Assembly (NCBI RefSeq): GCF_017873855.1
Contig: NZ_JAGGKR010000001.1
Location: 558,001 to 622,000 of the forward strand
Reading direction: 5' to 3'
DNA: 64,000 nt
From: Methanolinea mesophila
Lineage (GTDB): Archaea > Halobacteriota > Methanomicrobia > Methanomicrobiales > Methanospirillaceae
Shown: positions 1 through 64,000 of the stretch, piece by piece
How the letters are laid out: each line of letters begins with the position of its first letter
How positions within the stretch are numbered: the stretch's first letter is position 1
The notes under the pieces: model-generated
Seen by the model: the letters and a program-made list of their open reading frames with translations, nothing else
What the model was told of the DNA's origin: nothing
The model's database searches: none
Program-made: the position numbers and the translations under genes

Positions 1-1
1 C

Positions 2-1255
2 CGGGTCCGGCTTTTCCAGGAAGAGGCGCGATTCGAACAGAAACAGTTCCTGAACTTCCTCTCCCTTGTGGCGGAGTCCTACGTGACGCTCTTCGTTGCC
101 GGACCTCTGTTCCTGATCATCATCATGGTGGTGATGGGACTGGTGGGCGGACTTGCCGCACTCCAGATGACCATGGTCGTGTACATGCTGCTCCCGATCG
201 GCTCCACGATATTCATCGTCCTCATCGATATCATCTCCATCAAGAGCGAAATCGTCCAGCGCTACACTTTTGTAAAATGGCTCCACGAATATTCGGACGT
301 CCGGGTTTTCAAGAAAACGGGGGAAGAGATCTTCTTCGCCAAGCTCGTCCGGTACGATCAGTTAAGGAATGTCAGGAATTTTCTCCGCCATCCCCTGCAG
401 TTTTTTACCCGTCATTACAATGCCACCCTTTTAATAACCGTCCCGATCGCAGTTGCGTATATCGCCGCCGTACTGGTAATTACTCCCCATTACACGAACG
501 TCGAGACCTATATCGACGTGATCGATGATCATCTCATAATTATCCTGCTCATCGTGCTTGTCCCGTACTCTGTATTCTATGAGTTGTGGCGAAGGAATAT
601 CCAGGGAATGGAATCCCTGATCCCCGAGTTCCTGGAGCGGATGGCAGGTATAAACCAGGTCGGACTCACCATCGCCCAGGCGATCTCAATTATGGTAAAT
701 ACCAACCTCGGGCTCCTTTCTTATGAGATAAGGAGAATCAAACGCGATATCGATTGGGGCGCGACGTTCTCTGATGCACTGCTCCGGTTCGAAGACAGGG
801 TTCGGACACCCCTGATTGCCCGTACCGTGGTGTTAATCACAAAAGCAAGCAGGATGAGCGGTTCTATCGGGGATGTACTGGCTATCGCCGCGAGCGATGC
901 CAAAATGACCGATACCCTGAAACGCGAGCGTCTCTCGGATATGTTCATCTATACCGCGATCATTTACCTCGCGTTCATCGTGTTCCTATTCGTGGTCGGA
1001 GTCATCTCAAGCCAGTTCATCCCCGTGCTCGGAACCATAAACACTTCCGGGGTCCCCACGGGGACCGGCCTTTCAGGTATCACTCCGATCGGTCTGCAAT
1101 CCATAAAAAGACTGATGTACCACGCAGTGCTGGTGCAGGCCCTGTTCTCAGGCCTTATCGCGGGCCAGATGGGAGAGGGGTCGCTCAAATCCGGACTGAA
1201 GCATTCCTGTATTATGCTGATCATCACCCTGCTGGTCTTCAACTATATCATTTGA
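2..1255 (+). CDS. FlaJ/TadC-type platform protein (T2SF domain), 5' end outside the window
   Basis: Polytopic membrane protein of the type II secretion F / FlaJ family, which forms the membrane platform under the assembly ATPase of archaella and archaeal type IV pili. The frame is already open at base 2 and continues without a stop to 1255, so the true start lies upstream; GTG at 68 is only an internal candidate. The visible part has a hydrophobic hairpin near the beginning, another pair around residues 120-170, a charged cytoplasmic helical block (IPEFLERMAG followed later by ASRMSGSIGDVL, as in T2SF domains) and hydrophobic C-terminal helices. The partner ATPase (FlaI/TadA type) would be expected upstream, outside the window. 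Whether it serves an archaellum or a pilus cannot be told here. Confidence 0.82.
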   Translation, partial: RVRLFQEEARFEQKQFLNFLSLVAESYVTLFVAGPLFLIIIMVVMGLVGGLAALQMTMVVYMLLPIGSTIFIVLIDIISIKSEIVQRYTFVKWLHEYSDVRVFKKTGEEIFFAKLVRYDQLRNVRNFLRHPLQFFTRHYNATLLITVPIAVAYIAAVLVITPHYTNVETYIDVIDDHLIIILLIVLVPYSVFYELWRRNIQGMESLIPEFLERMAGINQVGLTIAQAISIMVNTNLGLLSYEIRRIKRDIDWGATFSDALLRFEDRVRTPLIARTVVLITKASRMSGSIGDVLAIAASDAKMTDTLKRERLSDMFIYTAIIYLAFIVFLFVVGVISSQFIPVLGTINTSGVPTGTGLSGITPIGLQSIKRLMYHAVLVQALFSGLIAGQMGEGSLKSGLKHSCIMLIITLLVFNYII

Positions 1256-1272
1256 GGGATTCGGAGGACCCG

Positions 1273-1785
1273 GTGAACCTGATGACAAAAAATTCTGATA
1301 TGGAGTTTCCGGGATGGCCTTCAGGTTCGGTGCTCCTGATAGAGGGCAGCGCCTCTTTCCTGGTCGTAGGCCTCGCAGGAGCAAGATTTCCTCTCTGCAT
1401 CGAGACGATGGAGGAAGAGTACTGCGAGACCGTAGATGCCCATCATCTTATCGCGGTATCCGCTCCCGAAGGCGGAGACTATTCGCCTGCACTCATGCTG
1501 ATGGAACTGGTGAGGAGCTACCGGTTTCCTCTGGTGGTACTCCCCCGGAACCATCCCGGATCCCGCAGGCTCCGGTACGTCGTCTCTGCCGGACCGGAGA
1601 TACTGCTCTCCTGCGGGATCTCTCGCGGTACACATCCCGAACAGCACCTGCTCTGTTCTTCTCCCGAACTGGCGGGAATAACCCTCCTGGCGGACGAAAA
1701 AAAGGTTACTGTCCGGAATATCCCTTCCGGAATAACCGCGGGGGTGAGGGCCCTGCCACTCCATGACCGCGGAGGCGTCGAATGA
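1273..1785 (+). CDS. conserved-looking hypothetical protein downstream of the FlaJ-type gene
   Basis: I do not recognise this 170-residue protein. It follows the platform gene by 17 bases, so the two are probably cotranscribed. The start is ambiguous: GGAGG at 1263-1267 is well placed for GTG 1273, while ATG 1282 and TTG 1252 are also in frame. The sequence has no signal peptide or transmembrane helix and looks like a small alpha/beta cytoplasmic protein, with alternating hydrophobic strands (GSVLLIEGS, SFLVVGLAG, FPLVVLP). Position suggests an accessory role in pilus or archaellum assembly; this is inference from location only. The gene ends 171 bases before the ATP synthase operon. Confidence 0.55.
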   Translation: MNLMTKNSDMEFPGWPSGSVLLIEGSASFLVVGLAGARFPLCIETMEEEYCETVDAHHLIAVSAPEGGDYSPALMLMELVRSYRFPLVVLPRNHPGSRRLRYVVSAGPEILLSCGISRGTHPEQHLLCSSPELAGITLLADEKKVTVRNIPSGITAGVRALPLHDRGGVE

Positions 1786-1884
1786 AAATTCTCGCCCTTT
1801 CTCATCATTTGATCGGAATGCCGTAAACCCGATTATTAAAATTTCTTCAGAAATTCGTTATTTCCCTTATCGGAGGCGTTTTCT

Positions 1885-1897
1885 GGATAAATTATAG
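1885..1897 (+). promoter_or_regulatory. putative TATA box of the ATP synthase operon
   Basis: The A/T-rich stretch GGATAAATTATAG lies about 60-70 bases before the ahaH start codon in the only substantial gap upstream of the operon. A start of transcription near 1920 would leave a short leader containing the strong ribosome-binding site GAGGAGG just before ATG 1957. Upstream at about 1838-1858 the inverted pair AAATTTC/GAAATT could be the end of the preceding transcript. Judged by eye only. Confidence 0.4.
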
Positions 1898-1956
1898 AAC
1901 AACAGGTATAAGAACAATTCCTGTCAAATATTTGAATGCCGTGAGAGGAGGGTTGG

Positions 1957-2286
1957 ATGAAGACTGAGGTATTGCAACAGATCAAGAAGTCAGAAGAAGA
2001 GTACCAATCGCTGGTCAACACGGCACGTGACGAGCGAAAGACCCGTATCGCTCAGGCAGAACTTGAAGCTGACAATCTGATTGCCAAGGCATCAAGTGAT
2101 GCAGAGGCCTATAAAAAGACCAGGCTGGCCGATGCACGCCAGCAGGCAGAGAAAAAACACGAAGAAATCATTTCTGAGGGAAAAGTCCAGGCAGAGGCCC
2201 TCACTGAAAAAGGCAAAAAGAACCTTGACAGAGCTGTAGAACTTCTGGTATCCCGCTTCAAGGAGCAGCTCCATGTTGGCTCCTAG
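1957..2286 (+). CDS. ahaH: A-type ATP synthase subunit H (peripheral stalk)
   Basis: Subunit H of the A1AO ATP synthase, 109 residues and almost entirely a charged helical coiled coil (repeating Lys/Glu/Ala heptads, many AEA and EKK runs) with no membrane segment. It pairs with subunit E to form the peripheral stalk linking the catalytic head to subunit I. The ATG is preceded by a strong GAGGAGG site. It is the first gene of the operon and overlaps ahaI by 14 bases, as is common in methanogen aha operons. Identity rests on the coiled-coil character plus position; sequence alone would be weak. Confidence 0.85.
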   Translation: MKTEVLQQIKKSEEEYQSLVNTARDERKTRIAQAELEADNLIAKASSDAEAYKKTRLADARQQAEKKHEEIISEGKVQAEALTEKGKKNLDRAVELLVSRFKEQLHVGS

Positions 2287-4243
2287 GAAAATGAGCAGGC
2301 TGCTGATTGCGGCCCAGAAAGACCAGATGGAACCGGTTATCGCCGAATTGTTCCGGCGTGGCGTATTCCATATCGAGGATTTTGTCGATCAGGGAAAAGA
2401 GGGTTTCGAAGGCTTTAAAATTGGAATGCCACTCCCTGGTGCAGGAGAACAATCAAGTGCACTGATCAAGATCCGGGGGATCGAGAACACGTTTATGATC
2501 GATCCGGAAGTTTTTGACCCTAAAGCAAAGGTTGGAACTTCACGTATGAAGGATCTTATTGAGAAAGAGCTTCCCGTGGTCGAGCAGATGGTGGAAGATC
2601 TGGTCGGAGAACGCTCGAAACTCGAGGCACAGAAGAAGGGCCTTGAGGATAACATCGAGGAACTTCGGCCTTTCACGGCAGTCCCCATCGATCTTGACCT
2701 GCTCCAGGGATACAGGACACAGACGGTATTTGCCGGTTTCGTGGCCCGTAACATAGAAATTCCAGTACCTCATGAACGCTACTACCAGCCCTCCAAAGAG
2801 GGCAATCTCATCGTGATCGTAGCTCCCAACGAGCAACGCGATACGATCGAGAGAATCCTGCTCGACGCCGAATTCCGCCCCATTCCCATCCCGAAGGAAC
2901 AGGGTGCCGCAGCACCGCGGATAGATGAGTATAGGGCCGGGGTCGGGGACGTCGAGCGACAGATGAAGACGGTCGATGCGAAGATCGAAGAAGTCAAACT
3001 GAAGCATTCTGAATTTCTCCTGGCATGTGACGAATTTCTTTCGGCACAAGTCGAGCAGAATGAGGCTCCCCTGAGGTTCGCCACCACTGATCTGGCGTTC
3101 GTTGCCGAAGGGTGGGTACCTTCGGCGGAGGTAAAGGATATCTCTGATTCTCTCACCGGGGTGACTGGCGGGAAGGTCTTCGTGACCGAGCTTCCAATTG
3201 ACATCGAGGAGCGTACTCCTCCCGTGGAATATCACAATCCAAATTTTGCGAAACCCACGCAGATGCTGATGGATATCTATTCCAGGCCCAGATATACTGA
3301 ACTTGATCCGACTCTCCTGGTGGCGATAGTATTTCCCATCTTTTTCGGTTTCATTCTCGGTGACCTTGGCTATGGGATAATCCTTCTGGCATTGGCCCTG
3401 GGGCTCCGGAAGTTCTTCAAAGGAGAAGAGGGAATCATGCTCCTGAAGGTGCTCCGGAACGCCGCGATATCGACTATCATATTCGGAGCGCTGTATTCTG
3501 AGTTCTTCGGATTTGAACTTCCGTGGCATCCCATTTTGCCAAGCAGGCATTTGAACATAGGCGGTGAAGGCGAAGGGCCGGGCGCGGCTATACCCGAACT
3601 GCTCATTATCACGATCTGGATAGGGATATTGCATATCACTGTCGGCCGGGTTCTCGGAATTATCAATCATGCCCGGCAGGATCACGGCTCGCACCGGATA
3701 AAGGCAATTCTAGCCAATTTAGGCTGGTTGCTCGTGATGTGGGGACTGTTATCCGCTATCTGGTCGATTTTCCCAATCCCCTATATGCCGGACTTCACCT
3801 CGGCCCCAACGGTTGGATTCGGACTAAACCTTGCCACCGTGATCGGCGGGGTGATGCTTGTCCTGGGAATTGTGTTCATCGCAATGGAAAACACCCTCGA
3901 GATCGTGGAAATCCCGACTATCGTGAGCCACGTGCTCTCATACGCCCGTCTGATGGCGGTGGGACTATCCTCGGTGGCGATTGCCCTTGTGGTCAATTTC
4001 ATCGCCATCGGAATGATCATTGAACCCCAGCTGGAAAATCTGACCCCTGTAGGGGTAGTTATTGTAATCTTCGGAATCCTGGTACTCGTGATCGGGCAGG
4101 TGCTTAACCTTCTGCTCGGAATTATCGGGGGAGGACTCCATTCAATCAGGTTACATTATGTCGAATTCTTCACCAAATTCTACAAAGGTGGAGGAGAGAA
4201 GTACAACCCATTTGGAATGAAAAGAAAATTTACGGAGGATTAA
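2273..4243 (+). CDS. ahaI: A-type ATP synthase subunit I (membrane stator, a-subunit equivalent)
   Basis: Subunit I, 656 residues, forms the ion half-channels next to the proteolipid ring and holds the peripheral stalks. The N-terminal half (about 1-340) is soluble with coiled-coil stretches; the C-terminal half has seven or eight membrane helices starting at LVAIVFPIFFGFILGDLGYG. The motif SYARLMAVGL contains Arg559, the expected essential arginine facing the ring glutamate. The start ATG 2273 lies within ahaH (14-base overlap); ATG 2291 is an in-frame alternative. Length and organisation are typical for the family. The next gene, the proteolipid, begins four bases after the stop. Confidence 0.95.
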   Translation: MLAPRKMSRLLIAAQKDQMEPVIAELFRRGVFHIEDFVDQGKEGFEGFKIGMPLPGAGEQSSALIKIRGIENTFMIDPEVFDPKAKVGTSRMKDLIEKELPVVEQMVEDLVGERSKLEAQKKGLEDNIEELRPFTAVPIDLDLLQGYRTQTVFAGFVARNIEIPVPHERYYQPSKEGNLIVIVAPNEQRDTIERILLDAEFRPIPIPKEQGAAAPRIDEYRAGVGDVERQMKTVDAKIEEVKLKHSEFLLACDEFLSAQVEQNEAPLRFATTDLAFVAEGWVPSAEVKDISDSLTGVTGGKVFVTELPIDIEERTPPVEYHNPNFAKPTQMLMDIYSRPRYTELDPTLLVAIVFPIFFGFILGDLGYGIILLALALGLRKFFKGEEGIMLLKVLRNAAISTIIFGALYSEFFGFELPWHPILPSRHLNIGGEGEGPGAAIPELLIITIWIGILHITVGRVLGIINHARQDHGSHRIKAILANLGWLLVMWGLLSAIWSIFPIPYMPDFTSAPTVGFGLNLATVIGGVMLVLGIVFIAMENTLEIVEIPTIVSHVLSYARLMAVGLSSVAIALVVNFIAIGMIIEPQLENLTPVGVVIVIFGILVLVIGQVLNLLLGIIGGGLHSIRLHYVEFFTKFYKGGGEKYNPFGMKRKFTED

Positions 4244-4495
<252 letters not shown>

Positions 4496-4507
4496 AAGGG
4501 GCCGACT

Positions 4508-5086
4508 ATGGGATTGGAATCGGTCGTAAACGAGATCAGGGATAAAGGCCAGAAAGAGGCTGCGGCGATCAGGAAAGAGACTGCAGATGAAGTCGAAAAA
4601 ATCCTGAAATCTGCACAAAATCGCGCCGAAAAGATCAAGATCGCCGCGAATGAAGAGGTGGACAAGCAGGTAACCCACATCCAGGGCCAGGAAGTATCCG
4701 CCGCGAATCTGGTAGTGAAACGGGACCTGCTCAATGCCCAGAAATCGCTTCTGGACCAGGTCTATAAATCCACACTCACCTCTGTTTCGGGCCTCCCTGA
4801 AAGTTTCCATAAGGAAACGATGGTAAAACTCCTGAAAAAAGCCAAGACGGAAATTCCGCAAGGTATTGTCCATTCCAACCAGCGTGATCTTAATGCATTA
4901 AAGGATATCTTGTCCAAGGATCCCGAATTCAGGACCTATACGCCTGGAGATCCGGTGAATATAGAAGGTGGGATCGTTCTGGAAAGCATGGATGGCGAGT
5001 TGCAGATAGATTACAGCTACCGGAATTTCCTGGACATCGTATGGGAAGCAAGATTAAAAGACGCAGCAGACATCCTGTTTCGGTAG
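4508..5086 (+). CDS. ahaE: A-type ATP synthase subunit E (peripheral stalk)
   Basis: Subunit E, 192 residues. The N-terminal half is a long charged coiled coil (repeats such as EIRDKGQKEAAAIRKET) that pairs with subunit H; the C-terminal half is a small globular domain that contacts the A/B head, with the family-like segment GGIVLESMDGELQIDYSYRN. No membrane helix. It starts 12 bases after the proteolipid stop with AAAGGGG upstream of the ATG. Length and two-part architecture match the V/A-type E family. Confidence 0.93.
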   Translation: MGLESVVNEIRDKGQKEAAAIRKETADEVEKILKSAQNRAEKIKIAANEEVDKQVTHIQGQEVSAANLVVKRDLLNAQKSLLDQVYKSTLTSVSGLPESFHKETMVKLLKKAKTEIPQGIVHSNQRDLNALKDILSKDPEFRTYTPGDPVNIEGGIVLESMDGELQIDYSYRNFLDIVWEARLKDAADILFR

Positions 5087-5096
5087 GAGGTGAAAA

Positions 5097-6155
5097 ATGG
5101 TAACGGCGAGGGGAGGAGGCCCGGCTCCTTACATCTATGTATGCACCCGTATGCGGGTGAGAAAGTCCAAACTCCTGCCCCGGGAAGAGTACCTACGGAT
5201 GCTCAACATGAGTCTGCCCGAGATTGCTCGTATCATCGAAGAGACCGAGTACAAAAAAGAGATCGATGAGCTGGCCACATCGTTTAAAGGGGTTGACCTG
5301 ATCGAGATCGGCATCTCCTGGAACATGGCCAAGGAATTCCAGAAGATCATCGAGATCGCACCCGGGAACCTGAAAGATTTCACCAGGCTGTACCTCCGCC
5401 GGTGGGATATCCAGAACATTCTCACCATCCTCCGGGGCAAGTCCCAGGGATCCAGACCCGGTAAGATAAAGGAGGTTTTGATCCCTGCAGGAGAGCTCGA
5501 TCGGGTATTCCTCGACCGTCTTCTTTCCGAGGAATCGATAGAGCGGATAGTCGAATTGCTGAAGGGTAGAAGGATTTACCCGGTGATTGCCCGCGAACTT
5601 CCGGCAGCGCTCGAATCCGGTGTGTTTTCCCACATGGAAAATGAACTCTACAAACAGTTCTACGGGGATCTCCTCTCCGAAACCGGCGCTGGTCTCCGGG
5701 GCGGTATCCAGTTCAAAAAATTCCTTGAACTCGATATCGATCTGATAAATATCAGGAACATGTTCAGACTCAGGGCTGACAGTATGCAGGAAGACGCCAG
5801 GGATCTGTTCATCCCGGGAGCCACGTTCACGGAGGATGAATTCCAGCGAATGATCAGTATGGAGTCCCAGAGCGAGTTCATCGACTCGATGAAGATGAAG
5901 ATCCGTTCACCGGGACTGCTTCAGATCCTGGAATCCCTGAGGGAAAAAGGATCTCTCCGCGAGATAGAGATCGACCTGATCCGGGTGCAGATTGAGCAGA
6001 TGGAAAAACTGGCGAAGATCTATCCATTCTCCATTCATCCTATCCTGGCGTATCTCGAGCGGAAGAAATACGAGGTCTTCAACCTGCGGGCAATTGCCCG
6101 CGGGAAGGCGGCGGAGCTTCCCGGCGAGGAGCTGAAGCAATACCTGGTGATCTGA
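5097..6155 (+). CDS. ahaC: A-type ATP synthase subunit C (V-type d / AC39 family)
   Basis: Subunit C, 352 residues, is the funnel-shaped adaptor that seats the central stalk on the proteolipid ring. It is wholly helical and soluble, with the AC39-type features [24 protein letters not shown] at the start and [19 protein letters not shown] in the middle. AGGAGGTG precedes the ATG, ten bases after the ahaE stop. The length is normal for the family. The following ahaF begins one base after its stop codon. Confidence 0.94.
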
Positions 6156-6156
6156 A

Positions 6157-6459
6157 ATGGAGATTGCAGTGATTGGTGAAAGTTCATTCGTCCTCGGTTT
6201 CAGACTCGCAGGGATCCAGAAGACCTATGTGGCGGAATCGGATGAAAAACTGGCAGAAGAGGTGAACCGGGTCCTGGCGGACAGCGAGGTGGGCATCCTG
6301 GTCCTGAAAGGCAGCGACATGGACCGGATCCCGCGACGGTTAAGGACCATCCTCGAAGATTCGGTAAAACCCACCGTGATCGCCATTGGCGGAGACGAAG
6401 GTGGGGAATCGCTCCGGGAGCGAATAAAAAGATCAGTGGGTGTTGATCTGTGGAAGTGA
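6157..6459 (+). CDS. ahaF: A-type ATP synthase subunit F
   Basis: Subunit F, 100 residues, is the small central-stalk subunit that binds subunit D inside the head and can change conformation during regulation. The protein has the expected start [18 protein letters not shown] and the core [19 protein letters not shown], a Rossmann-like small domain. It begins one base after ahaC and its 3' end overlaps the GTG start of ahaA by about ten bases, so translation is likely coupled. Confidence 0.93.
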
Positions 6460-8216
6460 AAGCAAGTACAGCAACCAAAAGTGAGAAAGGTGTCCTGAAA
6501 AGGATTGCCGGCCCGGTGGTGACCGCGGTTAACCTTGACGCACATATGTACGATGTGGTCAAGGTAGGGAACGAGGAGCTGATGGGCGAGGTGATCAAGG
6601 TCCAGGGTGACAATATCATCATCCAGGTCTACGAGGATACCTCGGGGATACGGCCGGGAGAACCCGTGGAAAACACCGGCCTCTCCCTGGCCGTGGAGCT
6701 CGGCCCGGGCCTTCTCACCAGTATTTACGACGGGATTCAGAGACCGCTCTCGGTACTCGTGCAAAAGATGGGCGATTTCATCGAGAGAGGAGTATCTGCA
6801 CCCGGTCTGGATCATGCAAAGAAGTGGGAATTCAAACCTCTCGTCAAGGACGGGGACAGTGTAGGACCGGGAAGCATCATCGGCGAGGTGCAGGAGACCA
6901 ATATCGTGCACCGGATCATGATACCGCCCAACATGAAGGGCGGGGTCGTGAAGAGCATCAGGAGCGGTTCGTTCACGGTGGAAGAGGTGGTCTGCACCCT
7001 GGATGACGGATCTGCGATCACCATGATGCAGAAGTGGCCGGTACGGGTACCCCGTCCGGTTCAGGAGAAACTCAACCCGACGGTTCCCCTTATCACAGGG
7101 CAGCGCATTCTCGACGGGCTGTTTCCCATCGCCAAAGGTGGTACCGCTGCCATTCCCGGTCCTTTCGGGAGCGGGAAGACGGTCACCCAGCAGCAGCTCG
7201 CCAAATGGAGTGACGCGGAGATCGTGGTGTATATCGGGTGCGGCGAACGCGGGAACGAGATGACCGAAGTGCTCACCGAGTTCCCCGAACTCGAGGACCC
7301 GAAGACCGGAAAACCCCTGATGGAGAGGACCGTGCTCATCGCCAACACCAGCAATATGCCGGTGGCGGCACGTGAAGCGTCGGTGTATACCGGTATTACC
7401 ATCGCCGAATACTTCCGTGACATGGGCTACGACGTCTCGCTGATGGCAGATTCCACCTCCCGGTGGGCGGAGGCGATGCGTGAGATCTCCTCCCGTCTCG
7501 AGGAAATGCCCGGTGAGGAAGGGTACCCCGCCTATCTTGCGGCACGCCTCTCCGAGTTCTACGAGCGTGCCGGAAGAGCGATTACCAAGAACGGGGGCAT
7601 GGGTTCTGTCTCGGTTATCGGGGCGGTCTCCCCACCTGGCGGAGATTTCAGCGAACCGGTTACTCAGAACACCCTTCGTATCGTAAAGGTATTCTGGGCA
7701 CTTGATGCCAAGCTCTCGCAGCGGCGACATTTCCCGGCGATCAACTGGCTGAACTCTTACTCCCTGTACCTTGACAGCCTGCACGACTGGTATGACAAAG
7801 AGGTTTCTCCCGAATGGAACCCAATTCGTTCATGGGCCATGGAAATCCTCCAGAAAGAGGCCGAGCTCCAGGAGATCGTCCAGCTGGTAGGATCCGATGC
7901 CCTGCCCGAGGCCGAACAGGTGACCATCGAGGTCGCCAGGATGATCAGGGAGATCTTCCTCCAGCAGAACGCGTACGACCCGGTCGACACGTTCTGCGAC
8001 ATGGGCAAGCAGTATGACATGATGAAGGCAATCAGGCATTTTGCAGATCTGGCATATGCGGCACAGGCTGCGGGGGTCACTCCCACGCAGATTCTGGGAG
8101 TCAAGTCTAAGAACGAACTCCCCCAGATCAAGTTCATCAAGGACTACAAGCCGGCTCTGGAGAAGATCGAGAAGGACATGGAGAACGAATTCAACACACT
8201 GAGGTCGGCAGCATGA
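6450..8216 (+). CDS. ahaA: A-type ATP synthase catalytic subunit A
   Basis: Catalytic nucleotide-binding subunit, 588 residues with GTG start at 6450; a second in-frame GTG at 6456 overlaps the ahaF stop and is an alternative. The P-loop [10 protein letters not shown] lies near residue 236, the A subunit's long non-homologous insert precedes it, and the signatures [10 protein letters not shown] and [13 protein letters not shown]-like (here [13 protein letters not shown]) with [13 protein letters not shown] follow. Three copies alternate with subunit B in the head. The C-terminal ATGA overlaps the start of ahaB. Length is usual for archaeal A subunits. Confidence 0.97.
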
Positions 8217-9604
8217 AGGAATATCGGACGATAACCCAAATTGCCGGACCTCTGGTCTTTGTTGAAAAGACCGAACCGGTAGGATACGGTGAGCTGGTCA
8301 ACATCGTCCTCTTCGACGGGTCCATCAAGCGGGGCCAGGTCCTTGATACCAGCGACGAGCTGGTGGTGGTCCAGGTCTTTGAGACCACCGCGGGGATCGG
8401 AAGGGACAGCGGGGTCAGGTTTACCGGTGAAACGATCAAGATGCCGGTAGGAAAAGAGATGCTTGGGCGCATCCTCTCCGGCGGAGGAAAACCGATCGAC
8501 GGCGGTCCCGATATCGTACCGGAAAAACGGCTCGATATCACCGGTGCCGCTATCAATCCCTACGCCCGGGGTTCCCCTTCGGACTTCATCCAGACGGGTA
8601 TCTCCACCATCGACGGGACAAATACGCTCGTCCGTGGCCAGAAACTGCCTATCTTCAGTGGGGCGGGGTTGCCCCACAACAACGTGGCACTTCAGATCGC
8701 CCGCCAGTCCAAAGTTCCCGGCTCTGTCGAGGAGTTTGCGGTGGTGTTCGCCGCGATGGGTATCACTAAGGAAGAAGCGAACCACTTCATGCAGGACTTC
8801 GAGCGGACCGGTGCGCTTGAACGGGCAGTGGTCTTCCTCAACCTGGCCGACGACCCGGCGGTGGAACGTATCATCACCCCGCGTCTCGCGCTTACGACCG
8901 CGGAATACCTGGCATTCGAACTTGGTATGCACGTGCTGGTCATCCTTACCGATATGACCAACTATTGCGAAGCGCTGCGACAGATCGGCGCGGCGAGAGA
9001 AGAAGTGCCGGGGAGGCGTGGCTATCCGGGATACATGTACACCGACCTCGCCAGCATCTACGAGCGTGCAGGGATCATCAAGGGCAAGAAGGGTTCCGTG
9101 ACCCAGATCCCGATCCTGACCATGCCCGGTGACGATATCACCCACCCCATCCCGGACCTAACCGGGTATATCACCGAAGGCCAGATCGTGGTCAACCGTG
9201 ACCTTCACAGGAAGGGCATCTACCCGCCGATCAACGTGCTCCCCTCGCTCTCCCGTCTGATGAACCTGGGTATCGGGAAGGATCACACCAGGGAAGACCA
9301 CAAAAAGGTCTCCGATCAGCTCTACGCTGCATATGCAGAGGGGAACGATCTCAGGGGCCTCGTCGCCATCGTCGGAAAGGACGCTCTTTCGGAGCGCGAC
9401 CGGATGTTCCTGGAATTCGCGGATCTCTTCGAGCACCGGTTTGTCAAGCAGGGATACGACGAGGACCGCACAATCCAGGATACCCTGGATCTCGGCTGGG
9501 AACTCCTGTCAACGCTGCCGGTGGAACAGCTGGTGCGTATCGACCGCGACCTGATCAACAAGTACCACCCCAAGTTCAAAGCAACTGCTGCGGTGAAGGA
9601 GTAA
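8213..9604 (+). CDS. ahaB: A-type ATP synthase regulatory subunit B
   Basis: Non-catalytic nucleotide-binding subunit of the head, 463 residues. At the position of the P-loop it has [14 protein letters not shown], the degenerate form diagnostic of B subunits, so it should bind but not hydrolyse nucleotide. Other family signatures are [27 protein letters not shown]-like residues near 265-290 and the C-terminal region [10 protein letters not shown]. The start codon overlaps the ahaA stop (ATGA). Six bases separate it from ahaD. Confidence 0.97.
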
Positions 9605-9610
9605 TTATTC

Positions 9611-10237
9611 ATGGCCCTTCGAGATGTCAAGCCCACGCGTTCGGAACTGATCGGTCTTAAAAAGCGGATAGCCCTCTCGGAGAGAGGATACAAGATCCTC
9701 AAGATGAAGCGTGACGGACTCATCCTCGAATTTTTTAAGATACTCGAGCAGGCCAAGAACAGCCGGGGTGCGCTCCAGGAGCGGCATGCCAGGGCGATGC
9801 GGATGCTTGCCCTGGCAAACACCGTGGAAGGTTCGATCGGAGTTAAGTCGGCCGCATTCTCAGTGAAGGAGGTCCCCCAGATCTCGCTCACGAGCAAGAA
9901 CATCATGGGGGTCGTCGTACCCGAGATCGAGTCCTCGAAAGTGAAAAAGGGCCTTGTCGATAGGGGTTACGGGCTCCTGGGGACCACTTCGGTCATAGAC
10001 GAGACCGCCGGGTCGTTCGAGGAGCTGGTCGAGGCAATCATCGAGAGCGCCGAGATCGAGACCACCATGAAAAAACTCCTCGACGATATCGAGTCCACGA
10101 AAAGGCGGGTGAACGCACTCGAGTTCAAGGTCATCCCCGAGCTCACCGAGGCGAGGGACTTCATCAAGATGCGCCTCGACGAGATGGAACGCGAAGAACT
10201 GTTCCGCCTGAAAAAGATTAAAGCGAGGAACGAGTAA
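9611..10237 (+). CDS. ahaD: A-type ATP synthase subunit D (central stalk)
   Basis: Subunit D, 208 residues, forms the central rotor shaft: two long antiparallel coiled-coil helices at the ends with a short middle region. The start DVKPTRSELIGLKKRIALSERGYKILKMKRD and the end helix with ALEFKVIPELTEARDFI are typical. It is the last recognisable aha gene; no separate small ahaG-like gene follows. Phosphoglycerate kinase begins 31 bases later and may be read from the same transcript. Confidence 0.95.
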   Translation: MALRDVKPTRSELIGLKKRIALSERGYKILKMKRDGLILEFFKILEQAKNSRGALQERHARAMRMLALANTVEGSIGVKSAAFSVKEVPQISLTSKNIMGVVVPEIESSKVKKGLVDRGYGLLGTTSVIDETAGSFEELVEAIIESAEIETTMKKLLDDIESTKRRVNALEFKVIPELTEARDFIKMRLDEMEREELFRLKKIKARNE

Positions 10238-10267
10238 AGGGGAACATACCGGTAAAGAGGGATTTGT

Positions 10268-11482
10268 GTGCCGATAGGTACGATTAACGAAGCGGGAGTC
10301 GAAGGAAAGACGGTTCTCCTCCGTCTCGACCTCAACTCCCCCATTGATCCCACTTCCAGTACTATTCTTGACGATAAGCGGTTCCGCGAACACGTTCCCA
10401 CGGTCCAGGCCCTCGCTCAAAGCAGGGTAGTAATCCTCACTCACCAGAGCAGGCCCGGAAAAAAGGATTTTACCACGCTCGAGGCCCACGCGGAGAAACT
10501 TGCCCAGCTGATAAGTCGACCGGTGAAGTACGTGGATGATATCTTCGGTCAGTGCGCCAGGGAATCGGTCCGTGCACTGAAACCCGGAGAGGTGCTCATG
10601 CTGGAAAATATCAGGTTCAACGCGGAGGAGAACCTGACGTTAAAACCGGAAGAAGCGGCAAAGACTCATCTGGTAAAGAAGATCTCGGCGATGGGGGATA
10701 TTTTCGTGAACGACGCGTTTGGTACCGCGCACCGTTCGCAGCCGACGATGGTAGGCCTTCCCATGGTCATGCGTTCAGTCGCAGGACTGCTTATGGAGAA
10801 GGAAGTCTTTACCCTCAGCCGGGTTTTGCAGGCAGCACCGAGACCTGTTACCTTTGTGCTCGGGGGTACCAAGGTAGACGATTCGATCGAGGTTGCGAAA
10901 CACGTCCTCAACGACGGGATTGCCGACAGGGTCATCGCGATCGGGGTCGTCGCGAATGTATTCCTCCTGGCGATGGGCTACGACATCGGAAAACCTTCGA
11001 CCCAGCTCATCTCTCAGCTGAAGTATGAACCCGAGGTCGTAAAAGCGAGAGAACTCCTGAAAATGTTCGAGGACCGGATTCTGGTCCCGGACTGGGTCGC
11101 GGTCAGGGAAGAGGGGAAACGCGTGGAATACCCCGTAAGCGCCATTCCCGGGGAAATGCCCGTCCTCGACGTAGGAATGGACTCGATCGCTGCCTTTTCG
11201 GCCGAGCTGAAGAATTCCGGAACGGTCGTGTTCAACGGCCCGGCAGGAGTATTCGAGGAGAAAGATTTTGCAACCGGGACCTACGAGCTCCTGAAGTCTG
11301 CATCCAGGGTAGAATTTTCGGTGGTGGGAGGAGGCCACACCGCGGTCGTAATCGAGAAGATGGGGATCGAGAAGGATTTCACTCACATCTCGACCGGGGG
11401 TGGCGCGTGCATCGAATTTCTCACCGGAAAAAAACTCCCTGCCGTCGAGGCGCTTGAACGTTCCAGGGAAATATTCGGCTGA
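10268..11482 (+). CDS. pgk: phosphoglycerate kinase
   Basis: Cytoplasmic kinase converting 3-phosphoglycerate and ATP to 1,3-bisphosphoglycerate, used here in gluconeogenesis and lower glycolysis. GTG start at 10268 (another GTG at 10266 is out of frame) behind AGAGGG; 404 residues, as expected for archaeal enzymes. Motifs include VLLRLDLNSPI near the N terminus, HRSQPTMVGLP, FVLGGTKVDDSIEV in the hinge region, VVFNGPAGVFE, and SVVGGGHTAVVIEK with the C-terminal THISTGGGACIEFL. It lies 31 bases after ahaD in the same direction, so it is probably the last gene of that transcript; a T-rich hairpin follows. Confidence 0.96.
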   Translation: MPIGTINEAGVEGKTVLLRLDLNSPIDPTSSTILDDKRFREHVPTVQALAQSRVVILTHQSRPGKKDFTTLEAHAEKLAQLISRPVKYVDDIFGQCARESVRALKPGEVLMLENIRFNAEENLTLKPEEAAKTHLVKKISAMGDIFVNDAFGTAHRSQPTMVGLPMVMRSVAGLLMEKEVFTLSRVLQAAPRPVTFVLGGTKVDDSIEVAKHVLNDGIADRVIAIGVVANVFLLAMGYDIGKPSTQLISQLKYEPEVVKARELLKMFEDRILVPDWVAVREEGKRVEYPVSAIPGEMPVLDVGMDSIAAFSAELKNSGTVVFNGPAGVFEEKDFATGTYELLKSASRVEFSVVGGGHTAVVIEKMGIEKDFTHISTGGGACIEFLTGKKLPAVEALERSREIFG

Positions 11483-11494
11483 TTTTAAACCACA

Positions 11495-11523
11495 TTTTTA
11501 TTTTTAAGGCCGCTTTTTGGCCT
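11495..11523 (+). terminator. putative terminator after pgk
   Basis: A run TTTTTATTTTT directly after pgk is followed by the short hairpin AGGCC-GCTTTTT-GGCCT (11507-11523), whose loop is itself a T tract. T-rich stretches of this kind are the usual archaeal termination signal. Seen by eye only. Confidence 0.45.
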
Positions 11524-11892
11524 CTTCCGGCGCCCGACCGGCCCGGATATGACTCCGTACCAGGACAGTATTCTCTCCGTTCTTCATTATTCTGAACCGG
11601 GAAACCTCTCCCCGGAAGGGGAGATGAAAAAGACGCCTGTCTGGTGCCGCAGTGGAATCATCATCCGTCCGAAGGATATGCTCAATTCTAAGAGGTATCG
11701 CCAGGGTCTGCCCATTGGTCAGGGTAGGCCCCCCAGGAATGTCACCGGAAAATGAGGTAACCAGTAAGGAATACTGTTCGAAAAGACTCTCCTGACCTCA
11801 CAGGGATTAAGAACGCCCCTTGTTATGCCCTTCCATTCATGATGAGACGTCAGATCAGAACTTATTTCAGCCGGTGCAGTCGATCTCCTACT
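11524..11892 (+). other. gene-free stretch between pgk and the lipoprotein gene
   Basis: About 370 bases in which I find no convincing gene. A 68-codon open frame (11549-11755) has no clear ribosome-binding site or family resemblance. In-frame codons upstream of the lipoprotein start (from 11839) could extend that gene, but the added residues are basic and unlike a signal peptide start. No RNA gene recognised. Confidence 0.5.
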
Positions 11893-12252
11893 ATGGCCTA
11901 CCTCCGGTGGAAACTCCTCGCGGTCCTGGCGCTGGTGATCGGAGCGTGTTCTTTTGCGGGTTGCCTTTCTCTCGGGATCGGGGACGTTTCCTATTCCGAT
12001 GGCGGGATCAACGTCCAGTTCAACAATGAGGGAAATTCCACCATCCGCATTCTGAAAATAACCGTATACCGGGTGGACAATTTCACGCAGCATGAAGTCC
12101 TCCAGCGATCGGAACTGATCTCGCTAAAGCCCGGGGAGAGCGCTCTTTTCATTCCCATGCCCCTTGAAAACGGAAGCTATAAATTTTACATGTCCCTTTC
12201 GACCGGGGATGAACGACGATATGTGGTGATCCGCGATGTCGAAGTCGGATGA
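11893..12252 (+). CDS. small putative lipoprotein
   Basis: A 119-residue protein with an N-terminal hydrophobic helix ending in the lipobox-like FAGC (Cys about residue 24), so it is probably exported and lipid-anchored. The mature part looks like a small beta-sandwich: GINVQFNNEGNSTIRILKITVYRVDN and GDERRYVVIRDVEV. ATG 11893 is chosen because it puts the hydrophobic segment right after MAYLRWK; the open frame also allows ATG 11839. The function is unknown. Its last 17 bases overlap the start of adenine deaminase if that gene begins at 12236. Confidence 0.65.
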   Translation: MAYLRWKLLAVLALVIGACSFAGCLSLGIGDVSYSDGGINVQFNNEGNSTIRILKITVYRVDNFTQHEVLQRSELISLKPGESALFIPMPLENGSYKFYMSLSTGDERRYVVIRDVEVG

Positions 12253-13918
12253 TATGCCCACGCTTATGCGTGCAGCCCGCGGAGAACTTCCTTCTGATGT
12301 GATCTTTCGGAATGCCCTTCTTTTCAACCCCTACGCACTCTCATGGGATCAGGTAGATTTCGCGGTGAAACATGGCATCGTAGTCGGAATTGGTGACTAC
12401 AAAGGTATAAGGGAGGTGGATCTCAGGGGAAGACGGGTAATTCCCGGGATGATCGATGCACATGTTCACATAGAAAGCTCCCTGCTCTCACCCGGTGAAT
12501 TCGCACGTCTCGCGGTGAGCCATGGAACCACGACTGTCGTGGCGGACCCGCATGAGATCGCAAACGTCTGTGGTCTCGCGGGGATCGAGTACATGGTATC
12601 CGAGCGCGAAGGGCTTCCCATCGATATATTCTTCATGCTCCCTTCGTGTGTGCCCGCCAGCCCGTTTGATGAAGGCGGCGCAGTACTTTCGGCATCCGAC
12701 CTCGGGGTGTTCAGGGGAAGGTCCGGAATTCCAGGACTGGCCGAGATGATGAATGTCCCGGGAGTGCTCTCCATGGACCAGGGAGTATGGGAGAAGATCA
12801 GGATTTGTTCCCGTATAGATGGGCATGCTCCGCTCCTGTCGGGGAAAGATCTCAACGCCTACATCCTCGCCGGGATCCAGAGCGATCACGAATGCCTCTC
12901 CCTCGGGGAAGCAACGGAGAAACTTAAAAAAGGGATGTACATCTTTCTCCGGGAGGGTTCGACCGAGAAAAACCTCCGGGACCTCTATCCGGTGGTAACG
13001 CCCGCCACCTCTTTCCGGTGTGCTTTTGCAACCGACGACCGGCACGTGGACATGCTGGTAGAAATGGGACAGATAGACGATTGCGTGAGAAAAGCGGTGA
13101 GTTACGGCATGGAGCCCGAACTCGCCCTCAGGATGGCCACGCTCTCTCCCTGCCTGCGGTTCGGGTTTGAAGACCGGGGCGTCATTGCACCCGGGAAGAT
13201 CGCAGATTTCTGTATCCTCGGGGAAGGAGAGGTGTTCGAGGTGGCAGGGACGTTCAAGCAGGGCCGTGAGGTGATCATGGAACCGTTCGTCCGGAGATCG
13301 TGTGTCAGCCATTCCATAAGGACCGCTCCGCCCACGGCCGATATGCTCAAGATCGAAGGTTCCGGGGATGCACAGGTCATATCGATTATCCCGGGACAGA
13401 TTCTCACCGAAAAACTGGTCATGAACCTCGATTCGGGGGATATCCCCGACCTGGAGAGGGATATCCTTAAAGTTGTGGTCTGCAACCGGTATCATGACCA
13501 TATCTGCGGCATTGGCCTCGTTCACGGCCTGGGCCTGCAACAGGGGGCCCTCGCCAGCAGTGTTGCCCACGATGCCCATAATATCGTGGCCGCGGGAACA
13601 TCCGACCGCGATATCATCAGGGCCGTCGGGAGGGTGATAGACTCGTGCGGGGGGCTGGTGGCGGTCAGCGGGAATAAGGAAACGGTTCTCCCGCTGGAAT
13701 GCGCCGGGCTTATGTCACTCTCCCCCTACCAGGAGGTATACTCCGGATTAAAAGCGCTGAACCAGCACGCGACCAATATGGGTGCAATCGCAGATCCCTT
13801 CATGTACCTCTCCTTCCTTTCGCTCTCGGTAATCCCCCACCTCCGTATATCAGATCGTGGCCTGGTGGACGTCGACCGGTTTGCCAGGACCACGCTGTTT
13901 ATCCCGACAGAAAAGTAG
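12236..13918 (+). CDS. ade: adenine deaminase
   Basis: Amidohydrolase that converts adenine to hypoxanthine for purine salvage; cytoplasmic, metal dependent. It is 560 residues with the metal-binding signature GMIDAHVHIESSLLSPGEFA, the adjacent GTTTVVADPHEIANV, the ATDDRH motif in the middle and the C-terminal domain characteristic of the Ade family (VAHDAHNIVAAG, then EVYSGLKALNQHATNMGAI). ATG 12236 overlaps the preceding gene; ATG 12254, two bases after that gene's stop, is an equally possible start and removes six residues. It is followed by a long gene-free interval. Confidence 0.95.
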   Translation: MSKSDDMPTLMRAARGELPSDVIFRNALLFNPYALSWDQVDFAVKHGIVVGIGDYKGIREVDLRGRRVIPGMIDAHVHIESSLLSPGEFARLAVSHGTTTVVADPHEIANVCGLAGIEYMVSEREGLPIDIFFMLPSCVPASPFDEGGAVLSASDLGVFRGRSGIPGLAEMMNVPGVLSMDQGVWEKIRICSRIDGHAPLLSGKDLNAYILAGIQSDHECLSLGEATEKLKKGMYIFLREGSTEKNLRDLYPVVTPATSFRCAFATDDRHVDMLVEMGQIDDCVRKAVSYGMEPELALRMATLSPCLRFGFEDRGVIAPGKIADFCILGEGEVFEVAGTFKQGREVIMEPFVRRSCVSHSIRTAPPTADMLKIEGSGDAQVISIIPGQILTEKLVMNLDSGDIPDLERDILKVVVCNRYHDHICGIGLVHGLGLQQGALASSVAHDAHNIVAAGTSDRDIIRAVGRVIDSCGGLVAVSGNKETVLPLECAGLMSLSPYQEVYSGLKALNQHATNMGAIADPFMYLSFLSLSVIPHLRISDRGLVDVDRFARTTLFIPTEK

Positions 13919-14368
13919 GCAGGTATTTCGAAATCATCCCGGATTCGAGCCCTGATCGAATCCGCCCCCTTTTTTTCGCTCCCCTTCCCGTTTCTCCGTG
14001 ATGTTTTTTGAGAACTGCAGGTTCACCCGAAAGATCCGGTCCGGGAAGAACTATCCCAATTGGTATGAGTGGACGGGACTTGTTTAACAGGGATGAAATG
14101 AAACGCCCCCGACGGGTCTTATCCGGAGTATAGCATTCCACCTGCCGAATCCGGAACACAGGGGCTCAATTCGGAATCAGGTCACGTTATTTCAGAAAAT
14201 AGCCTCGTCATCCGGCAGGAATAGTGGAGAACAATAAGGGTGTACCGGGAACAATCCCGTCATCGTCCGCAGCGGAGCCTTCCATGATGCCACCTTGAAT
14301 GAATATCCGCATGCAGGGACTATTATCGCCGTCGGGACCGGTGCACCATAGGTTGTGTTTTGTTTTTA
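13919..14368. other. gene-free stretch after adenine deaminase
   Basis: No coding sequence, tRNA or repeat is convincing here. The only structure I see is a CCCCCTTTTTTT-like C/T-rich tract soon after ade (about 13966-13978), a likely transcript end, and a scattered inverted pair TCCGGA around 14119 and 14149. Open frames are short, lack ribosome-binding sites and resemble nothing known to me. Confidence 0.4.
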
Positions 14369-14380
14369 CATATATAAATT
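14369..14380 (+). promoter_or_regulatory. strong TATA-box candidate upstream of a non-coding stretch
   Basis: CATATATAAATT is the best TATA-like match in this part of the window and points at sequence with no gene for more than 300 bases. Transcription would begin near 14403. A second, separate A/T-rich box lies closer to the response-regulator gene, so this one probably serves another transcript. Confidence 0.45.
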
Positions 14381-14402
14381 AGTAGGCTGGTTTTAGTAAA
14401 AT

Positions 14403-14481
14403 GCGACGTGGATAGCTGAGTGATCCGTAAAATATCACCAATACATCACTGAAAAATTCAGGGCTCAATTTATGTTTTTTT
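14403..14481 (+). ncRNA. candidate small RNA (unclassified)
   Basis: About 80 bases downstream of the TATA candidate contain two small inverted repeats, GTGAT/ATCAC (14420-14438) and CTGAA-AAA-TTCAG (14449-14461), then a run of seven T (14475-14481). This is the layout of a short, hairpin-containing transcript with a T-tract end. No box C/D or other known archaeal RNA signature was found. It might instead be part of a long leader of the response-regulator gene. Confidence 0.3.
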
Positions 14482-14657
14482 CGAGATATTACGCTCGAAA
14501 TGAAGAAAAAACCCCTGCTTTCCCCGATGCCGTAACCAGTAGCCCAATTCATTCCGATATCCGGGAGCGCCGCATTTATGGGTGAAAATTACCTGCATCT
14601 TTCCAGGGGTGCCGCAGATATTATACCCGGGGAAAATAAGATAAATGCGAATCAGAT

Positions 14658-14670
14658 AATTATTATATCT
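14658..14670 (+). promoter_or_regulatory. putative TATA box of the response-regulator gene
   Basis: TAATTATTATATC lies 50-60 bases before ATG 14720. A start near 14690 would give a leader of about 30 bases. Two in-line TATA candidates in this gap (this one and 14369) suggest two transcripts. Confidence 0.35.
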
Positions 14671-14719
14671 GTCAGGAGAAATAAAATTCAATTAAGTATA
14701 CCTTACCCCGGAGCATCTC

Positions 14720-16048
14720 ATGATTACCGTTTTATTTGTGGATGACGAACCCGCTCTGCTTGAGATAACCAGGCTGTTCCTGGAGCGTTCCGGGGAAATG
14801 AAGGTTGAAACGGCGAGATCTGCACTGGAGGCGCTGGAAAAAATAAAAACCAGGACCTACGATGCCATCGTCTCGGACTTCGAGATGCCCTTGATGGACG
14901 GCATCGTATTCTTAAAAATTCTCCGGGCAGAAGGGGATCAGACTCCTTTTATCATCTTTACCGGAAAAGGGAGGGAGCACGTGGCGATGGATGCGCTGAA
15001 CAACCGTGCCGATTTTTATCTCCAGAAGGGAGAAGACCCGCGTTCGCAGTTCGCAGAACTTGACAGGATGATCCGGCAGGCAATTCAGAGAAAGGTCGCG
15101 GAGGAATCGTTACGCGGATCGGATCGCCTTATGGTGGAGATCATAGGGAATCTCCCGGATGCCACGTTTGCAATCGACAGGGATGGCAGAGTTATCTCAT
15201 GGAACAGGGAGATGGAGATCCTTACTGGGGTCAAGGCCGCCGATATGCTGGGGAAGACCAACCATGAGTATTCGGCGCTGTTTTACGGGAAACCAAGGCC
15301 GATGCTTATCGACCTCATCCTAAGACCGGAAGAAGATCTCTCACGATTCTCTTACACCAACATACGGAACGAGGGTAATTCTCTCGTAGCGGAGACCTCG
15401 GAAGCACGGAAAATGGGCAAAGCGGCCACACTCTGGATCAGGGCGACCAGGATAAACAATCCAAAGGGAGAACTGATCGGGGCGATCGAGTCGATCCGTG
15501 ATATCACCGAGATTCGCACCCTTGAACGGGACCGGGCAATCAAAGAAGAAAAGGAACTGGAGATCGGAGTCTTCGACAGGATCTTCGGGAAATCGGCAAA
15601 TGCCTGGTTCAAAAAAGGCCTGGACCTCTATTATAAACAGGGAAAATTCATGGACGCAATCCAGTGCTTCGACCGCGTCATAGAGATGGAGCCTGGACAT
15701 GTACAGGCGTGGCAGGACAAGGGGATCTGTCTTAAGGAACTGGGGCGGTACGAAGAGGCAATACAGTGTTTCGACCGGGTGATCACGCTCTCACCCTCCA
15801 ATCCTGATATCTATTATTTCAAGGGTGAATGTCTGGAAAAGATAGGAAAGAGTACCGGTGACTTCGAATATTTCGAAAAAGCCCTGAAATGTTTCGACCA
15901 GGTTCTCACCATGGACAATAAAAATATCAATGCATGGAATTACCGGGGCGTCTGCCTGAAGGAACTTCGAAGGATGGAAGAAGCGCGCAAATCTTTTGAT
16001 CATGCCCAGATGATCCTCCGCCAGAGCCTTCAAAAAAATTATGAATAG
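14720..16048 (+). CDS. response regulator with PAS domain and TPR repeats
   Basis: Cytoplasmic signalling protein of 442 residues with no DNA-binding or kinase domain. Residues 1-120 form a CheY-like receiver with acidic pair Asp8/Asp9, phosphoacceptor Asp53 in VSDFEMP and the conserved Lys83 (FTGKG). A PAS domain (about 130-265, NLPDATFAIDRDGRVISWN and the C-terminal IRDITE) follows. The last third has three tetratricopeptide-like repeats (AIQCFDRVIEMEPGHVQAW, AIQCFDRVITLSPSNPDIY, ALKCFDQVLTMDNKNINAW), so the output is probably protein-protein interaction. The histidine kinase gene starts 94 bases downstream in the same direction and is a likely partner. Confidence 0.9.
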   Translation: MITVLFVDDEPALLEITRLFLERSGEMKVETARSALEALEKIKTRTYDAIVSDFEMPLMDGIVFLKILRAEGDQTPFIIFTGKGREHVAMDALNNRADFYLQKGEDPRSQFAELDRMIRQAIQRKVAEESLRGSDRLMVEIIGNLPDATFAIDRDGRVISWNREMEILTGVKAADMLGKTNHEYSALFYGKPRPMLIDLILRPEEDLSRFSYTNIRNEGNSLVAETSEARKMGKAATLWIRATRINNPKGELIGAIESIRDITEIRTLERDRAIKEEKELEIGVFDRIFGKSANAWFKKGLDLYYKQGKFMDAIQCFDRVIEMEPGHVQAWQDKGICLKELGRYEEAIQCFDRVITLSPSNPDIYYFKGECLEKIGKSTGDFEYFEKALKCFDQVLTMDNKNINAWNYRGVCLKELRRMEEARKSFDHAQMILRQSLQKNYE

Positions 16049-16142
16049 AACATCTTCGTTTATTCCTTAAGATGCGGGAAATTTCCGGGAGATAGTGAAC
16101 AGTAATGTACTTGTGCAATTGGAATCCATAGACTAGTATTCT

Positions 16143-18026
16143 ATGGGGAGTCCCGCCTCTCAGGGTATTGCAGGAAAGGACATCATTGCCGGATTCAGGA
16201 ACCTTTCCGGCAGGGCCAGGCTGCAGCTTTTCATCGTCATAGTCATCACGGCTGCCGCATTGACGGCTTCTCTGGCCGGGATACTGCATGGGATCTCCCT
16301 TATCACCCCGTTGCTCCTGTTTATCCCTATTGCCGTGGCGGCATACTGGTTTCCCCGCCAGGGTGTAATTTTTGCGGTGTTTCTCGGTGTTCTCGAAGTT
16401 CTGCTCGTCTTTCTCTATGATACGCGGGAACTTGCGATCCTTACCTTTGCGGTTACCACGGCCAGTTTTTACGTGCTTGTCGCGATCGCGGTGGTCATTT
16501 CCTCCCTTTCGGGAGGGTTGAGGGAGCGTGAATCCCGTTATCACGGAATCTTCGATCATTCGGAGACCGGCATTTTCCTGGTCCGGAACGGTGACCGGGG
16601 GCTCCAGATAATGGAGGTGAATAACAGGGGCGCAGAGATGGTAAAAGAGGATCCCGCGGCACTCGTGGGGACATCACTCTCCGAGGTCTGGAAAGAGAAT
16701 GCCTCAAGGGAGGAATTCCTTGAAAAAATCAAGGAGGACCGATCGGTCTCAGGATTCGAGTCAGCACTGAACCCCGCGAAGGGGGGAAATGTTCCCGTCC
16801 TTGTATCCGGTGCGCGACTTCCCGGTTCCCAGATCGTGCTGACCTTTACTGATATTTCACGCAGGAAACAGTACGAACAACAGTTCCAGAGCCGGAATCT
16901 CCAGCTTTCCACCATTAACCAGGTAATAGGCAGCACCAGCGGTGCCACTTCAGTCCGGGAGCTCACGCAGTCCGCGATGGGGAAGATCGCGGAATTGCTG
17001 GGGTTCGAATATTGCGGGTGCCGGCTTTCGGGAACCGAAACCCACGGCGAAGAGGTGCTGCGCCAGGGAGATGATTCCCTTTACCGGGGGATTACCCGCG
17101 ATGAATCGAAAGCCGCGAAGGAATGGCTTAATTCCATCGAACAACAGGTGGCGACCTATTATCCGGAACCGGGAAAAACAACGTCAGAACCCTCCCTGCT
17201 CGGCGCCGGAGCCGTAATTCCCCTGGTGAGCGACGACGGCCCCCTGGGTGCGATGTATTTTGCCACCCGTCGGCCTCACGAGTTCACCCCCGACGAAAAG
17301 GATGTGCTCGAATCGCTTGGTACGGAGGTGGGAACTGCGATCACGAAAATCCGGCTCTCGGAAGACCTGGCGGTAGCGAATCAACGGGCGAACCTCTACC
17401 TGGATATCCTGATGCATGACATAAATAATGCGAACCTCGCGTCTCTGTGGTATGGCGACCTGCTTACCGAGATGCTTTCGGGAGAAGCCCGTGATATTGC
17501 AAGGAAGATGATCGAAGGAATTCAGAAGAGCAGAGAGGTCATCAGGAACCTCGAGACCATCAGGAAGATCTATGAGAGACGGGAAAACCTCAAGTCCATC
17601 GATCTTGACCGTGTCATCAAGGCGGAGATGGCACATTATCCCGATGCACGCATACGCTACGAGGGAAAAGCTCCCATGGTCCTCGCAGACGACCTTGCAG
17701 GGGAGATCTTTACCAATCTTTTCGGGAACAGCCTGAAATTCGGGGGAAGGGACGTGGCGATCGAGGTCGGCGTGAGCGAGCGAGGAGACGACGATGTGGT
17801 TATATCGGTCTCCGATCACGGACCCGGTATCCCTGACGAATTAAAAGAAGTGATATTCAATCGTTTCCAGACCTCAACGACAAAGGGTTCCGGAAAGGGC
17901 CTTGGGCTCTACATCGTAAAAACACTGGTCGAACGTTATGGCGGGAAGATCTGGCTGGAAGACGTGGTCCCGGGGGATCACCACGGGGGCTGCAGTTTCC
18001 AGTTCACCCTGAAGAGAGCGATCTGA
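16143..18026 (+). CDS. membrane sensor histidine kinase (PAS, GAF, HATPase)
   Basis: Sensor kinase of 627 residues. Residues about 20-125 contain four or five closely spaced membrane helices without a large extracellular loop. A PAS domain (about 130-245, YHGIFDHSETGIFLV to TFTDISRRKQ) and a GAF-like domain (about 255-415) follow. The dimerisation helix carries His425 in LMHDINNANLASLW, a divergent H-box with Asp after His. The ATPase domain has EIFTNLFGNSLKFGG (N box), DHGPGIPDE and GSGKGLGLYIVKTL. Such kinases are numerous in Methanomicrobiales; the signal is unknown. The upstream receiver-PAS-TPR protein is the natural candidate partner. Confidence 0.93.
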   Translation: MGSPASQGIAGKDIIAGFRNLSGRARLQLFIVIVITAAALTASLAGILHGISLITPLLLFIPIAVAAYWFPRQGVIFAVFLGVLEVLLVFLYDTRELAILTFAVTTASFYVLVAIAVVISSLSGGLRERESRYHGIFDHSETGIFLVRNGDRGLQIMEVNNRGAEMVKEDPAALVGTSLSEVWKENASREEFLEKIKEDRSVSGFESALNPAKGGNVPVLVSGARLPGSQIVLTFTDISRRKQYEQQFQSRNLQLSTINQVIGSTSGATSVRELTQSAMGKIAELLGFEYCGCRLSGTETHGEEVLRQGDDSLYRGITRDESKAAKEWLNSIEQQVATYYPEPGKTTSEPSLLGAGAVIPLVSDDGPLGAMYFATRRPHEFTPDEKDVLESLGTEVGTAITKIRLSEDLAVANQRANLYLDILMHDINNANLASLWYGDLLTEMLSGEARDIARKMIEGIQKSREVIRNLETIRKIYERRENLKSIDLDRVIKAEMAHYPDARIRYEGKAPMVLADDLAGEIFTNLFGNSLKFGGRDVAIEVGVSERGDDDVVISVSDHGPGIPDELKEVIFNRFQTSTTKGSGKGLGLYIVKTLVERYGGKIWLEDVVPGDHHGGCSFQFTLKRAI

Positions 18027-18123
18027 ACCGCTGAATCTTCCCGGAACATACTCCGGCGGTTCCTCCTGCAGACCCTGAATCCTGTTCTATGAACACAGCT
18101 TCCTGAAATAACCGGCCTGCCGG

Positions 18124-18873
18124 CTACAATATCCGGGTCCCGGTAACCGCCATGATCAGGAGAATGATCACCGGCTGGTGGATGACGTAAATTGCGAGGG
18201 AATGTCGCCCGAGAAATACGAGCCCGTTCCGGAGAGGAAATTTCAGGTCAGGCACCTTACATCGTCTTTTCCCATCGGGGTACGCGAGGTTCCCGAGGAA
18301 TATCCCCAGGAGGACCACCCCGAACCAGGGAAGGAGCGGGGTATAATCCACGCTGTAGAAGGTCGGGGAGTGAATGCCAAGAGGCAGGAGCCAGTCCGGT
18401 CCCCTGATAGTATGCACCACTTCTCCTGCAATAATGACCAGGATACCGGCGACAAGGTTAATCCATCTGAACCGGAGAAACGGTATCGAAAGGATGATCG
18501 AGATCCCGATGAGATGGAGAATTCCGAATCTTATGAACCAGGGGCCGATGATGATCCAGGTCACGAGGGTTACCGCGAGTCCCAGTCCGAAGATGAATAG
18601 TCCCCTGCGAATGTATTTGAGGTAATATGCCCGTGGTGAGAGGACTTTTCTCGCATGCGCCGAGCTTATGGTAAGGGACACCCCCACCAGGAATACAAAC
18701 AGAAATGCGGTCACGTAGGCGAAGTAACGCCAAAAGCCCGTACTTACCTGGATTGCAGCAACACCGAGGAATGTCAGGTCGAAGAGGGTATGAAAGAGGA
18801 CCATCATGCAGATCGCGACCCCCCTCATCGTGTCGATCTCCCAGAACCTCTGCGTCACGTGGGTCTGCTGCAT
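18124..18873 (-). CDS. DUF1624/HGSNAT-like acyltransferase membrane protein
   Basis: Multi-pass membrane protein of 249 residues with the start motif RFWEIDTMRGVAICMMVLFHTLFDL, typical of the heparan-alpha-glucosaminide N-acetyltransferase-like / DUF1624 family, related to acyltransferase-3 proteins. About seven hydrophobic helices are visible, and the end GLVFLGRHSLAIYVIHQPVIILLI matches the family's last helix. The substrate is unknown; transfer of acyl groups to a membrane-associated sugar or lipid is the usual suggestion. It converges with the histidine kinase gene and diverges from carbonic anhydrase, with about 150 bases for the two promoters. Confidence 0.8.
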   Translation of the reverse strand: MQQTHVTQRFWEIDTMRGVAICMMVLFHTLFDLTFLGVAAIQVSTGFWRYFAYVTAFLFVFLVGVSLTISSAHARKVLSPRAYYLKYIRRGLFIFGLGLAVTLVTWIIIGPWFIRFGILHLIGISIILSIPFLRFRWINLVAGILVIIAGEVVHTIRGPDWLLPLGIHSPTFYSVDYTPLLPWFGVVLLGIFLGNLAYPDGKRRCKVPDLKFPLRNGLVFLGRHSLAIYVIHQPVIILLIMAVTGTRIL

Positions 18874-19024
18874 ATTATTCCTCTAAGTTTGCCCGGGCGG
18901 GAGAAAATCTCTCTTCTTGTTGCCGCGCCATAAATTAGAAGAATTAATGTCTTTCATCGGTAAAATACCAGTGTGGAAATCCACTCCCCGCGAATCCAGG
19001 AGGATTTTCGGGGGATTACTGGTG

Positions 19025-19615
19025 ATGGCGATGATTGAAGATCTGATACTTGGAAATCTGAAATTTCGTGAGAACGACTTTAATGCGAATATCGAGTATT
19101 ACAGGAACCTTGTGCTCGGTCAGAGCCCGGGAGTGCTCTGGATTGGCTGTTCGGACTCGAGGGTAAACCCGGAAAGGATAACAGGGGCGAAACCGGGGGA
19201 AATTTTCGTTCAGAGGAATATCGGGAATATTATCCCCATGCATGACTGGAATTTCGCTACGGTCCTGGAGTACGCGGTCGCGCATCTCAAGATCAGGGAG
19301 ATAGTTATCTGCGGCCATTCCGAGTGCGGGGCAATAAAGGCCCTCGATAAAGACAGCATGGGGGACAGCTACATTCCGCTCTGGCTGAACAATGCCTGCG
19401 ATGCAAAGACCAGGGTCGATGCGAGGATCCCCGTTCCTTCCAATGACGAGGAGAGGAAAGCACGTTCAAAGGAGATAGAGATGGAAAATGTCAGGCTCCA
19501 GATCGAACACCTGAAGACGTACCCCATCATTCGCGCCGCCCTTGCGGACGACAGGGTAAAAATCTACGGGCTCTATTACAACCTTGCCACCGGCACACTT
19601 GAAAAAATAACCTGA
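19025..19615 (+). CDS. beta-class carbonic anhydrase
   Basis: Zinc enzyme interconverting CO2 and bicarbonate. With ATG 19025 it has 196 residues. The zinc site is Cys42 and Asp44 (WIGCSDSRVNP) with His98 and Cys101 (ICGHSECGAIKAL), the classical beta-class set. The C-terminal YGLYYNLATGTLE is also typical. The open frame extends upstream to 18917, but those codons are unlike the family and the preferred start follows GGGGGATT; ATG 19031 is another possibility. In a CO2-reducing methanogen it can supply CO2 for formylmethanofuran or CO dehydrogenase reactions. Its stop codon abuts the end of the convergent redox gene. Confidence 0.93.
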   Translation: MAMIEDLILGNLKFRENDFNANIEYYRNLVLGQSPGVLWIGCSDSRVNPERITGAKPGEIFVQRNIGNIIPMHDWNFATVLEYAVAHLKIREIVICGHSECGAIKALDKDSMGDSYIPLWLNNACDAKTRVDARIPVPSNDEERKARSKEIEMENVRLQIEHLKTYPIIRAALADDRVKIYGLYYNLATGTLEKIT

Positions 19616-19954
19616 TCAGGAGATCAGGCGCTCCAACTCTTTCTGGAGCTGGGGAAGGGAGATCCTTCCGAGAGGAGTGAGAGTACCGTTGATAAGGATA
19701 AACGGTATAGGGGGGTACTGGGAGGCAATTATCTCTTTTATCCGGTCTGGCATCCCCTCGTCAAGGAGGATCAGTTTCAGCTCCACCGAGTCTCCGTATT
19801 GTTCACCTATCTCCGCTTTCAGGGTTTCAAATGCGGGGACCAGTTTGCCCGAAGGATGGCAGTCATAGAGCCCGCAGGACCTGGTATTATCGCAGGGGAA
19901 CGGGGAACACGATGAATCTTTGAGTCCCACGACTTCTACAAGGATAGCGCTCAT
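19616..19954 (-). CDS. cysteine-rich thioredoxin-fold-like protein
   Basis: A 112-residue soluble protein. The first third is rich in Cys (CSPFPC, then a further CGLYDC), and the rest has a thioredoxin-like beta-alpha rhythm: VELKLILLDEG, an ILINGTLTPLG edge strand with a Pro before it (PPIPFILING), and a final helix. The canonical CxxC is absent; the closest is C-x4-C and C-x4-C, so a metal- or cluster-binding role is as likely as disulfide exchange. It lies 73 bases downstream of the FTR-rubredoxin gene on the same strand and probably shares its transcript. Name is by resemblance only. Confidence 0.55.
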   Translation of the reverse strand: MSAILVEVVGLKDSSCSPFPCDNTRSCGLYDCHPSGKLVPAFETLKAEIGEQYGDSVELKLILLDEGMPDRIKEIIASQYPPIPFILINGTLTPLGRISLPQLQKELERLIS

Positions 19955-20027
19955 GGGTGTACTATGGTCAATCAGAGTATTTCATCGTTCAGAATCTTCC
20001 ACATCGCGGGACGGTCTAAAAAAATGT

Positions 20028-20537
20028 TCAGAGAAAACGCTCGAACCGGTCCTGCTGGACCTTACAGATCGGACATATCAGCGGGGGGGCATCCCTGGCA
20101 CAGAGATATCCGCAAACCCTGCACCGCCAGACAGGATGCGAAAGTTCTGCACTCTTTCCAGTGACGCCCGGGGAGACAAATTGGAGACGCTTATCCCTGG
20201 GTGGCCGCCGCTCAGGTATTGAACCGACCTTCTGATCCCCGGAAATCACCTTTCCGGATACGTAGAGCGCGCAATAACATGCCCCGTATGCGTTGAGATC
20301 CGGGTCCCTGTAGTCGCACGGACAGATGATATCAAGGTCTTCGTTCCGCGTTCCGCCCGCCAGCCTGCAGGGGCATGCGGGGTAACCATATCTCCGCATA
20401 TTGATTATCAGACCCCTGACCAGGTTTCCGGTAAATTCCCGGTCCGGGTTAAGATGGTAGCCACCGTCCTCCGCCTCACGGTTCAGGCGCCGGTACTCTG
20501 TCTCGATCTCCTGGGCGGTTGGCTCCTGGATGTTCAT
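20028..20537 (-). CDS. ferredoxin:disulfide reductase (FTR catalytic domain fused to rubredoxin)
   Basis: Fusion of 169 residues. Residues 1-95 match the catalytic beta subunit of ferredoxin:thioredoxin reductase, with the Cys pairs C55-P-C57, C72-P-C74 and C87-Y-C89 that hold the [4Fe-4S] cluster and the active disulfide. The spacings (14 and 12 residues) differ from the plant enzyme. Residues 136-169 form a short rubredoxin-like knuckle with C139-x2-C142 and C155-x2-C158. This two-domain form is known from Methanosarcina and other anaerobes as ferredoxin:disulfide reductase, passing electrons from ferredoxin to thioredoxin- or glutaredoxin-like partners. Its start overlaps the stop of the glutaredoxin-like gene (ATGA), so the pair is cotranslated. 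Confidence 0.88.
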
Positions 20538-20812
20538 CCCAGTTCACTCCGGATCTCATCTTCACGGAACCCGATGATGACCCTCCGGTCGTCGATCACC
20601 AGGGTGGGAAACGACCCATGGGGATTGTACCGCTGCATCTCGTTGAAAGCCTCCTCCCTTTCATCGAGTGGCAGGAGGTCGACGAACACGAAAGAATATT
20701 CAACCCCGAGCGTATTCAGCAGCTCTTTGGTCTTTCCACACCATCCGCAGGTACTCAATGCATAGAGGACGATCTTTCCTTTATTCCTTCCCGGAATGTG
20801 TTCCATCTTCAT
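20534..20812 (-). CDS. glutaredoxin-like protein
   Basis: A 92-residue thioredoxin-fold protein with active site Cys22-G-W-Cys25 ([13 protein letters not shown]), the cis-proline region [10 protein letters not shown] and the family end [15 protein letters not shown]. It is the likely redox partner of the FTR-rubredoxin protein encoded immediately downstream with a four-base overlap. The gene is divergent from the acetyl-CoA synthase operon, with about 220 bases between starts. Methanogens generally lack glutathione, so a thiol partner such as coenzyme M or B, or protein disulfides, is more likely than GSH. Confidence 0.85.
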
Positions 20813-20904
20813 CTCTGAGATCTCCGGTCAATCAACGATATGATAGGAGAGCGGAGTATTAAAGGTATCAGGCATAATGCCGGAAACCGTCAAGGATTTC
20901 TTTC

Positions 20905-20914
20905 GAATATTTTA
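20905..20914 (+). promoter_or_regulatory. putative TATA box of the acetyl-CoA synthase operon
   Basis: GAATATTTTA is the most A/T-rich element in the 224-base gap between the divergent glutaredoxin-like and acsB genes. Transcription from about 20940 would leave a leader near 95 bases before ATG 21037. Judged by eye. Confidence 0.3.
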
Positions 20915-21036
20915 GGTTATTTTGAGGTGTTCCTGCCGGGTGATCGTGTATCCGGTTGACATTTCCGTCATCCCCGGGGCACCATGCAAAACCCTTTTCG
21001 GGCAGCGGTGGAGATAGGAATACAGGTCAGGTAGCC

Positions 21037-23067
21037 ATGAAGGATGTACAAGATGCCGTTATAAGGGGAAACGAACTGATCGGGGAGAAAATTTCCCGTT
21101 TGCAGGGTGATTTTTTTTACGAGGAGACTGCCTACCACCTGCCGGTGTCCTATGCCCTCACGGGGAGACCCGTCCATTCAGCCGCAGAGGGAAAAGAGGT
21201 ATACAGGGCGGCCGGCGGGAGCTCCCTGGTCGGGACAGAGCTCCTGATCGCATCCGGGGAGGTGCCTCGCCCGGGACCGGAGGAGCCCTACACCGGGTTC
21301 ATTCCCGATGCCGTGCTCAGGAAACTGGGGTACTCGCTGGTCGACGGGTCCATCCTTGGTCTCGCACTGGTTATCGGTTCCCCTGAAACGGGAGATGAAG
21401 CGGCCGGAATTTGTCGTGAACTCCAGGAGAAACTCATGCTCACCTTCCTGGCGGGAAAGGTGGTCCCCTCCCTCGTTGGAAAAGGGGTGAAGGTAGGCAC
21501 CGATTTCCGGCTCGTCCCGCTCGGTCCCGAACCCCTGCAGGCCGTGCACTTCGTGGATATTATCGCCAGGGTCGCCATGATGTTCGGGGGGGTGGCTCCC
21601 GGTGATGCGGACCGTTTGGTCGCCTACGCAAAGGAGCGGGCAAAAGCCTTCGTAATAGTGTTTCCAGGGCTCTCCGATGAGGAGATCGCGTTCGTCGATG
21701 CATTGAAGGCACTCTCGATCCCCCTGATTACCCCCGCGGACTACCAGGGAGAGGGCTGGATAACGGCCCCGCTCGACGACCTTGTCGGCCGCGGGATGGA
21801 GGAGAAGGGGATCAAAGTCAACGTAACCGCGATTCCCATTCCTATGGGGTGTTCACCTGCCTTTGAGGGGAAGAGCATCAGGAAAGAGGAAATGTACGTG
21901 GAGTTCGGCGGGGGGAGGTCCCCGGCATTCGAACTGCTCCGCGAAAAACCCGCAGATGAGGTCACGGACGGGAAAGTGCAGGTGATCGGGCCGGAGATAG
22001 AGGATATGCAACAGGGATCCGCGATGCCTCTCGCGATCCTGGTGGACGTATCCGGGAGATCGATAAAAAAAGAGTACGAACCTGTGCTGGAACGAAGGAT
22101 CCATAACTTCATCAATTACGGGGAAGGCTCCTGGCACGTAGCCCAGCGGGACCTCATCTGGGTCAGGCTGTCTGCCGAGGCGGTGAAGAAAGGAGTGCGG
22201 ATCCGCCATCTCGGGGACCTTCTCGCGGCAAAATTCAGGATGGACTTTCCCGATCTCCTCGATGCGGTGCAGGTGACCCTGATCACCGATGAGAAAAAAG
22301 TGAGAGAAGCCCAAAAAGAGGCCGAACGGGTCTACGAAGAAAGGGATCAGCGTATCCGCGGGATGAAGGACAAGGACGTGGATACTTTTTATTCCTGCAC
22401 GCTCTGCCAGACCTTCGCTCCCAACCACGTATGTATCATCACCCCTGAAAGACCCGCGCTCTGCGGAGCGATCAGCTGGCTCGACGGGAGAATCGCCTAC
22501 GAGATCGCCCCTGCGGGGGCGAACCAGCCGGTAAAAAAGGGCGCGGTGATCGATACCCTCCGGGGGGAGTACGAAGGAGTGAACCGGTTCGTCAAAAAGG
22601 CCTCGCACGGCGAAGTCGACCGCTGTTCCCTGTACGGGGTAATGGAGTACCCCATGACCTGCTGCGGCTGCTTCGAATGTATCGTCCTCATGCTGCCCGA
22701 AGTGAACGGTTTTATGGTGGTGAACCGGGAGTGGAAGGGGGTCACCCCCTCGGGGATGACCTTTTCGACCCTGGCCGGGACGATCGGCGGGGGAGCCCAG
22801 ACCCCCGGATTTGCGGGGATTTCGAAGAACTACATCCTGAGCGAGAAATTTCTCCAGGCGGAAGGAGGAATTGCCCGCCTGGTCTGGATGCCCTCCCTGT
22901 TGCGGGAAGAACTTGGCCCCCGACTGAAAGAAGAGTTTGTAAAGAGAGGGCTTGACGGCCTTTTCGAAAAGATCGCCGATGAAACTACGGCTCCGACCAT
23001 AGAAGACCTTACCGTGTTCCTGATCAGGGTGAAACATCCGGCGCTCGATATGCACCCGCTTATCTGA
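21037..23067 (+). CDS. acsB: bacterial-type acetyl-CoA synthase (AcsB, CODH/ACS alpha subunit)
   Basis: Nickel enzyme that joins a methyl group from the corrinoid protein, CO and CoA to acetyl-CoA, or runs in reverse. With ATG 21037 it has 676 residues. The A-cluster ligands are visible: Cys454, Cys457, Cys466 and Cys476 (YSCTLCQTF, NHVCII, ALCGAISW) for the [4Fe-4S] part, and C543-G-C545 for the distal nickel, with Cys457 as the bridging residue. Archaeal CdhC is about 470 residues; this protein keeps the bacterial N-terminal domain that in Moorella touches the CODH tunnel (AYHLPV, YTGFIPDAVLRKLG, AMMFGGVAPG) and is shorter than the Moorella enzyme by about 50 residues, mainly at the N terminus. 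It is the first of six closely packed genes. Confidence 0.95.
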   Translation: MKDVQDAVIRGNELIGEKISRLQGDFFYEETAYHLPVSYALTGRPVHSAAEGKEVYRAAGGSSLVGTELLIASGEVPRPGPEEPYTGFIPDAVLRKLGYSLVDGSILGLALVIGSPETGDEAAGICRELQEKLMLTFLAGKVVPSLVGKGVKVGTDFRLVPLGPEPLQAVHFVDIIARVAMMFGGVAPGDADRLVAYAKERAKAFVIVFPGLSDEEIAFVDALKALSIPLITPADYQGEGWITAPLDDLVGRGMEEKGIKVNVTAIPIPMGCSPAFEGKSIRKEEMYVEFGGGRSPAFELLREKPADEVTDGKVQVIGPEIEDMQQGSAMPLAILVDVSGRSIKKEYEPVLERRIHNFINYGEGSWHVAQRDLIWVRLSAEAVKKGVRIRHLGDLLAAKFRMDFPDLLDAVQVTLITDEKKVREAQKEAERVYEERDQRIRGMKDKDVDTFYSCTLCQTFAPNHVCIITPERPALCGAISWLDGRIAYEIAPAGANQPVKKGAVIDTLRGEYEGVNRFVKKASHGEVDRCSLYGVMEYPMTCCGCFECIVLMLPEVNGFMVVNREWKGVTPSGMTFSTLAGTIGGGAQTPGFAGISKNYILSEKFLQAEGGIARLVWMPSLLREELGPRLKEEFVKRGLDGLFEKIADETTAPTIEDLTVFLIRVKHPALDMHPLI

Positions 23068-23074
23068 GGTTATC

Positions 23075-24037
23075 ATGACGTTACCATCTTTATTCGAATG
23101 GAACGGGAGACTGAACACCGTCACCATCGGGGCGACCAGGGAAGAGGGGGGGACACGGTCGGTCCGGTACACCATCGGCGGAGACGATGACCTCCCGTTC
23201 TTTTCCGGTACCGCCGGCGGCAGCAGACCCCTGGTGGCATTCGAGATCTGCGACGACCCCGAACTGTGGTCCCCGATCGTCCGGGCCGACGAAGGCGATG
23301 TGATGCACGATACGGGAGAATGGGCCCGGCACGTGGAAAAAGACCATCGGCCGGACCTGATCCGGCTTTATCTGAACAGCACGAGGAGAAGGGGATTTTC
23401 GGATTTTTCCGGGATCCGTCGCACTGTCGAAGCGGTGCTGCAGGCGACCGGGCTCCCCCTTATCATAGAGGGAAGTATCGACCCTGCCATAGACAGCGAC
23501 GTGTTCCAGCGGTGCGGCGAGGCCGCAGAAGGGGAGCGGGTCCTCCTGGGGACCGCGGAGGCGGGTCGCTACCGAAGTATTGCCGCTGCCGCAATGGCCT
23601 ACCACCATCCGCTGATCGCCCAGTCCCCCATCGATATCAACCTCGCCAAACAGCTAAACATCCTGCTCAGGGAGATCGGGGTTCCCCCGGACCGGGTCGT
23701 GATCGACCCCTATACCGGCGCACTCGGGTACGGGTTCGAGTATTCCTATTCGGTCATGGAGCGGATACGCTTCGCCGCACTCAAGGGCGATGGAGATCTT
23801 GCGATGCCGATGATCAGTGCCCCGGTCGATACCCTGAACGTCAGGGAAGTCCGTGAGACTCCGCACGGGGAACAGGGTCAGGCTGCGATAAAGTGGGAAT
23901 ACTGTTCTGCACTGTCAGCAGCGGTTGCAGGAGCGGCCATCGTATGCGTCCGGCACCCCGGGTCGGTCCCCCTGGTAAAAGATTCACTGGCAGGTCTCAC
24001 CGGAAGCACGGTTACAAGACGCCCGGAGGCGCAATAA
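23075..24037 (+). CDS. acsD: corrinoid iron-sulfur protein small (delta) subunit
   Basis: TIM-barrel small subunit of the corrinoid iron-sulfur protein that carries the methyl group to acetyl-CoA synthase. The 320 residues include VAFEICDDPE, RTVEAVLQATGLPLIIEGS, SPIDINLAKQLNILLREIG, the strongly conserved DPYTGALGYGFEYSYSVMERIR and the end with VRHPGSVPLVK. The length corresponds to bacterial AcsD rather than the longer archaeal CdhD. It starts seven bases after acsB and ends two bases before acsC. Together with AcsC it forms the heterodimer that cradles the cobamide. Confidence 0.94.
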   Translation: MTLPSLFEWNGRLNTVTIGATREEGGTRSVRYTIGGDDDLPFFSGTAGGSRPLVAFEICDDPELWSPIVRADEGDVMHDTGEWARHVEKDHRPDLIRLYLNSTRRRGFSDFSGIRRTVEAVLQATGLPLIIEGSIDPAIDSDVFQRCGEAAEGERVLLGTAEAGRYRSIAAAAMAYHHPLIAQSPIDINLAKQLNILLREIGVPPDRVVIDPYTGALGYGFEYSYSVMERIRFAALKGDGDLAMPMISAPVDTLNVREVRETPHGEQGQAAIKWEYCSALSAAVAGAAIVCVRHPGSVPLVKDSLAGLTGSTVTRRPEAQ

Positions 24038-24039
24038 TC

Positions 24040-25383
24040 ATGGCATTAAAAGCCCTGGATATCTACAAGCTTCTCCCGAAGAAGAACTGCAAGGAGTGCG
24101 GGGATCCGACATGCCTCACATTCGCCATGAAACTTGCCAGCGGGAAAGGAGAACTCGAAAAATGCCCGTACCTCGATGAGAACGCACGAAGGGTGCTCGG
24201 GGCATCCACCAGGCCGCCCGTTCAGAAAGTAAAAATCGGCGTGGGTGAACGTTCGTTCACGGTCGGTGAAGAGTTCGTTCTTTTCCGTCATGAAAAGACC
24301 TTTTATCATCAACCCGGGTTTATGCTCGGAGTTACCGACACCATGGAGCCTGAAGAGATCATGCAGAGAGTGATCGAGGTCAGGGACGGGGTCATGGTCA
24401 GGGTGGGGATGGACCTCCGCCTCGACGGGGTGGCGATCCGGAACGTGAGCAGGGACCCGGGGAGGTTTGCCGACGCGGTTTCCGCCGTGGAATCTGTTGC
24501 CGATCTGCCCGAAGTTCTTATCTCGGAGAATCCCGCGGCTCTCGAGGCGGGTCTCGCGATCTGCGGGCATTACAGACCCCTTATACACGCGGCGGACCAC
24601 CGGAACTACAGGGAGTTCTCTGCCCTCGCAAAGAAGTACGGGGCAGGCCTGATCCTGAGAGCTCCTTCCCTCGAAGCCATGTCCGAACTTTCGACGCTCT
24701 GCACCGGGGAAGGCGTACATTCCCTTCTCTTCGACCTCTCCCCGGGTTCGCTTTCGGAATACCTCCGTTCCGCCACCCTTGCCCGGCAGTACGCGATCGC
24801 CAGGGCCCCGCCCCCCCTTGGGTACCCGATTTACTGCGACACTACCGCCTTCGGGGATCCCGAGGCTGCACTGGTTCTCGCGGTCCTGAAATACGGTTCG
24901 GTTATCGTTACGGACCATCTTTCCGCCCCGGCTAAGCGTGCACTGCTGACGCTTCGCCAGAACATTTATACGGACCCCCAAAAACCGATTCAGATCACCC
25001 CGGGACTGTATCGCGTGGGAAACCCGGCCAAGGACGCTCCTGTGCTCCTTACCGTCAATTTCTCCCTTACCTACTTCACCCTCCAGGGCTACCTCGAGGC
25101 AGCCCGTGTCCCCTGTTTCATGCTGGTCGCAGACACGGAGGGCATGTCGGTGCTCACCTCCGTTGCGGCCGGAAAACTGAACGAGACACTGGTGAAGGAC
25201 TCCCTGGCAAGGTTCGGAGTTGACGCCGAGGTCTCCCACAGGACCCTGATCATACCGGGATACGCGGCACCCCTCTCTGGCAGGATAGAAGAGGAGACCG
25301 GGTGGAAGGTCCTGGTCGGCCCGAGAGATGCCGCAGAGATTGCCGAATTCCTGGAGAAGGAGTGGAAACCCACCCATGCCTGA
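24040..25383 (+). CDS. acsC: corrinoid iron-sulfur protein large (gamma) subunit
   Basis: Large subunit of the corrinoid iron-sulfur protein, 447 residues from ATG 24040. The N-terminal [4Fe-4S] domain has Cys17, Cys20, Cys25 and Cys42 (NCKECGDPTCL, then KCPYL); the middle is a TIM barrel, and the C-terminal part (from about 325, TVNFSLTYFTLQGYLEA) is the cobamide-binding Rossmann domain. It accepts a methyl group on cobalt and delivers it to AcsB. The start lies two bases after acsD, and its last eight bases overlap acsV, which suggests coupled translation. No AcsE methyltransferase gene lies beside it, unlike in acetogen clusters. Confidence 0.94.
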   Translation: MALKALDIYKLLPKKNCKECGDPTCLTFAMKLASGKGELEKCPYLDENARRVLGASTRPPVQKVKIGVGERSFTVGEEFVLFRHEKTFYHQPGFMLGVTDTMEPEEIMQRVIEVRDGVMVRVGMDLRLDGVAIRNVSRDPGRFADAVSAVESVADLPEVLISENPAALEAGLAICGHYRPLIHAADHRNYREFSALAKKYGAGLILRAPSLEAMSELSTLCTGEGVHSLLFDLSPGSLSEYLRSATLARQYAIARAPPPLGYPIYCDTTAFGDPEAALVLAVLKYGSVIVTDHLSAPAKRALLTLRQNIYTDPQKPIQITPGLYRVGNPAKDAPVLLTVNFSLTYFTLQGYLEAARVPCFMLVADTEGMSVLTSVAAGKLNETLVKDSLARFGVDAEVSHRTLIIPGYAAPLSGRIEEETGWKVLVGPRDAAEIAEFLEKEWKPTHA

Positions 25384-27277
25384 TGTCACGTTCCTGCCGA
25401 GTTTCCGGAAAACCACGGTCCCCCCCGGAGGCAGTCTCCTGGAGGCGGCGCAGAAAGCAGGAATCCACATGAACGTGGTGTGTGGCGGGCAGGGCAAATG
25501 CGGCAAGTGTGTCGTGTACGTAAAGAGCGGCAGGGTGGAGTTCGACAGGGAGAAGTTCGGGAGGTTTTTCTCGGGGAAGGAGCTGGACGAGGGCGGATGC
25601 CTCGCATGCCAGACCCGGGTGCTGGACGATGTACAGGTCCTGATTCCCGAAAGCTCGCTCATCCAGGAGCAACAGATCCTGATCGATACCAGGGGGCTGA
25701 CCACCGGGTTCTCCCCCTCGGTCTGGAAGTACTACGTGAGTCTCTCCCCACCCACCCTCGAGGACCCGTCTCCCGACCTCACCAGGCTCCTCTGGGGGAT
25801 CGAGAAACAGGGCGGCCCGAAGGAAGGGAAGATCTACGTGCCCCTCGAAGTAATCCGCCGTATTCCCCGGGCTTTACGGGACAGCGGGTGGAAAGTGACC
25901 GGGACCGTCGCGCTCGTTCCGGGCGGCTACCGCCTGATCGACGTGGAGAAGGGTGACTCCAGCCAGAGACTCTATGGCGCAGCGGTGGACCTGGGCACCA
26001 CCACGGTGGTGGTCTTCCTCCGGAACCTTGCGGGGGGGGAGGTTGCGGGGGTGGCATCCAATTACAACCTCCAGATCAGTTGCGGCGAGGATATCCTCTC
26101 CCGGGTAAATTACGCCCGGAAAAACGGGCTTGAAAAACTTCAGGCCCTCGCGGCGGAGAGCATCAATACCACCATTACCGACGCCGCAAACAATGCAGGC
26201 ATCGACCGGGAGGATATCTACGAGGTGGTGGTTGCGGGAAATACCATCATGACCCATATCCTGATGGGGATCGACCCGGCATACATGATCGAGGAGCCAT
26301 ACGTCCCTGTCGTCCGGAGGTACCTCACCTCTGCAGCGAGCAGGGCAGGGCTCGAAGTCGAGGAAAACGCCGGCCTGTTTGTATTCCCCGCAGTCAGTGA
26401 TTTCATCGGGGGTGATATCGTCGCCGATATCCTCGCGTCCGGTATGGCGGAACAGGACGAGGTTTCGCTGATGATCGACATCGGGACGAACTTCGAGGTG
26501 GTGCTCGGAAACAGGGACTGGATGTTCTCATGCGCGGGAGCGGCAGGACCGGCCCTCGAAGGAGGGGAGGTACTCTTCGGCATGAGGGCGAACCCCGGGG
26601 CGATAGAGCAGATCTCTCTCGACCTGACCGACCTTACGCCGGCGTATCGCACGATCAACCACCGGAAACCGAAGGGGATCTGCGGATCGGGGCTGATCGA
26701 TCTCCTCGCAGAATTGTTGCGGGCCTGTGTCATCGACCGCACCGGGAGGATCAACACCGATATCCCCCACCCGAGGATTCGTCTGGGCCCTCATTTTCCG
26801 GAGTTCGTGGTTGCCTGGAAGGAAGAGACCGATATCGGCAAGGATATCGTGATCACCGAGAACGACATCAAGAACCTGATCATGAGCAAGGCCTCGATCC
26901 TTGCCGCATGCAGCACGCTCATGAACCAGGCGGGAATCACCCGGCACGAGATCGCCCATATCTACTTCTCCGGGGCATTCGGGAACTACATCAACAAAGA
27001 GAATGCGGTCATCATCGGGCTCATCCCGGAAGTAGCGAGGGAACGGATCGAGAACATCGGCAACGGGGCGATCGAGGGTGCCAACATCGCCCTGGTGAAC
27101 CGTAAAAAAAGGAAGTTGCTCGACGAGATCGCAAGGAAGATCGCGTACATCGAGCTCAATGCCGAGCCGTCCTTCATGGACGAATACACCAGCAGTACGT
27201 TCCTTCCCCATACAGATCTCTCCACCTTCCCCCTGGTCGAGAAGATCCTCAACGAGTGCCGTGTCAGGAGGAGCTAG
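25376..27277 (+). CDS. acsV: corrinoid protein reductive activator (AcsV/RACo, 2Fe-2S plus ASKHA ATPase)
   Basis: Reactivator that uses ATP and an electron from a [2Fe-2S] cluster to return inactive Co(II) in the corrinoid protein to Co(I). The 633-residue protein starts with a plant-type ferredoxin domain: Cys36, Cys42, Cys45 and Cys75 (VVCGGQGKCGKC, GGCLAC). A linker region follows, then an ASKHA ATPase domain from about 215 with two phosphate loops, GAAVDLGTTTVVVF and LMIDIGTNFEVVLG, and the end part with KGICGSGLIDLLAELL and the conserved IYFSGAFGNYI. The start overlaps acsC by eight bases. Domain order is that of Moorella Orf7 and Carboxydothermus RACo. Confidence 0.93.
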   Translation: MPDVTFLPSFRKTTVPPGGSLLEAAQKAGIHMNVVCGGQGKCGKCVVYVKSGRVEFDREKFGRFFSGKELDEGGCLACQTRVLDDVQVLIPESSLIQEQQILIDTRGLTTGFSPSVWKYYVSLSPPTLEDPSPDLTRLLWGIEKQGGPKEGKIYVPLEVIRRIPRALRDSGWKVTGTVALVPGGYRLIDVEKGDSSQRLYGAAVDLGTTTVVVFLRNLAGGEVAGVASNYNLQISCGEDILSRVNYARKNGLEKLQALAAESINTTITDAANNAGIDREDIYEVVVAGNTIMTHILMGIDPAYMIEEPYVPVVRRYLTSAASRAGLEVEENAGLFVFPAVSDFIGGDIVADILASGMAEQDEVSLMIDIGTNFEVVLGNRDWMFSCAGAAGPALEGGEVLFGMRANPGAIEQISLDLTDLTPAYRTINHRKPKGICGSGLIDLLAELLRACVIDRTGRINTDIPHPRIRLGPHFPEFVVAWKEETDIGKDIVITENDIKNLIMSKASILAACSTLMNQAGITRHEIAHIYFSGAFGNYINKENAVIIGLIPEVARERIENIGNGAIEGANIALVNRKKRKLLDEIARKIAYIELNAEPSFMDEYTSSTFLPHTDLSTFPLVEKILNECRVRRS

Positions 27278-27278
27278 C

Positions 27279-28316
27279 ATGTCGGCACCAATCCCCCCAA
27301 CCGACAGTCTTGCCACGGGAGTGGGTGCACTCCCGCATCTCGACCCCGGTGTCGCCTGCGAGACGGTCCTCTCGATCTACCCTGAAATCCCCTATATCCC
27401 CACGCTTCCGAAACGGGGCATCCGGGAGAGTATCGTCTTTGCAGATTCGGCCCGTCTTCCGGGCGGAGCCATCCGCGAGGGCCGGCTGACGATCGATACC
27501 GCCCGGGACATCCCCGCAGAGATGGAACGGATTTACCTGGACTTCGTGGAGGGCAACCTTGACCCCTACATTCCGACAAAGGAGTTTGCATCGGCATTCA
27601 TCGAGATGCTCGGCCGGGATGTCTCCGGGTGCAGGATACTCAAGTGCCAGGTGACCGGCCCGGTCACCTTCGGGATGCAGGTGGTCGATCGGGACAGGAG
27701 GCCGTTATACTATGACGAACAGTATGCCGACGTGATTTCAAAGATGATCGCGCTCCGGGCGGCAGCGTGCGAATCCGCCATGGCCGGGATACGAGGGGTT
27801 TCCCGCACGCTCGTTGTGGTCAACGAGCCGTACTTTGCCGCGCTCGGGTCTTCCGTCGTGCCCGTCGACAGGGAGATGGTGCGATCGGGCTGGCATGATA
27901 TCGCGTCGAGTGTCCGCGACGGTCTCGGGATCCATTGTTGTGCAAATACCGACTGGGAGTTCGTCCTCTCTCTCCGGCCTTCCCTGCTTTCCTTCGATGC
28001 GTATACCATGGCCGGAGAGTTCATGCTCTATGGCGGTGCGGTGGCAGAATACCTCGAAGCCGGCGGTGTGATCGGGTGGGGGATCGTCCCGGCGGAATAT
28101 GCGGTGTTCACCGGGGTCGACCGCGAGGATCTCTACACTACGTACATGGATATCCGGAAGAGAATGTGCGAGCTCGTGGATCCCTCGCTCTTCGATGCGG
28201 GATCGCTTATCACCCCCACCTGCGGTATTCAGTTCGGTACACCCGAAGGCGCCGGAGAGATCATGAAGACCTCGGCATGGCTCTCCCGGAAGGTTCGCGG
28301 GGAGACAGGCTCATGA
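27279..28316 (+). CDS. folate-independent core methionine synthase (MesB/core-MetE-like)
   Basis: A 345-residue protein of the UROD/MetE-C superfamily, about half the length of canonical MetE and without its N-terminal folate-binding half. The zinc-binding set of MetE is recognisable as His219-x-Cys221 (GIHCCANTD) and Cys315 (PTCGIQFG); Asp240 may stand where MetE has Glu. The N-terminal part has GVGALPHLDPGVACE and IPYIPTLPKRG. Related short enzymes (core-MetE of Dehalococcoides, MesB) take methyl groups from methyl-cobamide or the corrinoid iron-sulfur protein and make methionine. It starts one base after acsV, and its stop overlaps the next gene. A methylcobamide:coenzyme M methyltransferase is the main alternative. 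Confidence 0.78.
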   Translation: MSAPIPPTDSLATGVGALPHLDPGVACETVLSIYPEIPYIPTLPKRGIRESIVFADSARLPGGAIREGRLTIDTARDIPAEMERIYLDFVEGNLDPYIPTKEFASAFIEMLGRDVSGCRILKCQVTGPVTFGMQVVDRDRRPLYYDEQYADVISKMIALRAAACESAMAGIRGVSRTLVVVNEPYFAALGSSVVPVDREMVRSGWHDIASSVRDGLGIHCCANTDWEFVLSLRPSLLSFDAYTMAGEFMLYGGAVAEYLEAGGVIGWGIVPAEYAVFTGVDREDLYTTYMDIRKRMCELVDPSLFDAGSLITPTCGIQFGTPEGAGEIMKTSAWLSRKVRGETGS

Positions 28317-29071
28317 CCCCTTTCACCGTTGCAGTGGCGGGGAAGGGGGGGACGGGGAAGACCACGATCAGCGCCCTGCTCATCGATGCACTCGTACGAG
28401 AGGGAATGATCCCGGTTCTCGCAGTCGATGCCGACCCGAACGCCAACCTCAACGAGGCGCTGGGAATCGAGGTCGCCGAGAGTCTCGGGTCGATGCGGGA
28501 GGACGCGTTCACCCGGAATATCCCCCCCGGGATGTCAAGGAACGAGTATATCGGGCTCAGGTTCAGGAAGGTCCTGGTGGAGGGACGGGGGTTTGACCTC
28601 CTCGTCATGGGGAGGCCTGAAGGATCGGGCTGCTACTGTTTTGCGAATGACCTGCTTTCGTCCTGCATGAGGAGCCTCGAACGGGATTACCGGTTCGTGG
28701 TGATCGATACCGAAGCAGGACTCGAGCACATCAGCAGAGGAACTATCGGACACCCGGACGTGCTGCTCATCGTGAGCGACCCCGGTGCGCGCGGAGTCCG
28801 TACCGTAGGAAGGATCCGGGAACTCGCCCTCTCCCTGGGCCTCGACGGGACCTCCATGCTGACGGTCTACAACAGGATTCGCGGTGACGCACCATATGAA
28901 ACCGCAGGGATACCTCATCCCGCTGCATACATCCCTGAAGACCCGTCAATAACTGATGCCGACCTCAACGGCAGACCTATCACGGGGATCCCCGCGGATT
29001 CTCCCGCACGGGCGGCGGCAGACTCGCTCGCTAAAGTAGTGATCAGGCGATCGGGGCAGCCCCTGAAATAA
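28313..29071 (+). CDS. CooC/AcsF-type nickel-insertion ATPase
   Basis: MinD-family ATPase of 252 residues used in maturation of CO dehydrogenase or acetyl-CoA synthase. The deviant Walker A is GKGGTGKTT near residue 11, Walker B-like DADPNANLNEALG follows, and the nickel-binding Cys107-x-Cys109 motif (GSGCYCFAN) characteristic of CooC is present. Its ATG overlaps the stop of the MetE-like gene (ATGA). Because it closes the acsB operon while a second CooC follows cooS, this copy may serve the AcsB A-cluster (AcsF role); that assignment is inference. Confidence 0.88.
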   Translation: MTPFTVAVAGKGGTGKTTISALLIDALVREGMIPVLAVDADPNANLNEALGIEVAESLGSMREDAFTRNIPPGMSRNEYIGLRFRKVLVEGRGFDLLVMGRPEGSGCYCFANDLLSSCMRSLERDYRFVVIDTEAGLEHISRGTIGHPDVLLIVSDPGARGVRTVGRIRELALSLGLDGTSMLTVYNRIRGDAPYETAGIPHPAAYIPEDPSITDADLNGRPITGIPADSPARAAADSLAKVVIRRSGQPLK

Positions 29072-29080
29072 AATTTCCCT

Positions 29081-29329
29081 TTAAATAGCCTTGCTTATGT
29101 CCTCGAGCTTCTCGATGAAATAGGCGATCCAATCCTGGACTCCCGCAATAAAGGTATTCAGAAGGTTCTCCAGAGAATGAACGAATTGCATCAACGGACC
29201 GAGATCGCCCTCCTGCGTTGGAGTTCCGGTATTGAGCATGATGGTAAGACCTATGATGATCATCAATGCCAGAAGTATCACGACCAGTAACAACGCGATG
29301 AGGAGAATGGTGAACGAACTGGATCTCAT
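29081..29329 (-). CDS. small membrane protein
   Basis: An 82-residue protein with one long hydrophobic N-terminal helix (about 6-33) and an amphipathic C-terminal half (FVHSLENLLNTFIAGVQDWI). I do not recognise a family. It lies convergent to the acs operon, ten bases after its last stop, with only a weak ribosome-binding site, so the annotation rests on hydrophobic pattern and compact placement. Another small membrane gene lies 91 bases upstream on the same strand. Confidence 0.5.
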   Translation of the reverse strand: MRSSSFTILLIALLLVVILLALMIIIGLTIMLNTGTPTQEGDLGPLMQFVHSLENLLNTFIAGVQDWIAYFIEKLEDISKAI

Positions 29330-29420
29330 CTCTTATGGATTCTATTACAGAGCGCGATAAAAAAGATATTTATTGGTGTCTTTGGTCCACTCGCGATCGA
29401 CCGGGGATAAATTTCTTGAA

Positions 29421-29633
29421 TTACGAGTCGGATTCTCGTTTCTTCGCTCTTTCCTTGGAGAGTTCAATCAGCAGCATGACAAACAGGATTATCGAGAACC
29501 CCAGGACTACCAGGACGAGCAGCAACCCGACCCAGAGCATGGTATCCTGAGTGAAGAGGAACCCGACCCAGAGAAGTGCCACAAAACAGATCAGGTAGTA
29601 GAAAATCCAGCTTCTGGAATCCCCAATTTCCAT
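29421..29633 (-). CDS. small two-helix membrane protein
   Basis: A 70-residue protein with two hydrophobic helices (about 9-28 and 32-55) and a charged tail (SKERAKKRESDS). No family recognised. It could be cotranscribed with the 82-residue membrane protein downstream; both sit between the acetyl-CoA synthase and CO dehydrogenase operons and point against them. The upstream sequence is A/T rich (TTAATTATGG region on the minus strand), so a promoter is plausible. Confidence 0.5.
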   Translation of the reverse strand: MEIGDSRSWIFYYLICFVALLWVGFLFTQDTMLWVGLLLVLVVLGFSIILFVMLLIELSKERAKKRESDS

Positions 29634-29798
29634 AATTAAAATAAGTTTATTAACGAGAATTTAATACTTTCTTTATCAATCCTCTGGCGCGCTTTGCTCC
29701 TTAAGCACTCCTTTTTTCACCCGGCCCACTGCCCCGAAGTCGCTCTGATCGCAGCGGGTACATTCTGCTTGATATACCCCTTCCCTCCAAGGACAATT

Positions 29799-30800
29799 AT
29801 GAAAAAATTCGCAGTTCTTGTCATGATGATGGTAGTGCTCATCCTGCCTGGCGGGGTGTCCGCACTGGATGCCAGGAGCGGAGGGGAGGTCGTCATCTCT
29901 TCACCGGTATATGACGATTTGCTTGCCAGCGGGGGGAGCATCACCCTGAATGCTCCCGTGGACAGTGCCATTCTGGCAGGCGGTACGATCGAGGTGAATG
30001 CGCCGGTACGGGGAGATCTGATCGCCGCAGGAGGGACGATCAGACTGAATTCCGACGTGGGAGGGAAGATCGTCCTGGCCGGGGGATCGGTCCTGGTGAA
30101 CGGCAGCGTGGGCACCAATGCGATCGCGACGGGAGGTGAAGTGACCCTTCTTCCGGGAGCAACCGTCACCCGGGATGCCCTTATCTCCGGAGGAACGGTG
30201 AAAAACGAGGGGAATGTCGAAGGGACTCTTACGGTCGATGCGAACCGGTTCCAGGATGAGGGGCGCGCTGGAACCACGAACGTGCACATTAACCAGAATT
30301 CGGGCGCACTCCCGGCGATCGTCGTTACCCTGTCGCTCCTCTTTGCCGCAGGGATGTGTATCCTGGGACTGGTCCTGTTAAAGACGATGCCCGCCAGGTT
30401 TTTTTCTGTCACCCGCGAGGTACGAAAGTCCCCGGTGCTAAAAACGGTGATCGGTTTTATCGGCCTTTTAATCGGGATCGTCGCTCTCGCTATCCTGGCA
30501 ATCACCGTAGTCGGGCTACCTCTCGCGATACTGGCAGGGATGGTGCTCCTCATCGCGGTACTTCTTTCCACCCTCTTTGTGGCATACACCCTGGGAGAGG
30601 TGATCTCAACACGTACCGCTCCCGGATCTGCCGCATGGCAGCGTTATCTCATCGGTTTCGTAATTCTCTATATATTGTTTTATATTCCCTTCATCGGCCC
30701 GGTTATTCTTGTTATTGCGGTGAGCCTCGGGTTCGGTGCATTCCTCTATGCGTTACACGACCAGTGGTCACCGATAATCGGAAGCCCCGAAACAGAATAG
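29799..30800 (+). CDS. bactofilin-like (polymer-forming) exported membrane protein
   Basis: A 333-residue protein: signal peptide (MKKFAVLVMMMVVLILPGGVSA), then about 130 residues of short right-handed beta-helix repeats of the polymer-forming type (GSITLNAPVDSAILAGG, GTIEVNAPVRGDLIAAGG, GTIRLNSDVGGKIVLAGG), then hydrophobic helices from about 165 to the end, including a long Ile/Leu/Val-rich block. The repeat resembles bactofilin but is predicted outside the membrane rather than cytoplasmic. A surface-associated scaffold is a reasonable guess. ATG 29799 is chosen because it gives the signal peptide; an open frame upstream to 29694 is unlikely to be translated. A T-rich tract follows the stop. 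Confidence 0.78.
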   Translation: MKKFAVLVMMMVVLILPGGVSALDARSGGEVVISSPVYDDLLASGGSITLNAPVDSAILAGGTIEVNAPVRGDLIAAGGTIRLNSDVGGKIVLAGGSVLVNGSVGTNAIATGGEVTLLPGATVTRDALISGGTVKNEGNVEGTLTVDANRFQDEGRAGTTNVHINQNSGALPAIVVTLSLLFAAGMCILGLVLLKTMPARFFSVTREVRKSPVLKTVIGFIGLLIGIVALAILAITVVGLPLAILAGMVLLIAVLLSTLFVAYTLGEVISTRTAPGSAAWQRYLIGFVILYILFYIPFIGPVILVIAVSLGFGAFLYALHDQWSPIIGSPETE

Positions 30801-30936
30801 TCCTGACGAACCTTCACTTTTTTTCTCCGGAAAACCTGGAATAGCACTAAATAGGAGATTGTCTATTAGAGTTTTGAGGGATGAAGCAGGTACCCCCACG
30901 GCACGCCGCGTTCTATTACGCAGAGTATCGCCCGCC

Positions 30937-30980
30937 GGATCCCGGCTGCAGGCAACGTGCCTGATACAACCCGGGGTTCC
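30937..30980 (+). promoter_or_regulatory. structured leader upstream of cooS
   Basis: The bases 30937-30945 (GGATCCCGG) can pair with 30971-30980 (CCGGGGTTCC) with one bulged base, enclosing a perfect six-pair hairpin CAGGCA-ACG-TGCCTG (30949-30963). The element ends 34 bases before the cooS start codon and lies in a leader with no recognisable gene. It could be a regulatory RNA structure or a protein-binding inverted repeat. Seen by eye; no energy was calculated. Confidence 0.35.
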
Positions 30981-31014
30981 TGCTTCTTTCGCCAAAAATC
31001 CGGAGAAGATACCG

Positions 31015-32973
31015 ATGCCTGATTACTTTGAAGAGGAGACCAAGAAGAAGAAGGTGGAGATCTCGGAGATCGAGAGGGCAAAGATGTCACTGATGAACCC
31101 TGAACTTATCAGGAGTAAAATTCAGGAACGGACAATCGACGAGTCTGCCAAGCCGATCATCGAGCTGATGCTCAAGGAAGGGATCGAGACCGTCTGGGAC
31201 AGGTTCGAGATCCAGCAGCCTCCCTGCCGGTACTGCTCTGCCGGGCTCTCCTGCAGCAGGTGTGCCATGGGGCCGTGCAGGATCATACCGCCGGTCAGGA
31301 TGCGTGGCGTATGCGGGGCGGACGCGGACCTGATCGTTTCCCGCAACCTGCTCGATACGATCGCCACGGGTGCAGCGGCCCATTCGGATCACGGCAGGGA
31401 TATTGTCGAGACGCTCTATAAAACCTCGATCGGCGAGTCGGACGGCTACGTGATCACGGACCAGAAAAAAATGAACCGCCTGGCCGAAGAATACGGAATA
31501 CCAATAAAGGACAGGAATGAGAAGGAGGTCGCAAAAGATCTCTCGATCGCCATGCTGGAGGAGTTCGGCTCCATTAAGGGCACGCTTACCATGGCCGGAA
31601 GGGCCCCGGACCAGACGAGAGAGATCTGGAAATCAGCCGGTATTGTTCCCCGGGGTATCGACAGGGAGATCGTGGATGCCATGCACCGGGTGCAGATGGG
31701 GGTAGGCGCGAGCTATTCCAACATGATCCTCCAGGGAGCGCGGGCGGCACTCGGCGACGGGTGGGGTGGTTCTATGATGGGGACTGAAATATCGGATGTG
31801 CTCTTCGGCACGCCCCGTATAAACCAGTCTACGGTCAATCTCGCGGTCCTCAAGCCGGACCAGGTCAATATCTCGCTCCACGGGCATAACCCCATTCTCT
31901 CGGAGATGGTGGTGCGGGTCATCGAGGACCCGGAGATCAAGAGCATGGTCGAAAAAGTCGGTGCGAAAGGGATCAACCTCGTGGGGCTCTGCTGTACCGG
32001 AAACGAGCTCCTCATGCGAAAGGGCGTCCCCATGGCGGGGAATCATTTCAACCAGGAGCTGGTCATCGCCACCGGGGCCCTGGAAGCCATGGTGATCGAC
32101 TACCAGTGCATTTTCCCCTCCCTTCCCCGCACCGCGAGCTGTTTCCACACCAAGGTGATCTCCACCAGCGAAAAGTCCAAGGTCCCTGGTGCGATTCACA
32201 TGGAGATCCATCCGGAGAACGCGTATTCAATGGCAAAGGAGATCGTGAAGGTCGCGGTGGAGAACTACCCCAACCGGGTCCCCGAGACGGTGAATATCCC
32301 GGCGAACCCCATGGCGGTGACGGCGGGATTTTCGGTGGAGGCCATAAAAGACGCACTTGGCGGCACCTGGAAACCTTTGATCGACCTAATCGTGGCAGGT
32401 AAGATCAAGGGGGCGGCGGGGATTGTCGGTTGCAATAATCCTAAGATCCAACACGACTACGGGCATGTCAACCTAACCAAAGAACTGATAAAGCGGGACA
32501 TCCTCTGCGTCCAGACCGGCTGTGCGGCCGTTGCCTCAGGGAAAGCGGGACTGATGAAGCCCGAGGCAGCGGACCTCGCAGGACCCGGTCTCGGGCCGGT
32601 CTGCAAAAGCCTTGGCATTCCTCCGGTGCTGCACATGGGTTCGTGCGTCGACAACGCGAGGATCCTGGTGCTGGTCGCCGAGCTCGCGAGGGCGCTCGGT
32701 GTCGGCATACACCAGCTCCCTGTTGCGGGGGCGGCCCCCGAATGGTACTCGCAGAAGGCGGTCTCCATCGGGACGTACTTCGTCGCATCCGGGGTATACA
32801 CGGTCCTCGGGGTCATGCCAAAGATCGCCGGGAGCGAGAACACTATCCAGCTCCTGACCGAAGGCCTGCAGGGTGTGACACATGCACGGTTTGCAGTCGA
32901 GCCGGATCCCTTCAAGGCGGCCGACCTTATCTCGAATCACATCGGAGCACAGCGTTCCGCCCTGGGGATATGA
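31015..32973 (+). CDS. cooS: bacterial-type Ni-CO dehydrogenase catalytic subunit, C-x2-C D-cluster type
   Basis: Homodimeric Ni,Fe CO dehydrogenase of 652 residues interconverting CO and CO2. ATG 31015 follows GGAGAAG; the open frame reaches back to a TTG at 30859 but those codons are unlike the family. B-cluster ligands are Cys80, Cys83, Cys88 and Cys100. The D-cluster region reads PCRYCSAGLSCSRC: Cys71 and Cys74 form C-x2-C, and the usual second ligand before Cys80 is Ser79. C-cluster residues are all visible: His in SLHGHNP, and Cys in LVGLCCTG, DYQCI, IVGCNNP, QTGCAA and MGSCVDN, plus Lys in SQKAVSIG. It is not the archaeal CdhA type. The last bases overlap cooC. Confidence 0.95.
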   Translation: MPDYFEEETKKKKVEISEIERAKMSLMNPELIRSKIQERTIDESAKPIIELMLKEGIETVWDRFEIQQPPCRYCSAGLSCSRCAMGPCRIIPPVRMRGVCGADADLIVSRNLLDTIATGAAAHSDHGRDIVETLYKTSIGESDGYVITDQKKMNRLAEEYGIPIKDRNEKEVAKDLSIAMLEEFGSIKGTLTMAGRAPDQTREIWKSAGIVPRGIDREIVDAMHRVQMGVGASYSNMILQGARAALGDGWGGSMMGTEISDVLFGTPRINQSTVNLAVLKPDQVNISLHGHNPILSEMVVRVIEDPEIKSMVEKVGAKGINLVGLCCTGNELLMRKGVPMAGNHFNQELVIATGALEAMVIDYQCIFPSLPRTASCFHTKVISTSEKSKVPGAIHMEIHPENAYSMAKEIVKVAVENYPNRVPETVNIPANPMAVTAGFSVEAIKDALGGTWKPLIDLIVAGKIKGAAGIVGCNNPKIQHDYGHVNLTKELIKRDILCVQTGCAAVASGKAGLMKPEAADLAGPGLGPVCKSLGIPPVLHMGSCVDNARILVLVAELARALGVGIHQLPVAGAAPEWYSQKAVSIGTYFVASGVYTVLGVMPKIAGSENTIQLLTEGLQGVTHARFAVEPDPFKAADLISNHIGAQRSALGI

Positions 32974-33830
32974 ACCGCGAGAAACTGAATATCAACCAGG
33001 CAGCTGAAAAGATCCGGGACGGCACTCGTGCCAAGCCGGGCGGGCGGCGGATCCTGATCACCGGCAAGGGCGGGGTCGGGAAGACCACTCTTGCCGCGAT
33101 CCTCGCCTGTCTGTACGCCGAGGAGGGAAGAAAAGTGCTCGCGATAGACCAGGACCCCCAGCAAAACCTCGCCTGGTCGCTCGGGTACCCTCCGGACCAG
33201 GCTGGCCGGCTTGTCCCTCTCTCCCGGAATGTGGAGTATATCGCCGAAAAAACGGGGGCGGTGCCCGGTCAGGGATGGGGCCAGCTCTTCAGCCTGGCCC
33301 CCGACGTGTCCGACGTCTTCGGCCGGTTGGGAATCAGGATCCGGGACAATATCTGCCTGCTGGTGATGGGGGGTGTGGAGAAAGCGGGCAGCGGGTGCCT
33401 TTGCCCGGAGAACGCGCTTCTTGAGAGCGTGATCCGGGCAATTCCACTGAGGGATGACGAGGTCATCATCCTCGACACCCAGGCCGGACTTGAGCACTTC
33501 GGCCGTTCCCTCGCGGAAGGGTTTTCAAACGCAATTGTCCTCGCCGAACCGTCGTTCAACGCACTCTCGGTCGCACGTGATGCGGCCCGGCTCGCCCGGG
33601 GACTGGGGATCCGTACCTGTTCCCTGGTGGTCAACAGGGTCAGAGACGAGAGGGACCGTCAGCAGGCCCTGAAGGTAATCGGTCCTTCGCATCCCTTCGA
33701 TGATGTATACTTTCTCCCCGATGACGACCTCGTCCGGAGGACCGAGCCCGATGTCAGCCCCCTCATCGCCGTATCTTCCCCGTATATCGACGCGGTGCGG
33801 CGGATGATCCTCCGGATACCGGGTGAATAA
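32970..33830 (+). CDS. cooC: CooC-type CO dehydrogenase nickel-insertion ATPase
   Basis: MinD-like ATPase of 286 residues cotranscribed with cooS (ATGA overlap), so most likely its dedicated nickel-insertion factor. Features are an N-terminal extension of about 25 residues, the P-loop GKGGVGKTT, AIDQDPQQNLAWSLG, and the CooC nickel motif Cys143-x-Cys145 (GSGCLCPEN). The C-terminal part has DTQAGLEHFGRSL and LVVNRV typical of the family. It is clearly diverged from the other CooC in the acs operon, which carries GCYC at the same site. Confidence 0.92.
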   Translation: MNREKLNINQAAEKIRDGTRAKPGGRRILITGKGGVGKTTLAAILACLYAEEGRKVLAIDQDPQQNLAWSLGYPPDQAGRLVPLSRNVEYIAEKTGAVPGQGWGQLFSLAPDVSDVFGRLGIRIRDNICLLVMGGVEKAGSGCLCPENALLESVIRAIPLRDDEVIILDTQAGLEHFGRSLAEGFSNAIVLAEPSFNALSVARDAARLARGLGIRTCSLVVNRVRDERDRQQALKVIGPSHPFDDVYFLPDDDLVRRTEPDVSPLIAVSSPYIDAVRRMILRIPGE

Positions 33831-33934
33831 CTCCACGGCGCCCGAAGCAGGGTGCATCTCACCAAAGACTTTATTTTTGGGTTTATTGAGGATAATCGAA
33901 AGATATATGGGGACATTTGAAGAACATTCGTTGT

Positions 33935-35434
33935 ATGTGTGCACGCTTTTTTGATCGTTTCTTCAAACCCCGTCCCTATATCGTGGAGAGCCCGCCTCCC
34001 CCCTCCATTTCGCACGGTCCCGGAACCTACATGCCCGAGTTCAAAGTCAAACCTTATTTTCTGGTCGCATCAGTGGAGATGGGCAATACCACCACCAAGT
34101 GCATCCTCACCGGTGTCAACCTTGAGACCGGGATGAGCTACGTGATCAATAAAACGGTAAAGATGAGCCGTGATGTGCGCAAACCGAAACCGGGCGAGAC
34201 GGTCTTTGGTGAGACCCTCGACGGCACCCGGCTCACCCGGGAATCGGTCACCGACCTTGTCCGCGACACGCTCATACAGTGTCTCCAGGAGGCGCATCTC
34301 GAGGTTGAAAAGGATCTTGATTTCGTAGTCCGAAGCACAGGAGTGGTGGCGGCGATGGATTCTCCCGACCAGGTAGGGGATTTCGTGCTCGCCCTGGCAA
34401 GCGGCTGCCTGAACGCGGGGGTGCCTCCGCGGAGAATGACGCCTCCGATGTCCAAGGCCAACCAGCCCCAGAGAGTGCAGCCCTTCAGTTACGCAGATAA
34501 AGTGGTGTTCATCGGCGCCGTAGCGGGGGTCATCCCCCCCGTGGGGAGCACAGGGGTGGAAATGGTAGCCAACGAGATGGAAGGAGAGCTTGCGATGGCG
34601 GGGATTAAGGAGGGTGCGAAGTGGACTCCCGTGGACTTCCGGAACCCCTGCGTCTCCATCGACTTCGGCACCACGCTCGACGGAAGGATCACGAGCGATG
34701 TGACCCCGGATGACCCCAACCCCTTCGCAAAGACCATAGGTAACTTTTGCGGACTGGCAGGGGCAATACCGGACGCGATCGTGAAGGGGACCGGGCTCGT
34801 GGACAGCCAGAGGGGGACCGCACTCGATGTCTTCGGTGACAGGAGCGTGGTCGCGGAGTTCGCGCTCAAGGGTCAGAGCAACGTGGTGAAGGAATACGTG
34901 GACCGGTGCCACGAGCTGATCGATATCCGCGTAGTCCCCCCCGAACGGAAAAGGTTCGGGAGAGTTCCCGTATATGCCGCGGTAGCGAAGGAATCCGGGG
35001 TCGCGTTGATTGGCTGCGATGCGGGGGAGGACGGAAGCAATCTCGAAAAATTAAAAGAGATTGGACATGAAGTGTACCAGAACCACAATCTCTCGCTCCT
35101 GAACGAGGTGATCGATCGCGTATGTGCGAGGATGGCACTCAGGCTGGTCGATGTGACCCGGGAGGAGGGTATGGTGTATCGCAACAGCTCGATAGGATTC
35201 ACCGGAAGAGCGGCAATTTCCGGGAGAAAACCGGAATACATACTCGACGGGATCACCGAGAGGAAACTCTTTGATAATCCGGTGGACCACCTGGTCTTCG
35301 TAGATGATGGCCTTGCGAGGGGCGCTGCGCTCATGGCCCGGTGCATGAACTCTCTCGGAAAACCGAAAAATCCGATAGGCGGAGTCCGTGGTGGGCCGTG
35401 TATCATGCCACGCAGGATTAAAGCAGGAAAGTGA
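33935..35434 (+). CDS. methanogenesis marker protein 14 (ASKHA-type)
   Basis: Protein of 499 residues matching the methanogenesis marker 14 family, found essentially only in methanogens and of unproven function. It shows two ASKHA-like phosphate loops, ASVEMGNTTTKCILT near the start and CVSIDFGTTLDGRIT in the middle, like the ATPase part of corrinoid reactivators, and family stretches GAVAGVIPPVGSTGVE and GTGLVDSQRGTALDVFGD. The start is uncertain: ATG 33935 keeps the FFDRFFKPRPYIVES segment I consider family-like; TTG 33917 and ATG 34031 are in frame. A T-rich region and a TATA-like TTTATTTTT lie just upstream. It follows cooC by about 100 bases, with a small gene directly after it. Confidence 0.85.
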   Translation: MCARFFDRFFKPRPYIVESPPPPSISHGPGTYMPEFKVKPYFLVASVEMGNTTTKCILTGVNLETGMSYVINKTVKMSRDVRKPKPGETVFGETLDGTRLTRESVTDLVRDTLIQCLQEAHLEVEKDLDFVVRSTGVVAAMDSPDQVGDFVLALASGCLNAGVPPRRMTPPMSKANQPQRVQPFSYADKVVFIGAVAGVIPPVGSTGVEMVANEMEGELAMAGIKEGAKWTPVDFRNPCVSIDFGTTLDGRITSDVTPDDPNPFAKTIGNFCGLAGAIPDAIVKGTGLVDSQRGTALDVFGDRSVVAEFALKGQSNVVKEYVDRCHELIDIRVVPPERKRFGRVPVYAAVAKESGVALIGCDAGEDGSNLEKLKEIGHEVYQNHNLSLLNEVIDRVCARMALRLVDVTREEGMVYRNSSIGFTGRAAISGRKPEYILDGITERKLFDNPVDHLVFVDDGLARGAALMARCMNSLGKPKNPIGGVRGGPCIMPRRIKAGK

Positions 35435-35444
35435 GGGCAGGAAA

Positions 35445-35723
35445 ATGACAGAAGGACCGACGAACGCACCGCTGGAAAAGACCGGTGGAACTGAAAAGGA
35501 GGAGCTCTTCGATCTTCTCATCCCCCCGGGGGTTCCCCGGAGGATTATCAAGGAAGTAATGGAAAAATTCGATGTCCAGCTCGTCGAAAGAACGAAAAGA
35601 CTTTACTTTGCAAATATGGCAGGCGATGAACGTGAACTTCTCGCATTCCGCGGGAAACGGGAAGTCATCGAGGAAGCCGAACAGTACATGATCAGCGAAC
35701 TGGACAAATATATCAATGGATGA
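35445..35723 (+). CDS. small conserved-looking protein downstream of marker 14
   Basis: A 92-residue soluble protein beginning ten bases after the marker 14 stop, behind GGCAGGAAA. The first 25 residues are polar; the rest is a compact alpha/beta segment (EELFDLLIPPGVPRRIIKEVMEKFDVQLVERTKRLYFANMAGDERELLAF, longer than quoted motif signatures I know). I do not recognise the family. The tight coupling to marker 14 suggests a partner in the same process. A T-rich tract follows at about 35744-35758. Confidence 0.65.
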   Translation: MTEGPTNAPLEKTGGTEKEELFDLLIPPGVPRRIIKEVMEKFDVQLVERTKRLYFANMAGDERELLAFRGKREVIEEAEQYMISELDKYING

Positions 35724-35869
35724 TTCCGCTAGCCTGAATCGATTTATTTAACTCTTTTTCCCGAATGCACAGGATGCAATCTATCATATCGTCAGAACGC
35801 ATATCTGATCTATCCCAAATACCCGAGAGATCCTTCACTCCCTGGGATCCGGGTGGATTGTGAGGCCGA

Positions 35870-36922
35870 ATGGATCTTACCCAGAAAAGATGGATTTGGA
35901 TCTCGATCGGGTTTTCAGTAGTGGTTCTGGTCATCGTGCTTGCGAGCACGTTGGATCAGAATACGCTCGAGTACCTGAAACAGGCAAATCCCATCTTTCT
36001 TATCCTTGCGGTAGGTCTGCGGCTCTGTTCACTCCTGTTCTGGTCGCTTCGGGTAAAGATGATGTCGCATGCACTGGGTTACCGGATAAAACTCTCGAAT
36101 GCCTGGAACCTGGTCCTCGCAAACCTCCTCATCGGGGCCATCACCCCCGGACAGGCGGGTGGCGAACCGGTGCGAATCCACGAACTATACAAGGACGGAG
36201 TGAAAATCGGGGACGCTTCGGCCATTGTAATCATGGAAAGGGTCCTCGACGGACTGATCCTGGTCCTTATGGGCGTCCTCTCAATCGGCCTTCTCGGCAG
36301 CGTCGTACCCGGAATCTCAATCACCCTGATCATTGCGATGATAATATCATGGATCTTCATGGGAGGGCTGATCATCCTTCTTTTCATGGCCTCGAGGAAT
36401 CCTGAAAAAGTTAAGCTGATGATCATCCGGCTTCTTCACTGGCTTGACGCGAAGATCCACCGCGCATCGCTGAAAAAAACCATTGGAAGGGTCGATGCAG
36501 AACTCGACAACTTTTTCGTGAGCATCAATCTCTTCACCGGGCCTGCCCGCAGGGGGCTGGTCACCGGGGGATTCTTTTCGCTGCTTTTCTGGATATCGGA
36601 ATTTTTTGTCGCGTCCCTCATCCTCATGGGGCTCGGGCTGTCCCCCTATATCCTCGAATCGTTCCTCTTTCAGTTGATCATCGCGGTGGTGATGATGCTC
36701 CCCCTCACCCCTGGATCTTCCGGAATCGCAGAGATCTCGGCGACATCCCTGTATGCGTTGATTGTACCTTCGTCACTCCTCGGGATCTTCGTCCTGCTCT
36801 GGCGGCTGATACTCTACTATCTCAACATCGCTCTCGGGTTATGGCCGAGCCTGACAATATTCAGACGCGAGCTTGCCCGGAAGGACGATGAATCGGGGCA
36901 GGACCCGAAGAGCGAAGGATAA
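35870..36922 (+). CDS. UPF0104/YbhN-like flippase-type integral membrane protein
   Basis: Membrane protein of 350 residues with about eight helices, of the family that includes the membrane part of lysylphosphatidylglycerol synthase and archaeal COG0392 proteins. Family signatures include the helix pair with RLCSLLFWSLRVKMMSHALG, ITPGQAGGEPVRIHEL after the second helix, AIVIMERVLDGL, and near the end LTPGSSGIAEISATSLYAL and LLWRLILYYLNIALG. The function is generally described as lipid or isoprenoid-linked transport, not proven. It converges with the HEAT-repeat operon with two bases between stops. Confidence 0.88.
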   Translation: MDLTQKRWIWISIGFSVVVLVIVLASTLDQNTLEYLKQANPIFLILAVGLRLCSLLFWSLRVKMMSHALGYRIKLSNAWNLVLANLLIGAITPGQAGGEPVRIHELYKDGVKIGDASAIVIMERVLDGLILVLMGVLSIGLLGSVVPGISITLIIAMIISWIFMGGLIILLFMASRNPEKVKLMIIRLLHWLDAKIHRASLKKTIGRVDAELDNFFVSINLFTGPARRGLVTGGFFSLLFWISEFFVASLILMGLGLSPYILESFLFQLIIAVVMMLPLTPGSSGIAEISATSLYALIVPSSLLGIFVLLWRLILYYLNIALGLWPSLTIFRRELARKDDESGQDPKSEG

Positions 36923-36924
36923 AC

Positions 36925-37878
36925 TTACAGGTCCGGCAAATGCCGGGCGATATACCAGGCATGCAGGGCGAGCAGGATATAGACCGTCAGGAGCACTGTT
37001 TCGGTGAGCATCCCCCCTTCGTGGGTGAAAAGCCAGAGCGTGACGTAGACATCGACCTGAAACAGGACAACCCCCCACCAGCGCCCGAGATAGAGATAGC
37101 CCATACCGGGGAGAAGGAGGTTGAGCACCGCGGCGACTCCCGGGTTCTTCCGGACTCTGGGTCTTTTTGAGAGCCCTCTCGGGATATACCGGATAGGAAG
37201 TCCGGTCTTAGGAGCCGCCCTGACCGCCTCCCATCGTACACGGTCGTCGGGGTCCCGGAGATGACGGTAGATGAGAGGGATACCTTCCTCACCACCCATG
37301 GCGCCCAGAGTCCTCGCCGCATTCAGCCTGATCTCAGGGTCTTTGTCCCGGGAAGCGATATCAAGGGGAAGGATGGCAAGACTCCCGCAGTGAGAAAGGG
37401 CATCCCAGTCCTGGCGGGCACAATAGAGGTATGCCTCTTCCAGGTGATCCTCCGGGACCCACGAGAGACGCTCGAGCGAGAGGGCCGCCCCTTCACGGAC
37501 GAACCGGTCCCTGTCCCTGAGCGCATCCCGAAGCGGGGGGATGACGTCTCTGTTGTCCAGCATCCCCAGCGCAAGCGCCGCCTCCCATCGTATCTCGTTA
37601 TCCGGGTCTTTGAGGAGGGGAACAAGTGGCACGACCGCCCTCGGATCCCGTGAATCGCCGAGAGCCTCTATCGCTCCCAGTCTGATGTCTTTTGATCGGG
37701 AATCAAGGGTATCTACCAGGATCTCGAACACAGAAGGACCCATCGACGCGAGCGCTTCCGCTGCTCTCCACTGCACGTCCAGGTCGGGGTGCTTCATAGC
37801 CCTGATGAGAGCCCGAACCTGCCCGGATTTGAGCAATTGATCGATATCCGGTGGACGAGGGGAGAAAAGGCCGCCCAT
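36925..37878 (-). CDS. HEAT-repeat protein with C-terminal TM2-like membrane hairpin (second paralogue)
   Basis: A 317-residue protein with four or five HEAT/PBS-lyase-type repeats over residues 10-240 (DLDVQWRAAEALASMG, DIRLGAIEALGDSRDP, EIRWEAALALGMLDN, DPEIRLNAARTLGAMGG, DRVRWEAVRAAP) and a C-terminal membrane module beginning VRKNPGVAAVLNLLLPGMGYLYLGRWW, which resembles the TM2 domain. Two or three helices end the chain. It is the last gene of a four-gene minus-strand operon and lies one base after its paralogue. HEAT arrays mediate protein contacts; nothing indicates enzyme activity. The repeats would face the cytoplasm if the hairpin inserts post-translationally. Confidence 0.85.
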   Translation of the reverse strand: MGGLFSPRPPDIDQLLKSGQVRALIRAMKHPDLDVQWRAAEALASMGPSVFEILVDTLDSRSKDIRLGAIEALGDSRDPRAVVPLVPLLKDPDNEIRWEAALALGMLDNRDVIPPLRDALRDRDRFVREGAALSLERLSWVPEDHLEEAYLYCARQDWDALSHCGSLAILPLDIASRDKDPEIRLNAARTLGAMGGEEGIPLIYRHLRDPDDRVRWEAVRAAPKTGLPIRYIPRGLSKRPRVRKNPGVAAVLNLLLPGMGYLYLGRWWGVVLFQVDVYVTLWLFTHEGGMLTETVLLTVYILLALHAWYIARHLPDL

Positions 37879-37879
37879 T

Positions 37880-38851
37880 TCAGTGCATCTCCATGAATTT
37901 CACCGAATAGAAGGTATGCACGGCGACTACCGCGGAGACCGTGTAGGAGATCGCCAATGGGACCAGGGACTCCATCGCCAGGGAAAGGAGCAGGATGGCC
38001 GTCGCATCGACCTGGAAGAGAAGAAACCCCCACCACCGGCCCAGGTAATTATACCCCAGTCCCAGGAAGAGAAAATTCAGTACCGCGGCCACATAGGGAT
38101 TTTTATTCTCTTTTACCCTTTTCGCTACTCCCTTCGGGAGACGAAGCGGCGAGAACCCATATCCGGGAAGAGCCCTTACGGCACACTCACGGAGTTCCGG
38201 GTTCGCGTCCTTCAGCACGGTCGCGGCCGCCGGCGGAGGCACCGGTTTTTCGAGGAGGACAATACTTTGGAACGCCCTCATCCGGATGACAGGGTCGGGG
38301 TCCTTCATCATCCGGATAAGCGGGTCGAGAGGGGGATCGGGAATGTCCGGGATCCGTTCCCACTCGTAGCCGCTTATCGCATATTCCAGCGATTCTTCCG
38401 GGCATGAGGGTTTCCAGCCCAGCTTGCCGAGCGCAAGAGCAGCACCATAACGGACATATTTATCGTGATCCCGGAAGGCACGGACGAGGGTGGCGATCGA
38501 ACGTTCCTCCCCGATCTCACCGAGCGTGATCGCCGCCGCCCAGCGGACTTCTTCTGATTCGTCCGTTAAAACCATTTTTTCCAGCACAGGTACGGCCGCC
38601 GGGTCCCTGATGGCGGCAAGCGCCTCTGCCATTCCAAGCCTGACCGCCGGATTGGGGTGCCTGCTCAGTCTCATTATCCGGGGGACCGCTTTCTGACCGA
38701 GAGTCCCCAGTCCTTCGGCCGCCCGCCACTGTAGGGTAAAATCGGGGTACGACAGGAGCCGTATGAGGCCCCTGACGTCCTGTTTTTTTACCAGGCTTTC
38801 GACATCCGTAGTTCTAAAAGGGTGAAATGAGAGGGTTACCGGAGGCGTCAT
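37880..38851 (-). CDS. HEAT-repeat protein with C-terminal TM2-like membrane hairpin (first paralogue)
   Basis: A 323-residue paralogue of the next gene, with the same plan: HEAT repeats (DFTLQWRAAEGLGTLG, AVRLGMAEALAAIRDP, EVRWAAAITLGEIGEE, YVRYGAALALGKLG, ELRECAVRALPGYG) and a C-terminal TM2-like block starting NKNPYVAAVLNFLFLGLGYNYLGRWWG. Its start codon overlaps the stop of the PKD surface-protein gene (shared TCAT on the plus strand), so translation of the two is likely coupled. The pair looks like a tandem duplication. Function unknown. Confidence 0.86.
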   Translation of the reverse strand: MTPPVTLSFHPFRTTDVESLVKKQDVRGLIRLLSYPDFTLQWRAAEGLGTLGQKAVPRIMRLSRHPNPAVRLGMAEALAAIRDPAAVPVLEKMVLTDESEEVRWAAAITLGEIGEERSIATLVRAFRDHDKYVRYGAALALGKLGWKPSCPEESLEYAISGYEWERIPDIPDPPLDPLIRMMKDPDPVIRMRAFQSIVLLEKPVPPPAAATVLKDANPELRECAVRALPGYGFSPLRLPKGVAKRVKENKNPYVAAVLNFLFLGLGYNYLGRWWGFLLFQVDATAILLLSLAMESLVPLAISYTVSAVVAVHTFYSVKFMEMH

Positions 38852-41800
38852 TCATTCCCTTCACCTCCGCCAGACCTCTTCCACCGCACGTAGAGCACGA
38901 TGGTAATGAAAAATACGAGGAATACGATTGACAGGTTTTTCAACAGGGACATAGTGAAGGGCATCGTGCTCACCACGGGAGAATCCCCGGCCTGGTCCGC
39001 CTCGGCCTGGCCCGCGGATGCGGGTGTATCCGCCACGGCAGGCCCTGAGATCCGGGCAGCTGCGGACGGCATATCCGCCCCGGATGCCTGCGCTATCGTT
39101 TCCTTCGGGGCGACAGGAATGTCCTGGACAGGAGTGGGATTCACCACCGGATTCGGCTCGCTGGCGACAGCGCCCCCGCCTCCACTGTATCCGCCGCCAC
39201 CGCCGCCGCCACCGGATTTGGGCGATGCCCATTCCTGGAGCGAGAGATAAAGGATCTGGAACATATTTCCGGACGTATCAAGAGTTACGAGGCTGAAACG
39301 GGACAGTCCCTCGGGGGATGAGACCGTGAAATAATCCATATTCGCTGCCGGGTCGTGATAGAGGAACTCGGCGGGCAGGAGGTCTCCCTGACCGTCGTCA
39401 CCGATCCGCATCACCCCGACACTTTCCCTTACATCCGATAGAATGATGGTGGATATGTTGGAGGTATAGCCGGGATAGGTCACGTTTACCTCGTGAATAC
39501 CTGCCGAGAGTCCGGTAACGTTGATCGGGGACCGCCCCCGGTATATCCCGTCAACATACACGTATACGCCTTCCGGGTCGGTATCAACCGAAAAGTTACC
39601 GTGATCTCCCCATCCGTTCTCCTCGAGCCAGTCGCGGGAAACTCCGAAAGTGAGATTGGCGGGACCGGTGAGATTCAGATTGTCCTTTTCAAATCTCACG
39701 GTATACGCACCCCGGTACAAATCACAGTAGTGCTGGATTGCGATGCGTGATTCAATTTGTTCGTCCGCTGGTGTTACCCCCTCCCATTGAGTTGCATTGA
39801 ATGGACTCGCCGGGTAATGGTCGGTGGTGAAGGAAAGATTATACCGGCAGGTGGCATCACCCACGCAGGCTGCACTTCCTGTCATTTCGGAGGTACAGAT
39901 CCGGATTCCGGAAAATGTGCCTGAAACGGTGCCGTTCGAATCATCAGAAAATTCCAATCCGGGCGAAGCGAACAGGAGTATTGCCGATATTCCGCTCCGG
40001 GAGTCAGGATGTATCTCGATCAAGGATTTGTCTCCAGGAAGAGGATAGTTCACGCTGACCATTGAACTATTGATGGCAATAGTTTCGAAAACCCCGTCAT
40101 CTGATACGAAAACCCCCGGGATATCAAAATTGAGTTCATTCCTGCATACAGGCAGGACGGTGACCGCCTCGGTTTTCACCATGCTGCTGTTCCCGAGAGC
40201 ATTGGTTACAATGAGGCTTACATTGTAGATTCCCGGAGCAGTATATTCATGCAGAGGGTTTTGTTCCCCCGATTGCCCCCCGTCGCCGAAATCCCACCAC
40301 CATTCCGTAGGGGATCCTCCCGACAGGTCGTAAAAGGAAACCACCTGGGGAACAGGGCCGCAACTTATATTCATCCCGAAATCCGCTTCCGGGAGGTTTC
40401 CGCAGGCGATAAGCCCGGGTTTACTGCATGCGTCCCGGTGAGTCGGGTCGAAAATACGTAAGATCACCGAATAAATCCCTGGGGATGTATACGTATGCAC
40501 AGGATTTTGCTCATCCGACCTGTTGCCGTCACCGAAATCCCATTGCCACCCCGAGGGCGATCCCACCGAATCATCGGTGAACGTCACCGTAAAGGGGACT
40601 TCCCCCGTGGTCCCGTTCTCCGTAAACACGGCCCTGAAAGGGTAATCCGGAACGCCGAAAGTGTAAAGGCCAATATCTCCCGCATTACCGGCATTTACGA
40701 ACACCATCCGGCCTTCTCCGAGATCTGGTCCGAAAATCGGGGCTCCGTACTCATTTGAGTCGAGGAATAAGCCCGTACCATCTCCAAGCGACACTACCGA
40801 GATTCCACCGTACCCGATAGAACTCTCGAACGCCACCATATCCCCATAAATAACCGGATTGTCCCCGCTACTCCCTTCATTCAGCCATATATCGGTGCCG
40901 GTGACCAGGTTGACCGCGTGAATTTCCCCGTTGTCGACATACACAACTGTAGTGCCCGAAATGCGTGGTTTTTGCTGCAAGGAAGGGTTGTCGGTAACTT
41001 TCCGTTCGGTCCCGGTTTGAAGATCATAGAGGTAAATGTGGCTGTACCATGTATCCTGGTCCCGGTAATCTTCCCACACGATGAAATTTCCCCAGATATC
41101 GGGATTAATTCCTGTATCTGTAAGAATCTCGGTTGAATTATTTTCGATTGTATAACAGAATACCTTGACGCCGACATCCGAAGAGTCGTACCATGTGATT
41201 TTACCATTTGCAATATGGGGTATGATCCAATCCCCGCTTATTTGAGCGATATCACTCATATTGCCTGTTTTAAGATCGAACAACCGGATTGTGTATCCCA
41301 TTTCCCCCTTGTTCTGCCAGACGACCCAGTCCTCCCAGATATCCGGATGAGTTTGAGAGTTCGTATCCGGGCAGAGATCCTGCTCCAGTCCTGTGGTGAT
41401 ATTGTAAATGTGAATTTGCGGCAATCCACCTTGCCAGTCCTCCCATACAACGCGGTCTTTATAAATTGACGGGCATTTCTGAGTGAAGGTGTCAAGGGGG
41501 GTCAACGTAGCGGAGGTTCCCACCTGCAGGGGGTTCGTGTTCGTATCGGTAACCGGAGTGTTCATCCCAGGCTCGATAAGACTCTGTGCTGTACCAGTTT
41601 GGTTATCGAGGGCAGTCTCGTTCGATATCTGGCCGTCCGGGTCATCATTTGCGCCTGTAATAGTGGTATTGGAGATTTCCAGTGTCAGGTTGTCCCCGGA
41701 GTTTTGAGGGTCCGCGTCTTCTCCCTGCACCGGAGATAGCACCTCTGTGAACGGAGTAATATTGTGATCTCCGCTGCTTGTCAGGTTCTCGTTCTCCAGG

Positions 41801-41904
41801 GGCATGAAAGTGGACGCCGTGCCGTTGTCCCCTCCCACAGAAAATGGTAAAATGAAAAAAATGAATAAAAACACCACTATTCCCACTTTCATTTTCCCTG
41901 TCAT
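38848..41904 (-). CDS. large surface protein: beta-propeller-like repeats, two PKD domains, PEGA domain
   Basis: A 1018-residue secreted, membrane-anchored protein. After a signal peptide (about 1-25) comes a Thr/Asn-rich linker with many potential N-glycosylation sites. Residues 140-440 hold repeats built on the motif VVWEDW/VVWQN/IVWEDYRD spaced about 45 residues, as in TolB-type beta-propellers. Two PKD domains follow (WQWDFGDGNRSDEQNPVHTY and WWWDFGDGGQSGEQNPLHEY). Near residue 780-850 is a PEGA domain (DPEGVYVYVDGIYRGRSP). A Gly-rich tract precedes a C-terminal helix and basic tail (FITIVLYVRWKRSG). It lies between the calpain-like peptidase and the HEAT genes. A role in adhesion or cell-surface architecture is inferred. 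Confidence 0.9.
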   Translation of the reverse strand: MTGKMKVGIVVFLFIFFILPFSVGGDNGTASTFMPLENENLTSSGDHNITPFTEVLSPVQGEDADPQNSGDNLTLEISNTTITGANDDPDGQISNETALDNQTGTAQSLIEPGMNTPVTDTNTNPLQVGTSATLTPLDTFTQKCPSIYKDRVVWEDWQGGLPQIHIYNITTGLEQDLCPDTNSQTHPDIWEDWVVWQNKGEMGYTIRLFDLKTGNMSDIAQISGDWIIPHIANGKITWYDSSDVGVKVFCYTIENNSTEILTDTGINPDIWGNFIVWEDYRDQDTWYSHIYLYDLQTGTERKVTDNPSLQQKPRISGTTVVYVDNGEIHAVNLVTGTDIWLNEGSSGDNPVIYGDMVAFESSIGYGGISVVSLGDGTGLFLDSNEYGAPIFGPDLGEGRMVFVNAGNAGDIGLYTFGVPDYPFRAVFTENGTTGEVPFTVTFTDDSVGSPSGWQWDFGDGNRSDEQNPVHTYTSPGIYSVILRIFDPTHRDACSKPGLIACGNLPEADFGMNISCGPVPQVVSFYDLSGGSPTEWWWDFGDGGQSGEQNPLHEYTAPGIYNVSLIVTNALGNSSMVKTEAVTVLPVCRNELNFDIPGVFVSDDGVFETIAINSSMVSVNYPLPGDKSLIEIHPDSRSGISAILLFASPGLEFSDDSNGTVSGTFSGIRICTSEMTGSAACVGDATCRYNLSFTTDHYPASPFNATQWEGVTPADEQIESRIAIQHYCDLYRGAYTVRFEKDNLNLTGPANLTFGVSRDWLEENGWGDHGNFSVDTDPEGVYVYVDGIYRGRSPINVTGLSAGIHEVNVTYPGYTSNISTIILSDVRESVGVMRIGDDGQGDLLPAEFLYHDPAANMDYFTVSSPEGLSRFSLVTLDTSGNMFQILYLSLQEWASPKSGGGGGGGGYSGGGGAVASEPNPVVNPTPVQDIPVAPKETIAQASGADMPSAAARISGPAVADTPASAGQAEADQAGDSPVVSTMPFTMSLLKNLSIVFLVFFITIVLYVRWKRSGGGEGNE

Positions 41905-41921
41905 AGATCCTGCCTCTCCAA

Positions 41922-42914
41922 TTATCCTGTAAACAATTCCGCAAGATGCGCAACAATTTCGGAACTTGGATTCTCCAACAAATTATTAATTCTCCCGAAC
42001 TTTAGGAAGTTCTGGGCGAAAATGTCGGCACGCAATGCGAAAATCCCGTCTTTTGTGTCGGAAAAATCGATGAGATTGTCAGGTAGGCCATCCGGGTTCC
42101 AGGTCCCGGCGGTTTTTACTCCCGCTGTGGGTTCTGGGAGCACCTTGCTCGTATCCCTGTTTGCATACGGGTTTCGTAAAACGATATATCCGTCGCTTAT
42201 CCCAAGGAGAGAATAGGTGTGGTTCGGATAGAGCCCTGCCGCGTTGGTCGCATTACGCGTCCAGGCAACCATCGGGTACTTCGTCTTGCCGGACGCGAGG
42301 ATATTCGAGCTGTTATCCGGACTCCTGGTAAGAACATTGGTGAGCGTCGCGTCCCAGATGTAATAGTATTTCCAGGCACTGCTATTTATCGATAGGATAT
42401 TGACAAGGGCTGTGATACCGTTTCCCATCGGAAGGTCTCCAATCGTCTTGGCCCTGAAACTCGCATAAGCTTTTTCGAACAGCGCAGGCCAGGTCTCGAC
42501 CGGAGGCATTCCGGGAACAACTGCAGTTTTAACGTAACAACTCGCAAAGATCATCTTGCCGGAAGCCTCGACCGGAAGGTTCTGATCAATGGCAATGGAA
42601 ATGGTTCTCTTATTCGGGTCGATAATGCTCGGATCAGGGTTGTAAAATTTGAACGATGTCGAGCTCGTGGAAAGGCTGCTCTGGGCTGCCCAGGCGACCG
42701 ATGAAAGTGCGGCGATGAAGTAGCAATCCGCTGAATAACCTTGCATCGGCTCTCGAAAATTCATTCTCGAAGTGATCGGAGGCAACATCGGATTGCAGAA
42801 AGTCCCACAGCTCTTCCATTGCGATATGGCTGGAGCGGCCCCCAGCAGGTTGGCACCCGTGTTCTGTGCTTCAGAACAAAAACTCTCTTCGGAGTCCACA
42901 TTTTCTTTCTTCAT
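41922..42914 (-). CDS. calpain-family (C2) cysteine peptidase
   Basis: A 330-residue protein with the calpain catalytic signature: Gln58 and Cys64 in MQGYSADCYFIAALSSVAW, the motif WPALFEKAYASFR typical of calpain domain II, His232 in NHTYSLLGI and Asn248 in VLRNPY. There is no signal peptide, no membrane helix and no calcium-binding EF-hand or C2-like domain that I can see, so it appears to be a bare protease core with a 55-residue Cys-containing N-terminal extension. It is the first gene of the minus-strand operon, with GGGGGAAG before its ATG and 17 bases to the surface-protein gene. Calpain-type proteases are uncommon in archaea. Confidence 0.8.
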   Translation of the reverse strand: MKKENVDSEESFCSEAQNTGANLLGAAPAISQWKSCGTFCNPMLPPITSRMNFREPMQGYSADCYFIAALSSVAWAAQSSLSTSSTSFKFYNPDPSIIDPNKRTISIAIDQNLPVEASGKMIFASCYVKTAVVPGMPPVETWPALFEKAYASFRAKTIGDLPMGNGITALVNILSINSSAWKYYYIWDATLTNVLTRSPDNSSNILASGKTKYPMVAWTRNATNAAGLYPNHTYSLLGISDGYIVLRNPYANRDTSKVLPEPTAGVKTAGTWNPDGLPDNLIDFSDTKDGIFALRADIFAQNFLKFGRINNLLENPSSEIVAHLAELFTG

Positions 42915-43089
42915 TTTTTTCTTCCCCCTAGGTAAACTGCCGCGACGAGGGACGAAAATTCAGGAATCGTGTGACTTTTGGGAATAACACTATGGAACGA
43001 TGATTGGACCCTTGCTTGCCAGACAATTTACCGGGATGCCCCCGGACACTGCCCCCTATCCGGCTTCAATTGATATTCCATTTTTAATG

Positions 43090-43098
43090 TTATAAATA
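43090..43098 (-). promoter_or_regulatory. putative TATA box for the calpain/surface-protein operon
   Basis: On the minus strand the sequence reads TATTTATAA, a TATA-like box about 175 bases before the calpain-like start codon. A transcript would start near 43065 and have a leader of about 150 bases. A duplicated near-palindrome lies directly upstream of it. Confidence 0.4.
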
Positions 43099-43110
43099 CT
43101 TATCCAGTAT

Positions 43111-43139
43111 TTCCAATGGAAATAGATTCCAATGGAAAT
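43111..43139. repeat. tandem near-palindromic repeat (operator-like)
   Basis: Two exact copies of TTCCAATGGAAAT start at 43111 and 43127, a period of 16 bases. The core TTCCAATGGAA is a palindrome around its central base. In the reading direction of the calpain operon the copies lie about 15-40 bases upstream of the TATA candidate, the usual place for an archaeal activator or operator site. The same region is the 3' flank of argF. Confidence 0.6.
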
Positions 43140-43178
43140 CTGGCTGGAACAATAAAGCATGAGAAAAAAAGAATTACT

Positions 43179-44108
43179 TTAATCTTTTATCTTCACATCG
43201 TGCGCGAGAAGTGAAACCAGCAACGCCTTCTGGGCATGGAGCCGGTTCTCCGCTTCATCGAACACTACGCTCTGCGGGCCCTCGATAACCTCGTCGGTGA
43301 CTTCCTGACCGCGGTGAGCCGGCAGGCAGTGCATGAATACAGCATCGGCTTCGGCCTTCTTCATCAGCGCGGTGGTAACGGTGAACCCCTTGAATGCTTC
43401 AAGGCGTTTCCCCCGTTCGCCTTCTTCGCCCATGGATACCCAGGTATCGGTCACCACCACGTGGGCACCTTCTACTGCACTTTCGGGGTCCTTCACCAAC
43501 TGGATTTTTGCCCCCTTCTCCCTTGCAGCATCGATGATGTCATTCGGGGGCTCGTATCCGGGCGGTGTGGCGACCGAGATCTCCATCCCCGTAAGGACTG
43601 AAGAGAGGATCATGGAGTTGCACACATTGTCGCCGTCCCCTACCCACGCCAGTCGCAGCCCGACCGTCGAACCGAAACGTTCCCGGATGGTCATCAGGTC
43701 AGCGAGGATCTGGCAGGGATGCTCACGGTCGGAAAGGCCGTTAATTACCGGGATGCTGGAATATCGTGCAAAGTCCTGGATGGTCTGGTGCCGGTAGGCC
43801 CTGACCATGACGCCCGATACGAAGCGTGAGGCGACCCGGGCAGTATCCCTGATCTCTTCGCCCCGCCCTATCTGGAGGTCCTGGGTATTGAGGAAGAGGG
43901 CATGCCCGCCGAGGTCGTTCATTCCTACTTCGAAGGAGATCCTCGTTCGGGTGGAGGACTTCTCGAATATCATCGCCAGGTTCATTCCGGCAAGGAACGG
44001 GTGGGGGATCCCGCTGCGCCGCATCCGCTTCAGCTCGACGGCATCGGTGATTATCCGGTCCAGTTCTCCCTGATCGAGGTCCAGTATTGAGATGAGGTCT
44101 TTGTTCAT
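43179..44108 (-). CDS. argF: ornithine carbamoyltransferase
   Basis: Enzyme of arginine synthesis making citrulline from ornithine and carbamoyl phosphate. ATG 44108 gives 309 residues; the open frame extends eight codons upstream into purD. Signatures are [10 protein letters not shown] (carbamoyl phosphate loop), [23 protein letters not shown] and [12 protein letters not shown]. The start overlaps the purD stop by four bases, so the gene belongs to the carS-pyrE-purD-argF run on the minus strand. A T-rich stretch follows the stop. Confidence 0.96.
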
Positions 44109-45397
44109 CGTATCTCCTTCATATGCGCACACCGCCGGGCGAGAAGATCTGCGGTGCCGATATCTTTCCTGTGTCGCACGGGGCCTTTTACAGATCCTGC
44201 GGCATGTTCGGCGATTGTTTCCGCCTCCGACAGGGTGTCCGCGATACCGACGAACGCCATGGTCCGCGAGGTCTGGGTATAGAGCATTCCTTCGCGTTCC
44301 TCCACGTTCGCATAGTATAGTCTGGCATTCCCGTAATCGTGCACGGAAAAGGGTTCTCCAGGGTTCGGGGTCTCGGGATAGCCTGATGGAACAATGTATT
44401 TGCAGACCGTGGCCTTGCGGGAGAATTCGACCTTACGGGAGCTGAGGGTGCATTCCGCGATGCCCGCGACGATCTCCGAAAAGTCCGACTCCAGGATGGA
44501 GAGGACGTTCATCGCCTCGGGATCCCCGAACCTCGCATTGAACTCGATGACCATGGGTCCTCTCGCGGTGTTCATGAATTGTCCATAGATTACGCCTTTG
44601 TAAGGTTGTCCCAGTCTTGCCATCGAATGTACTGCGGCATACATGATTTCAAGCGCTTTCTCCCGGTCATTTTCGGATACAAAGGGCAGGCTATGGTCTT
44701 CCATGGAGTAAGAACCCATCCCCCCGGTATTCGGCCCCTGGTCTCCTTCGAATGCCCTCTTATGATCCTGGACCAGGGGCATCGGGACGAGCGTCTTGCC
44801 GTCGGTAAATGCCTGGAGGGTGAACTCCTCTCCGATCAGACGCTCCTCGATCACCACCTCCCCTCCGAGTTGCCGGACGTATCGTCCCGCTTCTTCACGG
44901 TCGAGGTGTTCGCCCATGATCTTGACGCCCTTCCCTCCGGTGAGCCCTATCGGTTTTATCGCGAACTCCTCTTCGGAGTCCAGGATAAATCCGGCCGCGA
45001 GTTCGGGGTCGTGGAACACCCGGTATTTCGGGCACCCGGCGACTCCTTCCCTGTTCATCATCTCCCGGCAGAATGCCTTGTCGGTTTCCAGTCTCGCCGC
45101 GGCACGGGACGGGCCCATGCACCCAACGGCATTGTCCTCAAGGGCATCGACGATCCCGGTCTCCAGCGGCGCTTCCGGCCCGATAACCGCATATTCCACC
45201 CCTCGGGTGAGGGCGAAGCGGACTACGGCGGGGACGTTCGTCTCTTTCTCGATCAGGACCTCCCGGGCAATTCCTGCTATCCCGGGATTTCTCTTTGCCA
45301 TAACCGAAAAAATGACGTTCCTACTATCGCTGGCCAGGGCCCTGACGATCGCATGTTCCCTTCCACCTCCACCCACAACCAGCACGTTCATAGTCAT
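44105..45397 (-). CDS. purD: phosphoribosylamine-glycine ligase
   Basis: ATP-grasp enzyme of purine synthesis joining phosphoribosylamine and glycine. 430 residues; starts at ATG 45397 or two codons later at 45391 ([15 protein letters not shown]). Motifs: [31 protein letters not shown] in the ATP-grasp region, and the strongly conserved [15 protein letters not shown]. Located between pyrE (36-base gap) and argF (four-base overlap) on the minus strand, so purine, pyrimidine and arginine genes share this run. Confidence 0.97.
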
Positions 45398-45433
45398 GTA
45401 TTCGAGTCTCCTTTTAATATACTGTCCGGGCCG

Positions 45434-45946
45434 TTATGCGGATAAGAGCTCCTGTGCGGTGCAAAGAGGGATCAGGGTCAGGTTTTCCCCTGCGAGCATC
45501 TCAGGAGCCCCTTCCTGCCTGTCTACTACTGTAACGATTATGTCCACCAGGGCCCCCGCCTTCCGGAGTTCGCGAACCCCGTACAGGGCCGATCCCCCGG
45601 AGGTGGTAACATCCTCTACCAGGAGGACACGCTTCCCTTCCACGTTCCCGATGATGGTCCCCGATTTCCCATGGTCTTTCCCCGAGCTCCGGATTATGGC
45701 GAATGGTTTTCCGCTGATGAGGGAAACGGCTACGGCAAGAGGTACACCCCCGACAGCAACCCCTGCCACGGTATCGAATGCAGCGGTATCTGCCATGGCT
45801 TTACCGATCGCGCGAAGGACAACAGGGTTGGTAAGCGCAGACTTGATATCCATGTAGTAGGTGCTCTTCTTCCCGGATGCAAGCACAAAATCGCCGAATT
45901 CCACCGCCCCGTGTGACTTTAACAGTTCTGCTATCCGCGTTACCAT
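45434..45946 (-). CDS. pyrE: orotate phosphoribosyltransferase
   Basis: Pyrimidine enzyme converting orotate and PRPP to orotidine monophosphate; 170 residues, the usual archaeal length. The PRPP-binding motif VLLVEDVTTSGGSAL and the start region SGKKSTYYMDIKSALTNP are clear. Its first seven bases overlap the carS end, so translation is probably coupled. Dihydroorotase lies elsewhere in the window (52646-53956). Confidence 0.95.
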   Translation of the reverse strand: MVTRIAELLKSHGAVEFGDFVLASGKKSTYYMDIKSALTNPVVLRAIGKAMADTAAFDTVAGVAVGGVPLAVAVSLISGKPFAIIRSSGKDHGKSGTIIGNVEGKRVLLVEDVTTSGGSALYGVRELRKAGALVDIIVTVVDRQEGAPEMLAGENLTLIPLCTAQELLSA

Positions 45947-46503
45947 GGCACCTTTTTCACTCCTGCAAGATATCCTATCACATTCGCGGTTTTATGCAAT
46001 ATAGGGGTGACGATAACTATCCAGAGCCCGATCAGAGGGGTAATGTTCGCTATGATCCAGCCCGGTGAAATTAGTGCGGTGAGGACGAATGCCCCCGCGA
46101 CAAGGTCGTACTGGTCCGCTATGATCCACTGGTCGCCGCTCTTGATCCCAAGCCTTCTTTTAAAGAAACTCTTGGTCATGTCGCCGAGCAGTGCACCGGC
46201 TGAGAAGAGGACCACGGTAAGGACCGTATGCGTAGGAAGCATGGGCAGGGCTCCGGTCCCCTGGACTGCGATCTCTGCAAGCCCTACAAGTATCCCGGCG
46301 ATGACCCCGGTGATAAAACCACGCCATGTCTTACCGTCGCCAAGGATCCGTTTTCCATCCCGGAAGTTTCTCCCCCCGTCGATGGGCCTCCCTCCACCCA
46401 AAGCCGCAGCGACAGGATTTGGCACATAGGCGGGGAGCATGATCCACAGGGCGGAGGCCAGGGCAATTACAACGGACTCCAGATGGATATTTATACTCAC
46501 CAA
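45940..46503 (-). CDS. carS: CDP-archaeol synthase
   Basis: Integral membrane enzyme that activates unsaturated archaetidic acid with CTP to CDP-archaeol in ether-lipid synthesis. 187 residues of the DUF46/CarS family with five hydrophobic helices and the cytoplasmic signature GGGRPIDGGRNFRDGKRILGDGKTWRGFITG between helices one and two, plus FFKRRLGIKSGDQW. It is first in the minus-strand run, and only 68 bases separate its start from that of the divergent tetraether-synthase homologue. Confidence 0.93.
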   Translation of the reverse strand: MVSINIHLESVVIALASALWIMLPAYVPNPVAAALGGGRPIDGGRNFRDGKRILGDGKTWRGFITGVIAGILVGLAEIAVQGTGALPMLPTHTVLTVVLFSAGALLGDMTKSFFKRRLGIKSGDQWIIADQYDLVAGAFVLTALISPGWIIANITPLIGLWIVIVTPILHKTANVIGYLAGVKKVPW

Positions 46504-46571
46504 TACCTGTAATAGAGAGCAGATAAAATCATTAAGGTATCTGAATGCTTACATTGGAGGAGGAATCTTTG

Positions 46572-48050
46572 GTGGGTACCACAATGCTGTTGAAGAAGAC
46601 CAGAAGTCTCTGCCCTGTCTGCAAAAACGTCCTGGATGCAGATATCGTGGAGGAGGACGGGAGTGTCTGGTTACTGCGGACCTGCCCCGAGCACGGTTCT
46701 TTTAAGGATATATATTGGTCGGATGCGGAGATGTGGCACCGTTTCGAGCGTTATGAGGTCCTGGGAAAAGGAGTGGAGAATCCACAGTCCAGCGGGACCA
46801 CCGACACCTGCCCGACAATGTGCGGCCTTTGCAACAATCACCGTTCGTCCACCCTCCTTGCCAATATCGACCTTACGAACCGCTGCAATCTGAACTGTGA
46901 CTTCTGTTTCGCGAATGCACGGGCGTGTGGGTTTATCTACGAGCCCACATTCGAGCAGATCGTAGCCATGCTCACCGTGCTCAGGGAAGAGAAACCATGT
47001 CCCGCTCCGGCGGTCCAGTTCTCCGGGGGAGAACCCACGATGCGGGAAGACCTCCCGGCCATTATCCGAAAGGCAAAGGAGCTCGGGTTCCCCCAGGTGC
47101 AGCTGGCAACGAACGGGATCAAGCTCGCAAGAGATGTCAAGTACGTGGAAGAGCTGCGAAACGCGGGCCTTTCCACGGTATACCTTCATTTTGACGGGGT
47201 AACCAGGGACACTAACCCCCAGCTGAAGATCGACGAAAAAGTGGTGAAGAACTGCGATGAAGTAGGCCTTGGCATTGTGCTCGTCCCGACCATCATAAAA
47301 GGAAGAAACGACGACCAGGTGGGTGCCATAATCCAGTTCGCCGCGGATCACATTTCCGTCGTGAGAGGGGTTAATTTCCAGCCGATCGCATTCACCGGGG
47401 CGGCGAGCGAAGAAGATGTGAACCGGGAGCGGATCACCATCCCCGAACTCCTGGAGGATATCGAGGCGCAGACCGAGGGCGTGCTGAAAAAATCTGACTT
47501 TTACCCCGTCCCCTGCGTGGTCCCGGTATCGGACCTGGTGGAGGCGTATACCGGGAAACCGCAGATCCGGTTCACCGCCCACCAGCACTGCGGGGCGGCC
47601 ACGTACGCATTTGTCACCAAGGACGGTCTCATGCCCATCAACCGTATGGTCGACGTGGACAGTTTCTTCGCCTCTCTTGAGCAGACCGCGGAGAAACTGA
47701 AGAAAGGCGGTTCCATCAACAAATACAAGGCACTCCTGGAAGGGATCAAGGAGCTCCACACCTCGGTGAAGAAGAGCGAACAGGGGAGCACCACGGATTT
47801 CTGGAAACTGATCATGAAAGCCCTGGTGCTCCAGAACTTTGAAGCATTGCGCGATTTCCACTGGAACGCACTCTTCATCGGGACCATGCACTTCATGGAC
47901 CGTTACAATTACGACCTGGGCAGGGTCCAGCGGTGTTGCATACATTATGCTACACCCGACGGGACACTCGTTCCCTTCTGCACTTACAACAGCGGACCGG
48001 TCTACCGCGAAGTGGTCTGGAAAAAATACAGCAGCGAATTCAAAGAATAA
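46572..48050 (+). CDS. tes: radical SAM enzyme of the tetraether lipid synthase (Tes) type
   Basis: Radical SAM protein of 492 residues from GTG 46572, which is eight bases after a strong GGAGGAGG; TTG 46569, ATG 46584 and ATG 46545 are also in frame. An N-terminal Cys-rich part has C14-x2-C17 and C38 (rubredoxin-like knuckle) and C80, C84, C87 (TCPTMCGLCNNH) for an extra cluster. The radical SAM motif is C105-x3-C109-x2-C112. The C-terminal part has VQRCCIHYATPDG and FCTYNSG. This matches the MJ0619-like family shown to join archaeol chains into tetraethers. The adjacent divergent carS supports a lipid role. Confidence 0.83.
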   Translation: MGTTMLLKKTRSLCPVCKNVLDADIVEEDGSVWLLRTCPEHGSFKDIYWSDAEMWHRFERYEVLGKGVENPQSSGTTDTCPTMCGLCNNHRSSTLLANIDLTNRCNLNCDFCFANARACGFIYEPTFEQIVAMLTVLREEKPCPAPAVQFSGGEPTMREDLPAIIRKAKELGFPQVQLATNGIKLARDVKYVEELRNAGLSTVYLHFDGVTRDTNPQLKIDEKVVKNCDEVGLGIVLVPTIIKGRNDDQVGAIIQFAADHISVVRGVNFQPIAFTGAASEEDVNRERITIPELLEDIEAQTEGVLKKSDFYPVPCVVPVSDLVEAYTGKPQIRFTAHQHCGAATYAFVTKDGLMPINRMVDVDSFFASLEQTAEKLKKGGSINKYKALLEGIKELHTSVKKSEQGSTTDFWKLIMKALVLQNFEALRDFHWNALFIGTMHFMDRYNYDLGRVQRCCIHYATPDGTLVPFCTYNSGPVYREVVWKKYSSEFKE

Positions 48051-48139
48051 CCTTTTTTTATTCGATCGGTACTTTCTCCCCGGGGGCGGGGCCGGGTCCG
48101 TATATTCCGGATTCCGGCCGGTTCAGAAAAAATGACGAT

Positions 48140-49075
48140 TCAGGGAAATTTCAGGTTTATAAAGGCCCCGTTCTTCACCGCAATCTCGGCGATGGCGAGG
48201 TCCTGGATGGCAAGCCCGGTCGAATCAAAGACCGTTATCTCGTCTTTTCCTTTCCTTCCCGTCTTCCCGAGAATAACCTCTCCCAGGGTCCCGCGGATGC
48301 GTTCAGGGGCGTAGAAACCTTCTCTGATAGGAACATTGATCTCACCCGAATGCACTGCCTGGGCAGGATCGTCCACAAAGACTCCTGCCCGGGAGAGGAT
48401 CCCGGGATCGAGCTCCTCTTTCCCGGGAGCATCCGCCCCGATCGCATTGATATGAGTGCCCTCGTGAATCCATCCATCCCTGATCAGGGGTTTTCGCGAA
48501 GGAGTCGTGGTGACAAGCACCTCTGCATCGCATGCCCGTTCCAGGCTCGCCTGCTCGCAGTTGAAACGGGCGTATTTTTCGCAGAATGCAAGAGCATTTT
48601 TTTCGTTCCTGCTCCAGACGAGGATCCTGTCTATCCGGAGCTCCTCCGCGATCGCCTCGACCTGGGCCCCTGCCTGTCTCCCGCTTCCCACGACGCCAAG
48701 GGTCACTTCCCTCTTCGGGGACAGGTATTTCGCTGCCACCGCGCCAGCGGCACCTGTCCTCATGTCGGTCAGCCGTGTCGCATTCAGGATTGCCTCCGGG
48801 ATCCCGCTCTCCACCGAAAGAAGAACGGTGAGGGCCATTACGGTGGGGAGGCCGGACTTCGGGTTCTCGGGATGGACGTTTACAATCTTCACTCCTGCGG
48901 TCTCGAGAGAAGGAATGTAGCCCGGCATAGTCCGGAAATCCCCGTGACTGAAATTGATATAGACCTTGGGAGGCATCTGGACATTTCCCCTCCCATGCTC
49001 GGCAAACGCCTCCTCGACCGCCCTGTTCACCTCTCGCAGATCGAGACCGGTTTCCGGACTGGGATAATATCTCAT
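48140..49075 (-). CDS. ornithine cyclodeaminase / archaeal alanine dehydrogenase family
   Basis: NAD-dependent enzyme of 311 residues in the mu-crystallin/ornithine cyclodeaminase family; ATG 49075 is chosen because the preceding in-frame residues are unlike the family. The dinucleotide fold is GVVGSGRQAGAQVEAI, preceded by RTGAAGAVAAKYLSP and followed by TTTPSRKPLI, INAIGADAPGKEELDP and DSTGLAIQDLA. Archaeal members act as alanine dehydrogenase, others on ornithine; sequence by eye does not separate them. It converges with the tes homologue and diverges from the RimK-type ligase gene. Confidence 0.88.
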   Translation of the reverse strand: MRYYPSPETGLDLREVNRAVEEAFAEHGRGNVQMPPKVYINFSHGDFRTMPGYIPSLETAGVKIVNVHPENPKSGLPTVMALTVLLSVESGIPEAILNATRLTDMRTGAAGAVAAKYLSPKREVTLGVVGSGRQAGAQVEAIAEELRIDRILVWSRNEKNALAFCEKYARFNCEQASLERACDAEVLVTTTPSRKPLIRDGWIHEGTHINAIGADAPGKEELDPGILSRAGVFVDDPAQAVHSGEINVPIREGFYAPERIRGTLGEVILGKTGRKGKDEITVFDSTGLAIQDLAIAEIAVKNGAFINLKFP

Positions 49076-49193
49076 GGTCCGATCATATTGCCTGCAACCT
49101 GATGAACCTGACCGAATCGCTTCGTTGTTGTCGGAAGCGTGAGGGTTATCCCCTTGGGGATCCAAAATTCCTCTTCACAGAACCAGGGTCACC

Positions 49194-49988
49194 ATGATCT
49201 CCATCATTCCCAAACCTACCGATACACCCGGCGACAACTCGACCGCAATGGTCCTCCGGGAACTGCAGCGAATGGGCAGGAATTACTCAATCCTGGACAT
49301 CGACAGCCTCGATCCCTTCAATTGCGAACTGGACGGCGGCGTGATCTGGGTATGCGGGTTAAAACAGGACCAGCATCAGTTCGAGGTCATCAATGCCCTC
49401 TCGGTGCACCACCGGGTGATAAACACCCCCCTCTCCATCTTCACCTGTGCGAGCAAGGTGATGACCAGCGCCCTCCTGCATAAACACCGCATTCCCACAC
49501 CAAAGACCCTGTTTACCGCGTCGCGCGACGAGGCAGTGCGGTTCCTCCGGGAGCAGGGAAAGGTGGTCACAAAACCGGTCTACGGATTCGACGGAATAGA
49601 CGTAAAACTCGTGGACTCCCCTGACATGCTTCCCCCACCTCCCTTTTATCTCCAGGAATATGTTCCGAACAACCGCGACTACAGGATATTCGTGATAAAC
49701 GGGAAGGCGGTCGGAGGAATCATGAGAGTGTCCGATACCCTCGCCCATAATATCCACCAGGGGGGCACGGGGATCCCGTGCGAGATCGACCCTGGTATGC
49801 AGGAGGTGGCGGGGAATGCCGCACGTGTGGTGGGAGTCGATTATGCGGGGGTCGACCTCCTCCGGACGAAGGAGGGGTATTGCGTACTTGAGGTGAACGG
49901 CACACCGAACTGGCACTGCATGTCCACGCCTATTCCGAAACTCCTTGCCGAGTACTTCGTCGAACAGGAACAGCTGGAGCGGATGTAA
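49194..49988 (+). CDS. RimK-type ATP-grasp ligase, probably MptN-like
   Basis: ATP-grasp enzyme of 264 residues. The ATP-binding part has VVTKPVYGFDGIDVKLV and LQEYVPNNRDYRIFVINGKAVGGIMR, and the metal-binding end has VDLLRTKEGYCVLEVNGTPNWHC. These are RimK-family features. In methanogens related enzymes add glutamate to tetrahydromethanopterin (MptN) or coenzyme F420 (CofF); MptN is my first choice for a short member in a methanogen, with tetrahydrosarcinapterin as the product. The assignment within the family is tentative. ATG 49194 follows AGGGTCACC. Confidence 0.75.
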   Translation: MISIIPKPTDTPGDNSTAMVLRELQRMGRNYSILDIDSLDPFNCELDGGVIWVCGLKQDQHQFEVINALSVHHRVINTPLSIFTCASKVMTSALLHKHRIPTPKTLFTASRDEAVRFLREQGKVVTKPVYGFDGIDVKLVDSPDMLPPPPFYLQEYVPNNRDYRIFVINGKAVGGIMRVSDTLAHNIHQGGTGIPCEIDPGMQEVAGNAARVVGVDYAGVDLLRTKEGYCVLEVNGTPNWHCMSTPIPKLLAEYFVEQEQLERM

Positions 49989-50385
49989 ACAGGGTCTCAC
50001 ATCTGGAGCTCTTCAAAAAAAAAATTCGATAATCGGGGTTGAATCATCCTGCCCCGGTTATTCAGGGCGGAATTGACGAAGGATATTTCTTTTTATAATC
50101 CCTCTGCCTCAATTATCAGCGATTGGATTTCCATTGCATAATGCTCCAGGGGCTTCGCTCCGCCGCCGCTACTGCCCCGGGACAGGATATCCCCGGACTG
50201 TCGGATTTCCGGGATCTTCTTATCGATTGATAGTGAGGGCTATTGGACAGCGTAACACCTTTACAAGGGATCACGTGCCGGGGCTGCCAAGAAGCGGAGA
50301 CAAAGCTCCGAAGAAGGTCATGAAGGAGATATCAGGAAGTTCCAGAATGCAGAAATAGAGAGACTTTTGGATTTGCTATAAAGGA
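49989..50385. other. gene-free stretch with a TATA candidate
   Basis: About 400 bases without a convincing gene. A TATA-like TTTTTATAATCC at 50089-50100 could start a plus-strand transcript near 50125. The sequence after it has a 74-codon open frame from TTG 50134 with no recognised family or strong ribosome-binding site, so I do not call it. GC-rich segments (50150-50215, 50278-50315) could fold, but no signature of SRP RNA or RNase P RNA is visible. The last 15 bases adjoin the end of the UPF0058 gene. Confidence 0.35.
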
Positions 50386-50670
50386 TTACTGGACGTATTC
50401 CATCTCTTTTAAGGTTTTATCGGCAAGTTCCTTCATCCTGGCAGAGATCCTTCCCGACGCGGAGAACTCTACATCTTTCATCGCGTTGGCAATCTCGTTT
50501 CCAAGCACAAAGATCGCATATTTGTGCTCCATTTTGCTCTTATGGAGCTGGTTTGGATTAATCTTCAGAGAGCTGTACTGGGCAAACTTGAGATCCGGAT
50601 TAAGATACTCAAAATGATCCTTGATCTCGAAGAGCATCTGGTGGAGGGTGATAAGTTCTTCCTTGTGCAT
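50386..50670 (-). CDS. UPF0058 family protein
   Basis: A 94-residue helical soluble protein matching UPF0058, a family confined to euryarchaea and of unknown function. Family features: start MHKEELITLHQMLFEIKDHFE, middle HKSKMEHKYAIFVLGNEIANAM. No cysteine cluster or membrane helix. It sits between a gene-free stretch and DnaG, on the same strand as DnaG, 61 bases downstream of it. Confidence 0.85.
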   Translation of the reverse strand: MHKEELITLHQMLFEIKDHFEYLNPDLKFAQYSSLKINPNQLHKSKMEHKYAIFVLGNEIANAMKDVEFSASGRISARMKELADKTLKEMEYVQ

Positions 50671-50731
50671 GCTCCGACTCCGAGATCTACATGGAATCCC
50701 GGAAAATAAATAGGTATCTCCACTAACCTGT

Positions 50732-51967
50732 TCACGCGATTTTCATCAGCCGAATTGAAAGCGGACGTTTAATTATGCCTTTATAGTCCCTTGCGGCGAC
50801 GTACTCCAGACCTTTTCCCACGAGCATGTCCAGAAGTCTCTGGTTTACGTTTCCGTCAAGGATGAGCCCGGTTGCATTCCCGTTCACCTCTGCAAGAATC
50901 TTTTCGATATCTTCGGGTTTTCCTTCCTTGAGGATGGTAAAATCTCCGGTAAGGAAACGGGCCACATGCTTGCCCTTTACGGCGATCAGGTGTTCGTTGA
51001 GGGTCCGGGGGGCAGGTGCTGAATCCGTGCTCTCCATCTTTCGCGGTCCCTTTCTCTTCTCGATCTTTTCGGGAGGCTCCTCTTTTCCGGCAGCAGGTGC
51101 GACCTCTTCGCGGGTCTTTTCCTCTCCCGGTTCTTCTCCTTCGGAGTACTGCTCCCTTACGTATTCGGCCGGGATCTTATTGCGGAGTGCCTTTATGATC
51201 TCCTTCCGGGACATGTCCTCGACGCTTTTCCCCCGGGGAGAGAAGGCGACGAAGTCCATATCCGCGACCTGGAGGAGTTCCCGGAGGATGAGCTCCCCGC
51301 CCCGGTCCCCGTCAAGGAAGGCGGTGGAGGTCTTCTTCTCACACAGGTCGATGATGGTCTGGGATATGTTGGTCCCTTCCACCGCGACGGCGTTCTTGAT
51401 CCCGAAGCGGAGAAGATTGATGACGTCCGCCCTCCCCTCCACGACGATTATTGCATCCGATTCGAGGACATTCGGCCCGGCGGGAACCCGGTCATCTCCC
51501 ACCGTGCTGATCTTTTCGATCCTGATGCTCTCCCGCACATCTTCAAGCAGCTCGTTGCTGTCGATAGTGCCCTCCTCGAAATAGTCGAGGAGAAGTTCCT
51601 TGGCCCGGTCCACGATCTTCTTTCTCTTACTCACCCTGATGTCCTGGATCGATCCCACCTTCACCCGGGCGACACACGGTCCGACACGGTCGATACTCTC
51701 CAGTGAGGCCGCAAGAATAGCGGTTTCAGCTCGATCGAGCGAGGACGCTATGGTGATCTCGCCCTTCGTTTCTCCTTTTTTACTTGTGATCTGGACGTCA
51801 ATACGACCTACACGCCCAGTTCTCTGCAGATCCCGCAGATCGAGGTCTTCGCCGAGCAACCCTTCAGTCTGGCCGAATATGGCTCCCACTACGTCGGGTT
51901 TCTCGACCACCCCCTCCGCTTCGATGTGAATCTGGATAAGGTACTTGGTAGTATCTGATGAATACAA
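50732..51967 (-). CDS. dnaG: archaeal DnaG (TOPRIM primase-like, exosome component)
   Basis: DnaG-like protein of 411 residues. The TOPRIM domain in the middle has [26 protein letters not shown] and [18 protein letters not shown], the acidic residues needed for metal binding. Between about 270 and 330 is a charged, low-complexity insert with many Glu and Pro. Archaeal DnaG associates with the RNA exosome and has primase activity in vitro. The start is TTG 51967, placed seven bases after GGGGGTG; no ATG fits the family's N terminus ([38 protein letters not shown]). Upstream are 200 bases with an A/T-rich segment. Confidence 0.93.
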
Positions 51968-52169
51968 TGAAATGCACCCCCATGCATCATGACGTGCAAT
52001 GTACGCGTGATCATAGGCATTGTACCGTCTGTTGTAGGATCACTTAAACTATATGATTAGGTAAAATATTTTAGCAATTATCAAAAATAGAGCATATTTC
52101 TTTATTTTTAGCCCGGGTCCGATCGAGGAGATGTCTGCCGCCGGCACGGCACATTCCCGATCCTGTTCT

Positions 52170-52514
52170 TCAAATCTCCCTGGCCAGGGCTGCAAGGATT
52201 TCAGTCTTATCCAGTCCCAGCACCAGCACCTGCTTTTGTGAAGACGTCGACCCTGCAACGATCGAAACACGGGAAGCGGGGATCCCGAGAACCCGGGCGA
52301 CCACGTTGCATATCGCCTTATTTGCCTTTCCTTCGACCGGCGGGGCCGTCACCTGGACGCCGATACTGTGCCGCCACTCGTTGTACCCCGCAGGAAACCT
52401 GTTGAATTTCGAGCCCGCGGAGACCTCGAGGCTCAATACCACGCCTTTCCCTGTAACCCGGAGCGCGGGTTCAAAATCCGGGGGCATAATAAGAACTAGG
52501 GTGTCGCCCGGCAT
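52170..52514 (-). CDS. DUF167/UPF0235 (YggU) family protein
   Basis: A 114-residue soluble protein with the family core SAGSKFNRFPAGYNEWRHSIGVQVTAPPVEGKANKAICNVVARVLG and SIVAGSTSSQKQVLVLG, both diagnostic of DUF167. It has an N-terminal extension of about 30 residues relative to short bacterial members. Function unknown. Co-directional with dihydroorotase 130 bases upstream, so a shared transcript is possible. Confidence 0.85.
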   Translation of the reverse strand: MPGDTLVLIMPPDFEPALRVTGKGVVLSLEVSAGSKFNRFPAGYNEWRHSIGVQVTAPPVEGKANKAICNVVARVLGIPASRVSIVAGSTSSQKQVLVLGLDKTEILAALAREI

Positions 52515-52645
52515 TAACGGCTGCGGATCATAAGTGGCTGGTGCCGTGCTTCACCCGCCTTTACCCTTGCCGGGCGGTGCCTGTTTCACAACCGGGTTGT
52601 CCCGAAGATCATCTCCAGGCATATGCCACTCGATCACCCGGGGAC

Positions 52646-53956
52646 CTATGGAAGTGAGCTATCGGCACCCAAAGTCTTCGGCATGGATGATATATAACCC
52701 CTTCCAGGGTACCAACGCGGGTGGCCGGGGAAGAATTCGCAATCCCGATAGACCACTTCGCCCTCCATGACGACGACGGCCGGGAACAGCGCCCGCATCC
52801 CTTCGTAAGGGGTCCATTGCGCCCTGCTATGCAGACGCTCGGCATTTACCGCGGAGATCTCCCCTTCGAAGAGGATGAAGTCGGCCCGGTCACCGGGAGA
52901 AAAACCCGCGTCCTTTATCCCAAGGAGCCGCGAAGGGGTTTGTGACACCTTCGTTATCAGGGAACCAAGGTCGCACGCCCCTCGTTTCACCTCCGCCATG
53001 AGCAGGGGGATCATGGTCTCCACCCCCGGGATCCCAGAAGGGGCGCGGTCGAAATCATCGGCCTTTTCTCCCCGCGTGTGAGGTGCGTGGTCGGATGCGA
53101 TTACATCGATCCGATCCCAGCACGATAAGAGGCCCCTCCTCGTTTTTTCCTCCCGGAGAGGAGGGTTCACCTTTCCCCACGTGTCCTGCGGGGAGAAGGT
53201 ATCCCGTGAGAGAAGCAGGTGATGAGGGGCGACTTCCACGCTGCCGGAGGTGACGGCCTTCACCGATTCGGGGCAGCTCAAATGGCAGAAATGCAATTCG
53301 GCACCTGCGGGGCAGGCCATTCGCTCCACCTCACGTACCATCGCGGCTTCACCCCGCTCCGGCCTGAGCCGGTCATGATCCGTCAGGCTGCAGTCGGGGC
53401 CCGGAGCCACCTCTTCGGCATGGATTGTTGCGAGCGCACCCATGGCACCTATTCTCGAGAGTGCCCGGGCAAGGAGGTCTGAATCGAGTGCCTGGCCGTA
53501 GCTGGACGGAGCCGCGAAGATCTCCCCGAAACTCATCGCCCCGGCATTCCACAGTCCTTCAAGGTCCGCTTTGGGAGAGACCCCGCCGTTCACCGCAAAG
53601 CTGCAGTTCGAATGCACAAGCCCGTCCTGTACCCGCTCCCGGTACGAACCGGGGGCATCGAGCGGAGGTATGGTATTCGGCTGGTCCACCACCACGGTCA
53701 CTCCTCCCGCAATTGCACTCAAAGACCCGGTGTTCCAGTCCTCTTTCGCACTCTGCGACCATCCCCTCATATGGACGTGCATGTCGACCCCCGCAGGGAT
53801 CGCCAGCCTGCCTCTGCATTCGATGGAGATGTCGGCGGAGATCGGGGATCCCGTGTGGCAGACCCGGCCTCGGTGCACGGAGACATCTGCAGTCCTCCCG
53901 GAAGGGAGGAGGACGTTTTTTAATACCAGATCGCAACGGGAGGGCAGATGTGACAT
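52646..53956 (-). CDS. pyrC: dihydroorotase
   Basis: Zinc amidohydrolase of pyrimidine synthesis, 436 residues. Metal-binding signatures are GVDMHVHMRGW near residue 55 and DHAPHTRGEKADDFDRAPSGIPG near residue 290, with HAEE and HFCHLSCPE between them. The length and motifs place it in the long amidohydrolase form (allantoinase-like, class I). Its start is 51 bases downstream of the RND exporter gene on the same strand. The pyrE partner enzyme is encoded at 45434-45946. Confidence 0.92.
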   Translation of the reverse strand: MSHLPSRCDLVLKNVLLPSGRTADVSVHRGRVCHTGSPISADISIECRGRLAIPAGVDMHVHMRGWSQSAKEDWNTGSLSAIAGGVTVVVDQPNTIPPLDAPGSYRERVQDGLVHSNCSFAVNGGVSPKADLEGLWNAGAMSFGEIFAAPSSYGQALDSDLLARALSRIGAMGALATIHAEEVAPGPDCSLTDHDRLRPERGEAAMVREVERMACPAGAELHFCHLSCPESVKAVTSGSVEVAPHHLLLSRDTFSPQDTWGKVNPPLREEKTRRGLLSCWDRIDVIASDHAPHTRGEKADDFDRAPSGIPGVETMIPLLMAEVKRGACDLGSLITKVSQTPSRLLGIKDAGFSPGDRADFILFEGEISAVNAERLHSRAQWTPYEGMRALFPAVVVMEGEVVYRDCEFFPGHPRWYPGRGYISSMPKTLGADSSLP

Positions 53957-54007
53957 TTGAGTGTCTGTTCGACCAGGAAAGAAATAATAATGACGCCCGG
54001 GAAAAGG

Positions 54008-56266
54008 TCAGTCCCCGGGAGTTCCCGGCTGTTCCACCCTGACGTGGTCCACTTTTCCCACGAGCGCAAGAATTGCCGGCATCACGATGATGGCCCCGAT
54101 AAGGGAGAACCCGACCGTGATCACCGTCACAATCCCGAAGTTGCTGATGATATTGAAGCTCGAGATGGTCAGTGCGGCAAATCCGAATACCGTGGTGAGT
54201 CCCGATACGGTGATGGCGGTCCCGATCTGGCTCACACCGATCCGGATCGCGGGGAGCAGTTCATTTCCTCTCGCCCGTTCTTCATAAACCCGCTCCATGA
54301 TCAGGATGGTGTACTCTGACGCCACACCGATGGTCATCGACCCGAGGGTCGCGGTAAGGGGCGTGTAATCGATTCCCAGGAGGTACATAATCAGACCGTT
54401 CCACCCGACGATCATCATGATGGGAATCACCGGGGTGATCGAGCGGCCGAACTTCCGGTAGACGAGCAGGAGGAAGAGGAATATCAGGCCGAACGCGAGT
54501 GCCGTCATTCTGGTCTTGCCCTGGGAGATCTCGTTGATAAGGTTGGTGAACATCTCCCCGGTACCGGTCAGCGTAGCGGTCACCCCGGGGGGTGGCTGGT
54601 TCCATTCGAGATCCTTCTTGATATTTTCCACGTTCGACGCAGCCACCTCGTTCTCCATCTCGACCATGGAGAATTCGATAACCGCCTCGGAGTTGCCGGA
54701 AATATAACGGTCCCTGGTTTCTCGGGGTATCTTTTCCAGGACCTGCTGGAGTTCGGTATCCGTCCCCGGGAGCTCGCCGCCATTGTACTGCACAAGATAG
54801 GTGGCAATACTCTGCGATCCTATGATCTTGTCATTATGCGCCGCTTCGTACTGCTGGAACCCGTACATCCATTCTATCGTGTCGGGAGAGAGGACATCGG
54901 CCCCCCTGACGAAGATCGGGAGCGAGGACGTCGAGCCCATGGTGCGCGAGACCTTGTTCAGGTTGATAATCGCCGGCATGTCCTTCGGGACGAAGGTGTC
55001 CTCGTTGGTGTTGATCACGATCTCGCTGTCCATCTGGAACCCGATGAACGCCACGAGCGCACAGAGGATGAGAACCGGGACTGCATTCCTGGCAACCTTT
55101 TCAGAGACTTTCCCGATCGCCTCGTTGTAGTGTTCGATCTTATTCTTCTTCCCGGGTTTTCCGTCGGTATCCGCCTGGACCTTCGGCCGGTACTTCAGGA
55201 GAATCCCCACTGTGGGCACCGCGATAAGGGCAAACAGGTAACAGCACATCACTCCGATCATGCAGACAAGTCCGAAACCGCCGATCATGGGCACCGGCGA
55301 GATAAGCATTGCGATGAATCCCATTGAGGTGGAGAGCATCGCGTAGAGGACAGAAGGGCCCGCTTTGGTTACCGTGGTCCTGACTGCGTCGGGTAGCGGA
55401 GAACGTCTCGCTTCTTCGTCGAAACGTGCATGGAACTGGATGGCATAATCGATCCCGATCCCGATCAGGACCGGGAATGCCCCTATGGTCACCATTGAGA
55501 TGGGCATATTTGCAAACCCGAGTATCCCGAAGGTCAGGATCAGGCCGCACCCCACGATAACCACCGAGAGGAACCGATAGCGGACGTGGGAGAACAAAAT
55601 CCCCACAGCGATCACCATCAGGATCATGGCGGCGAAGATCAGGGTTCCCATCGAGGTCCCCATCTCCTGGGACATCTGCTGCTGGAATGCAGCATTTCCG
55701 GTCACCACCACGTTAACTCCCGGCGGGGGGTTGGAGAGGGCGATTACCGATTCGAGGTTTGCGATCACCGTCGCCTGCACATCCTGGGAGAGCCCGGGCT
55801 CGATGGTAACGACACCGATGGTCATCAGGTTGGAGGGGACGTACCGCTCGAGCAGTTCTGGGGGGATGTTCTCCCTCGCCGCGGCGATCTCCGCGTAAGA
55901 ACTGGGAAGGACGCCCCCGTTCTGTGCCTTGACCATGTCTACTATGCTCGATGCCCCCGTCACGTATTTCTGGGTGAGGACATCTCCCTGCAGCCTGTCC
56001 ATGTAGGCCAAAACGTCGGGATTGAGCACATCGTCGGCCTCGACCAGCAGCATAATGCTGTCGGACTGGAACGTGCTCGTATATTTGTCGAGCAGCATCC
56101 CCCTCTCGGTATCCTTGTCAAGGTAGGTATCCGTACCGGTGGCCATGGTCACGAAGGTCATCCCTACAAGGGATACCAGAACCATCGCGATGAGGACGCC
56201 CATGACCAGCCCGGGTCTTTTAATGATTGCTCTCACTAAAAGTTCGAAAGGGGATTGGAGTGCCAT
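54008..56266 (-). CDS. RND-superfamily exporter (HAE3/MmpL-like)
   Basis: Polytopic transporter of 752 residues with two similar halves, each with one N-terminal helix, a large external loop and five helices, giving twelve helices in total. First-half features: VDMV-type loop, then PISMVTIGAFPVLIGIGIDYAIQFHARFDEE; second half: YTPLTATLGSMTIGVASEYTILIMERVYEER. Those conserved acidic and Tyr residues in helices 4 and 10 are typical of the HAE3 family found in archaea. Substrate unknown (lipid or hydrophobic compounds are usual guesses). No adaptor or outer-membrane partner exists in archaea. Upstream 188 bases away is a tRNA gene. Confidence 0.93.
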   Translation of the reverse strand: MALQSPFELLVRAIIKRPGLVMGVLIAMVLVSLVGMTFVTMATGTDTYLDKDTERGMLLDKYTSTFQSDSIMLLVEADDVLNPDVLAYMDRLQGDVLTQKYVTGASSIVDMVKAQNGGVLPSSYAEIAAARENIPPELLERYVPSNLMTIGVVTIEPGLSQDVQATVIANLESVIALSNPPPGVNVVVTGNAAFQQQMSQEMGTSMGTLIFAAMILMVIAVGILFSHVRYRFLSVVIVGCGLILTFGILGFANMPISMVTIGAFPVLIGIGIDYAIQFHARFDEEARRSPLPDAVRTTVTKAGPSVLYAMLSTSMGFIAMLISPVPMIGGFGLVCMIGVMCCYLFALIAVPTVGILLKYRPKVQADTDGKPGKKNKIEHYNEAIGKVSEKVARNAVPVLILCALVAFIGFQMDSEIVINTNEDTFVPKDMPAIINLNKVSRTMGSTSSLPIFVRGADVLSPDTIEWMYGFQQYEAAHNDKIIGSQSIATYLVQYNGGELPGTDTELQQVLEKIPRETRDRYISGNSEAVIEFSMVEMENEVAASNVENIKKDLEWNQPPPGVTATLTGTGEMFTNLINEISQGKTRMTALAFGLIFLFLLLVYRKFGRSITPVIPIMMIVGWNGLIMYLLGIDYTPLTATLGSMTIGVASEYTILIMERVYEERARGNELLPAIRIGVSQIGTAITVSGLTTVFGFAALTISSFNIISNFGIVTVITVGFSLIGAIIVMPAILALVGKVDHVRVEQPGTPGD

Positions 56267-56454
56267 TGATCCTTACAAGGTATCTCTCACAACATTCATA
56301 AGATTTGTTGTGAATGAGACAACAAAAAAAATAATAGAATCTCCGGTAACGGATCATTCATTGCCTGACGGGCGTTAAAATGGTGTATTCGTGATACCGT
56401 ATACGATGATGCCCGGGCTCATGATGGAAGGATTCCAGAAAAAACGCACTGAAA

Positions 56455-56539
56455 TGCGAGGAGCCGGATTCGAACCGGCGAACGCCTGCGCGAATAGGCC
56501 CTGAACCTATCGCCTTTGACCTGGCTCGGCAATCCTCGC
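56455..56539 (-). tRNA. tRNA-Leu (anticodon CAG)
   Basis: An 85-base class II tRNA on the minus strand without intron. The acceptor stem pairs GCGAGGA with TCCTCGC (discriminator A); the anticodon stem ATAGG/CCTAT encloses loop TTCAGGG with anticodon CAG, reading CUG leucine codons. A long variable arm (about 56482-56495) and the T arm CCGG-TTCGAAT-CCGG are clear. No encoded CCA is visible at the 3' end. Upstream sequence on this strand is moderately A/T rich. Confidence 0.95.
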
Positions 56540-56829
56540 TCTCCCTTCTGGTTGGACTCGCGGGAAAATAAAGGTGCCTAATTATCAGCATCCAACAACC
56601 CGCCCGAACCACGATTGTTGTTCGTATCCCACGGGAAAGATCCTGACAAATCCCCGGAGTCCGGGGGGGAACGACCATAGCGGAATCATCATACTCCTGC
56701 CAGATCAAGATACTCATCGGGAACACCTCGTTTTCCCGGAAAAAATTTCATTTAGACGCTCCGGAAGGCAGTAGTACATTACAGCGGCAGGGCTTCAAGG
56801 CCGGAAAAGGAGAATGAAAGAGAAATGCC

Positions 56830-58479
56830 TTACTTCGAATTCTTTTCGAATTCTTTCATTTCCCGGTCCCTGAGGACGTTACGCTTGATTTTACCGGAGA
56901 TCGTCTTTGGCAGGTCGTCCACGAACTCGATCGCCCGGGGGTACTTGTAGGGGGCGGTAGTCTTCTTCACGAACTTCTGGATATCCCTGACCAGCTGTTC
57001 GGTGGGTTCCCATCCTTCCTTGAGCACGATGAATGCCTTCACGATCATTCCCCGGATGACGTCCGGGGAGCCGACCACCGCCGCCTCTTTCACGGAAGGG
57101 TGTTCCATGAGTGCGCTCTCAACCTCGAACGGTCCGATCCTGTATCCGGAACTCTTGATCACGTCGTCGTCCCGGCCCACAAACCAGTAATACCCGTCTT
57201 CATCGACAGTGGCCTTGTCACCGGTGTAATAGAAGTCGCCGGAGAAAACTGCCTCATTTGCAGCGGGATCGTTCAGGTAGCCGTCAAAAAGCCCGACGGG
57301 TTTCGGTTTCACCCTTATCGCGATCCTCCCTACATCGCCCGGTGGAGTGAGTTTTCCGTCTTCATCGTGGAGCTCGATGTGCCACCCGGGGGACGGCCGG
57401 CCCATGGAGCCGGGCTTCGCCTGCATACAGGGGAAGGTCCCGATGACGAGCACCAGCTCGGTCTGGCCGTATCCTTCGTATATGGTGAGGCCGGTCCCTT
57501 CCTTCCACACCCTGATCACCTCCGGATTGAGGGGTTCCCCGGCGCTCACGCAATGGCGCAGTTCCGTGAGGTCGAACTTTTCAAGGTCTGCCAGGATGAG
57601 CATCCGGTAGACCGTGGGCGGGGCACAGAACGTGGTCACCTCGTACCGTTCGAGGACCGGTAATAATTCCGTGGCCTTGAACCGGCCCCTGGTGTCGTAC
57701 ACGAGGATACATGCGCCCTGGACCCACGGGCCGAAGAATTTACCCCAGGACGATTTCGCCCACCCGGTGTCTGCAAGGGTAAAGTGGAGGTCGTTATCTC
57801 GGAGATCCAGCCAGAACTTCCCGGTGGTGAGGTGCCCCAGGGGGAGGGCCTGGTTATGGAGCACCATCTTCGGTTCGCCGGTGGTCCCCGAGGTGAAGTA
57901 GATCACCATGGGATCCGTCGACTTCGTCTTCTCCATTCCCGGAAGGCTGACGAGGTACCGCGATACCGGTGCGGGATAGTCCAGTTCCACAGGGTAACTG
58001 ATCCATCCCGGAAGCTCGGCATCGATCACGAAGCGGCACGAGAGCGAAGGGCAGTCGTTCGCGATCTCGTCGACTTTGGGGGAATTCTCGAGATCGGTGA
58101 TGACCATCTTGATCTTCGCCGCATTGACCCGGTATTTTAAGTCCTTCCCGGTGAGCATGGTGGGGCAGGGGCAGAATACCGCTCCGAGCTTTATGCAGGC
58201 GATGGCGAAGATCCACCACTCAGGGACCCGGGTGAGCAGGATGATCACCCGGTCGCCCTTGTTGATCCCGTACTTGAGCAGCATGTTCGCCGCCTGGTTG
58301 GAGAGGTTCATCAGCTGCCGGAAGGTGAAGTTCTTCTCCTCCCCTTTCTGGTTCACCCAGATCATTGCCAGCTTGTTCCGGTCTTTTTTTCCGAGCGCAT
58401 CTATCACGTCGAAACCGAAATTATAGAATTCCGGGACCTCAATGGAGAAATTCTGGTAGGTCTCCTCGTAGTCCGCCAT
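56830..58479 (-). CDS. AMP-forming acyl-CoA synthetase (medium-chain/branched, Macs-like), copy 1
   Basis: Acyl-adenylate enzyme of 549 residues. ATG 58479 is preferred because GGAG lies seven bases before it; ATG 58500 is in frame. The P-loop is VIYFTSGTTGEPK, further motifs are YGQTE, FYYTGDKA, GRDDDVIKSSGYRIGPFEVE and the C-terminal lysine motif KTISGKIKRN. The sequence resembles the Methanosarcina medium-chain synthetase family rather than acetyl-CoA synthetase; natural substrate unknown. A close paralogue lies 200 bases upstream on the same strand. Confidence 0.92.
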   Translation of the reverse strand: MADYEETYQNFSIEVPEFYNFGFDVIDALGKKDRNKLAMIWVNQKGEEKNFTFRQLMNLSNQAANMLLKYGINKGDRVIILLTRVPEWWIFAIACIKLGAVFCPCPTMLTGKDLKYRVNAAKIKMVITDLENSPKVDEIANDCPSLSCRFVIDAELPGWISYPVELDYPAPVSRYLVSLPGMEKTKSTDPMVIYFTSGTTGEPKMVLHNQALPLGHLTTGKFWLDLRDNDLHFTLADTGWAKSSWGKFFGPWVQGACILVYDTRGRFKATELLPVLERYEVTTFCAPPTVYRMLILADLEKFDLTELRHCVSAGEPLNPEVIRVWKEGTGLTIYEGYGQTELVLVIGTFPCMQAKPGSMGRPSPGWHIELHDEDGKLTPPGDVGRIAIRVKPKPVGLFDGYLNDPAANEAVFSGDFYYTGDKATVDEDGYYWFVGRDDDVIKSSGYRIGPFEVESALMEHPSVKEAAVVGSPDVIRGMIVKAFIVLKEGWEPTEQLVRDIQKFVKKTTAPYKYPRAIEFVDDLPKTISGKIKRNVLRDREMKEFEKNSK

Positions 58480-58677
58480 ATTATGCTCCGGGGGGGACAT
58501 ATAACTTAATTTGTTGGATTCGTGGCCTGATATAGCTGCCTTTTTTTATTCATCCCCGGTATCGGGCCGGGGCTCGACAGGGCGGAGAGGGCAAGGGCCG
58601 ATATTGTGCTGCATCCGGGAAGAAGAATCCGTTAAGACGCGATCGTCGCAAAAAAAAGGAAAACAGGACAGGGTTTT

Positions 58678-60345
58678 TCAGCTGTTATTCGAGAACCGCG
58701 CCATTTCCTTCTGGCGGAGTTCATTCCTTTTTATCTTGCCGGAGAGGGTCTTTGGCAGCTCGTCCATGAACTCGATCGCCCGGGGGTACTTATAGGGGGC
58801 GGTAGTCTTCCTGACGTGGTTCTGGATCTCCTTAATCAGGGTCTCTGAGGGGCTGTATCCCGGCTTCAGGACGATGAATGCCTTGACGATCACCCCGCGG
58901 ATTAGATCCGGCGACCCTACCACAGCCGACTCCTGGACTGCAGGGTGCTCCAGGAGGGCGCTCTCCACCTCGAACGGTCCGATCCTGTACCCGGAACTCT
59001 TGATGATATCGTCGTCCCGGCCCACGAACCAGAAGTACCCGTCCTTGTCTTTGAATGCCTTGTCCCCGGTATAGTAGAATCCGTTGACGAACGACGACGC
59101 ATTCGCCTCGGGGCTGTTGGCATATTCCACGAAGAGGCCGACCGGGCGCGGGTCGAGACCGATGGCGATTCGCCCCTCCTCGTCCTGTTCCACCGGTGTT
59201 CCGTCCTCGTCATGGAGTTCCACGTGCCATCCGGGCGCAGGTTTGCCCATCGACCCCGGCTTGGTTTCCATCCCCTTGAACGTGCCGATGCAGCAGACCG
59301 TCTCCGTCTGCCCGTATCCCTCGGAGATGGTCTGTCCCGTGCCCTCCATCCACACCCGCACCACCTCGGGGTTGAGCGGCTCGCCGGCGCTGGTGCAGCG
59401 GCGGAGCTCCCGGAGGTCGAACTTCTCCAGGTCCGCGAGGATGAGCATCCGGTAGATGGTCGGAGGGACGCAGAAGGTGGAGATCTCGTACTTTTCAAGA
59501 AGCGGGAGAAGTTCGGTCGCCTTGAACTTACCCCGGACATCGTAGACGAATATACAGGCTCCCTCTATCCACTGGCCGAATATTTTTCCCCAGGCGCACT
59601 TCGCCCACCCGGTGTCGGAAGAGGTGAAATGGACGTCCCTGTCTGTGACACCCTGCCAGAGCCGGGCGGTGACGATATGCCCGAGGGGGTAACTCTGGTT
59701 ATGCAGCACCATCTTCGGCTCGCCGGTGGTCCCCGAGGTGAAATAGATGAGCATGGGGTCGGTGGCAAGCGTCTTCTTCCCGAACGGCAGGCTGACCGAC
59801 CTGAAAGACACCGGAGCAGGGTAGAGCAGCTCGCTCTGGAAGTCCACCCACCCGGGGCGGTCCCCGTCGACCAGGAACCTGCAGGTCAGGGTTGAGCACT
59901 CCTCGATGACCTCCTCCACCTTCGGAGCGTTCTCCAGGTTGGTGATGATCATCTTGAACTTCCCCACGTTCAGCCGGTACTTGATATCCTTCGGGGTAAG
60001 CATCGTCGGGCAGGGGCAGAGCACGGCACCGAGCTTGATCAGGGCGATGACGAATATCCACCATTCGGGGACCCGGGGGAGCATTAGCATTACCCGGTCA
60101 CCCTTCTGGATCCCGTACTTGATCAGGATGTTCGCCGCCTGGTTGGAGAGATTCTTCAGGTCACGGAAGGAGTATTTCTTCTCTTTTCCGTCCTGGTTGA
60201 GCCAGATCATGGCCAGCTTGTTCCGGTCTTTCTCCGCCCAGCGGTCGATCACGTCGAACCCGAAATTGTACTCCTTCGGGACCTCGATCGAAAAATTGCG
60301 GACTAATTCTTCGTAAGTATCCGCGCTGCGGTCCTTCTTCGGCAT
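58678..60345 (-). CDS. AMP-forming acyl-CoA synthetase (medium-chain/branched, Macs-like), copy 2
   Basis: Paralogue of the adjacent synthetase, 555 residues. It shares the motif set LIYFTSGTTGEPK, ISEGYGQTE, YYTGDKA, GRDDDIIKSSGYRIGPFEVE and KTLSGKIKRN, and long stretches differ only conservatively (for example GAVLCPCPTMLTPKDIKYRLN against GAVFCPCPTMLTGKDLKYRVN). The pair therefore looks like a tandem duplication with possible change of substrate. The N terminus MPKKDRSADTYEELVRNFS has no strong ribosome-binding site. A short gene-free spacer containing A- and T-tracts separates the two. Confidence 0.92.
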   Translation of the reverse strand: MPKKDRSADTYEELVRNFSIEVPKEYNFGFDVIDRWAEKDRNKLAMIWLNQDGKEKKYSFRDLKNLSNQAANILIKYGIQKGDRVMLMLPRVPEWWIFVIALIKLGAVLCPCPTMLTPKDIKYRLNVGKFKMIITNLENAPKVEEVIEECSTLTCRFLVDGDRPGWVDFQSELLYPAPVSFRSVSLPFGKKTLATDPMLIYFTSGTTGEPKMVLHNQSYPLGHIVTARLWQGVTDRDVHFTSSDTGWAKCAWGKIFGQWIEGACIFVYDVRGKFKATELLPLLEKYEISTFCVPPTIYRMLILADLEKFDLRELRRCTSAGEPLNPEVVRVWMEGTGQTISEGYGQTETVCCIGTFKGMETKPGSMGKPAPGWHVELHDEDGTPVEQDEEGRIAIGLDPRPVGLFVEYANSPEANASSFVNGFYYTGDKAFKDKDGYFWFVGRDDDIIKSSGYRIGPFEVESALLEHPAVQESAVVGSPDLIRGVIVKAFIVLKPGYSPSETLIKEIQNHVRKTTAPYKYPRAIEFMDELPKTLSGKIKRNELRQKEMARFSNNS

Positions 60346-60440
60346 AAAATCATCATATGTATGCCACGGATATCACATGTAATTTCTCATTTCGTTCCGG
60401 AGCGTTTTCCCCCAGCAACCCGTTTTTCCGGAGATCCGGC

Positions 60441-63137
60441 TCAACTCTGCCAGAAACGGTGGGTCTTGATGTAATTTCTCTCGGCCTTGAGGATCTCCCG
60501 GTAGAATGCATCCCCGTTCGCGAGTGTGGAGATTATCCGGGACGCATTTTCAGGCCCCACCCCGCGGGCCGAGAGCGCGATTATTGCTTTTTTCCCGCTG
60601 GAGAGGACGATATTGGCATTCCTGATCAGCCTAATCTCGGCGTTCCTCTCCTCTTCCGTCTTCCTCTTCTTATTGGCGATGGTGTACTGTTCTTCTTCCC
60701 ACGGTTTGAGGGCAGCGATGAGCCTTGCACCGCACACCGGGCAGACGGGGGTATCCTGGACCCGGGAAACGGTGGTCCGGGATTTCCAGCTCCGGCAGTT
60801 CATGCAGGCGAGGACTACCTCCTGCTGGTCGAGCCTCCGCTTCAGGGTCCCGATGACCGCCTGGTCCTGGGTGGGGGGAGGGATCTGGTCCCGGGACGAG
60901 AAGAGCCCTTCGGCGCCGAGGATGCTCAGGAACGAGATGACGAGCCCGGTTTTTCCGGACTCCAGTTCTTCGAGGACCCTGTCCGCCGCCCCGACGTCCA
61001 TGTAGACCGAGAAGAGTTCGCGGTACGCTTCCTGCTGCACCACGCTCCCCTCGAAGAGGTCCGTGAGACGGTGAATGCTCAGCCGCTCATAATCGGCGTC
61101 GGGGTCGATGGCACCGAACTTCTTCGCCACCTGCACCAGTTTCCACTTGTAAAGCGCGGTCCTCTTGAGCGCGACCTCCAGTATCCCCCGGATATGCCCG
61201 GCCTTCAGCGTGAGCAGCGTCTCTTTGACCAGCCCTCCCTTTATGTCCGAGGGCAGGCGAAGAAGGATCCGGTAGGCGTCGATCTCCAGCCCCACCGTGG
61301 TACCGTAGCGTGCGGAGAGGAGGATCGATATCACTCTCCCTAACGCTTCGTTTGCCTTGTGTCCTGCGCAGACATGGCATACCACCCCATCCGCAGAGTT
61401 TTCCAGTACGATCCGGTCATCCGTCCCGACCGGCGACCGGTTCAGGTCCATGTCGTTCAGGAACCGCAGCGCGAAATCCCGGGGCCCCTTCCTGGCCGCA
61501 TACGGGGAGAAGTCCCGGGTCCTCCGGAGTGCACCCACCTCACGAGCAACCGGGAACGGCACCGGGATCTGCTCTCCCTCCCAGGACGGAAGTTCTCCCC
61601 GGGCTTTGTGCGCCGGTTCGACGATGATCCTTCCTTCCTCGAAGTCGAGTACCCGCCATAACTGCCCCTTGGTGATGAAGACCGCCCCGGTCTGCACCCA
61701 GCTCACCACGAACGACTCGTCGAGCGTCCCCACGGTGCGCCGCGACACCATGTCGAAGACCGGGACCTTTCGTTCGTCGTGGATCATGGAGAGGTTTCCC
61801 CAGAGATATCTCCGCGCCCGCGCGGTGGTGATCACCCGGTCGCCGTCGAGCCGGATCAGGCGGTGGCCCTGCATCTGCTCGCAGACACTGTCCAGGAGCG
61901 GTCCGGGGTCTTCGAAACTCGCACATCCGCTCACGATCTCCCGGATCCGTGTCCTGGAGATCTCGCCGTATTCGACTACCAGGGCCGCCACCTGGTTTGC
62001 GAGTACGTCCGCAGGGTTCTTCGGGGGGTGGACCTCCTCGACCTCCCCCGACTTCGCCCTCCGGGTGATGACCAGGGACTCCAGCAGGTCGTCGAACCCG
62101 GTGGCGAGGATGGTCCCCCGGGAGACGGCGTTCAGCTGGTGACCGGCCCTCCCCACCCTCTGTACGAGCCTCGCGACCTCGCGCGGCGAGCCGAACTGGA
62201 TCACGTGTTCGATGTGCCCGATATCTATCCCCAGTTCCATCGACGACGTACAGATAAGGGCCCGGACCTTTCCGGACTTGAAACGCTCTTCCGCATCTAT
62301 GCGTACGTCCCGTGAAAGCGACCCGTGGTGGACTTCCACGTCGCCCCTGGAGAAAAGGTGGTGGCCGAGCGCTTCCGCGGTCACCCGGGTATTGACGAAG
62401 ATCAGGGTCGAGCCATACCTGTCGATCGCTTTTGCAACCCAATCCGCCTGCTTCTCGAAGGAATCTCCCGCAAAATCGACCGAAACATCGAGATTTTTTG
62501 CCACGGGGACCTCAACCACGGAGAACGGTCGTTTCCCGCACATGAACCGCCCCATCTCGTCCGGGTTCCCCACGGTCGCGGAGAGCCCTATACGCTGGAA
62601 CTCCCCTGCATACGGGACGATCCGCTCGAGCGCTACCGCCAGCTGCGATCCCCTCTTTCCCCCGGCGAGCTCGTGGATCTCGTCGATCACCACGCACCTT
62701 ACATTTTGCAGGTGTTTCCGGAGGACCTTCCCCATGAAGATCGCCTGGAGCGTCTCAGGAGTGGTGATCAGGAGGTCGGGAGGGGAAAGGGCCTGCTTTC
62801 TTCGCTCGGCAGCCGGCGTATCTCCGTGGCGCACGCCAACCGTGATGCCCAGCTCTTTGCACCACCATTCCAGCCGCTGGAGCATGTCCCGGTTCAACGC
62901 CCTGAGGGGTGTGATGTAGAGCGTACGAAACCCTCCGGCCGGCTGGGCGAGCATGGCATCGAAGACCGGGAGCATCGCACTCTCTGTCTTCCCCGTCCCC
63001 GTGGGTGCGATCAGGATGAGGTTCCTTCCTTCCCGGACCATGGGGATTGCCTGCTGCTGCACATCAGAGAGGCTTGAAAATCCCCGTTTGCGGATACACG
63101 CCTGTACCCTGGGATCAAGGGTCTTCGCGATCTCCAT
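60441..63137 (-). CDS. lhr: Lhr-type ATP-dependent helicase
   Basis: Superfamily 2 DEAD/H helicase of 898 residues. RecA-like motifs: LIAPTGTGKTES (I), VVIDEIHELAGGKRGSQL (II), GLSATVGN (III), and LICTSSMELGIDIGHIEHVIQFGSPREVARLVQRVGRAGHQ (V-VI). After a winged-helix region typical of Lhr, the C-terminal third ends in a zinc-ribbon-like part (CMNCRSW with CPVCGARL) and a GVGPENASRII helix-hairpin-helix. Archaeal Lhr proteins act in DNA repair or recombination. The start overlaps the metallophosphoesterase gene by 23 bases; that overlap and the shared strand suggest one transcript. Confidence 0.93.
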   Translation of the reverse strand: MEIAKTLDPRVQACIRKRGFSSLSDVQQQAIPMVREGRNLILIAPTGTGKTESAMLPVFDAMLAQPAGGFRTLYITPLRALNRDMLQRLEWWCKELGITVGVRHGDTPAAERRKQALSPPDLLITTPETLQAIFMGKVLRKHLQNVRCVVIDEIHELAGGKRGSQLAVALERIVPYAGEFQRIGLSATVGNPDEMGRFMCGKRPFSVVEVPVAKNLDVSVDFAGDSFEKQADWVAKAIDRYGSTLIFVNTRVTAEALGHHLFSRGDVEVHHGSLSRDVRIDAEERFKSGKVRALICTSSMELGIDIGHIEHVIQFGSPREVARLVQRVGRAGHQLNAVSRGTILATGFDDLLESLVITRRAKSGEVEEVHPPKNPADVLANQVAALVVEYGEISRTRIREIVSGCASFEDPGPLLDSVCEQMQGHRLIRLDGDRVITTARARRYLWGNLSMIHDERKVPVFDMVSRRTVGTLDESFVVSWVQTGAVFITKGQLWRVLDFEEGRIIVEPAHKARGELPSWEGEQIPVPFPVAREVGALRRTRDFSPYAARKGPRDFALRFLNDMDLNRSPVGTDDRIVLENSADGVVCHVCAGHKANEALGRVISILLSARYGTTVGLEIDAYRILLRLPSDIKGGLVKETLLTLKAGHIRGILEVALKRTALYKWKLVQVAKKFGAIDPDADYERLSIHRLTDLFEGSVVQQEAYRELFSVYMDVGAADRVLEELESGKTGLVISFLSILGAEGLFSSRDQIPPPTQDQAVIGTLKRRLDQQEVVLACMNCRSWKSRTTVSRVQDTPVCPVCGARLIAALKPWEEEQYTIANKKRKTEEERNAEIRLIRNANIVLSSGKKAIIALSARGVGPENASRIISTLANGDAFYREILKAERNYIKTHRFWQS

Positions 63138-63879
63138 GGTCCTCCAGCGACCCGGCCGAGCCCACGTAGGTCCCGTCGGCGAGAAATATCTCGGATTGTT
63201 CTTTGTCCAGGCACCGGGAGAGAGGGCTGAACGGGTCTTTCACGATCTTCCGGATATCATAGCCCGAGAGCTCGTTGAACGCCGGCATGAGCAGGACCCG
63301 CGTTGGCGTCGAGGGTTCCTCCCGCTTCGGAAAATTCAGGCAGGATTCGTCGACCAGCGAGAGCAGGTATGCCGGAGCCCTGAGCGCACATCCCACCTCG
63401 TCCATCAGCGATGCGGTCGGATGGTGGTGCCCGGCGATGATCAGTCTTCCCGACAGGTTCGGGGAAGGATAGGTATGCCCGTGCAGGTAGCCCGTTCCAT
63501 CGATGACCACCCCGTCCCTCGCCAGGAGCTCCCCTTCCTCGAGAAAACGCTCTATTCCGGGATCGTGGTTTCCCGGGACCACCCCGAAGGCGACGTATTT
63601 CCGGAACTCTTCCAGCACCCGGGGGAGCTCCCGGTACTCCTGCCGGGAGATGTACGGGACGCTGTGTTTCACGTCCCCGAGCAGGATCATGTAATCGGGT
63701 TCGGCTTCCCCGATGCACCCGATAACCCGTTTCGCCCGTTCCCGGCTCCGGGTGGAGAAATGGATCCCGTGTCGCGCCATCTCGCTCTCGATCCCCAGAT
63801 GGAGATCCGCCACGACGAGGATCCGCTCTTTTCCCTCGACCAGGAGTGCCGGACCCTGTGAAAGGAATTCGATATTCAT
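63115..63879 (-). CDS. metallophosphoesterase (calcineurin-like), Lhr-associated
   Basis: A 254-residue phosphoesterase from ATG 63879, which overlaps the stop of the gene upstream (ATGA). Metal-binding motifs: VVADLHLG, LLGDVKHS, VPGNHDPGIE, HGHTYPSP and IAGHHHPTA. These are the calcineurin fold signatures (GDxH..GNHD). Archaeal copies are regularly placed next to Lhr or other helicase genes and are presumed nucleases or phosphatases acting on nucleic acid. The order MCM-like, phosphoesterase, Lhr on one strand supports a DNA-repair role. Confidence 0.92.
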   Translation of the reverse strand: MNIEFLSQGPALLVEGKERILVVADLHLGIESEMARHGIHFSTRSRERAKRVIGCIGEAEPDYMILLGDVKHSVPYISRQEYRELPRVLEEFRKYVAFGVVPGNHDPGIERFLEEGELLARDGVVIDGTGYLHGHTYPSPNLSGRLIIAGHHHPTASLMDEVGCALRAPAYLLSLVDESCLNFPKREEPSTPTRVLLMPAFNELSGYDIRKIVKDPFSPLSRCLDKEQSEIFLADGTYVGSAGSLEDHGDREDP

Positions 63880-64000
63880 AGAAGCCTGATGGTTCCCTTC
63901 ACGGGCTGGTAGCACTCGTCCTCGGCAAGGAGCGACTCCACGGCTTTTCTGACCTCACCGGGGGAGAGACCTTCCCCGGTTCCCGCCCGGATGATCTCCT
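63876..64000 (-). CDS. partial: C-terminal winged helix, probably MCM helicase
   Basis: The minus strand is open from 64000 to the stop at 63876-63878, giving 41 residues that read EIIRAGTGEGLSPGEVRKAV and end QPVKGTIRLL. Small helix-turn-helix with a final beta hairpin (CYQPVKGTIRLL) is how archaeal MCM helicases end, and MCM is a common neighbour. With so little sequence, another winged-helix protein is possible. The rest lies beyond the window. Confidence 0.45.
   Translation of the reverse strand, partial: EIIRAGTGEGLSPGEVRKAVESLLAEDECYQPVKGTIRLL

Follow-up and report, generated by a model that had tools for sequence, protein, structure and literature searches.

A divergent MesB-type protein and probable zinc methyltransferase encoded in the bacterial-type acetyl-CoA synthase operon of Methanolinea mesophila

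Results and Discussion

The window, a 64,000-nucleotide stretch of the Methanolinea mesophila genome (contig NZ_JAGGKR010000001.1, positions 558,001 to 622,000), carries a gene whose product belongs to the MesB-type core methionine synthase family by tree, profile and fold. The protein is probably a zinc-dependent S-methyltransferase whose partner is the corrinoid iron-sulfur protein (CoFeSP, AcsCD) of its bacterial-type acetyl-CoA synthase operon. Homocysteine, suggested solely by family membership, stands at roughly even chances of being its methyl acceptor, because the homocysteine-holding residues are changed across the order and almost every genome also has MesA, which points to a shifted or relaxed specificity.

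The core-MetE of Dehalococcoides uses methylcobalamin, with CoFeSP proposed as the donor (PMC7005905). Price et al. (2021; PMC7857596) described MesB and its operon with acsC and acsD in some methanogens, reported Methanomicrobiales that possess both MesA and MesB, and predicted CoFeSP as the donor. The core of the present finding, methionine made straight from CoFeSP, is thus a published prediction, on which this clade bears. Beyond PMC7857596, we find that mesB tracks the bacterial-type AcsB almost perfectly and that the homocysteine residues have changed throughout the order, the latter being, as far as we have seen, not described there. Our search of the open-licence literature on methanogen MesB and CoFeSP turned up no later work that advances beyond that prediction, nor any reported activity or biochemistry for an archaeal MesB.

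Genomic organization of the mesB-type gene

The open reading frame starts with ATG and translates into 345 residues followed by a stop codon. The AcsV/RACo frame ends at 27277, leaving a one-base gap, and cooC starts at 28313 within the tetranucleotide ATGA, giving a four-base overlap; the earlier note had placed the gene between a corrinoid reactivator and CooC with this very spacing, and the coordinates agree. The operon and the CO dehydrogenase genes are arranged as follows.

20956..23067 (+): AcsB, fused bacterial-type acetyl-CoA synthase alpha/beta (NF040764, 889 bits, above cut-off)
23075..24037 (+): AcsD, corrinoid iron-sulfur protein small (delta) subunit (NF003376, above cut-off)
23893..25383 (+): AcsC open reading frame, corrinoid iron-sulfur protein large (gamma) subunit, predicted methyl donor
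25328..27277 (+): AcsV/RACo-type reductive activator of corrinoid protein, with 2Fe-2S and ASKHA domains (start uncertain)
27279..28316 (+): predicted divergent MesB-clade (core-MetE) zinc methyltransferase, 345 residues; zinc ligands H219, C221, D240 and C315; homocysteine positions A17, T42 (alignment less sure) and N182
28313..29071 (+): CooC-like nickel-insertion P-loop ATPase, overlapping mesB by four bases
30859..32973 (+): CooS, bacterial-type monofunctional CO dehydrogenase (TIGR01702, above cut-off)
32958..33830 (+): second CooC-like ATPase

The true start of AcsB is probably downstream of the TTG at 20956, and that of AcsC is internal to its frame, since the profile match begins at residue 50 (MALKALDIYK). 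AcsV scores 571.6 bits against NF040756, under the model cut-off of 800, and its assignment rests on the RACo domains, which match PF14574 at 2e-101. The gene order acsB-acsD-acsC-acsV-mesB-cooC is common to Methanomicrobiales, Deltaproteobacteria and a Heimdallarchaeon. AcsC and AcsD, which MesB-bearing genomes are expected to encode and often link to mesB, lie here in the same operon.

Several neighboring genes were also recorded. A beta-class carbonic anhydrase at 18917-19615 lies a short way upstream of the operon and could possibly supply it with CO2. Between CooC and CooS, a gene at 29694-30800 appears by eye to be unrelated, with a signal peptide, repeats and membrane segments, and a methanogenesis marker 14 protein (TIGR03285) is encoded at 33917-35434, immediately downstream of the CO dehydrogenase genes. 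The CO dehydrogenase/acetyl-CoA synthase of this genome is of the bacterial AcsB/CooS type only (20956-33830), with no archaeal CdhA above cut-off; 39 MesB-bearing relatives have both the bacterial-type and the archaeal system.

Placement in the MesB clade

The window protein alone matches no Pfam or NCBIfam family, including the models for MesA (NF002119) and MesC (NF004712), and among PDB sequences phmmer and profile searches returned nothing beyond spurious profilin matches. Its placement was therefore taken from relatives, profile-profile comparison and fold. One genome scan revealed relatives at 80 loci with 28-61% identity, in Methanomicrobiales, Methanomassiliicoccales, Chloroflexota, Deltaproteobacteria, Elusimicrobia, a Heimdallarchaeon and others; the full-length identity to members in Dehalococcoidia, other bacteria and Methanomassiliicoccales is 28-38%. 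Among 51 aligned family members, 26 match the methionine synthase model NF002119 (best 7.5e-11) and two match MtbA weakly. Profile-profile comparison against MesA gave a probability of 97% with the zinc residues aligned. The published criterion for MesB asks for 130 bits or more in phmmer against DET0516 (PMC7857596); BLASTP against a Dehalococcoidia relative (L022) as a stand-in for DET0516 yielded 209 bits, which only approximates that criterion.

The AlphaFold model (pLDDT 94, pTM 0.93) aligns to about half of MetE. Structural similarity search using Foldseek demonstrated that its best 24 matches are MetE/MesD structures, several of them with zinc and homocysteine; MetE ranks first, followed by MesD (3rpd) and members of the URO-D family, and MtaA appears at rank 34. 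In a quick tree with MesA, MesC sequences obtained through NF004712 and E. coli MetE, the last on a long branch, the MesB sequences including the window protein form one side of a branch with an SH-aLRT support of 93. A search with the MesB profile recovered no MesC. Model and Foldseek thus uphold the earlier description of a protein with a single catalytic half that lacks the N-terminal folate-binding half, and the proposed phylogeny, run against MesA, MesC and MetE, puts it with MesB. Altogether, tree, profile and fold bear out a short relative of core-MetE/MesB rather than a coenzyme M methyltransferase.

An MtaA/MtbA-type coenzyme M methyltransferase (URO-D family) would share the distant common fold, consistent with the Foldseek match to MtaA, and the HxC..C zinc site. 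However, the window protein has no PF01208 match, only 1 of 51 relatives matches that family (E 0.23), the genome search for URO-D proteins (MtaA/MtbA, PF01208) returned none, and the tree groups the protein with MesB. This assignment is contradicted by the family placement; we rejected it as virtually ruled out.

An invariant zinc site and changes in the predicted homocysteine pocket

The zinc ligands H219, C221, D240 and C315 are complete; three of them, His219, Cys221 and Cys315, had been pointed out previously, and D240 is the fourth ligand that was missed. The four are invariant in 107 relatives, save one row ending before C315, and read H-C-D-C in 83/83 covered Methanomicrobiales sequences.

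MetE holds homocysteine by Ser433, Glu484 and Asp599; the equivalents of Ser433 and Asp599 are mostly, though not always, conserved in MesB, and the Glu484 region is hard to align (PMC7857596). The equivalent residues are Ser, Gln and Asp in MesA and MesC, whereas the window protein has A17, T42 and N182 at these predicted homocysteine positions. The equivalence of A17 to Ser433 and of N182 to Asp599 is the same in MAFFT and hhalign. That of T42 to Glu484 is uncertain, as MAFFT aligns the two and hhalign sets them about four residues apart, yet the Gln-to-Thr difference itself is clear-cut. The absence of the Ser433 and Asp599 equivalents, as read from the alignments, tells against a methionine synthase function rather than against MesB membership.

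We surveyed these positions in 84 Methanomicrobiales sequences from genomes of the order, 82 of which are fully covered for the triad. Ser-Gln-Asp occurs in 0/82 of them, compared to 59/60 MesB from other organisms. Ser is replaced by Ala or Gly, Gln by Thr, and Asp by Asn or Ser; no sequence has Gln at position 42, whereas Ser17 persists in 14 and Asp182 in 8 of 83. Larger MesB trees unite the Methanomicrobiales in a single clade with full support, whose long stem measures about 1.1-1.3 changes per site. Mapped onto the tree, the loss of Gln42 is a single event at the clade base, and the residues at the Ser and Asp positions were altered at least seven and at least four times, respectively; the zinc site changed nowhere. 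Overall, strict constraint acts on the metal site and on the operon, and not on the amino-acid-binding positions. This combination fits either a CoFeSP-dependent methyltransferase that has given up homocysteine for another thiol or a methionine synthase that has rebuilt its pocket.

The loss of substrate residues might also be expected of a non-catalytic protein that scaffolds or maintains the CoFeSP-AcsV complex and keeps its zinc for structure, and MesB homologues of Chloroflexales have been described as non-enzymatic (PMC7857596). Those proteins, however, lost zinc ligands that all 83 covered Methanomicrobiales sequences retain, and here the change hit the substrate-facing residues, not the metal site, which makes such a role improbable.

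Co-inheritance with the bacterial-type acetyl-CoA synthase

Across 199 Methanomicrobiales genomes, mesB is present in 84, almost always in the same operon, which is not chance. The bacterial-type AcsB is likewise present in 84/199, including two fragmented cases. Both genes occur together in 83 genomes and are absent together from 114, with one discordant genome on each side, both of them incomplete bins; MesB occurs in 0/16 genomes that have only the archaeal-type CdhC. The genomes are related and the counts are not independent events, so that the Fisher p of 2e-54 overstates the strength of the association, yet the pattern is plain. In the 75 genomes with both genes on one contig, they are 4.7-8.3 kb apart by match start. 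Two further occurrences were noted: the Methanomicrobiales bin OWC_0083 contains two different MesB copies (L002 and L009), each with AcsV and CooC, which could represent two operons or a mixed bin, and MesB is also found in one family (f7) that belongs to the same phylum but not to Methanomicrobiales (L140, L141 and L142), with Ser-Gln-Asp by eye.

MesA (PF01717) is present in 188/199 genomes and in 83/84 of those with MesB; the single MesB genome that lacks it is a bin of 77% completeness. The M. mesophila genome encodes a separate, intact MesA (G000:C1:1358205, L001; 368.8 against the NF002119 cut-off of 258) with Ser, Gln and Asp in place and Glu as the fourth zinc ligand. Searches of this genome for PF02574 (MetH or BHMT), for MTHFR and for an AcsE-like PF00809 protein found none; the PF00809 matches were a dihydropteroate synthase (FolP)-like protein and one weak DHPS-related protein. 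On these absences we rejected a folate route. With a MesA that has all predicted residues and no PF02574, MTHFR or URO-D protein, methionine need not depend on mesB. The FolP-like gene itself adjoins folD, a bacterial-type folate C1 enzyme, with a cofE-like gene nearby (L122, G000:C1 ~2120688), an arrangement suggesting that some folate chemistry may run alongside methanopterin.

The claim of methionine synthase function is accordingly not supported as it was stated, given the separate intact MesA and the replacement of the residues that hold the amino and carboxyl groups of homocysteine. Of the two observations that the earlier note itself had set against its claim, placement with the coenzyme M methyltransferases was not found; the other, a further complete synthase together with inactivity of this one, is borne out in its first half, as MesA is indeed in the genome.

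A proposed reaction and its methyl acceptor

The protein is likely a CoFeSP-dependent zinc methyltransferase. We propose that H219, C221, D240 and C315 hold Zn2+, which would bind the thiol and activate it to the thiolate; the thiolate would then attack the methyl group of methyl-Co(III)-AcsCD to yield a methyl thioether and Co(I)-AcsCD, and AcsV/RACo would return any Co(II) to Co(I). AcsCD, which the earlier note had named as the donor, is supported as the obvious candidate. Counting against a CoFeSP-linked reaction, the search for proteins that would charge AcsCD from methyl-tetrahydromethanopterin found no AcsE and only one MtrH in the genome. The archaeal gamma-delta component can take methyl groups directly from pterin.

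As to the acceptor, the protein might be a plain MesB methionine synthase that offers an additional path to methionine whenever MesA, which is predicted to rely on MtrA, lacks methyl groups, with the pocket changes being neutral, compensated drift. Family membership, operon and zinc site agree with this, as does the prediction published for methanogens (PMC7857596). Nevertheless, the homocysteine residues were lost systematically, not randomly, and in this clade only, and every complete Methanomicrobiales genome with MesB still has MesA. We judge this explanation to be a serious one that falls somewhat short of an even chance, a weight that overlaps with the homocysteine half of our preferred reading.

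Alternatively, the acceptor could be another thiol, most plausibly coenzyme M, which has no alpha-amino group; the enzyme would then link methyl-CoFeSP to methyl-coenzyme M, and methionine would come from MesA. The complete loss of the Ser-Gln-Asp triad next to an unchanged zinc site, the single loss of Gln42 at the clade base with repeated changes at the Ser and Asp positions, the long stem branch and the absence of a URO-D protein from the genome all accord with such a shift, and the presence of MesA in 83/84 MesB genomes means that methionine synthesis is covered. However, nothing points positively to coenzyme M, Thr and Asn are still able to hydrogen-bond, a few members (STD) keep Ser and Asp, MetE ranks far above MtaA in Foldseek, and the physiological need for the link in a hydrogenotroph is not obvious. 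We therefore regard a different thiol as possible, on the unlikely side. A rather doubtful historical extension is that an ancestor of all or some Methanomicrobiales acquired the bacterial-type operon, and that its MesB then ceased to recognize homocysteine and turned into a methyl-CoFeSP:thiol methyltransferase, for example of coenzyme M; if true, it would directly link acetyl-CoA metabolism to the methanogenic methyl carrier.

For the probable CoFeSP-dependent methyltransferase, the Methanomicrobiales clade is either the best test case for a MesB that tolerates a different homocysteine pocket or an instance of a MesB with a changed thiol substrate, and the automatic label "methionine synthase" may mislead across an entire order of methanogens.

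Comparison with known systems

The window protein most resembles MesB, or bacterial core-MetE, represented by Dehalococcoides mccartyi cbdbA481/DET0516 (PMC7005905, PMC7857596), in length, in the single catalytic half and in the HCC...D...C zinc site with Asp as the fourth ligand. It also shares with bacterial MesB the co-occurrence with AcsCD and the operon with acs genes, at the 28-38% identity seen for bacterial and Thermoplasmatota members. It differs from bacterial MesB in the replaced Ser, Gln and Asp, in the additional MesA of its genome and in the long stem branch.

MesA, the core methionine synthase of methanogens (NF002119), belongs to the same superfamily, has the zinc site and also lacks the folate half, but it shares less than 26% identity, retains Ser-Gln-Asp and uses Glu as the fourth zinc ligand. 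MesC (NF004712) of Methanosarcinales and relatives is a member of the superfamily as well and a predicted user of CoFeSP; nevertheless, it sits on a separate branch of the tree, gives no BLAST match to the window protein and keeps Ser-Gln-Asp. Cobalamin-independent MetE is the best structural match through its zinc- and homocysteine-binding half, whereas it possesses a second, folate-binding half and Glu as the fourth ligand. Finally, the methylcobamide:coenzyme M methyltransferases MtaA/MtbA (URO-D) are similar in a distantly related fold and in a corrinoid-protein donor and zinc thiolate chemistry, both predicted for the window protein, but differ from it in sharing no family-level sequence match.
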